Part shown: one piece after another, positions 1 to 34,280 of the stretch
Position numbering within the stretch: position 1 is the stretch's first letter
Layout: every line of letters starts with the position of its first letter
DNA from: Desulfuromusa sp.
GTDB taxonomy: Bacteria; Desulfobacterota; Desulfuromonadia; Desulfuromonadales; Geopsychrobacteraceae
DNA: 34,280 bases
Reading direction: 5' to 3'
Assembly (NCBI GenBank): GCA_027858895.1
Contig: JAQIBX010000183.1
Coordinates: forward strand, 1 to 34,280
The notes under the pieces: generated by a model
Databases searched by the model: none
What the model saw: only the letters and a program-made list of their open reading frames with translations
What the model was told of the DNA's origin: nothing
Program-made: the position numbers and the translations under genes

Positions 1-2
1 CT

Positions 3-689
3 GATCCTGACACGTACCGGGAAAAATCTGGCGATGGTGAGATCATGCTCTATGCCATGGGTGACGGCAATCATTCGTTTGCGACGGCTAAGGCCATTTG
101 GGAAAAACTCAAGCAAGAAACTGATGATCTTGAGCAGCTGATGAATTACCCGGCCCGTTTTGCCTTGGTTGAGCTGGTCAACGTTCATGACTCAGGACTT
201 GAATTTGAAGCGATTCATCGTGTGCTGTTTAACGTCAATTGTGTCCATCTCCGACAAAGGATGGAGGCCTTTTTTGCCGCAGGCAAGACGCCTCTGAGCT
301 TCACTCCTTGTGACAATTTTTCTGAGGCGGAATCGGCTGCGGAGGTCAAAGGAGATGCCCACGCATTCCCGATTATTCTAGGTGGTCGGTTCGGGGTCTG
401 CACGGTGGAGAATCCGGAATATACTTTGACGGTCGCAACATTGCAGGTGTTTCTCGATCATTACCTGCAGGAAAATCCAACTGCGCGCATCGATTATATC
501 CACGGCAAGAAATCTGTGACCGACCTCGGTAGCGAAACGGGTTGCGTGGGTTTTTACTTGCCAGCTATTTCCAAGCATGACTTGTTCAAAACAATTGTGC
601 GGGATGGGGCGTTACCGCGCAAAACGTTCTCGCTAGGTGAAGCGGATGAAAAACGCTTCTATTTGGAGTGCCGGAGGATTCAGGAATAA
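3..689 (+). CDS. DUF1015 family protein, 3' part only
   Basis: The reading frame is open to the left edge of the window, so the start lies upstream; the ATG at 45 is internal (the residues just before it, DGEI, run straight into MLYAMGDGNHS). The GDGNHSFATAKA segment is the recognisable signature of the DUF1015 family (about 400 residues, biochemical role not established; often near serine or phosphoglycerate metabolism genes). About 229 residues are visible, consistent with the C-terminal half of such a protein. A later GKKSVTDLGSETG stretch also fits the family. The downstream gene is convergent, so nothing to the right shares its transcript. Family call fairly sure; function unknown. Confidence 0.8.
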   Translation, partial: DPDTYREKSGDGEIMLYAMGDGNHSFATAKAIWEKLKQETDDLEQLMNYPARFALVELVNVHDSGLEFEAIHRVLFNVNCVHLRQRMEAFFAAGKTPLSFTPCDNFSEAESAAEVKGDAHAFPIILGGRFGVCTVENPEYTLTVATLQVFLDHYLQENPTARIDYIHGKKSVTDLGSETGCVGFYLPAISKHDLFKTIVRDGALPRKTFSLGEADEKRFYLECRRIQE

Positions 690-724
690 AAAACACCGGG
701 GTGAGCTTTACAACTCACCCCGGT
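686..724 (-). terminator. Rho-independent terminator of upp-uraA
   Basis: An 11-bp perfect inverted repeat (695-705 with 714-724, arm ACCGGGGTGAG, 8-nt loop) is followed on the minus strand by a U-rich run (complement of 686-693). It lies between two convergent genes. The plus-strand side has no T tract, so the element is chiefly a minus-strand terminator, although the stem could also slow transcription of the DUF1015 gene. Confidence 0.75.
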
Positions 725-737
725 TATAGATTGAATA

Positions 738-775
738 CCTAACAGCCTAAATATCTTCAGACTTGTTTTGCTGGT
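738..775. repeat. CCTAACAGCC intergenic repeat, copy 1
   Basis: This stretch begins CCTAACAGCCTA and ends CTTGTTTTGCTGGTT. The same two blocks, closer together, recur at 20001-20031. Both copies lie within about 50 bp of the 3' end of a minus-strand transporter gene (uraA here, a sodium symporter there). This copy lacks the long left arm that makes the second copy a hairpin. Function unknown; it looks like a dispersed intergenic repeat. Confidence 0.5.
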
Positions 776-782
776 TTATCTT

Positions 783-2102
783 TCAGGCGTCATTTCCCGC
801 TGGAAGAATCAGGTTCAATAACACCCCAACAACTCCTGCCAAGCCAATCCCGCCAAGTTTAACAATGACCAGATCAAAATTCATTCCGCCAATACCAAAG
901 ACCAGAATAATTGCAACAATCGCCAGATTGCGGGGTTGCATCAGATCGGTTCCCGCTTTAACCAGGGTATTTATACCGATAACGGCAATTGCGCCGAATA
1001 GCAGAACCATGATTCCACCCATGATCGGAACTGGAATTGAGTTCAAAAAACCACCCAGTTTACCGATAAAAGCGAGCAAAATTGCGGAAATGGCAGCCCA
1101 GGTCATGATAGCAGGATTAAATGATTTGGTTAGAGCTACTGCACCGGAAACTTCCGAGTATGTGGTATTGGGAGGGCCACCAAGAAAAGCTGCAAAACTG
1201 GTTGCAATTCCGTCGCCTAGCAGGGTGTTTTCGATGCCGGGATCTTTTACGTAGTCTTTTCCTGAAATTCCACCAATTGCCAGAACATCACCAAAATGTT
1301 CAATAGCTGGAGCGATGGCGACTGGAACAATAAACAGGATTGCTTCCAGGTTCCAGACTGGGAAGGTGAAGTCCGGCATGGCAAACCAGGGAGCCTCGGC
1401 AACCTTCTGCATTGTGATCAACGCTGGGCCGGTCCAGTTTTGTAGTGTGCCTGGATCAAAAGCAGCCTGAGTGGAGGCCGTGAATCCAGTACCGTCCAGA
1501 ATCAGCGATGTAACATAACCGGCAACGATTCCGCTTAATATCGGAATCAATTTGAACAGCCCACGGCCGAGCAGGGAAACCAGAATGGTGACCGCCAAGG
1601 CGACTCCCGCAATGATATAGGCAGTTGTTTCAGGAACCAGCCAGGCAGAACCATCACCGGTGCGCCCAGAGGCCATATGGATAGCTACCGGGGCCAGTAC
1701 CAGACCAATAACCATAATCACTGGGCCAGTAACGATTGGCGGCAGTACTTTGTGCAGGATATCTGAACCGAAGATTCGAACAACAAAACTTAGAACCGCA
1801 TAGAGTAGACCGGCAGCGGCCAGGCCGCACATGGTTCCAGCAATCCCCCATTGCCCGACACCGTAGATGATCGGGGCAATAAAAGCGAAACTGGAGGCCA
1901 GAAAGACCGGTACCCGGCCGCGGGTAATCAGTTGGAATATCAGGGTTCCAACCCCAGCGGTGAATAGCGCAACATTGGCGTTAAGTCCTGTTAGAAGAGG
2001 AACTAACACCAGTGCACCAAACGCAACAAACAGCATCTGAGCACCGAGCAGGCAGTCCTTCAGGCGAAAATTATAATCTGTGGGGGATGGGGTCTGATTC
2101 AT
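783..2102 (-). CDS. uraA: Uracil permease (NCS2 family)
   Basis: 439-residue, very hydrophobic inner-membrane protein of the nucleobase:cation symporter-2 family, which imports uracil with protons. Family features seen are the N-terminal [20 protein letters not shown] segment, the [11 protein letters not shown] segment in the middle (the Glu-His pair is in the substrate site of the family), and a following [10 protein letters not shown] segment. The ATG start is preceded by a GGAGAAGGA ribosome-binding site. It lies 35 bp downstream of upp on the same strand, and the pairing with uracil phosphoribosyltransferase argues for uracil rather than xanthine or urate as substrate: uptake followed by trapping as UMP. 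Confidence 0.92.
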
Positions 2103-2137
2103 GTTTTAAGTCCTTCTCCGCAAAAGGTTGTAGGGTT

Positions 2138-2764
2138 CTATTTGGTGCCAAATATTTTATCTCCGGCATCACCCAGACCGGGGAGGATATAACCGTTTTC
2201 ATTCAGCCGCTCATCAACCGACGCAACATAGATGTCAACATCTGGATGTTCTTTTTCGACTCGGGCTATCCCTTCTGGGACCGCAACCAAGAAGAGGCCA
2301 CGGATGCTGGTACATCCAGCTTTTTTCAGCATATTGATACAAGCAACCAGGGAGCCACCCGTGGCCAGCATCGGATCAAGGATCAGGGCTGTACGATTAC
2401 CTATGTTGCGGGTGAACTTTTCATAGTAGGCGACCGGCTCCAGAGTTTCCTCGTTGCGGTAGAGTCCGACAATACTGACACGGGCGCTGGGAATCAGGTC
2501 GAGAACCCCATCCATCATTCCCAGTCCGGCACGGAGAATCGGGACGACAGTAATCTTCTTCCCCTTGATTCTTTCAACGTTGACCGGACCATTCCAGCCG
2601 GTGATCGTTTCTGGCTCAGTTTTAAGATCCTTGGTAGCTTCATAGGTCAGTAATCGGGCTATTTCAGAGGCGAGTTCACGAAAATCTTTGGTGCTGATAT
2701 CGTGTTGCCGTATCAGGCCCAGTTTATGTTTGACCAAGGGATGATTGACTTCAAAAACGGCCAT
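2138..2764 (-). CDS. upp: Uracil phosphoribosyltransferase
   Basis: 208-residue cytoplasmic enzyme of pyrimidine salvage that converts uracil and PRPP to UMP and pyrophosphate. The length is normal for the family. The PRPP-binding loop is visible as [12 protein letters not shown] around residues 128-139, and the C-terminal part has the uracil-site region ending ...[17 protein letters not shown]. The ATG is preceded by AAGGAG at good spacing. It is the first gene of a two-gene operon with uraA and is divergent from the acyltransferase gene. A sigma-70-like promoter sits about 45 bp upstream, leaving a leader too short for an attenuator. Confidence 0.95.
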
Positions 2765-2806
2765 GTTTTTCTCCTTAGGAATGAATTTCAGCGATTTTTA
2801 CAGCGC

Positions 2807-2835
2807 AGCATAAAAGTATCGATTCGGTTGGTCAA
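2807..2835 (-). promoter_or_regulatory. Predicted sigma-70 promoter of upp-uraA
   Basis: On the minus strand a TTGACC -35 box (complement of 2830-2835) is separated by 17 bp from a TATGCT -10 box (complement of 2807-2812). The expected transcript start is roughly 35-40 bp upstream of the upp ATG. Spacing is ideal and the boxes are good, but the call rests on pattern alone. Confidence 0.55.
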
Positions 2836-2973
2836 GGATTTAGCCATTGAGATTGTGTTAGTCTTGAATAATGTATTTTTTTCTTTCGAGAAAACACCCT
2901 TTATTATCGTTGATAAGGTGCGCTATAGTGTTTGGTCGATCTGTTTGAGTTTCTTTTTCGGAGTTATTGCCAA

Positions 2974-3873
2974 ATGACGTCAGTCGCTATTAAACATCGT
3001 GCCGAATACCTTGCTCTGCGAGTGATTGCGGTAATTGTCAGATGTTTATCACGCAAGAAGGCTCTAGCTTTTGGACGTGTCGCGGGTTTTTTGGCAATGA
3101 AGGTTCTGCCGGGGCGTTATCATCTGGCAAAAGAGAATATGACCAGGGCACTGCCAGAGCTGAGTGTGGAAGAAATTGCAGAAAATGTGCGGAAGAATTT
3201 TGCACATGCCGGGATCAGTGGTGTGGAAATGTTGCGGTTGGATATGTTTAAGCCTGGCAGTGATGATATTCAACGCTATTTTGATTGTGAAAATATACAC
3301 ATAATACGAGAGGCATTAGCGCTGAACAAGGGAGTCATTCTCCTGACCGCTCATCTGGGTTTTTGGGAAGCTGGCCATTTTATCATGTCCGAACTGGGAA
3401 TCCCGTGTGCTGCTGTGGCAAAACCGCTGAAAAATCCTTTCTCCGATCGTTATTTTGAGGGGCTTCGGACATCTTTTGGCACGGAGATGCTTAATAGCCG
3501 AAAAGGTGCTCGGCGGATTTTGAAGTCATTAGGTGATAATCGAGCGGTTGTGGTTCTGCTCGATCAGCATATTTCTCCGCCGGGATCGGTGGTTACGAAG
3601 TTTTTTGGCCGCAAGGCTTACACGACTACTGCTATTGCCAATATGGCGATGAAACATCAGATCCCAATTGTTCCAGTATTTTTCCTGCGGCAATCGGATG
3701 ATCGCTATAAGGTTTGGGCAGAGCCAATGTTGACACTAACCGGTGTGGGTGAGAAGGCTGTTGTTGAAAACACCCAGGTGCTGACTAATATCATCGAAGC
3801 TGCAGTACGTAAAGATGTCAGTCAATGGTTCTGGATGCATAAACGCTGGCGGGTAAAGAAAGTGAAAAAGTAA
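2974..3873 (+). CDS. Lysophospholipid/lipid A acyltransferase (LpxL/HtrB-like)
   Basis: 299-residue protein of the LpxL/LpxM/HtrB acyltransferase family, which adds secondary acyl chains to lipid A at the inner face of the inner membrane. The catalytic H-x4-E motif is seen as HLGFWE (H127, E132). The GxxLL and VVLLDQHISPPG-like regions follow, and the basic C-terminus ends in KRWRVKKVKK. I chose the ATG at 2974 because GGAG lies 10 bp upstream; an in-frame TTG at 2932 would add 14 residues without a ribosome site. It stands alone between the divergent upp and the following prfC. Which acyl chain or substrate it uses cannot be told from the sequence. Confidence 0.85.
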   Translation: MTSVAIKHRAEYLALRVIAVIVRCLSRKKALAFGRVAGFLAMKVLPGRYHLAKENMTRALPELSVEEIAENVRKNFAHAGISGVEMLRLDMFKPGSDDIQRYFDCENIHIIREALALNKGVILLTAHLGFWEAGHFIMSELGIPCAAVAKPLKNPFSDRYFEGLRTSFGTEMLNSRKGARRILKSLGDNRAVVVLLDQHISPPGSVVTKFFGRKAYTTTAIANMAMKHQIPIVPVFFLRQSDDRYKVWAEPMLTLTGVGEKAVVENTQVLTNIIEAAVRKDVSQWFWMHKRWRVKKVKK

Positions 3874-3986
3874 GTTTAACTACCAAGGTGCAGTAGATGC
3901 TGAGTTAATCAAAATCATTTTTAGGGTTTAAAAAAAGGTGTCAAGATTTTCTCCGTGACTGTGGTTCAAAAAAAAGGATGAATTAA

Positions 3987-5573
3987 GTGAGTAAGGAATT
4001 ACAGCGAGAAATAGCCACGCGGCGGACTTTTGGTATTATCAGTCACCCGGATGCCGGTAAAACGACTTTGACCGAAAAATTATTGTTGTTCGGTGGGGCA
4101 ATCCAGATGGCTGGAACGGTCAAGGCACGGAAATCGAATCGCCATGCGACCAGTGACTGGATGAGCATTGAGAAAGAACGGGGAATTTCAGTTTCCTCGT
4201 CGGTGATGAAGTTTAATTACCGCGATTTTGAAATCAACTTACTCGACACCCCGGGTCACCAGGATTTTTCCGAGGATACCTATCGGGTTTTAACTGCCGT
4301 TGACAGCGCCCTGATGGTTATCGATAGTGCCAAGGGGGTTGAGCCACAGACTGAAAAGCTGATGGAGGTTTGCCGGATGCGTAATACACCAGTGCTGACC
4401 TTTATCAACAAACTCGATCGTGAAGGTTTAAATCCTCTCGATATTCTTGCCGATATTGAAGAGAAGTTACAGATTGAATGTTCTCCACTCTCCTGGCCAA
4501 TCGGGATGGGGAAACGCTTTAAGGGGGTTTACAATCTTTACCGCAAAGAATTGAACCTGTTTCGGTCTGGTGACGATGTTCGTAGTACCCAGACGGTTAA
4601 AGTTGCTGATTTGAATGATCCGCAACTGGATGAATTGTTGGGGAGTCAGGCAGATGAGTTGCGTGAGGATATCGCACTGTTGGAAGGTGCGGCAAATCCA
4701 TTCAGTTTTGAAGATTACCTGCGCGCCAGCCAGACGCCGGTGTTTTTTGGCAGTGCCATCAATAATTTTGGGGTGCAGGAAATGCTTGATGCTTTTGTCG
4801 AGCTGGCACCTGCGCCAGGTTTGCGGGAAACGGTGGAGCGGATTGTTGAGCCGGATGAAGAACAATTTTCCGGGTTTGTGTTTAAAATTCAGGCCAATAT
4901 GGATCCAGCTCACCGTGACCGGATCGCTTTTCTGCGGATCTGTTCCGGTAAATTTACCCGTGGGATGAAGGTGAAGCATCACCGTATCGGCAAGGATGTT
5001 GTGCTGTCGAATGCCACCATTTTTATGGCTCAGGACCGAGCCCACGTTGAAGAGGCCTATCCCGGTGATATTATCGGGTTACATAATCATGGAACCATTA
5101 AGATTGGTGATACTTTCACAACTGGAGAGTCGCTTAAATTTACTGGAATTCCCAGCTTTGCCCCGGAGCATTTCCGCCGCGTACGCTTGAAAGACCCGTT
5201 GAAATCGAAACAGTTACAGAAGGGATTGACCCAATTGGCAGAAGAAGGAGCAGTGCAGGTTTTCAAGCCGATCACCGGGGCGGAATTCATCCTTGGGGCG
5301 GTCGGTGTGCTTCAGTTTGACGTGACGATGGAGCGGCTTAAGGCCGAGTATAATGTTAATGCTGTTTACGAGGGGGTTGATTATACGACCGCACGCTGGG
5401 TCGAATGTGATGACCGGAAATTGTTTGAAGAATTTCAAAAAAAGGAACAGGGCCGTCTGGCACACGATGCCGAAGGTTTTTTGACCTATCTGGCAGCCAG
5501 TGAGTGGCGCTTGGGACATACCATGGAGCAATGGGAAGGGGTGCAGTTTCTGAAATCACGTGAACATAGCTGA
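3987..5573 (+). CDS. prfC: Peptide chain release factor 3
   Basis: 528-residue translational GTPase that recycles RF1/RF2 from the ribosome after termination. The length is typical. The G1 motif is [13 protein letters not shown] (about residues 19-31), the G3 motif [14 protein letters not shown] begins near residue 87, and the G4 motif NKLDRE is near residue 141. The start is GTG at 3987, with AAGGATG about 8 bp upstream; no better ATG exists in frame. It is followed by its own terminator at 5605-5628. The gap to the acyltransferase gene upstream is 113 bp with no clear terminator, so read-through is possible. Confidence 0.96.
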
Positions 5574-5604
5574 TAATAGATGGATAAAAAGCAGTATCAG
5601 AGGG

Positions 5605-5628
5605 GGGTCGCAATGCGGCCCTTTTTTT
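5605..5628 (+). terminator. Rho-independent terminator after prfC
   Basis: A 7-bp stem (GGGTCGC at 5605-5611 with GCGGCCC at 5615-5621, one G-U pair, 3-nt loop) is followed directly by seven T residues. It lies about 30 bp after the prfC stop. Confidence 0.8.
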
Positions 5629-5701
5629 GTTGTGTGTTTGGGTGAATTTCTGTTATGTTTGTTCACGTTAATTATTTATTTGTCATTTTCTTGGGACTGT
5701 C

Positions 5702-6706
5702 GTGAATAGAATCTCTTCCTATCGTTTTTGGTTACTCTTGATCTGGCTTGGTTGTCTTGTCTTTGTGTCTCCAGCTCAGGCTGAAGAGCGCTTTAAGGTG
5801 TTGGTGGTTTTCAGTTATGAGCAGGATTATCTCTGGGAGGTCGAAATCCGAGAAGAGCTGGAAAAGGTTCTCAGCCCATCTTCTGAACTCTCTTTTTTTT
5901 ATATGAATACTAAAATGGCATTGGCAGAAGGGCCGAACAAGGCTACAGAAGCATTTGCTCTTTATCAGAAGGTGCAACCGGATGGGGTTATTGCTGTTGA
6001 TGATAATGCTCAATCGCTGTTCGTTGTCCCTTACCTGAAAAACCGTGTTCCAACGCCGGTCATTTTCTGTGGGGTCAATGCGAAGCCAGAGGCTTATGGT
6101 TATCCGGCAGAGAATGTTTCAGGCATTTTGGAACGTTATCATTTTGCTGAGACCCTTTCTTTAAATCGTCAGATTGCCGGAAAAACCGAAACTTTTGCAT
6201 TAATGGTCAATGAGAGCCCCCTGGCAGATTTAATAGCCGGAGAGCTTCAAACAGAAAAAGATAAATTATCTGCAAAAATGGTTGCATTTCTCCGCCCGAA
6301 AACATTGCCACAAGCGGTTGATATGGCTCAGAATGTTCGGGATAAGGTTGACCTGCTTATGTTGCCGACCCTCAACGGGGTGGTTGACGACCAAGGAAAA
6401 CCAGTCAGTGATGCCGAAGCAATTTCTACAGTTGTTGCCGCTTTCAATAAACCGACAACGGCGACAGCGGCTTTTGCGGTGAAAAGTGGCGTACTCAGTG
6501 GCGTTCTTGCCAGCGGTCAGGAACAGGGTGAGCAAGCCGCACTGATGCTGTTACAGGCGATGCGTGGTGTGCCCATGGATCAGCTGCCAGTCACCCGCAA
6601 CTCTCATGGAAAAAGAATGATCAATGTTTCTACTCTGCAGCTCTTAGGGATTACCCCACAACCGATGGTTTTGCGGGGAGCAGAACTGGTACGAAGTGAA
6701 AAGTAA
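5702..6706 (+). CDS. Periplasmic ABC-type substrate-binding protein, orphan
   Basis: 334-residue protein with a clear signal peptide (hydrophobic core about residues 8-22, likely cleavage after AQA near residue 27). The mature part begins EERFKVLVVFSYEQDY and resembles the ABC substrate-binding family PF04392, with alternating beta/alpha segments such as PDGVIAVDDNAQ and TPVIFCGVNAKPEAYG, typical of a two-lobed periplasmic binding fold. No ABC permease or ATPase lies beside it; instead a sensor histidine kinase starts 23 bp downstream. I infer a ligand-presenting partner of that kinase rather than a transport component. The start is GTG at 5702 with GGGA a short distance upstream. The ligand is unknown. 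Confidence 0.75.
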   Translation: MNRISSYRFWLLLIWLGCLVFVSPAQAEERFKVLVVFSYEQDYLWEVEIREELEKVLSPSSELSFFYMNTKMALAEGPNKATEAFALYQKVQPDGVIAVDDNAQSLFVVPYLKNRVPTPVIFCGVNAKPEAYGYPAENVSGILERYHFAETLSLNRQIAGKTETFALMVNESPLADLIAGELQTEKDKLSAKMVAFLRPKTLPQAVDMAQNVRDKVDLLMLPTLNGVVDDQGKPVSDAEAISTVVAAFNKPTTATAAFAVKSGVLSGVLASGQEQGEQAALMLLQAMRGVPMDQLPVTRNSHGKRMINVSTLQLLGITPQPMVLRGAELVRSEK

Positions 6707-6729
6707 ACCTTCCTCTTAAGATGACCTGA

Positions 6730-9444
6730 ATGACGAGCAAACAGAATAGTCACCAATCGATTAAGGGCAGACTGAGACAAATGTCTCTGGTTGTCGTTCT
6801 GGTTTTTATCTTGATTGTCTGCGTTCTTTATTTCTCTTCCCGAAGGGTGCGCTCAAGTATCGATCAGATTGTTGAAAGCAGTTTACAGCAAACTGTAGAA
6901 AATTCGCAGGACAGCCGTGATTTTGGATTGTTGAATGCACGGTTGAGGGTTTTTGAAAATACCTTTTATCTTGACGAAAAATGGTTTGAAACTGAAAACA
7001 AAGGCCTGCAGGAAAACATCCAGAACCTGAAAATTGACATTTCTGGTTCTCACTTAGAGTCCCTGTTGGAGCAATTGCAAAAACAATTTTCTGTTTATCT
7101 GGACCGCCGTGAGTGGCTCAATTATCTTCTCCTCTGGCGTTCTGAGCAGGATAAGGATATTGGCGAACTGATCTTGTTTCTGCAAGAAATAATAGCTGAA
7201 AAAATGATCAGCGTGACACTGGAGGGTGGCGAAATTGATTATCTGGAACAGTTGGCCGTTCTCGTCTCCGGTTATCGGGAAAGTTTATTAGAAATAGCGA
7301 AACTCAATGCAGAAGAGAACCCCGCACATCTGCTTTTTGCTCTCATCGATTCCCCTATCCCGTTAAAGTCAGAATTGGATAATCTGGTTATGCGACTGGG
7401 TACTCTAACCGCTTCAGAACCACCTATTAATCGTTTAGGCCAACATTTAATCGATCATTTTGCCTACTATCAATTTCTGATGCGACAGTATCAGGTGGAG
7501 ATGGCTCGACTGGGTGAATTAACCCGGAATTTAGATCAATCAACAGCGCAAATTTTATCTGCAATGGAGCAAATAGACAAGCAGACAGCTGCGACAATAG
7601 ATGAGTCCAGGCTTGAAATTCAACATACCATCCTGACCACGGTCAGATCTGTCCAGTTTTTTTTGTTGCTGTTGGCTGTTGGGCTTTGGTTCGCACTGAG
7701 AAATCTATTCAAGAATCATATTCAAGCTCCTATGGATCGGGTCAGTGAGCGCTTGAAAACGTTTCAGCAGGGTGATCATAGTTCCCCAATGCAATTGGGT
7801 CGGAATGATGAGTGGGACGATATTGAGGCGGTTTTTAATCAAATGCTTGCGGATCTGCAAAAGGGTTTTTCCGCTTTGCAAGAATCTGAACAACGTTACC
7901 GGGAAATTTTTAACAATGCGACGGAGGGTATTTTTCGTTCTACCCTTGCCGGGCAAATGTTTGAGTTGAATCCTGCTGCAGTATCCATGCTCGGATTTGA
8001 TTCGGCTGAAGAAGCTATATCTGCTTTGTCTGATCTCGGATGTCAGCTGTATCAAGACCCGCAAGCTCGTGAGCAGATGCTTGAGAGATTGTTTGAGCAA
8101 GGGCGGACCCTTGACCATGAATCAATCATGCGGCGGAAAAATGGAGATTTGTTTTGGTCTTCGCTTAATAACCACCTGATTCGGGATGATGATGGGGAAA
8201 TTCTCTTTATTGAGGGCACTATCCGGGATATCTCTGCCCACAAGGCGGCCCAGGAATCCCTTCAGCAATTACAGTCCTACCTGCAAAATATCATTGATTC
8301 AATGCCCTCGGTGTTGATAGGTGTTGATACAAATATGCAGGTGACACACTGGAATAAACGAGCTGAACATGAAAGCATTCTCACGGCAGAACAAGCCAAG
8401 GGATTGTCCATGCCCGATGTCTTGCGATTATTTAACCCGACCACCTATGTGCCGAAACTCTCAGAGACCTTACGTACCAGAAAACCGACCCGGTTACTCA
8501 AAGTTGAAAGTAGCAAAAAGGCAAAAAATGGCAGCAGTCGTTTTTTTGATATTCTGATTTATCCACTATCTCTGACCGAGGCAGGTGGCGCGGTGATTCA
8601 TATCGACGATGTCACTGAGCGGCTGCGCCTGGAAGAAATGATGGTTCGTTCAGAAAAAATGCAATCCATTGGTGGACTCGCTGCCGGGTTGGCCCATGAA
8701 CTCAACAATCCGCTGGCAGTTATTCTGCAGAGTGTTCAGGTCTTGGGTCGGCGCTTGTCTCCCGACTTGGATCAAAACCGGAAAACGGCTCAAGAACTGG
8801 GAACAACGATTGAGACGATTGTCGAATACATTAGTCTGCGAGGCTGTGACAAAATGCTTCATTCAATCTCAAATGCAGGGCATCGTGCGGCCAAGATTGT
8901 TGAAAATGTGCAGAGTTTCAGCCGGCGGGGGGGATCCAACTTTATCCCCTGCACGATCTCAAATCTATTGGAGAGAACAGTTGAATTAGCTGGCAGTGAT
9001 CATGATATGCGGCACCATTTTGATTTCAGGAAGATTAGCATCGTTCGCGATTATCAATCAGTTCCAGACGTGTGCTGCGAGACAAGTCAGATTCAGCAGG
9101 TCTTTCTCAGCTTGTTGAAAAACGCTGCCCAAGCTCTGAGTCTTAGTATCGATGATCCACAGATGACCTTGAGGATTGTGCCTTCCGGGACCGACCATGT
9201 TTGCTTGCAAATTGAAGATAACGGATCGGGAATGGATGCGGATGTCGCGGCAAGGATTTTCGATCCCTTCTACACAACGCGAGAGGTTGGTCAAGGGACC
9301 GGACTGGGATTGTCGATTGCTTATTTCATCGTGACCCATAATCATAATGGTCGCTTGAGCGTGATCTCTGAGCCGGGTAAGGGGAGCTGCTTCGAGATAA
9401 TCTTGCCGCTGGAAAATGTCGCAGAGGTCTTTGTTCTTGAATAG
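6730..9444 (+). CDS. Membrane sensor histidine kinase with HAMP and two PAS domains
   Basis: 904 residues. TM1 is near residues 19-36, followed by a helical periplasmic sensor region of about 260 residues, TM2 near 299-316, HAMP about 316-370, PAS domains about 384-505 and 512-635, then the kinase core. The H-box is GLAAGLAHELNNPLA (phospho-acceptor H656). The ATP-binding core shows the N-box LSLLKNAAQAL, the G1 box EDNGSGMD, FDPFYTTRE and GQGTGLGLS. There is an extra segment of roughly 40 residues between the H-box helix and the next conserved helix. No receiver domain is attached and no response regulator adjoins, so its partner must be encoded elsewhere. The ribosome site before ATG 6730 is poor, suggesting translational coupling to the binding-protein gene upstream. 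Confidence 0.9.
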   Translation: MTSKQNSHQSIKGRLRQMSLVVVLVFILIVCVLYFSSRRVRSSIDQIVESSLQQTVENSQDSRDFGLLNARLRVFENTFYLDEKWFETENKGLQENIQNLKIDISGSHLESLLEQLQKQFSVYLDRREWLNYLLLWRSEQDKDIGELILFLQEIIAEKMISVTLEGGEIDYLEQLAVLVSGYRESLLEIAKLNAEENPAHLLFALIDSPIPLKSELDNLVMRLGTLTASEPPINRLGQHLIDHFAYYQFLMRQYQVEMARLGELTRNLDQSTAQILSAMEQIDKQTAATIDESRLEIQHTILTTVRSVQFFLLLLAVGLWFALRNLFKNHIQAPMDRVSERLKTFQQGDHSSPMQLGRNDEWDDIEAVFNQMLADLQKGFSALQESEQRYREIFNNATEGIFRSTLAGQMFELNPAAVSMLGFDSAEEAISALSDLGCQLYQDPQAREQMLERLFEQGRTLDHESIMRRKNGDLFWSSLNNHLIRDDDGEILFIEGTIRDISAHKAAQESLQQLQSYLQNIIDSMPSVLIGVDTNMQVTHWNKRAEHESILTAEQAKGLSMPDVLRLFNPTTYVPKLSETLRTRKPTRLLKVESSKKAKNGSSRFFDILIYPLSLTEAGGAVIHIDDVTERLRLEEMMVRSEKMQSIGGLAAGLAHELNNPLAVILQSVQVLGRRLSPDLDQNRKTAQELGTTIETIVEYISLRGCDKMLHSISNAGHRAAKIVENVQSFSRRGGSNFIPCTISNLLERTVELAGSDHDMRHHFDFRKISIVRDYQSVPDVCCETSQIQQVFLSLLKNAAQALSLSIDDPQMTLRIVPSGTDHVCLQIEDNGSGMDADVAARIFDPFYTTREVGQGTGLGLSIAYFIVTHNHNGRLSVISEPGKGSCFEIILPLENVAEVFVLE

Positions 9445-9467
9445 ATAGTGATTGGTTGGAGGTTCAG

Positions 9468-9884
9468 ATGGCAGTTATTGCTTGGAAGAGTATTTATGAA
9501 ACCGGTATTGTTGCATTGGATAATGAACATCGCGGGCTGGTTCAGGAAATTAATCGCCTTTATGAAGCGGTTCGGGACAAACGGGGAGAGGCCGTTTTAG
9601 CGGACATTCTGGCGATGCTCGAAAAATATACCGTTGATCATTTTCAACATGAAGAAAAATTGCTGGAGGAGTATCATTTTTCCGGCCTCGCAGAGCATCA
9701 AAAAATTCACCAGGAACTGATTGATGAAATTCAGGAATTTAAAAAGAGAGTAACCTCTGGTACTGAAGATCTTGCAAGGGAATTACTGACATTTCTTCGC
9801 GGGTGGTTGTTGGAGCACATTCTGAAAGTAGATAAAGAGTATGGGGCTTTTCTGGAGTCTCGAGGCGGACGGTTCATTGAGTAA
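9468..9884 (+). CDS. Bacteriohemerythrin
   Basis: 138-residue single-domain hemerythrin, a non-heme di-iron protein that binds O2 reversibly. All expected iron ligands are present: H21 (in DNEH), H58 and E62 (HFQHEE), H77 and H81 (HQKIH), and H117 and D122 (HILKVD). The N-terminus MAVIAWKS...G is typical of the short bacterial family. I chose ATG 9468 because TGGAGG lies just upstream; the in-frame TTG at 9456 lies inside that site. It starts 23 bp after the kinase gene and probably shares its transcript. Possible roles, by inference, are O2 delivery, scavenging or sensing in an organism sensitive to oxygen. Confidence 0.93.
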   Translation: MAVIAWKSIYETGIVALDNEHRGLVQEINRLYEAVRDKRGEAVLADILAMLEKYTVDHFQHEEKLLEEYHFSGLAEHQKIHQELIDEIQEFKKRVTSGTEDLARELLTFLRGWLLEHILKVDKEYGAFLESRGGRFIE

Positions 9885-9918
9885 AATCAGCCTGTAGCTT
9901 TGAAATATTCTCTGAAAT

Positions 9919-9950
9919 AAAAAGACTGTTCGGTATCGGGCAGTCTTTTT
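9919..9950 (+). terminator. Rho-independent terminator after the hemerythrin gene
   Basis: A 10-bp inverted repeat (AAAAAGACTG at 9919-9928, CAGTCTTTTT at 9941-9950, 12-nt loop) supplies its own T tract. It is symmetric enough to work on either strand, but only the plus strand has an upstream gene to end. Confidence 0.75.
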
Positions 9951-9962
9951 ATTTGATATCTC

Positions 9963-9992
9963 TTGCAGATCATGACGTAATCTGGAGATAAT
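9963..9992 (+). promoter_or_regulatory. Predicted sigma-70 promoter of asnS
   Basis: TTGCAG (9963-9968) and GATAAT (9987-9992) are separated by 18 bp, placing the transcript start about 30 bp before the asnS ATG. It lies just after the hemerythrin terminator. Pattern-based call only. Confidence 0.45.
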
Positions 9993-10030
9993 AAAAAATA
10001 TTTTTGTTGTGGATTTGAAAGGAAAACAAG

Positions 10031-11422
10031 ATGAGTGGATTGGTAAAAATTTCGATCAAAGAGCTGTTGCAGTCACAGCAGCCGGAAGAAGCTGTTTGTG
10101 TCAAAGGCTGGGTACGTTCAATCCGACGGGGTAAGGGTGTTGCTTTTGTTACTTTGAATGATGGTAGTTGTTTTGCTTCTGTGCAGATTGTTTTGAGCCC
10201 GGATCTTGACAATTACGAGGCGGCTTCCAAGGTTGGTACCGGCGCCTGTCTGGCAGTGACTGGACAGTTGGTTGAATCACCGGCGGCAGGGCAGGCGTGG
10301 GAAGTGCAGGCACAAACGCTGGAAATTATCGGTGCCGCGGATGAAAACTACCCTCTGCAGAAAAAGCGACACAGTCTTGAATATTTGCGTTCTATCGCCC
10401 ACTTGCGGCCACGCTCCAACACCTTTGGCGCGGTGTTCCGGATGCGCAGTGCCCTCGCTTTTGCCGTTCATCAGTTTTTTCAACAGCGCAGTTTTCTTTA
10501 TGTACAGACCCCGATTATTACCGCCAATGATTGCGAAGGTGCCGGGGAAATGTTCCGGGTCAGTACCCTTGATCCACTGAATCCACCGCAACAGGCTGGT
10601 CAAGTTGACTGGTCGCAGGATTTCTTTGGCGAGCGCACCGGCCTGACTGTCAGCGGCCAGTTACAGGGCGAATTATTCGCTACGGCATTTTCCGATATTT
10701 ATACTTTTGGGCCGACCTTTCGGGCAGAAAACTCGAACACCAGCCGTCACGCCGCTGAATTCTGGATGATTGAACCCGAAATCGCTTTTGCTGACCTGCG
10801 TGATAACTGTCAACTGGGCGAGGATTTTCTCCGCTATATGGTTATCTATGCTCTGGAAAATTGCCAGGAAGATCTTGATTTTTTTAATCAACGGGTCGAA
10901 AAAGGGTTACTCGACAAATTGGAATCTCTTGCAAAAGCAGAGTTCCGCACCATCAGCTATACCGAAGCGGTTGAACAACTACATAATTCGGGTCAGTCGT
11001 TTGAGTTCCCGGTCGAGTGGGGGCATGATCTGCAATCGGAGCATGAACGTTATCTGACTGAAAAAATCTTTGCCGGACCTGTCTTTGTGACCGACTACCC
11101 AAAACAGATCAAGGCCTTTTACATGCGTATGAATGACGATGAAAAGACTGTTGCCGCTATGGATCTGCTGGTCCCCAGAGTTGGTGAAATTATTGGTGGC
11201 AGTCAGCGTGAAGAACGTTTCGATGTACTGCAATCGCGGATGGCGCTGCAGGGAATTGCTGCTGCTGATATGGCCTGGTATCTCGATATCAGGCGTTGGG
11301 GGAGTTGCCCTCATGCCGGGTTCGGCCTTGGTTTTGAGCGCCTGTTGATGTATCTGACCGGGATGGAGAATATCCGCGACGTTATCCCTTTCCCACGGAC
11401 TCCAGGGCATGCGAAGTTCTAA
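10031..11422 (+). CDS. asnS: Asparaginyl-tRNA synthetase
   Basis: 463-residue class IIb aminoacyl-tRNA synthetase that charges tRNA-Asn in the cytoplasm. The N-terminal OB-fold anticodon-binding domain contains VKGWVRSIRRGKGVAFVTLNDGS. Motif 2 is seen as FGPTFRAENSNTSRHAAEFWMIEPE, which is the asparagine rather than aspartate type. Motif 3 is GFGLGFERLLMYLTGMENIRDVIPFPR near the C-terminus. The length matches the bacterial enzyme. ATG 10031 has AAAGGA upstream. A repeat-derived hairpin element follows immediately and may serve as its terminator. Confidence 0.96.
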   Translation: MSGLVKISIKELLQSQQPEEAVCVKGWVRSIRRGKGVAFVTLNDGSCFASVQIVLSPDLDNYEAASKVGTGACLAVTGQLVESPAAGQAWEVQAQTLEIIGAADENYPLQKKRHSLEYLRSIAHLRPRSNTFGAVFRMRSALAFAVHQFFQQRSFLYVQTPIITANDCEGAGEMFRVSTLDPLNPPQQAGQVDWSQDFFGERTGLTVSGQLQGELFATAFSDIYTFGPTFRAENSNTSRHAAEFWMIEPEIAFADLRDNCQLGEDFLRYMVIYALENCQEDLDFFNQRVEKGLLDKLESLAKAEFRTISYTEAVEQLHNSGQSFEFPVEWGHDLQSEHERYLTEKIFAGPVFVTDYPKQIKAFYMRMNDDEKTVAAMDLLVPRVGEIIGGSQREERFDVLQSRMALQGIAAADMAWYLDIRRWGSCPHAGFGLGFERLLMYLTGMENIRDVIPFPRTPGHAKF

Positions 11423-11427
11423 TATTA

Positions 11428-11508
11428 AAATCCCCCTCAATCCCCCTTTACAAAAAGGGGGATGTTTAATCGCCCCCCCTCTTTGGCAAAGAGGGGTTGG
11501 GGGAGATT
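11428..11508. repeat. C-rich/G-rich inverted-repeat element containing a ribosome site
   Basis: About 81 bp holding two perfect hairpins (CCCCCTTT at 11442-11449 with AAAGGGGG at 11454-11461; CCCCTCTTT at 11476-11484 with AAAGAGGGG at 11488-11496) inside an outer imperfect inverted repeat (AATCCCCCTCAA on the left, TTGGGGGAGATT on the right). This form is common as a dispersed intergenic repeat in many bacterial genomes. The right arm supplies the GGGGGAG ribosome site of the next gene. Translating the element gives a false N-terminal extension (RPPSLAKRGWG) from the ATG at 11462. Confidence 0.8.
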
Positions 11509-11509
11509 G

Positions 11510-13267
11510 ATGCTATTCAGGAAAACTGATTTGAAAAACTTATTTCAATATATTCTTCTCGCTATTTTCCTGCTTTTCTGCAGCAATACAACCGCTGTGG
11601 CAGAAGAACCGGTGCGTCTGGATCTGCCGGTGCGGATCGGCGGTGACTATAATTATCCCCCTTATGAATATCTGGATCAGGATGGTTTGCCGACTGGCTA
11701 TAATATTGAGCTGAGTCAGGCCGTTGCCCGGGTGATGGGAATGGAGATCAATATTCAACTTGGCTCCTGGGGGGGGATGCGCCAGGCTTTGGCTCGGGGT
11801 GATGTCGATATTCTGATGGGAATGGCACATACAGAAGAGCGACTGGACGAAGTTGATTTTTCTATTCCCCATGCAAAAGTGCATCAATCCATCTGGATTC
11901 GCAACGACAATGAAACCATTCGCGCAGTTAATGATCTGGTTGGCAAAGAGGTCATTGTGATGAAGGGGAGTGTGATGCACGACTTCATGCTCGAAAATGG
12001 CATCGTAGCTGACCTGTTTATGGTGCAAACTCTGGCTGATGCGCTGAATCTGTTGGCTTCAGGTCATCACGATTGTGCCTTGGTTGCAAAACTTCCCGGT
12101 GAATATCTGCTGAGTAATCCGGCATTATATAACATCCATCCCATTGCCCGCCCGCTGGTTGCGCAGAATTATGGTTTTGCGGTCAAAAAGGGAAATCTTG
12201 AACTGCTGGCGCGGTTTAATGAGGGCCTCTCCTTGTTGAAAACATCTGGCGAATACCGCCAGATCAGGGAAAGATGGCTTGGGGTTCTGCAGCCAGAACC
12301 AATGTCTTGGACAAATATTATCCGTTACGGGGCGCTGGTTATCGGGCCGTTACTTCTGGTACTGATTGCTTTTGCCCTTTGGTCGAGGACTTTGCGTCGC
12401 CAGGTGGCATTAAGAACCGAAGAGCTGGAACGAGAAATTGCTGAACGGATGCGTTCCGCAGAAGAGTTGCAAGTGCGTCAGAAGCAACTGTTGCATGCTG
12501 ATAAAATGACCTCGCTGGGAATTCTGGTTGCCGGGGTGGCCCATGAGATCAACAATCCTAACGGTTTGATTCAACTTAGTCTGCCTCAATTGAGTAAGGC
12601 CTATCAAAGCATTGAACCGATCCTTGATGCCCATTACCAGGAGCGGGGCGATTTTAAGCTCGGCTGGTTCGGGTATTCTCGGATGCGTCAAGAAATCCCG
12701 CAAATGTTGGAAGAAATGTTGGATAGCTCTAATCGAATTAAGCGAATTGTTGAAGATTTGAAGGATTTTGCCCGGCGCAATGATTCCGGGTTGGATGATA
12801 TGGTTGACTTGCACGAAGTCATTCGCTCGGCAGTGCGGTTGTTGGATAATGCGCTACGCAAGGCAACTCATCATTTCCTGGTGAGCTATTCACCGAAGTT
12901 GCCATGTTTCCGCGGTAATGGACATCGTATTGAGCAGGTTGTCGTTAACCTGATTTTGAATGCCTGTCAGGCGCTGACTTCTGTTGACCAGGCGATTCAG
13001 TTGCGAACTTACGCGTTATCGGAGGAAGGGATGGTGGTTCTTGAGGTTCGAGATGAAGGTTGTGGCCTGGATGAAGACACTTTACAGCGAATTACCGATC
13101 CGTTTTTTACCACTAAACGGGAAACCGGTGGAACCGGCCTCGGGCTTTCGGTTTCCGATGGAATCGTTAAGGATCACCATGGGCGGTTGGAATTTTCAGG
13201 ACAGACTGGCAAAGGGATGGTGGTACGATTGTTGTTGCCAATCTATAAGGACAAGGAACAGGAATAA
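11510..13267 (+). CDS. Sensor histidine kinase with periplasmic solute-binding domain
   Basis: 585 residues from ATG 11510. A signal/anchor segment (about residues 10-31) is followed by a periplasmic family-3 solute-binding domain (about 38-258, beginning RIGGDYNYPPYEYLDQDGLPTGYNIEL), a membrane segment (about 270-291), a short coiled linker, HisKA with AGVAHEINNP (H345) and an ATPase domain (N-box NLILNACQAL, DEGCGLDE, TDPFFTTK, GGTGLGLS). There is an insertion of about 40 residues after the H-box. The predicted ligand is an amino acid or other small polar solute by family analogy; the actual ligand is unknown. The stop codon overlaps the start of the response-regulator gene by one base. The upstream start at 11462 is rejected because it would translate a repeat element. 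Confidence 0.9.
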   Translation: MLFRKTDLKNLFQYILLAIFLLFCSNTTAVAEEPVRLDLPVRIGGDYNYPPYEYLDQDGLPTGYNIELSQAVARVMGMEINIQLGSWGGMRQALARGDVDILMGMAHTEERLDEVDFSIPHAKVHQSIWIRNDNETIRAVNDLVGKEVIVMKGSVMHDFMLENGIVADLFMVQTLADALNLLASGHHDCALVAKLPGEYLLSNPALYNIHPIARPLVAQNYGFAVKKGNLELLARFNEGLSLLKTSGEYRQIRERWLGVLQPEPMSWTNIIRYGALVIGPLLLVLIAFALWSRTLRRQVALRTEELEREIAERMRSAEELQVRQKQLLHADKMTSLGILVAGVAHEINNPNGLIQLSLPQLSKAYQSIEPILDAHYQERGDFKLGWFGYSRMRQEIPQMLEEMLDSSNRIKRIVEDLKDFARRNDSGLDDMVDLHEVIRSAVRLLDNALRKATHHFLVSYSPKLPCFRGNGHRIEQVVVNLILNACQALTSVDQAIQLRTYALSEEGMVVLEVRDEGCGLDEDTLQRITDPFFTTKRETGGTGLGLSVSDGIVKDHHGRLEFSGQTGKGMVVRLLLPIYKDKEQE

Positions 13268-14667
13268 TGGAAAAAAAACTATTTCCTTCATTTGGGGTAT
13301 TACTGGTCGATGATGAACTTCCCTGGTTGCGGAGCCTGAGTCTGACCCTGGAAGGACCGGGGGGAGTCACAAATTTGCTGCAGTGCCAGGATAGCAGAGA
13401 GGTGATGCCGATATTGGAGCAGAACGATGTTGGTCTGGTGCTGCTGGATTTGACTATGCCGCACATTTCCGGAGAAGAATTGCTGGGGCAGATTGTCACC
13501 GAGTATCCACAGATCCGGGTCATTATTCTCAGTGGAATGAATCAACTGGAAACGGCAGTTAATTGCATGCGCGCAGGAGCCTTTGACTATTTTGTTAAAA
13601 CGGTTGAGGAAGAACGTCTGGTCGATGGGGTACGGCGTGCCATCCGGATGATTGAGCTGGAATCTGAAAATCGTGCTATTCGCAGGCGGTTTTTTCATGA
13701 TCAGCTCGATACGCCTGAGGTGTTCGCTCCTATTATCACCAATAATGCAGCGATGCGAGCCAGATTTCAATATCTGGAAGCGGTAGCTCCCAGCAGCCAA
13801 CCGATTTTAATTACTGGTGAAAGTGGCGTCGGTAAAGAGCTGGTCGCTCAAGCGATCCATACTCTCAGTTGCAATAGTGGATCGCTGGTATCGGTTAATG
13901 TTGCCGGGCTCGATGATAATGTTTTTGCCGATACTTTGTTCGGGCATGTGCGTGGTGCTTTTACCGGTGCTGATAATGTACGCAAAGGGATGGTTGAAAA
14001 GGCCGCTGGGGGAACTCTGTTTCTCGATGAAATTGGGGATCTAAATTCAGCATCGCAGGTGAAACTGTTGCGCTTGTTGCAGAATGGCGAATATTACCCT
14101 CTGGGTAGTGATCAACCGAAACAGATGACTGCCCGGGTGGTGGTTGCGACTCACGCTGATCTGGATGCCAAAATGGCAGCAGGAGAGTTCCGTCGCGATC
14201 TCTATTACCGGCTCTATTCACATCATGTCAATTTGCCACCCTTGCGGGAGCGGAAAGATGACCTGCCGCTACTGTTGGAATCTTTTCTAGCTGAAGCCGC
14301 AGTTAAGCTTGGTAAAAAGAAACCGACTCCGCCGAAGGAGCTGGCAGTTTTATTGTCGACCTATAGTTTCCCCGGAAATATTCGTGAGCTCGAAGCGATG
14401 GTTTACGATGCAGTGAGCCAGCACAACGGCAAAACCCTCTCGATGAAGAGTTTTCTCAAACGGATTGGTACTCAGGCTCAATATCCGTCGGTCGAGCAGT
14501 CTTTGATTGCAGAAAATCCGTTTAGCCGATTGGATGATTTACCGACTCTGCAGCAAGTTGGGAAGCTGTTGATTGATGAAGCAATGCAGCGTTCTACTGG
14601 GAATCAGAGTATTGCCGCACGTCTGTTGGGAATTTCCCAACCCGCGTTGAGTAAGCGATTAAAATAG
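13267..14667 (+). CDS. Sigma-54-dependent response regulator (NtrC type)
   Basis: 466 residues. The receiver domain has the acidic pair D15/D16, phospho-acceptor D61 (LLDLTMP) and conserved K111. The AAA+ domain has Walker A GESGVGKE (184-191), the sigma-54 contact loop GAFTGA (230-235), Walker B GTLFLDEIGD (249-258) and the arginine-finger region FRRDLYYRL. The C-terminal Fis-type helix-turn-helix ends at the last residue (NQSIAARLLGISQPALSKRLK). ATG 13267 overlaps the kinase stop (TAATG), indicating translational coupling with the cognate kinase. The sigma-54 promoter and repeats just downstream suggest that it controls the TAXI-TRAP operon. Confidence 0.94.
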   Translation: MEKKLFPSFGVLLVDDELPWLRSLSLTLEGPGGVTNLLQCQDSREVMPILEQNDVGLVLLDLTMPHISGEELLGQIVTEYPQIRVIILSGMNQLETAVNCMRAGAFDYFVKTVEEERLVDGVRRAIRMIELESENRAIRRRFFHDQLDTPEVFAPIITNNAAMRARFQYLEAVAPSSQPILITGESGVGKELVAQAIHTLSCNSGSLVSVNVAGLDDNVFADTLFGHVRGAFTGADNVRKGMVEKAAGGTLFLDEIGDLNSASQVKLLRLLQNGEYYPLGSDQPKQMTARVVVATHADLDAKMAAGEFRRDLYYRLYSHHVNLPPLRERKDDLPLLLESFLAEAAVKLGKKKPTPPKELAVLLSTYSFPGNIRELEAMVYDAVSQHNGKTLSMKSFLKRIGTQAQYPSVEQSLIAENPFSRLDDLPTLQQVGKLLIDEAMQRSTGNQSIAARLLGISQPALSKRLK

Positions 14668-14681
14668 GAAGGAGTCTAAAC

Positions 14682-14794
14682 CCATATGCGTTTGGTTATA
14701 GGCGTTCTTCTGGTTATATTTTTTAATTAATTGAAATCTTTGAGAAAATTTTATTATATATCGATTTGCCGCCATATGTGGTTATAGGAGTTCC
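14682..14794 (+). promoter_or_regulatory. Candidate upstream activator sites (GGTTATA repeats)
   Basis: Two related blocks lie upstream of the -24/-12 promoter. Copy 1 starts at 14682 with CCATATG, then five bases, then GGTTATAGGCGTTC ending 14707. Copy 2 starts at 14772 with CCATATG, then one base, then GGTTATAGGAGTTC ending about 14793. A third shorter copy of GGTTATA is at 14712-14718. The blocks sit about 80 to 180 bp before the promoter, the usual range for enhancer binding by NtrC-type activators. The likely binder is the response regulator encoded immediately upstream (inference). Confidence 0.55.
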
Positions 14795-14865
14795 ACCCCA
14801 AGATGTTATCTTCCCTTTGTAAAACAGTATTATGAATCAATGACTTGTGGTCGTTTGTAACTTTT

Positions 14866-14881
14866 TGGTATCTTCCTTGCT
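14866..14881 (+). promoter_or_regulatory. Sigma-54 (-24/-12) promoter of the TAXI-TRAP genes
   Basis: TGG at 14866-14868 and TTGCT at 14877-14881 place the invariant GG and GC exactly 10 bases apart (TGGTAT-N5-TTGCT against the consensus TGGCAC-N5-TTGCW). The expected transcript start is near 14892, about 50 bp before the binding-protein ATG. The neighbouring response regulator carries the GAFTGA loop needed to activate sigma-54 polymerase. Confidence 0.7.
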
Positions 14882-14944
14882 GTTACTTGCCTATTGCACA
14901 CATCGGGTGGGCAAAATCAATTCTTTTTTGAGGAGGAAGTATCC

Positions 14945-15913
14945 ATGAAAAAAATGTTTATGTATCTGTTGGCTTTTGCTGTTGCCGCCAGTTTTGTTCC
15001 AGTTAGCCAATCTGAAGCACAGCAGTTTGTCACTATCGGTACCGGTGGTGTTACCGGTGTTTATTACCCGACTGGTGGTGCAATCTGCCGTCTGGTTAAC
15101 AAGGGTAAAAAAGAACACGGTATCCGTTGCTCGGTTGAAAGTACTGGCGGTTCCGTTTACAACCTGAACACCATCGCAGCTGGCGAGTTGGACATGGGCG
15201 TTGCTCAATCTGACTGGCAGTACCATGCTTACAACGGCACCAGCAAATTCGAAAAACAAGGCGCTAACAAAGATTTGCGCGCGGTTTTCTCTGTTCACCC
15301 CGAGCCGTTCACCGTTGTTGCCCGTAAAGATTCCGGGATCAAAAACTTCGAAGACCTAAAAGGCAAGCGAGTTAACATTGGCAACCCAGGTTCCGGTCAG
15401 CGCGGCACCATGCAAGTGGCTATGAACGCTTATGGCTGGACCACTGACGATTTCAAACTGGCTTCCGAGCTGAAATCTTCCGAACAAGCTTCTGCCCTGT
15501 GCGACAATAAAGTTGACGCCATGGTTTTTGTCGTTGGTCATCCCAGTGGTTCGATCAAAGAAGCGACGACCTCTTGTGACTCAGTTATTGTTAATGTTTC
15601 CGGACCTAAAATTGACAAACTGATCAAGGACAATTCCTACTACCGGACCGCAACTGTTCCTGGTGGCATGTACCGCGGCACAGATACCGATACCAAGACC
15701 TTTGGTGTTGGTGCAACCTTCGTTTCTTCTGCCAAGGTTCCTACTGAGGTGATTTACAATGTTGTCAAAGCTGTGTTCGAAAACTTTGATGATTTCAAAA
15801 AGCTTCACCCGGCATTTGCCAACCTGAAAAAAGAAGAAATGATCAAAGATGGTCTGTCTGCTCCTTTGCATGATGGCGCTGTTAAGTACTACAAAGAAGC
15901 TGGTTTGATGTAA
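14945..15913 (+). CDS. TAXI-family TRAP transporter substrate-binding protein
   Basis: 322 residues from ATG 14945, which follows a strong GAGGAGG site; the in-frame TTG at 14894 is rejected. The signal peptide is [19 protein letters not shown]..., with likely cleavage after SEA near residue 24. The mature protein starts [20 protein letters not shown] and has the TAXI-family segments [26 protein letters not shown] and, later, [15 protein letters not shown]. It would capture an unidentified ligand (characterised TAXI proteins bind glutamate or other organic acids) and hand it to the fused permease encoded next. Codons such as CTG, GGT and AAA dominate, hinting at high expression. A strong hairpin separates it from the permease gene. 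Confidence 0.92.
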
Positions 15914-15931
15914 GCTGGTGGTTTAAAGCGA

Positions 15932-15970
15932 ATACAAAAATGCACCGCGTACTGCGGTGCATTTTTGTAT
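15932..15970 (+). terminator. 17-bp hairpin with T tract between binding protein and permease
   Basis: A perfect 17-bp inverted repeat (15932-15948 with 15954-15970, core TGCACCGC/GCGGTGCA, 5-nt loop) ends in ATTTTTGTAT. As an intra-operon partial terminator or 3'-end stabiliser it would make the abundant periplasmic protein exceed the permease. No separate promoter for the permease is evident in the 91 bp that follow. Confidence 0.75.
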
Positions 15971-16061
15971 CTTTCTGGAACAACCGGTTGAGAGTATGCT
16001 CCACGACCGACAAGACTGACAAATATAAGCGTTTATTTTGCATGCCGAAGGACAAATTGCC

Positions 16062-18671
16062 ATGACCAAAACGGACGATAACCTGATCCCTGAAGAAGAA
16101 TTGAGTGCTGCCGATCTCAAGCTTGCAGAAGAGCTCGCCAGCTCAGAAGCTGGCGCTCGCAACCCGACGGGAGCTTTCCCGAAAAAAGTTCTTTTCTTCG
16201 TTCCGCTGATCTGGACCCTTTTCCAACTCTGGTATGCATCACCGCTGCCCTTCATCTTTAATTTCTTTGTCGTCAACTCTACGGAGGCGCGGGCTATTCA
16301 CCTGGCGTTTGCGATATTTTTAGCATTTGTCGCCTTCCCGACCTTTAAGAAATCACCGAAAAACTATATTCCATTGCAGGACTGGGGTCTCGGATTGATC
16401 GGTGCCTTTTGTGGGTCTTATCTATTCATTTTCTACAGTGCGCTTGCCGACCGACCGGGGATGCCCTCACAGATGGATTTGGTTGTCTCTGTCGTCGGGC
16501 TGGTATTATTGCTCGAAGCAACCCGCCGGGCACTTGGTCCACCGTTGATGGTCGTTGCGACGGTTTTTATCATCTATACTTTTGGTGGTCAGTTTATGCC
16601 GGATGTTATTGCCCATAAGGGAGCCAGCCTGTCCAAAGGGATGTCCCATTACTGGTTGGGGACAGAAGGGGTTTTCGGTGTCGCTCTGGGGGTTTCGACC
16701 GGCATGGTTTTCATGTTCGTGCTCTTTGGTGCTCTGCTGGAAGCCGCTGGTGCTGGTAACTATTTTATCCGCACCGCTTTTGCTGGCCTTGGACATCTCA
16801 AAGGTGGTCCGGCCAAGGCGGCCGTTGTTTCTTCTGGTTTGACCGGTCTGGTTTCTGGCTCTTCTATTGCTAATGTTGTCACAACTGGAACCTTTACCAT
16901 TCCGTTGATGAAAAAAACTGGATTCTCCGCTGAAAAAGCCGGTGCCATTGAGGTGGCTTGCTCAACCAATGGCCAGTTAATGCCACCTGTTATGGGTGCC
17001 GCCGCTTTCTTGATGGTTGAGTACGTTGGTATTACCTATATCGAAGTTATTAAACACGCATTTCTACCGGCGATTATCTCTTATATTGCCCTCATTTATA
17101 TTGTCCATCTCGAAGCCTGTAAAATGGGACTCGAGGGGATGGAAAAAAACATCACCAAGACAGTTTCAAAAAGGCTTCTTACGTTTGCTTTTACGGTTCT
17201 TTCGCTGATTATTATTGGCGGAGTCACCTACTACGGGTTAGGCTGGATCAAAGGCGTCGCCGGTGGAGCGACGATATATATTGTTTCTGTTCTGTTGGTG
17301 GCGGCTTATCTGTTTCTGCTTTGGGTCGCCTGCAAGGTCCCCGAACTGGAACAAACGACGGAGATCAATGAACTGCCACCGCTAGGGCCAACGGCTCAGG
17401 CTGGCCTGTATTTTTTACTGCCGGTTGTGGTGTTGATGTGGTGTTTGACTGTAGAGCGTCTGTCCCCTGCGCTTTCTGCCTTTTGGGCAACGGTCCTGAT
17501 GATCTGCATCGTTGTGACCCAGCGGCCTCTGAAGGGTGTTTTCCGCAAGATGCAGGGTGAAACATTTGCCTTCAAAACCGGTCTTACGGATCTGATTAAT
17601 GGCATGGTGGCTGGTGCACGCAACATGATTGGCATCGGCGTTGCGACTTCTGCGGCAGGGATTGTCGTTGGTACCGTGACCTTGACCGGCATCGGTCTGG
17701 TTATGACCGAGTTCGTCGAGTTTATTTCCGGCGGTAACCTGATAGCGATCCTGTTTTTTACCGCCATTATCAGTTTGATCCTGGGCATGGGCTTGCCGAC
17801 TACAGCTAACTATATTGTTGTTTCGACCCTGATGGCACCGGTTATTGTCGATCTGGGTGCCCAGAACGGCCTCATTGTCCCCCTGATTGCTGTCCACCTG
17901 TTCGTTTTCTACTTCGGGATTCTGGCTGACGATACGCCACCGGTTGGCCTGGCGGCCTTTGCCGCTGCCGGGATATCGGGGGGCGATCCGATCAAAACCG
18001 GTATCCAAGGCTTCACCTACGACATTCGAACCGCAATTTTGCCATTCATGTTCATCTTTAACACCCAGCTGCTGCTGATGGGTATCGATCACTGGTATCA
18101 CCTCGTTATAACCGTTGTTGGTGCTACCTTGGCCATGTTGGCCTTCGCCGCAGCGACCCAGGGATTCTGGCTGACCAAGACCCGGCTTTGGGAAACAGCA
18201 GGTCTGTTGCTGATCGCCCTGATGCTGTTCCGACCTGGTCTTGTCTGGGACAGAATTTATCCACCATTGATCGAAGAACCTGCGGCACAACTGGAAAGTT
18301 ACATTGCCAATATGGATCCCGGTTCATCGCTACGTCTTGTCCTCCAGGGGGAAAAGATGAATGGAAAGATTTTCACCAAGACCATCATGTTGAAGATTGG
18401 TGAAGAAGCGACTGGCGCCGAAAGGATGGCTGGAGTCGGATTTGAAACCCGTGAAGAAGAGGGCAAAATTTTAATCGACAACGTCGTTTTCTCCAGTGCG
18501 GCAGAAAAAGCCGGTATCGATTTCGATCAGGAAATTTTGAACCTGCAGGTACCAACCCATCGTCTGCCAAAAGAGTTAGTCTACATCCCGACCTTAACTC
18601 TGTTTGCCTTTCTCTATGTGGTGCAGTCGCGGCGCCGAAAGAAGGATGAATTGGCGAAGTTGGTCGTGTGA
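16062..18671 (+). CDS. TRAP transporter permease, fused 4TM/12TM (DctQM) with C-terminal DUF3394-like region
   Basis: 869 residues from ATG 16062 (GAAGGA upstream). A charged N-terminal tail is followed by about four membrane helices (small-subunit part, about residues 44-200) and then the large DctM-like part with GLTGLVSGSSIANVVTTGTF and, in the second half, GMGLPTTANYIVVSTLMAPVI. This fused arrangement goes with TAXI binding proteins and imports ligand with sodium. The last ~165 residues contain two further hydrophobic stretches around a soluble region with a PDZ-like look (GVGFETREEEGKILIDNVVFSSAAEKAGI), matching the TRAP-associated DUF3394 domain. It is probably expressed with the upstream binding protein by read-through of the hairpin. 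Confidence 0.92.
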   Translation: MTKTDDNLIPEEELSAADLKLAEELASSEAGARNPTGAFPKKVLFFVPLIWTLFQLWYASPLPFIFNFFVVNSTEARAIHLAFAIFLAFVAFPTFKKSPKNYIPLQDWGLGLIGAFCGSYLFIFYSALADRPGMPSQMDLVVSVVGLVLLLEATRRALGPPLMVVATVFIIYTFGGQFMPDVIAHKGASLSKGMSHYWLGTEGVFGVALGVSTGMVFMFVLFGALLEAAGAGNYFIRTAFAGLGHLKGGPAKAAVVSSGLTGLVSGSSIANVVTTGTFTIPLMKKTGFSAEKAGAIEVACSTNGQLMPPVMGAAAFLMVEYVGITYIEVIKHAFLPAIISYIALIYIVHLEACKMGLEGMEKNITKTVSKRLLTFAFTVLSLIIIGGVTYYGLGWIKGVAGGATIYIVSVLLVAAYLFLLWVACKVPELEQTTEINELPPLGPTAQAGLYFLLPVVVLMWCLTVERLSPALSAFWATVLMICIVVTQRPLKGVFRKMQGETFAFKTGLTDLINGMVAGARNMIGIGVATSAAGIVVGTVTLTGIGLVMTEFVEFISGGNLIAILFFTAIISLILGMGLPTTANYIVVSTLMAPVIVDLGAQNGLIVPLIAVHLFVFYFGILADDTPPVGLAAFAAAGISGGDPIKTGIQGFTYDIRTAILPFMFIFNTQLLLMGIDHWYHLVITVVGATLAMLAFAAATQGFWLTKTRLWETAGLLLIALMLFRPGLVWDRIYPPLIEEPAAQLESYIANMDPGSSLRLVLQGEKMNGKIFTKTIMLKIGEEATGAERMAGVGFETREEEGKILIDNVVFSSAAEKAGIDFDQEILNLQVPTHRLPKELVYIPTLTLFAFLYVVQSRRRKKDELAKLVV

Positions 18672-18706
18672 TCAATTCGCTGAAAAAATGCCACCTTATC
18701 CTTTAC

Positions 18707-18716
18707 CTGTTATACT
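18707..18716 (+). promoter_or_regulatory. Possible extended -10 promoter of the uspA-like gene
   Basis: TGTTATACT near 18708-18716 matches an extended -10 element (TG-N-TATAAT), but no good -35 box lies 17 bp upstream. It would start a transcript about 45 bp before the UspA ATG, giving independent expression in addition to read-through from the permease gene. Confidence 0.35.
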
Positions 18717-18769
18717 CAAGGAGCGAAGGTTGTTGCAGTCGTCGAGTGTCTAGATAAATGGAGAATACT

Positions 18770-19267
18770 ATGAGTCTGAAGATTGAAAAAATTCTTGTTG
18801 CTAGAGATATGAGCAAAGAATCCTCCCGGGTGATTCGCTATGCCTTGGAATTGGGGTGTAAATTCCATGCTCAGGTTCACGTGCTACATGTCATGCCGAC
18901 TGTTGATCCCTCAGTGCTAAATAGGGTGGCTTTGACTATGGGTGCGGATAAATTGGCTGAATTGAACGCACAAAACGAAGCAGAACTGGCCGAAAAAACG
19001 AAGGCGCAGTTGCATAAAATCATTCAGGAAGAAACTGAATTGATAGAGTGTGAAGTTGTTCACCCTCCTGAGGTCGAGGTTCATCATGGTGACCCGGTAT
19101 CAATGATCCTCAGTGTGGCTGATCGTCTGGATGTCGATATGATTGTTCTTGGCAGCCACAGTAAGGGACGATTAGCCTATGCATTCCTGGGCAGTGTGGC
19201 AGAAAAAATCTTGCATAAAAGCCATCGCACCATTGTTGTGGTACCGCCGCAAGTGAAAAATAATTAA
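18770..19267 (+). CDS. Universal stress protein (UspA family)
   Basis: 165 residues from ATG 18770, chosen because GGAG lies 7 bp upstream; the ATG at 18758 overlaps that site. The protein has the UspA alpha/beta fold pattern (KILVARDMSKESSRVIRYALELG at the start) and the ATP-binding signature GSHSKGRLAYAFLGSVAEKIL near the C-terminus. It starts 98 bp after the TRAP permease. UspA proteins next to TRAP transporters are known: TeaD of Halomonas binds ATP and modulates the ectoine TRAP system. A similar regulatory role is inferred, not shown. Confidence 0.88.
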   Translation: MSLKIEKILVARDMSKESSRVIRYALELGCKFHAQVHVLHVMPTVDPSVLNRVALTMGADKLAELNAQNEAELAEKTKAQLHKIIQEETELIECEVVHPPEVEVHHGDPVSMILSVADRLDVDMIVLGSHSKGRLAYAFLGSVAEKILHKSHRTIVVVPPQVKNN

Positions 19268-19292
19268 TCTTATCTACACGTTGTTGCTTCTG

Positions 19293-19324
19293 CCCCGCCC
19301 GCAAACATTGTGGACGGGGTTTTT
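19293..19324 (+). terminator. Rho-independent terminator after the UspA gene
   Basis: CCCCGCCC (19293-19300) pairs with GGACGGGG (19312-19319) with one mismatch, and five T residues follow. It ends the TRAP-UspA transcription unit ahead of tpx. Confidence 0.75.
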
Positions 19325-19344
19325 CTTTCAACGTCATTATTTGA

Positions 19345-19400
19345 TTGACTGTCGGATCAGGGGATGTAAATATCAGACAAATTTAGTCAGATATATATCT
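19345..19400 (+). promoter_or_regulatory. Predicted tpx promoter and adjacent palindrome
   Basis: TTGACT (19345-19350), 16 bp, then TAAATA (19367-19372) resembles a sigma-70 promoter. The 12-bp perfect palindrome AGATATATATCT (19389-19400) lies where transcription would start or in the early leader, so it could be an operator or merely AT-rich sequence. No regulator is assigned. Confidence 0.4.
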
Positions 19401-19427
19401 ACATCAAACCAATACAGGAGGTATGAA

Positions 19428-19952
19428 ATGAGTGATTATCAGGAACGTGAAGCCGCAGTATTATTTAAGGGGAATCCCGTCACTTTGCTTGGGGCTGAGG
19501 TTAAGGTCGGAGACACCGCACCCGATTTTCGTGTCGTTGACAATGGTCTGCAACCAGTGACACTGGCGACCACTGCTGGAAAGATTCGGCTGATCACCGT
19601 TGTTCCTTCTCTCGATACTCCGGTTTGTGATGCTATGACCCGCCACTTTAATCAGGATGTTGCTTCACTACCAGACTCTGTTACTGTTTATACCATTAGC
19701 GTCGATCTCCCTTTTGCGCAGAAACGTTGGTGTGGTAATGCCGGGATTGACAAAGTTCAGACCCTTTCCGATTATCAGGATCGCTCTTTCGGCTTGAATT
19801 ATGGGTTGCTGTTGAAGGAATTGAAACTGCTAGCGCGGGCAGTTTATGTGATTGATCAGAACGACAAGGTTGTTTATGTTGAACTGGTCCCAGAAGTGAC
19901 AGCAGAACCTAATTATACAGCAGCTTTGGAAGCAGTAAAAAAGCTTCTTTAA
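19428..19952 (+). CDS. tpx: Thiol peroxidase (atypical 2-Cys peroxiredoxin)
   Basis: 174-residue Tpx that reduces hydrogen and organic peroxides using thioredoxin. The peroxidatic cysteine C67 lies in PSLDTPVCD and the resolving cysteine C102 in KRWCGNAG, the spacing typical of Tpx. TAPDFRVVD matches the family N-terminus. The start ATG 19428 follows AGGAGG; longer in-frame starts are not supported. It appears to be a single-gene unit between the UspA terminator and a convergent symporter gene, with the hairpin repeat at 19958-20026 marking the boundary. It fits oxygen defence in an anaerobe together with the bacteriohemerythrin. Confidence 0.95.
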   Translation: MSDYQEREAAVLFKGNPVTLLGAEVKVGDTAPDFRVVDNGLQPVTLATTAGKIRLITVVPSLDTPVCDAMTRHFNQDVASLPDSVTVYTISVDLPFAQKRWCGNAGIDKVQTLSDYQDRSFGLNYGLLLKELKLLARAVYVIDQNDKVVYVELVPEVTAEPNYTAALEAVKKLL

Positions 19953-19957
19953 AATCA

Positions 19958-20031
19958 GCAAAATAAGGCTGTAGGTGTTTAGGCTGTAAGCTGTATTTAA
20001 CCTAACAGCCTACAGCCTTGTTTTGCTAGTT
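19958..20031. repeat. Large hairpin built from AGGCTGTA / CCTAACAGCC repeats, copy 2
   Basis: GCAAAATAAGGCTGTAGG (19958-19975) pairs with CCTACAGCCTTGTTTTGC (20009-20026), perfect in RNA apart from one G-U. Inside it, AGGCTGTA recurs at 19967 and 19981 and a variant AAGCTGTA at 19988. The right-hand part shares CCTAACAGCCTA and CTTGTTTTGCTRGTT with 738-775. It occupies nearly all of the 81-bp gap between the convergent tpx and symporter genes and may act as a bidirectional transcription block, although neither side has a good T tract. Confidence 0.65.
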
Positions 20032-20033
20032 CC

Positions 20034-21863
20034 CTAATATGGTCGACGCGCATCGGTTGATATTTTTCGTTCGCCGGTGGTTCTTTCGACCGGGTAACGT
20101 AATCTTTCTACCAGATCTTGAATTTCCTGTGGTGGTTCCGGGGTGAATTTGGAAACAATGTACATCAGCACAAAGTTGATGATCATGCCGACGGTACCGA
20201 TCCCCTCGGGGGAAATGCCGAACCACCAGTTATCCGGTTTGTTGGCACCTGGATTAATGAACTTGAAGTAGATAATGTAGATGGTGGTAAAGCCGATGCC
20301 GGCAACCATTCCGGTCATTGCTCCATAGACGTTGGTTTTTTTATTGAAAATGCCCATGATGATGGCAGGGAAGAAAGAGGCTGCCGCGAGCCCGAAAGCA
20401 AAGGCAACAACCTGAGCAACAAAGCCGAGTGGAAAAATCCCAAACAGCCCCGCAATAACCACCGCACCCGCCGCAGCACAGCGTGCCCACAATAACTCCC
20501 CTTTTTCTGACATGCTCGGCATCAACACCCCTTTCATCAGGTCGTGTGAGATGGAGGCCGAAATAACCAGCAGCAATCCGGCCGCGGTTGAGAGAGCCGC
20601 TGCTAACCCGCCAGCTGCAACCAGAGCAATAACCCAGTTAGGCAGTTGGGCAATTTCCGGGTTAGCTAGAACCATAATGTCACGATCGATATACATTTCA
20701 TTGGGGCTGTTTGTGACAATATTGGACACCCTTGCTTCGCCAAAGGACCCTGTCTGACCAGAATATTTGGGTTTTCCGGCGATCGCTTCCCCGGGTCCGT
20801 ATTGCATGACCCCGTCACTATTTTTATCGATCCAGGCGATCAGTCCGGTCGCTTCCCAGCTTTTAAGCCACTGTGGAGCGTGATCATATCTGACATTATG
20901 CACTGTTTTGATGAAGTTGGTTCGCGCAAAGACCGCGACTGCAGGGGCAGCGGTATAGAGGAGAATAATAAAAAATAGTGCCCAGCCGGCTGACGCACGG
21001 GCATCTTTAATTCTTGGAACAGTAAAGAAGCGAATGATGACGTGTGGCAGTCCGGCAGTACCGACCATCAGGGCAACGACAATAAAGAAGACATCAATCT
21101 TGGGTCGGACCCCGGAGGTGTATGCGCTAAACCCAAGCTCTCTATGTAGACCATCCAGAACATCTAACAGATATCTCCCCTGGGTTGATGCATCTTGTAA
21201 AATCTGCGCGCCACCGGAACTGATAGTGCTGCCAAATCCAAAAGCTGGAATCGGGTTGTTGGTTAACATGATTGAGATGTAAATAGCTGGAACCATGTAA
21301 GCAACAATCAGTACGCAGTACTGGGCAACCTGGGTATAGGTAACCCCTTTCATCCCTCCGAGGACCGCGTAGAAAAATACGATACACATCCCGATCACCA
21401 CGCCGGTATTGATCGGGACATGGAGAAAGCGGGAAAAAACCACACCGACGCCACGCATCTGCCCGGCAACATAAGTAAAGGAGATGAAAATGGCACAGAA
21501 AAGGGAAATGATTCGAGCACTTTGGGAATAGTAGCGGTCACCGATAAATGCAGGTACGGTGAATTTTCCGTATTTGCGTAAGTAGGGTGCCAGTAGCATA
21601 GCGAGCAAAACATAGCCGCCAGTCCAGCCCATCAGGTACATGGAACCATCGCGCCCCATGAAAGAGATGAGTCCTGCCATAGAAAGAAATGACGCGGCAG
21701 ACATCCAGTCGGCGGCGGTTGCCATGCCGTTTAACACTGGATGTATAGTTCGTCCAGCGGCGTAAAAAGCACCTGTCGAAATGGAGCGCGCGCGGATGGC
21801 AACCAGAATATAGATTAAGAAGGTAACGGCTACGAAAATCCAAGTCCAGGTGATAATACTCAT
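20034..21863 (-). CDS. Sodium:solute symporter, large subunit (copy 1)
   Basis: 609-residue inner-membrane protein of the sodium:solute symporter superfamily, related to ActP acetate permeases and to the subfamily that works with a DUF4212 small subunit. Conserved segments are GMATAADWMSAASFLSMAGL (about 46-65), GVTYTQVAQYCVL, and AAALSTAAGLLLVISASISHD (about 421-441, sodium-site region). A non-membrane insertion of about 85 residues (about 316-400) carries an EF-hand-like DKNSDGVMQY at 346-355. The small subunit is encoded upstream but separated by a 235-bp gap holding a repeat element. The substrate is probably a monocarboxylate (inference). Closely related in sequence to the copy at 25100-26911. 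Confidence 0.9.
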   Translation of the reverse strand: MSIITWTWIFVAVTFLIYILVAIRARSISTGAFYAAGRTIHPVLNGMATAADWMSAASFLSMAGLISFMGRDGSMYLMGWTGGYVLLAMLLAPYLRKYGKFTVPAFIGDRYYSQSARIISLFCAIFISFTYVAGQMRGVGVVFSRFLHVPINTGVVIGMCIVFFYAVLGGMKGVTYTQVAQYCVLIVAYMVPAIYISIMLTNNPIPAFGFGSTISSGGAQILQDASTQGRYLLDVLDGLHRELGFSAYTSGVRPKIDVFFIVVALMVGTAGLPHVIIRFFTVPRIKDARASAGWALFFIILLYTAAPAVAVFARTNFIKTVHNVRYDHAPQWLKSWEATGLIAWIDKNSDGVMQYGPGEAIAGKPKYSGQTGSFGEARVSNIVTNSPNEMYIDRDIMVLANPEIAQLPNWVIALVAAGGLAAALSTAAGLLLVISASISHDLMKGVLMPSMSEKGELLWARCAAAGAVVIAGLFGIFPLGFVAQVVAFAFGLAAASFFPAIIMGIFNKKTNVYGAMTGMVAGIGFTTIYIIYFKFINPGANKPDNWWFGISPEGIGTVGMIINFVLMYIVSKFTPEPPQEIQDLVERLRYPVERTTGERKISTDARRPY

Positions 21864-21943
21864 GGTTGAATTTCTCCCACAAGTCGACCTGTTGTCACTC
21901 TGTTGTTAATCGTCATATTCATAAGATCACAAAAAAACGGTCG

Positions 21944-22085
21944 CTATTCAGCACATCTGTTAGTAAAATCGGGACTGTCCCCAGGGTCATCGGGGCTGTC
22001 CCTGTTTTACAGTTTTGAAACTGCTTCGCGCCGCAAAAGCCTGGGACAGCCCCCGTACGGGGACAGTCCCGGTTTTGCTGAATAG
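21944..22085. repeat. REP/MITE-like inverted-repeat element
   Basis: A 142-bp element with 10-bp perfect ends (CTATTCAGCA at 21944-21953, TGCTGAATAG at 22076-22085). Inside are long arms AAAATCGGGACTGTCCCC (21965-21982) and GGGGACAGTCCCGGTTTT (22059-22076), one mismatch. A second nested pair is built from GGGGCTGTCCCTG and CCTGGGACAGCCCC. No transposase is encoded. The GGGACTGTCCC/GGGACAGTCCC core is of the kind found in REP elements moved by IS200/IS605-like transposases. It lies between the small- and large-subunit genes of one symporter. Confidence 0.75.
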
Positions 22086-22098
22086 TTTTGCGCGGCTA

Positions 22099-22359
22099 TC
22101 AGTCTTCAAAAACATCATATTTACGATCAAGTTTATTCATCAAGCGAACATAGGCAATGATCAGCAGGCAAAAGATCACTTCTGCTCCCTGATTGGCAAA
22201 CCAGAAGCCCAGGGGAAAGCCAAAAAACTTTATTTTATCCAACTGGTCGACGAAAACGATTCCAAACAGATAGGAGACGGTAAACCAAATGGACAAAAGC
22301 ATGGCGATATATTTAAGGTTTTGCTTCCAATATTTTTGTAGTTCCTGTTCTCTTGCCAT
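22099..22359 (-). CDS. DUF4212 small subunit of sodium:solute symporter (copy 1)
   Basis: 86 residues with two predicted membrane helices (about 18-38 and 52-74) and an acidic C-terminus ending KLDRKYDVFED. The layout matches the DUF4212 symporter small-subunit family, and the second copy in this window is also 86 residues with the shared PLGFWFA(N/Q)QG and DxKYDVxED segments. I chose ATG 22359, preceded by GAGG at 5 bp; the TTG five codons upstream is not supported. It would pair with the large subunit at 20034-21863, which here is 235 bp away because of the intervening repeat. Confidence 0.88.
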   Translation of the reverse strand: MAREQELQKYWKQNLKYIAMLLSIWFTVSYLFGIVFVDQLDKIKFFGFPLGFWFANQGAEVIFCLLIIAYVRLMNKLDRKYDVFED

Positions 22360-22487
22360 GCAGACCTCATGCAACCGACGTTCGGTTAGCTTTTGTGCCG
22401 TCTTGCCATCTAACTACAGTCCTCTATTCTAATCAAAACAGTATTTTACGCAATCAATAAATTTGCCTGAGAACCACTCAGATTGAA

Positions 22488-24401
22488 TCAACCGACGATT
22501 TTTGAAAAATGCCGCTTGGTTGAATCCTGTAATTTGCTGGCAACCCGAAAAGCTTCTTTGAGTAAGTCCTGCTCATTTTTTGTCAGAGCATAAGGGTCCA
22601 GGTAGTGACTGGGAAATTTTCCTTGTTCAATCAGTGAAATTTCATTGCGCAAGCGTAAAAAGGTAAACGCTTCGAAGGCCGCCTTGATATGTTCAGCGGT
22701 TTCCAGATTGATGACCTTCAGTTTCACCAGTTGATCAATCCGTTCTATGGTGGTGGTCGCATCAACCTGCTGCTCCAGGAGGAACATCCGGACACAATCC
22801 ACAATGAAGATACTGCCTGCCTGTTTAATTGATAGTTTCCCTTTAAGTTTTTTATCTTTTTCTAACGAGAATCGACCGATCAAACTCAGCGGAACCTTAT
22901 GTTTAAAATCAAGTTCCATCATTTGATAGAGGAAGAGCGGATGCGCTTTGATTTCATGGTGAACAATTTCTCTTAGCTCCCGACACAAGGTTGCATCACC
23001 AGCAATCGGCATGAAATCTAAAAAAATTGTAGAGTAACGCACCTTTTGCGCTTCCGGAACTCTGATCCAGTCGGAGACCCGCGCCTGCCAATCTTTCAGA
23101 CGACCTCTCCAGAGAGGATTATTGACCATGACCTGTCCATCGCAGCGGGGATAACCAATCCGGGCGAGTGCAGCGACAAGTTTCTCGGCAAAGGGGACAA
23201 TAAATGCGTCGACCTCCGCAATCATATCATCTGGAAAATCTTCGTAGATAAAACCGTTATCCTGATCCGGACCAAGCAACATTTCTTTGCGCCCACCACT
23301 CCCCATGATGATGAAGCAGAGTTTAATATCCGGTGGGTTATTGCCCTTGCGTTTCATCTCATCCAATACGATTTCATAGCAACGCTGGATAATACGATGG
23401 TGAATATAGGAAATGATTTCCATCGTTTCGATGTGAGAGCGGTTTTCACTCATCAGTGCCCGGGCAACTTTGATAATTTCTTCGCGGGCGAAAATCAGAT
23501 CTTCAACTGTGCGAGCTTTGCTGACATTGCCGATCAGCAACATCGACTTTTGGCTGCGGAATTTCATTAGGTCTTGCAGGGTGACAATGCCAACAATTTC
23601 GCCCCGATCCAGGATCGGCAGATGCTTGAGTTTATGCCCCATCATATATGTCGTTGCTTCATACATGAAGGTATCTGGGGCCATGGTGTAGGGCTGTGGA
23701 GTCATCACTTCGCCAGCATTCAATGCGCGGGCGTCTGAGGTGTCACGTGCGATAACTTTTTCCACCAGATCACGTTCGGTGACGATTCCGGTCAGTTGGT
23801 GATTAATGTCACAAACCAGTATGGCACTGATACTTCGTTGGATCATTTTCCTTGCAATATCTTTGATCGGGGTGTCAGGAGTACAGGTTTCAACCGGTGT
23901 TGACATGATTTCTGAGAGCCGTTTTTTGAACGGATAGGCCTCCATCTGCGCCAGGGTGCTCTTGGCATGGTCACTGACCATGTCAGAATAAAGATTGCGC
24001 ATGCGTGAATAGATGGCTTTGTTGAAATATTCAGTAATGTGGGGGTAATTTATCGTAATCTTGGATAGCAGAGATTTCGGGATCAGATAACATTCGGTCT
24101 CTTTGACGGTGCGCGCCCCCGCTGCATAACCATCATCGGTAAAAATTGGCGTACTGCCGAAGAAAGACCCCGTCTTACGGTAATCCACGATCATCTCAAC
24201 GCCACCTGGAGTTAGAACGACAATTTCGACTAATCCCGATTTGATCACATAGAGATATCCGGTTGGTGGATCATGTTGGTTGAAAATATGGATTTTCGCT
24301 GGGAATTTTCTAATTTCTGCGGCTTGATCGATTTGAGAAAAAATTTCTTCGGGGAGCTGAATAAATGGTTTTGTTTCGCGTAAGGTTTTGCTGAGACCCA
24401 T
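22488..24401 (-). CDS. cNMP-binding / CBS-pair / DUF294 nucleotidyltransferase-like regulator
   Basis: 637-residue soluble protein. Order: cyclic-nucleotide-binding-like domain (about 15-130, GYLYVIKSGLVEIVV...GSFFG), two CBS motifs (about 165-222 with MSTPVETCTPDTPIKDIA, and 232-285), a GlnD-like nucleotidyltransferase domain (DUF294, about 300-450) with GSGGRKE at 367-373 and the metal-binding D379-x-D381, and the DUF294 C-terminal domain (about 485-630). The architecture suggests sensing of cyclic and adenine nucleotides coupled to transfer of a nucleotidyl group, or regulation of the flanking symporters. Proteins of this type often sit beside ActP-like permeases. Target and reaction are not known. 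Confidence 0.88.
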   Translation of the reverse strand: MGLSKTLRETKPFIQLPEEIFSQIDQAAEIRKFPAKIHIFNQHDPPTGYLYVIKSGLVEIVVLTPGGVEMIVDYRKTGSFFGSTPIFTDDGYAAGARTVKETECYLIPKSLLSKITINYPHITEYFNKAIYSRMRNLYSDMVSDHAKSTLAQMEAYPFKKRLSEIMSTPVETCTPDTPIKDIARKMIQRSISAILVCDINHQLTGIVTERDLVEKVIARDTSDARALNAGEVMTPQPYTMAPDTFMYEATTYMMGHKLKHLPILDRGEIVGIVTLQDLMKFRSQKSMLLIGNVSKARTVEDLIFAREEIIKVARALMSENRSHIETMEIISYIHHRIIQRCYEIVLDEMKRKGNNPPDIKLCFIIMGSGGRKEMLLGPDQDNGFIYEDFPDDMIAEVDAFIVPFAEKLVAALARIGYPRCDGQVMVNNPLWRGRLKDWQARVSDWIRVPEAQKVRYSTIFLDFMPIAGDATLCRELREIVHHEIKAHPLFLYQMMELDFKHKVPLSLIGRFSLEKDKKLKGKLSIKQAGSIFIVDCVRMFLLEQQVDATTTIERIDQLVKLKVINLETAEHIKAAFEAFTFLRLRNEISLIEQGKFPSHYLDPYALTKNEQDLLKEAFRVASKLQDSTKRHFSKIVG

Positions 24402-24436
24402 GGAGATATCCCTATCTGTCTAAGATTGCCATAACG

Positions 24437-24461
24437 AAAAAGGCCTCCTCATGGAAGCCTT
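24437..24461 (-). terminator. Terminator or attenuator ahead of the cNMP/CBS gene
   Basis: On the minus strand a 9-bp stem with one mismatch (24440-24448 with 24453-24461, 4-nt loop) is followed by five T residues (complement of 24437-24441). It follows the small membrane-protein gene and lies only about 35 bp before the ATG of the cNMP/CBS gene, leaving little room for a new promoter. It may therefore attenuate rather than fully end transcription. Confidence 0.6.
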
Positions 24462-24529
24462 ACGTTGATTAAGAGAAGATTATCACAGTTATGGTGAAGA
24501 TAGGAAGGGCTTGAATTTTTTGCAGGCCA

Positions 24530-24898
24530 TTAATCGGTTACTGGATCTTTCTTTTTGCCAAACTGCATGGGATGAGCTTGAAAACGGATAATGAAATCGG
24601 CAATAATTTTACCCCAGATAGTGAGCCCTGCCACGGCACTCCAAGTCTCGTAAGGGTAGAGACCCAGAAGAACAGAAATAATTGTCCCGGCAGCAATTCC
24701 ACCGCAAATGAGATTGAGTAGACCGACAAAGGGGGCCCATTTTTTAGGATTCTTCGGCGGTAAACCGCGTTTGATGGCAACTTCAGAATAGTTCTTTTTG
24801 ATGAGAATTCGCCAGGCACGACGTATCCAGAAAAACACCATCGGAAACAGGGCCAGAAACAGAACCCATGTCAAGATCACACCAATATCAAAAACCAT
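24530..24898 (-). CDS. Small membrane protein of unknown function
   Basis: 122 residues; I do not recognise the family. Three hydrophobic segments are visible (about residues 5-27, 54-78 and 84-101), with a basic loop between the first two (KKNYSEVAIKRGLPPKNPKKW) and a basic C-terminal tail (FGKKKDPVTD). The start ATG is preceded by GAGGAG. It has its own predicted promoter and is followed by a hairpin terminator. It sits between the second symporter operon and the cNMP/CBS regulator on the same strand, so an accessory role in that system is possible but unproven. Confidence 0.75.
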   Translation of the reverse strand: MVFDIGVILTWVLFLALFPMVFFWIRRAWRILIKKNYSEVAIKRGLPPKNPKKWAPFVGLLNLICGGIAAGTIISVLLGLYPYETWSAVAGLTIWGKIIADFIIRFQAHPMQFGKKKDPVTD

Positions 24899-24972
24899 CT
24901 AAAACTCCTCAATGAAAATTATTCAAATTTGCGAGACTCTTTGTACCCGAGGTTGCTGAACCAAGCAAGAAA

Positions 24973-25000
24973 ATTATCTTATTTGTTCTACACTTAGCAA
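24973..25000 (-). promoter_or_regulatory. Predicted promoter of the small membrane-protein gene
   Basis: On the minus strand TTGCTA (complement of 24995-25000), 16 bp, then GATAAT (complement of 24973-24978). It lies just after the terminator of the symporter operon and about 75 bp before the ATG at 24898. Pattern-based call. Confidence 0.45.
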
Positions 25001-25012
25001 AAATAGATTCGG

Positions 25013-25044
25013 TAAAAAAGCCCCGCCAGCAGGACTGGCGGGGC
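25013..25044 (-). terminator. Rho-independent terminator of symporter operon 2
   Basis: A perfect 10-bp stem GCCCCGCCAG/CTGGCGGGGC (25020-25029 with 25035-25044, 5-nt loop) is followed on the minus strand by six T residues (complement of 25014-25019). It lies about 55 bp after the large-subunit stop. Confidence 0.88.
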
Positions 25045-25099
25045 AAACTGATCAGGGCGATCAAGGTCTAACGCACCGATCACATTGAACTAATAATTC

Positions 25100-26911
25100 T
25101 TAGTGAGCTCCGTCAACCGCTTTGGAACCACGTGGAATCCGTACATCTTCAACCATTTGAGCAATATTCTCTGGAACTGGTGGAGTCATGTTCTTGACGG
25201 CGAAGGCAACTGCAAAGTTAACCAACGCACCGATAGCACCAAAAGCGTTTGGTGAAATACCAAAGAAGAAGCTTGATTTTCCGCCAAACAGGCCGAGGAA
25301 CTCGGTTCCTTTGATGAAGAAGAGCCCTTTGTGGGCAAAAACATAGAGCATGGTGATGCCGAGACCGGAAAGCATGCCGGCAATAGCACCTTCTTTGTTC
25401 ATGGTTTTACTGAAAATACCCATCATCAGGCAGGGGAAGATCGAACTGGCAGCCAGACCGAAGGCGATAGCCACGGTACCGGCAGCAAAACCAGGAGGAT
25501 TCAGACCCAGGTAACCAGCAGCAACAATGGAACATGCCATAGCGATCTTACCGGCCAACAGTTCTTGAGCGTCGGTCATGTCTCTGAACCAGATATTCTT
25601 GAACAAGTCGTGAGAAATAGCCGAGGAAATTGCCAGCAGCAGACCCGCTGCCGTTGACAACGCAGCAGCCAGACCACCAGCAGCAACCAGTGCGATAACC
25701 CAGTTTGGCAGTAGTGCGATTTCCGGGTTTGCGAGAACCATGATATCGCGGTTAACCATCAGCTCACTACCTTTCCAACCGGCCGCTTCAACCTTGGCCA
25801 GGAAATCGGCATTTTTGGATTTGCCGTTGTAATACTGAATCCGGCCATCACCATTCATATCTTTGAACTTTAACAGACCAGTGACTTCCCAACGCTTCAT
25901 CCAGTCGGGACGCTCAGCATAAACGAGACTGTTTTCTGGGGCGAATAAGTCACCATCAGTTTGCATAACCGCTTGGTTAACAGTGGCGTGCAGGTTCAAA
26001 CGAGCCATGGCAGCAACTGCGGGAGCGGTGGTGTACAGCAAGGCGATGAAAATCAGTGCCCAACCAGCGGAGTAACGTGCATCCTTAACCGTAGCAACGG
26101 TAAAGAAACGCATGATAACATGCGGCAGACCGGCAGTACCGATCATCAACGATACGGTGTAGACAAACATGTTGAGCAAACTGCCAGGAACCTGGGTGGT
26201 GTACTTACCAAAACCGAGGCCGGTTACAACTTCATCAAGTTTGCCTAGCAAGCTCATGTCGGTACCAACAAAACCGGAACCCAGGCCAAGTTGTGGAATC
26301 GGGTTGCCGGTGAGTTGCATTGAGATAAAGATCGCTGGCACAGTGTAGGCTAGGATCAGAACACAATACTGAGCAACCTGGGTGTAGGTGATCCCTTTCA
26401 TGCCGCCGAAAACGGCATACAAGAAAACGATTCCCATACCGATGTAGATACCGGTTGAGTTAGAAACACCGAGGAAGCGGGAAAAAGCAACCCCAACACC
26501 AGTCATCTGGCCGATGATGTAGGTCAGTGATGCCGCAAGCAGGCAGAGAACTGCCACCACGCTGGCACCCGTGGAATAGTAACGAGTTGAGACGAAGGAA
26601 GGCACGGTGTACTTACCAAATTTCCGCAGGTAAGGTGCCAATAGCATGGCGAGTAGCACATAACCACCAGTCCAACCCATCAGGAACAGACCGCCACCAT
26701 AACCCATGTTGGCAATCAGGCCGGCCATCGAGATAAATGAGGCTGCTGACATCCAGTCAGCGCCGATCGCCATTCCGTTAATAACCGGACCGACGTTACC
26801 GCCAGCTGAATAAAAGTCACTTGTGCTTCCTGCGCGAGCCCACACTGCGATGCCGATATAGATGGCAAAGGTGAGTCCGACAACCAGGTATGTCATTGCT
26901 TGTAAACCCAT
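25100..26911 (-). CDS. Sodium:solute symporter, large subunit (copy 2)
   Basis: 603 residues, closely similar along its length to the protein at 20034-21863. Shared blocks include GADWMSAASFISMAGL (about 50-65), GGMKGITYTQVAQYCVL, NPEIALLPNWVIALVAAGGL and AAALSTAAGLLLAISSAISHD. The extracytoplasmic-type insertion again carries an EF-hand-like DMNGDGRIQY at about 351-360. The start ATG follows GGGAGGAAC. It lies 15 bp after its DUF4212 partner in a tight two-gene operon ending in a strong terminator. Codon choice seems more restricted than in copy 1, consistent with higher expression. The substrate is probably acetate or a similar monocarboxylate (inference). Confidence 0.92.
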   Translation of the reverse strand: MGLQAMTYLVVGLTFAIYIGIAVWARAGSTSDFYSAGGNVGPVINGMAIGADWMSAASFISMAGLIANMGYGGGLFLMGWTGGYVLLAMLLAPYLRKFGKYTVPSFVSTRYYSTGASVVAVLCLLAASLTYIIGQMTGVGVAFSRFLGVSNSTGIYIGMGIVFLYAVFGGMKGITYTQVAQYCVLILAYTVPAIFISMQLTGNPIPQLGLGSGFVGTDMSLLGKLDEVVTGLGFGKYTTQVPGSLLNMFVYTVSLMIGTAGLPHVIMRFFTVATVKDARYSAGWALIFIALLYTTAPAVAAMARLNLHATVNQAVMQTDGDLFAPENSLVYAERPDWMKRWEVTGLLKFKDMNGDGRIQYYNGKSKNADFLAKVEAAGWKGSELMVNRDIMVLANPEIALLPNWVIALVAAGGLAAALSTAAGLLLAISSAISHDLFKNIWFRDMTDAQELLAGKIAMACSIVAAGYLGLNPPGFAAGTVAIAFGLAASSIFPCLMMGIFSKTMNKEGAIAGMLSGLGITMLYVFAHKGLFFIKGTEFLGLFGGKSSFFFGISPNAFGAIGALVNFAVAFAVKNMTPPVPENIAQMVEDVRIPRGSKAVDGAH

Positions 26912-26926
26912 AATTAAAGTTCCTCC

Positions 26927-27187
26927 CTAGTCTTCGTGAACGTCATATTTTTCATCAAGCTTACCCATCTTCTTGGCGTAGAAGAAAATAAGAATAATGA
27001 AAACATAGATTGAACCCTGCTGAGCAAACCAGAAGCCCAGCGGATAGCCACCAAGTGAAATGCTGTTCAGCGCACCAGCAAATAGAATTCCGGCTCCGTA
27101 TGAAACCAAGAACCAGATGATCAGCATATTCCTGACTAAGGCTAATGTTTCCTTCCAATAAGCTTTACTACTATTATCCGTGCTCAT
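26927..27187 (-). CDS. DUF4212 small subunit of sodium:solute symporter (copy 2)
   Basis: 86 residues with two membrane helices (about 17-37 and 50-70) and a C-terminus KLDEKYDVHED, matching copy 1. The ATG is preceded by GAGGAGG at 8 bp. It is the first gene of the operon with the large subunit 15 bp downstream. An IclR regulator gene lies upstream on the same strand, separated by a hairpin terminator and a 180-bp region containing a possible 24-codon reading frame. Confidence 0.92.
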   Translation of the reverse strand: MSTDNSSKAYWKETLALVRNMLIIWFLVSYGAGILFAGALNSISLGGYPLGFWFAQQGSIYVFIILIFFYAKKMGKLDEKYDVHED

Positions 27188-27253
27188 AAAAAAGACCTCC
27201 TCACTAAAAAGATGTTTGTTACCCCCTAAATAAAACTGACTTGAATCTGTGAG

Positions 27254-27328
27254 CTAAGCTTCAGCTCGGGTACTAGTTTTCTTTGTTTTGTTTCCGTTCT
27301 TTTGATGGCCTCCTTTCGGGGTTGTCAT
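27254..27328 (-). CDS. Possible 24-residue basic peptide upstream of DUF4212 (copy 2)
   Basis: A short frame on the minus strand from ATG (complement of 27326-27328) to TAG encodes a Lys/Thr/Gly-rich peptide beginning MTTPKGGHQK and ending STRAEA. A purine-rich AAGAAGG lies about 13 bp before the ATG, further than usual. It sits in the leader of the symporter operon. It could be a real small protein, a leader peptide, or chance; nothing else in the window resembles it. Confidence 0.25.
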   Translation of the reverse strand: MTTPKGGHQKNGNKTKKTSTRAEA

Positions 27329-27366
27329 TCTTATTTGTTTACCTTCTTAGGGAAAAACTTGGTGCG

Positions 27367-27391
27367 ATAAAACGGCCTGATATGATCAGGC
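27367..27391 (-). terminator. Terminator after the IclR gene
   Basis: GCCTGAT/ATCAGGC (27375-27381 with 27385-27391, 3-nt loop) is followed on the minus strand by CCGTTTTAT. It lies about 20 bp after the IclR stop, so the symporter operon downstream probably has its own promoter. The T tract is short. Confidence 0.55.
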
Positions 27392-27409
27392 TTCAGCGTT
27401 AAAAAGCTC

Positions 27410-28168
27410 TCAGGGTGTACTTCTGGGAGCGTAAGAATTATATCCAAGTTGTGCCGAAATCATTTCACCCGCTGCTTTTAATGCTGGCAACATCTCTTTG
27501 TTGAGGCGGGTTTCATCGGTACGGAAACTAGGGGTAATCAGTGTCAGGCAGCCGGCAATAATCTTTTCGGTCTTAAATAGCGGGACTGCTACGCAGGTAC
27601 TTCCTTCGCCAACGCTATTGTGATCAATGCAGTAGTGTTGCTTCAGGCACTGCTTAATGTCCCCAGCCAGTTGTGGTTGGGTTGACAGGATTTGCGCGTT
27701 TGCCTCGTCAAATGCCAGAAATATTTTCCCCGCCGCACATTTATCCAGTGGAAAGCGCTGGCTGGTCAGGGGGACAATTTTGACCTTTTGCTCATTATCC
27801 AACATATCCAGAAAGAGAACTTCTTGCTTGCGTTGCACAACCAGATACACGCTTTCATTGCATTGCCGAACCAACTTAGCCATTGCCGGACGGGCTTTGC
27901 CTAGCAGGGTCATCTTCGAGAGTAGTTTTTGGCTGACTTCGAAGGCCGCTAGCCCGAGTTGATATTCTCCCGAGATCTGCCCACGTTCTACATAACCATG
28001 ATTTTCAAAGGTTGCCATCAACCTGAAAAGGCTAGCTTTGGTCATATCGAGGCGTTGGCTTAATTGAGCAAGGCTGTATTTATTCTCTTCGTCTGCCAGG
28101 GCTTCTAGTAGATGCAGAGCATTTTCAACTGACCTGATGTTGTAGGAGTCTATATCTCTGCTTGGCAT
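27410..28168 (-). CDS. IclR-family transcriptional regulator
   Basis: 252 residues from ATG 28168, which has GAGAAGG 11 bp upstream; the TTG ten codons earlier has no ribosome site. The N-terminal winged helix-turn-helix (about residues 12-70) contains SLAQLSQRLDMTKASLFRLMATFENHGYVER, and the C-terminal effector domain follows, with FPLDKCAAGKIFLAF and STCVAVPLF typical of IclR. These regulators bind small organic acids and control catabolic or transport genes, so the adjacent symporter operon is the obvious candidate target. A pair of similar sequences, one overlapping its own promoter, suggests autoregulation. Confidence 0.9.
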   Translation of the reverse strand: MPSRDIDSYNIRSVENALHLLEALADEENKYSLAQLSQRLDMTKASLFRLMATFENHGYVERGQISGEYQLGLAAFEVSQKLLSKMTLLGKARPAMAKLVRQCNESVYLVVQRKQEVLFLDMLDNEQKVKIVPLTSQRFPLDKCAAGKIFLAFDEANAQILSTQPQLAGDIKQCLKQHYCIDHNSVGEGSTCVAVPLFKTEKIIAGCLTLITPSFRTDETRLNKEMLPALKAAGEMISAQLGYNSYAPRSTP

Positions 28169-28249
28169 TGCGTCTGGTGCCTTCTCAATAAAATTCAAAC
28201 TAAGAATTCATTTTAACGACTTTTAATCTTCTCGGGGCTTTATTATGTC

Positions 28250-28281
28250 GGGACAGTAATACGCTGTTATATAGTTGTCAA
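28250..28281 (-). promoter_or_regulatory. Predicted IclR promoter overlapped by a candidate operator
   Basis: On the minus strand a perfect TTGACA (complement of 28276-28281), 17 bp, then TACTGT (complement of 28253-28258). The overlapping plus-strand block 28250-28272 (GGGACAGTAAT, then ACGCTGTTATAT) is similar to the block at 28398-28420, so an operator for the regulator itself is plausible. Confidence 0.42.
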
Positions 28282-28397
28282 TAATCTTTTTTTATCATCT
28301 CTTGATTTGCTCAGGGTAATGGGGACCCATAATCTTTAATGTTTGAATATAAATAGCTAAAAATACATTTAAATAACCAGATTGGTATTCTAATAAA

Positions 28398-28420
28398 GGG
28401 GACTATAACGCTGTTTATAT
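28398..28420. promoter_or_regulatory. Second copy of the candidate IclR operator
   Basis: GGGGACTATAACGCTGTTTATAT shortened to its conserved parts: GGGAC at the left and ACGCTGTT-x-ATAT at the right, as in 28250-28272 with small gaps. The ACGCTGTT cores are 147 bp apart, same orientation. Binding by the IclR protein is inference. Confidence 0.35.
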
Positions 28421-28519
28421 TTTTTTTCACAACTGTTTCATTCCGGTTTTTCAGGCGTTCTCAATGTGTGCTTTCGAGGGTTTTTAACTAAAATAAGCTT
28501 TTTTATCACTGCGCTTTTT

Positions 28520-28540
28520 CATGCCTGCCAGGCAGGCATG
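28520..28540. repeat. Perfect palindrome upstream of trpE
   Basis: CATGCCTGCC, one A, then GGCAGGCATG: a 10-bp perfect inverted repeat, GC-rich in an AT-rich region, about 215 bp before the trpE ATG. It could be an operator or a hairpin end of a transcript. T residues follow on the plus strand (TTTGATTCGTTT), but with no promoter for a gene just upstream a terminator role is unclear. Confidence 0.45.
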
Positions 28541-28694
28541 TTTGATTCGTTTGAAGGATATTTTTTATCAAATATTGTTTTATTGTTTAAGGCGCAAGCC
28601 ACACGTTTTCTGAGCCCTCTTTGTTGCGTTTTATTGACAGTGTTTAGATATCTTCTTTCTGTTGCTGGTTTTCCGTGTCAGGAGGCTGGTTTGC

Positions 28695-28723
28695 TTGACT
28701 TGTTTTGTACTATAGTGTTAAAA
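28695..28723 (+). promoter_or_regulatory. Predicted trp operon promoter
   Basis: TTGACT (28695-28700), 17 bp, then TTAAAA (28718-28723). A palindromic ACTATAGT (28709-28716) sits in the spacer just before the -10 box. A transcript starting near 28730 would have a leader of about 25 bases, too short for a Trp leader peptide and attenuator. Confidence 0.42.
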
Positions 28724-28754
28724 AACTCCACTTTTACAAAGGTTTATAATTCCT

Positions 28755-30236
28755 ATGTACCTCCCTTGCAGAAAAGATTTTTGCCAGCTAGCGCAACAGG
28801 GCAATCTAATTCCCGTATATCGTGAAATTCTTGCGGATATGGAAACGCCTGTTTCCGCTTTTTGCAAAATAGATGACGGCCAGGCCGCTTTTTTACTCGA
28901 ATCTATTGAGGGTGGGGAGAAGTGGGCTCGCTATTCTTTTCTCGGCAGTGGCCCGGCCAGGGTGTTCCGCTGTCGCGACCAGTATTATGAAGTTCGTTAC
29001 GCTGGCCAGCTTGAGGAATCGGGGCAGGTTGATGATCCGCTGCGCAAACTGCGTGACTTGATGGCTGTTTATCAACCCGTCGAAGTAGAGGGTTTGCCGC
29101 GCTTTTCCGGTGGCGCTGTTGGCTATCTCGGCTACGATATGGTGCGCTTTATTGAAGATCTGCCCGATGCCAATCAGCGTCAAATTGATGGTTGGGATGC
29201 CTGTTTCATGTTTACTGAACGGCTGCTGATCTTTGATAATATGCGCCAGAAGGTGAAACTGGTCTGCAATATTCATTTGCAGGAAAATGAGGATCCTTCT
29301 GCCGCCTATCAACGTGCCCAACAACAGATAGAGCAGATGCTAGAGCAATTGCGTCTGCCATTGCAGCGTGAAACTGAAGAGTCGGGCGGTGATGGTCGCC
29401 AGGAACTGGAAGCTAATTTTAGTCAAGATGATTTCAAACTGGCAGTAGAGCGTTGTAAGGAATATATCCGCGCCGGGGATATCTTTCAGGTGGTGATTTC
29501 CCAGCGTTTTGCGGGCAGCTTACAGAGCGATCCCTTTAATATCTACCGAGCACTGCGAACCATCAACCCTTCTCCCTACATGTTTTTTCTCCGCTTTGGT
29601 GAATCTATTGTTGTTGGCGCTTCCCCAGAGGTTCTGGTGCGCAAGGAGGGGAATCAAGTTGATGTCCGACCGATTGCCGGAACGTTACCGCGGGGCAAAA
29701 CCCCTGCAGAAGATCTTGCTTTAGAGCAGCAGCTGCTGGCCGATCCGAAAGAGCGAGCCGAACATATTATGCTGGTCGATCTTGGCCGCAACGATGTCGG
29801 TCGGGTTGCTATCGGCGGTACGGTTGAAGTCAGTGAATTAATGGTGGTGGAGCGTTATTCTCACGTTATGCATATTGTCTCCAATGTGCGTGGGCAGCTC
29901 CGCCCCGAATTGGATTGCTTCGATGTCTTCCGCGCGGCATTTCCGGCGGGAACCTTGTCGGGATCACCAAAAATCCGGGCAATGGAGATTATTGATGAGC
30001 TGGAACCGGTCCGCCGCGAGGTCTACGGCGGCGCAGTCGGTTATTTTTCCTTCAGCGGCAACATGGATCTGGCGATTGCGATTCGGACCTTGCAGATTGA
30101 GAAGGACAGGTTTTATCTGCAGGCTGGAGCGGGAATTGTCGCCGACAGTGATCCAGAGATGGAATATCAGGAAACGTTAAATAAAGCCCGCGGTGTCAAA
30201 CGGGCTATCGAGATGGCAAACCGCGGACTTGTATAG
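28755..30236 (+). CDS. trpE: Anthranilate synthase component I
   Basis: 493 residues. With TrpG it converts chorismate and glutamine to anthranilate, the first step of tryptophan synthesis. The feedback-site motif [17 protein letters not shown] is present near residues 46-62, so inhibition by tryptophan is expected. Catalytic-domain motifs include [62 protein letters not shown] and [18 protein letters not shown]. The N-terminus [25 protein letters not shown] matches family members, supporting ATG 28755 although the ribosome site (AAAGG) is distant. The gene heads the trp operon; trpG begins 14 bp after its stop. Confidence 0.95.
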
Positions 30237-30250
30237 GGCTCTCTAAATTT

Positions 30251-30844
30251 ATGTTACTCATGATCGATAATTACGATTCCTTTACCTACAATCTGGTTCA
30301 ATATTTTCTTGAACTTGGTGAAGAGGTCAAAGTGATCAGAAATGATAAACTGACGTTGGACGATATTGAACAGCTGGAACCAGAGCGGCTGGTGATTTCT
30401 CCTGGGCCGTGTACGCCCAAAGAGGCGGGGATTTCGGTGGCAGCGATTCAGCAGTTTGCCGGTAAAATTCCACTTCTTGGTATCTGCCTCGGCCATCAGG
30501 CGATCGCTGAGGCTTTTGCTGGTAATGTGGTGCGGGCAGATCGTTTGATGCATGGCAAAACCAGCCCTATTCACCATGATGGGAGTGGTCTTTACCAGGA
30601 TTTACCTAATCCTTTTTCCGCAACCCGTTACCATTCTCTGATTGCCGAGCGGGAGAGCTTTCCCGCTTGTTTGAAAATCACCGCATGGACCGAAGAGGGT
30701 GAAATCATGGGGTTGCAACACCATGAGTTGCCGGTCTGGGGGGTGCAGTTTCATCCAGAATCAATTCTGACCACCGAGGGAATGGACTTGCTGAATAATT
30801 TCCTGCGGTTGTCGTCTTCTCGTGTCATGTGTGAAGGGTTGTAA
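30251..30844 (+). CDS. trpG: Anthranilate synthase component II (glutamine amidotransferase)
   Basis: 197-residue class I glutamine amidotransferase that supplies ammonia to TrpE. The N-terminus [19 protein letters not shown] is typical. The oxyanion region is [11 protein letters not shown], the catalytic Cys lies in [13 protein letters not shown], and the His/Glu pair is in [12 protein letters not shown]. The ribosome site before ATG 30251 is weak, suggesting coupling to trpE, which ends 14 bp upstream. It could also serve para-aminobenzoate synthesis (PabA), as TrpG does in some bacteria. A 182-bp gap containing a repeat follows before trpD. Confidence 0.94.
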
Positions 30845-30861
30845 ATAGCTTGTTTTGAACC

Positions 30862-30993
30862 TTAACCACAGAGGCACAGAGATACAGAGGAAACCTGAAA
30901 GACTTCAAGGCTCTTTTGGTTTCAAAAAAGAATCGACTTTAGAAATAGTTACAAAAGGTTTTGCAGTTCTCTGAGTCTCGGTGGCTGTGGTAA
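30862..30993. repeat. CCACAGAGGCACAGAG-type inverted repeat element
   Basis: The left end TTAACCACAGAGGCACAGAG and onward (30862-30889) is an imperfect inverted match to CTCTGAGTCTCGG...CTGTGGTAA (30969-30993), enclosing about 80 bp. Such ends are widely seen as dispersed intergenic repeats. It lies between trpG and trpD and encodes nothing evident. Confidence 0.7.
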
Positions 30994-31026
30994 AAGCTAG
31001 GATCCAGATAATATTGGAGTTTATAG

Positions 31027-32076
31027 ATGATTAAGGAAGCGATTGCCAAACTGGTTGATCGGCACGATTTGAATGAAATGGAAATGATCGATGCGATGAA
31101 TCAAATTATGGGCGGTGAGGCAACTCCGGCGCAGATTGGTGCATTTATTACAGCGTTGCGGATGAAGGGGGAAACAATACCCGAAATCATCGGTGCGGCA
31201 CGGGTGATGCGGGCGCGAGCTACCCCGATTCGAGTGGGTGATGTGGTCGATATCGATCGTGATGAGATCAATGTTGATCGGGAAACGATTCTCGATACCT
31301 GTGGTACCGGTGGCAGTGGAACGAAGAGCTTCAATATTTCCACGACAGTCGCCATCGTAGTTGCAGCGTGTGGGGCAAAGGTTGCCAAGCATGGCAACCG
31401 GAGTATTTCTTCCTCTTGTGGCAGTGCTGATGTTCTGGAGAAATTGGGCGTTAAGCTCGATATTACACCCGAGCAGGTTGCTGAATGCATCGAAACTATC
31501 GGCGTTGGCTTTCTGTTTGCTCCCGCTCTGCACGGTGCCATGAAATTCGCCATCGGTCCGCGGCGGGAGATCGGCATCCGGACAATTTTCAACATTCTTG
31601 GTCCGCTGACCAATCCAGCTGGAGCAGACCGACAAGTATTGGGGGTATTTAGCGAAGACCTGGTCAAACCTTTAGCACAGGTTCTTCTCAGTCTCGGCTG
31701 TCGGCGTGGTTTCGTGTTTCACGGAGCGGATGGGATGGATGAGATTACCCTGACCGGAACCACTCTGGTGGCTGCGATTAGCGGCAATAATGTGGAAGTA
31801 CAGACAATCGAGCCGGAGCAATTTGGCTTTAAGCGTTGCCGGTTGGAAGATCTGCAGGGTGGTGATGCCGAACAGAATGCGAAGATTGTGAACGCAGTTC
31901 TTTCCGGACAGCCCGGTCCGAAACTCGATATTGTCCTGCTGAACAGTGCTTATGCTCTGGTTGCAGCTGGTCTGACTACGGATGTTGATGCCGGGATCGA
32001 TCAGGCTCGTGAGGCTGTTGTGAGTGGGCGCGCCAAATCAACTCTTGATGCGTTGGTTCGGATAACTAATCAATAA
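31027..32076 (+). CDS. trpD: Anthranilate phosphoribosyltransferase
   Basis: 349 residues; transfers the phosphoribosyl group of PRPP to anthranilate. The PRPP-binding glycine-rich motif is [17 protein letters not shown] (about residues 90-106), followed by [21 protein letters not shown] and [15 protein letters not shown], all diagnostic. The length fits the family. ATG 31027 has GGAG at about 8 bp. It is not fused to TrpG, unlike enterobacterial TrpD. Repeat-filled gaps on both sides (182 and 181 bp) separate it from trpG and trpC. Confidence 0.96.
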
Positions 32077-32096
32077 TGGCTTGCTTTTTGCCCAAT

Positions 32097-32221
32097 CCTT
32101 CTCCATGAGGGAGAAGGTGGCCGCAGGTCGGATGAGGGGGGAAGTCGTCTGAGAACAATAATCATTCCGGTGGTACCGTTACGGATCCCCCTCACCCTGA
32201 CCCTCTCCCTCAGGGAGAGGG
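32097..32221. repeat. CCCTCACCCTGACCC-type inverted repeat element
   Basis: Two hairpins (CCTTCTCC/GGAGAAGG at 32097-32117; CCCTCTCCC/GGGAGAGGG at 32201-32221) flank a central part, and GGATGAGGGGG on the left is the inverse of CCCCCTCACCC on the right. This is a common type of dispersed intergenic repeat in Proteobacteria. It lies between trpD and trpC; either hairpin could affect transcript stability, but neither has a T tract. Confidence 0.75.
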
Positions 32222-32257
32222 GAATGTTTCAGAACACAGCAGGAAAGTAATACTTCA

Positions 32258-33043
32258 ATGATTCTTGATCAGATACTTCAGACAAAACAAACAGAGGTTG
32301 CTGCGGATCAGATTCGGCAGCCGCTGAGTGAAGTGAAGAAAATGGTAGCAGATTCTGGCCGAACCAGAGGGTTTGCCAGGCAGCTGCGGCAAGTTTCAGC
32401 AGCTGGAACAGCTATTATTGCTGAGGTTAAAAAAGGATCGCCTTCAAAAGGAATTATCCGTGAAGGTTTTGATCCGGTGGCGATTGCCTGCAGTTATGAG
32501 CGAGGTGGCGCCAGCTGCCTTTCGGTATTGACCGATGAACACTATTTTTACGGTTCTCTCGATTATCTCGGACAGATTCGAGCTCAGATCGATTTGCCCT
32601 TGTTGCGTAAGGATTTTATCATCGATCCCTATCAGGTTTTTCAGGCGCGGATTGCGGGTGCTGACGCTATTCTGCTGATCGCGGCAGCACTGGATGATGC
32701 GCAGTTGCTGGAACTGGCAAGGTTGGCAACTGAGCTGGAACTTGATACTCTGCTGGAAGTGCATAATGACGCAGAACTGGAGCGGGCGCTGCAGCTGCCG
32801 GTTGATTTAATCGGTATTAATAATCGAAATCTGCAAACCTTTGTCACCGACCTGGGCGTGACTGAACGTCTGGCGGGAAAGATTCCGCGCCAGCAAATAG
32901 CAGTTGCTGAGAGTGGTATTCATAGCCGGGTTGATATCGAACGTTTGCAGCAGGCGGGTGCCGGTGCGTTCTTGGTTGGTGAGAGTTTGATGCGCGAAGC
33001 AGATATCGAAACGAAATTGCGTTCTTTGCTCGGGAAAGCATAA
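32258..33043 (+). CDS. trpC: Indole-3-glycerol phosphate synthase
   Basis: 261-residue TIM-barrel enzyme that closes the indole ring from carboxyphenylamino-deoxyribulose phosphate. Motifs are IIAEVKKGSPSKGII (substrate-binding lysine), LPLLRKDFIIDPYQ, LLEVHNDAELERAL, IGINNRNLQTF and AVAESGI. The protein is monofunctional; PRAI is encoded separately by the next gene. ATG 32258 has AGGAAAG upstream. trpF follows after 6 bp. Confidence 0.96.
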   Translation: MILDQILQTKQTEVAADQIRQPLSEVKKMVADSGRTRGFARQLRQVSAAGTAIIAEVKKGSPSKGIIREGFDPVAIACSYERGGASCLSVLTDEHYFYGSLDYLGQIRAQIDLPLLRKDFIIDPYQVFQARIAGADAILLIAAALDDAQLLELARLATELELDTLLEVHNDAELERALQLPVDLIGINNRNLQTFVTDLGVTERLAGKIPRQQIAVAESGIHSRVDIERLQQAGAGAFLVGESLMREADIETKLRSLLGKA

Positions 33044-33049
33044 ACTTAA

Positions 33050-33667
33050 ATGATGACAACCCGGATCAAAATTTGCGGCATTACCAATTTGGAAGATGCG
33101 CTTTGTGCCGTTGACGCCGGCGCCGATGCCCTCGGGTTTGTTTTTTATGCAAAGAGTCCTCGATATGTTCTGCCCGAGCAGGTCGGCCAGATTATTTCGA
33201 AATTACCCCCTTTGGTGACAACGGTTGGTTTATTTGTCAACGCAGCTCCTGAAACAATCAAACAAACGATGCGGACGGCAGGGTTAAATGTTGTTCAGCT
33301 GCACGGTGATGAAACGCCGGAAGATTGTTATTTGAACCCATATCCGGTCATCAAAGCAGTGCGAATCAAGGATGCTGACTCTTTGGCAGGAATAGACCAA
33401 TATGGCGTATCAGCATTGCTGCTGGATGCTTGGAGTGATCAGCAGTATGGTGGCACTGGCGAGAGTTTTGACTGGCAGTTGGCAAAAAAACTGACCGGTC
33501 AGCTACCGTTAATATTAGCTGGAGGGTTGAACCCCGATAACGTTGCGCAGGCAATACAGGTCGTCAACCCCTATGCTGTTGATGTTTCCAGTGGCGTCGA
33601 AGTGAGCCCCGGAGCTAAAGACCACGATAAAATAAGACAATTTATTCAGCAGGTGAGGAAGGCATGA
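33050..33667 (+). CDS. trpF: Phosphoribosylanthranilate isomerase
   Basis: 205-residue TIM-barrel enzyme for the Amadori rearrangement in tryptophan synthesis. [28 protein letters not shown] holds the catalytic Cys, and [16 protein letters not shown] and [14 protein letters not shown] form the phosphate-binding end. The catalytic Asp region appears as [15 protein letters not shown]. Two adjacent ATG codons (33050, 33053) are possible starts; I take the first. Its stop overlaps the start of trpB (ATGA), so the two are translationally coupled. Confidence 0.95.
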
Positions 33668-34280
33668 AATATCAATATCCCGATGCACGCGGCCATTTTG
33701 GTAAATATGGTGGCCGTTATGTGGCCGAAACCCTGATGCCGGCACTGCTGGAATTGGAGCAGGCCTATGCAGAAGCTAGCCAAGATCCAGAGTTTCAGCA
33801 GGAATTTGAATATTATTTGCAGCATTATGTTGGACGTCCCAGCCCGCTCTATTTTGCTGAGCGGCTCACCAAAGAACTGGGGGGGGCAAAAATCTATCTC
33901 AAGCGGGAAGACTTGAACCATACGGGCGCCCATAAGGTCAACAATACCGTTGGTCAGATTCTGCTGGCGCGGCGGATGGGAAAAAAGAAAGTTATTGCTG
34001 AAACCGGTGCTGGTCAACACGGTGTTGCTACGGCGACTGTTGCCGCTTTGTTCGGGATGGAATGTGAAGTCTTTATGGGCAAGGAGGATATCCGTCGTCA
34101 GTCTCTGAATGTCTTTCGGATGAAACTGCTGGGCGCAAAAGTCACGGAAGTCACCAGTGGTACGGCAACTTTGAAAGATGCGATGAACGATGCCTTGCGT
34201 CATTGGGTGACTCATGTCCGTGATACTTTTTATGTCATTGGTACGGTTGCGGGGCCACATCCCTATCCACTGCTGGTACG
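33664..34280 (+). CDS. trpB: Tryptophan synthase beta chain, 5' part only
   Basis: 205 complete codons are visible before the window ends, with the frame still open. The N-terminus [28 protein letters not shown] is typical. The PLP-binding lysine K91 lies in [13 protein letters not shown], and [13 protein letters not shown] is the substrate carboxylate loop (catalytic Glu). The ATG overlaps the trpF stop and follows GGTGAGGAAGG. The full protein should be about 400 residues; trpA is expected beyond the edge. Confidence 0.96.

Follow-up and report, generated by a model that had tools for sequence, protein, structure and literature searches.

Sigma-54 activators are numerous and their targets are mostly unknown. 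Among the closest described systems are the NtrC/DctD-type enhancers, which combine, as at the locus presented here, a response regulator bearing an AAA+ domain and a Fis-type HTH, several sites located ~ 85–200 bp upstream, and a GG-N10-GC promoter. For Rhizobium DctD, the available part of the source likewise describes multiple sites, at least two, although these are inverted repeats of the TGTGCG-N5/6-CCGCACA type and not the GTTAT half-sites found here (PMC11077940). In Desulfovibrio vulgaris, the motifs of enhancer-binding proteins (EBPs) have been reconstructed comparatively beside their own regulator genes and next to conserved sigma-54 promoters, and, according to the available sections of that study, motif similarity was not always in step with the similarity of the DNA-binding domains (PMC4641369, section 6).

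The window, i.e. the whole stretch of 34,280 nucleotides that was analysed, is part of a 2.78-Mb draft genome and carries successively the genes of a sensor kinase and an NtrC-type response regulator, an intergenic region, and the genes of a TAXI solute-binding protein (SBP), a TRAP permease and a universal stress protein (Table 1). We consider it highly probable that positions 14686–14881 form the enhancer and sigma-54 promoter of the TAXI-TRAP operon, that the neighbouring upstream two-component system drives this element, and that residues Q458 and P459 of the regulator set the choice of bases. This reading is built on sequence conservation, geometry, covariation and held-out prediction, from which we infer protein binding, IHF binding, phosphorylation, activation and the nature of the ligand.

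Table 1. Features of the two-component/TAXI-TRAP locus, in coordinates of the window
Feature	Position	Strand	Basis or remark
Sensor histidine kinase with periplasmic SBP_bac_3 ligand-binding domain	11462–13267	+	Pfam PF00497 7.5e-33, HATPase_c 4.1e-21
NtrC-type response regulator (receiver, sigma-54 AAA+ domain with GAFTGA, Fis-type HTH), predicted binder of the array	13267–14667	+	Pfam PF00072, PF00158, PF02954; motif covaries with recognition helix
Codons of specificity residues Q458 and P459	14638–14643	+	Top columns for the outer bases; Q458 aligned to Fis Arg85
Regulator site 1 (frame)	14686–14699	+	Right half GTTAT perfect (GGTTATA 14694–14700); left arm decayed, 2/5
Regulator site 2 (frame)	14704–14717	+	Right half GTTAT perfect (GGTTATA 14712–14718); left arm 1/5
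Regulator site 3 (frame)	14772–14785	+	Right half GTTAT perfect (GGTTATA 14780–14786); left arm 1/5
IHF-type site AATCAATGACTTG, between site 3 and promoter	14835–14847	+	Exact match to WATCAANNNNTTR
Sigma-54 promoter TGGTATCTTCCTTGCT (-24/-12)	14866–14881	+	GG 14867–14868, N10, GC 14879–14880
Predicted transcription start	14892	+	~ 12 bp after -12, from promoter geometry
TAXI-family TRAP solute-binding protein (target gene)	14945–15913	+	NCBIfam TIGR02122 1.4e-115; Pfam NMT1_3
Fused TRAP permease with DUF3394 (target operon)	16062–18671	+	NCBIfam TIGR02123 1.1e-202; Pfam DctM, DUF3394; start codon uncertain
Universal stress protein	18758–19267		

The target is identified as TAXI-TRAP by its matches to TIGR02122 (385.6 bits, cut-off 84.35) and TIGR02123 (675 bits, cut-off 320.65), both of which exceed the threshold. 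The regulator has the receiver, the AAA+ domain with GAFTGA in its translation, and the Fis-type HTH of group I (NtrC-type) bacterial enhancer-binding proteins. It is nevertheless neither NtrC (NR(I)) nor AtoC, as the NCBIfam equivalog cut-offs were missed (ntrC 299.9 bits for 558.6, AtoC 293.3 for 714), and DctD was rejected on its sites, GTTAT dyads being conserved here versus the TGTGCG...CCGCACA inverted repeat given for DctD in the available part of PMC11077940. The genome itself holds one RpoN gene and five genes of the HU/IHF family, IHF and HU taken together. Upstream of the locus, positions 6730–9884 carry the gene of a multi-PAS sensor kinase followed by that of a hemerythrin-domain protein.

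Within the intergenic region, TGGTTATA occurs three times, starting at 14693, 14711 and 14779, with start-to-start distances of 18 and 68 bp and 86 bp between the outer pair. The coordinates and the 86-bp core distance given by the sequence-only reading were reproduced, and the copy that it listed as a third one is indeed present, but it stands in the middle of three sites that are conserved as an array. Dinucleotide shuffles of 14668–14866 yielded at least three TGGTTATA in 0/20,000 cases and at least two in 1/20,000, while GGTTATA-N11-GGTTATA with at most one mismatch occurs a single time across the 2.78-Mb genome, at this very locus. The closest likeness between blocks, TGGTTATAGGCGTTC and TGGTTATAGGAGTTC (14/15 identical), belongs to the two outer copies. 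With 12 bp separating CCATATG from GGTTATA in block 1, and 8 bp separating them in block 2, the blocks do not form one rigid repeat.

Comparison with close relatives (L002–L023, n = 22, regulator 71–90% identical) separated these two components. The GTTAT triple, with spacings of 17–19 and 66–72 bp, was recovered in 18/22 relatives with at most one mismatch per half-site and exactly in 14/22; it is missing from L013 and L017 and, together with the promoter pattern, from L016 and L019. None of the orthologous regions of the 22 relatives contains CCATATG, which was rejected as a component of the motif. By this comparison, the conserved unit is the GTTAT half-site and CCATATG lies outside it. The proposal of repeated CCATATG...GGTTATA blocks serving as enhancer of a sigma-54 promoter, for which an alignment across related genomes had been suggested as a check, is hence retained for the GTTAT triple and the promoter and abandoned for CCATATG.

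The exact GG-N10-GC spacing claimed downstream of the repeats was verified, TGGTATCTTCCTTGCT presenting it in a TGG..TTGC context, and an identical or similar -24/-12 element is found in the orthologous regions of relatives. Between site 3 and the promoter, the window carries an exact match to WATCAANNNNTTR, which we take to be the IHF consensus. IHF-type sites with at most one mismatch occupy this interval in 31/90 regions (window included), for a dinucleotide-shuffle expectation of 11.3 on average and 18 at most (20 sets); exact sites number 5, for 0.6 expected in the 90 regions, and 18 of the 31 sites begin 28–31 bp ahead of the -24 element. The arrangement of an IHF-assisted enhancer, with an IHF-type site between enhancer and promoter, is thereby present in the sequence and enriched across relatives. 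Both this site and the dyad form of the regulator sites in relatives had been missed by the earlier reading. In the 5' leader, a hairpin (14894–14914, + strand) lies between the predicted start and the Shine-Dalgarno; it is weak in the window, where mismatches interrupt the stem, and a stem of the same shape is stronger in most same-genus relatives, with paired changes (GTCCAC/GTGGAC, GCCCAC/GTGGGC, TACCCAC/GTGGGTA).

In wider relatives, the full site is a dyad (inverted repeat), ATAAC-N4-GTTAT, arranged as tandem dyads 18–19 bp apart with a third at 85–89 bp and the -24 element 91–97 bp further on. This geometry was assessed on 131 regulators (duplicates removed; helix QP, QQ, RQ or RP; promoter pattern within 450 bp) by the best placement of three dyads, with the distance between sites 1 and 2 (d12) ranging over 15–23 and that between sites 2 and 3 (d23) over 60–99. 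A three-dyad score of at least 24/30 was reached by 76/131 regulators and by 0/131 shuffled sequences (shuffle maximum 21), and all 30 scored bases are correct in, for example, L024, L033, L142, L143 and L321. Among those 76, d12 equals 18 in 53 and 19 in 15, the distance between sites 1 and 3 (d13) is 85–89 in 57, and site 3 lies 91–97 bp from the -24 element in 53. The window geometry of 18/86/94 (d12, d13, site 3 to -24) fits this layout. Its array scores 19/30, its left arms are near random, and the full-dyad classifier makes no call on it.

The alternative that survives best, although we hold it unlikely, is that the copy in the window is decaying, all left arms being lost and the promoter of this species having little regulation left or none. 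Left arms matching at 2, 1 and 1 of 5 positions speak in its favour, since most relatives of the same genus match at 4–5 of 5 in site 1; by contrast, the three right halves GGTTATA are perfect and their spacing is conserved, next to an intact promoter and an exact IHF-type site. Moreover, sites 2 and 3 keep the right, promoter-facing arm alone in several same-genus relatives too.

The dyad does not seem to mark a wide regulon: in each of 14 genomes of the same genus, TATAAC-N4-GTTATA with at most one mismatch gives 1–10 forward matches, and a reversed control pattern gives more in all 14. Several other occurrences of the system were observed. In Desulfobacterales (L043, L044, L275–L304), the same three-site layout is built of ACAAC-N4-GTTGT, and the target of L043 (by Pfam) and L044 (by a similar translation) is an MFS transporter and not TAXI. 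In Photobacterium and relatives (gamma-proteobacteria; L031, L270, L271), the regulator is scattered over 6/247 genomes of the order, which suggests horizontal transfer of a two-component-transporter cassette. Finally, the window's own genome encodes a paralogous regulator (G000:C91, L119; 57% identical) with a PQ helix, outside the QP specificity class, associated with GTTGA/GTTGT-type sites and a sigma-54 promoter before the gene of a response-regulator-like protein.

Under the preferred reading of a functional enhancer, the SBP_bac_3 domain of the sensor would bind an amino-acid or dicarboxylate-like ligand and the sensor would phosphorylate the regulator, dimers of which would occupy the three sites at 0, +18 and +86 bp (half-site GTTAT; dyad ATAAC-N4-GTTAT in relatives). 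IHF would bend the stretch that separates site 3 from the promoter, and the AAA+ assembly would open the RNA polymerase-sigma-54 complex at 14866–14881. The regulator thereby probably switches on a nutrient transporter. Downstream of regulators with a QP helix, the targets are TAXI proteins (window, L126, L128, L142, L024), an aspartase/fumarase-type lyase (L127) and sodium:dicarboxylate symporters (L031, L032), which makes an amino acid or a dicarboxylate the most probable ligand.

The part of these results most worth the attention of specialists is a residue-base rule. Arrays differ among paralogues with different recognition helices. With X1 and X2 denoting alignment columns 458 and 459 (Q458 and P459 in the window), and b1 and b2 the outer bases of GTT-b1-b2, a QP helix goes with AT, QQ with GT, RQ with GC and RP with AC. 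X1 would thus read the outermost base (Q for T, R for C) and X2 the next base inward (P for A, Q for G). Motifs were called by a procedure blind to the protein, which retains the best of 16 outer-base pairs and makes a call at a score of at least 1000, a threshold reached by 1/485 shuffles. The discovery set comprised 144 regulators, of which 96 had a promoter, 59 were called and 57 had a full prediction; both bases were correct in 56/57, the sole miss (L182, RP) being a tie between GC and AC, and 37 of the 96 with promoter received no call. RP-type regulators (L137, L179, L182, L186) often have asymmetric sites, with a left half GCAAC and a right half GTTAC, so that a P at position X2 may permit G in one of the arms. 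For P at X1, one row was called, and GTTGT as well as GTTGA appears in other PQ rows.

The rule was fixed in writing before any held-out locus was inspected, and these loci belong to other orders and classes; L043 is among the discovery rows on which the QQ part of the rule was built. Three loci were dropped from the held-out set: L033, L275, which is the gene of L043 again, and L322, which is that of L224. Within the family, L037 and L034 share their downstream DNA with L212 and L190, respectively. Among 137 held-out loci, 48 had a promoter and all 38 callable arrays agreed with the prediction, many of them from close kin, so that the 38 do not count as independent events (4/4; 2/2 new gamma-proteobacterial, 15/15 new Desulfobacterales and 15/15 new class-level relatives; 2/2). 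When rows lacking the promoter pattern were scored over their first 330 bp, with both sets combined, 24 were called; 21 of these followed the rule and 3 contradicted it.

Shared ancestry offers another account of such a match: the array could bind another protein, regulator or repressor, with the helix correspondence inherited by neighbouring DNA and protein. Array and regulator are indeed co-inherited, and there are few supported helix switches that arose independently. Trees from which the HTH was left out require 9–10 helix changes; contrasts on well-supported branches number 3 or 2 for X2, depending on the analysis, and 1 for X1 in both, all concordant and too few for a significant sign test, and the best trees, unsupported branches included, give 5–6 contrasts each and none opposite. 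We nonetheless judge this alternative improbable, because the two columns that track the bases best among the 466 of the regulator are neighbours where the recognition helix begins. In 67 representatives (< 85% identity), column 459 accounts for 0.89 bit out of 0.99 for b1, and column 458 for the entire 0.97 bit of b2; both rank first. Furthermore, eight genomes contain two or three regulators of different helix type, and every motif is as predicted. X1 also falls at the position of E. coli Fis Arg85, to which Q458 aligns: b2 occupies position 7 in the 14-bp dyad, R at X1 pairs with C (G on the other strand), and Fis Arg85 contacts a conserved guanine at position 7, according to the available part of PMC4784862. 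By analogy with Fis, this alignment is independent support for the residue-base match. Since the motif changes with two recognition-helix residues among paralogues, it is tied to the adjacent regulator; GGTTATA as the motif of that regulator, as initially proposed, is upheld by conservation and helix covariation, with CCATATG removed and the full site in relatives being an inverted repeat.

Base composition, with GTTAT in AT-rich genomes and the GC-richer GTTGC in GC-rich ones, is a very improbable cause of the motif difference and was excluded because the eight mixed-helix genomes hold each motif kind beside its predicted helix type; in addition, the GC content of the first 200 bp downstream overlaps between QP (0.30–0.60) and RQ (0.37–0.64). 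That the repeats arose by chance or by a small duplication without function, as the likeness of the outer copies over 15 nt might suggest, is scarcely credible given the shuffles, and we regard it as refuted by the fixed-spacing conservation in 18/22 relatives.

Beyond this locus, we find it fairly likely that the Fis-type HTH of sigma-54 activators uses a modular two-residue code, in which X1 and X2 act each independently and two adjacent changes insulate paralogous systems in one cell while the rigid layout of 18 + 68–70 bp and IHF is kept. If so, the protein could reveal the targets of uncharacterised activators of the family, and two substitutions could shift specificity. A rule giving the site from two residues makes target prediction directly testable in this large family, and would explain how several near-identical two-component systems can share a cell without activating one another's promoters. 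The conserved 18 + 68–70 spacing would likewise be a concrete constraint on activator assembly on DNA.

A literature search, covering few subscription journals, returned no description of the GTTAT motif or of a residue-base code for sigma-54 EBPs, and no TF-site correlation study of sigma-54 EBPs or of the Fis-type HTH. The claim that no equivalent had been described stands for the GTTAT motif alone, the reconstruction of EBP motifs beside their regulators being already established in the available part of PMC4641369. Correlation studies of GntR, IclR and MerR regulators compare protein columns with site bases as was done here, for other HTH families, as far as the available parts of these sources extend (PMC4494728, PMC8222616, PMC5045206). 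E. coli Fis differs as a low-specificity nucleoid protein with a 15-bp core, whereas the site here is a 14-bp dyad whose cognate residues X1 and X2 are variable. Compared with NtrC/DctD-type enhancers, the present system is distinguished by its fixed 18 + 68 three-site layout and its TAXI-TRAP operon target and, unlike in the D. vulgaris EBP study, two residues explain the greater part of the motif variation inside a single regulator family.
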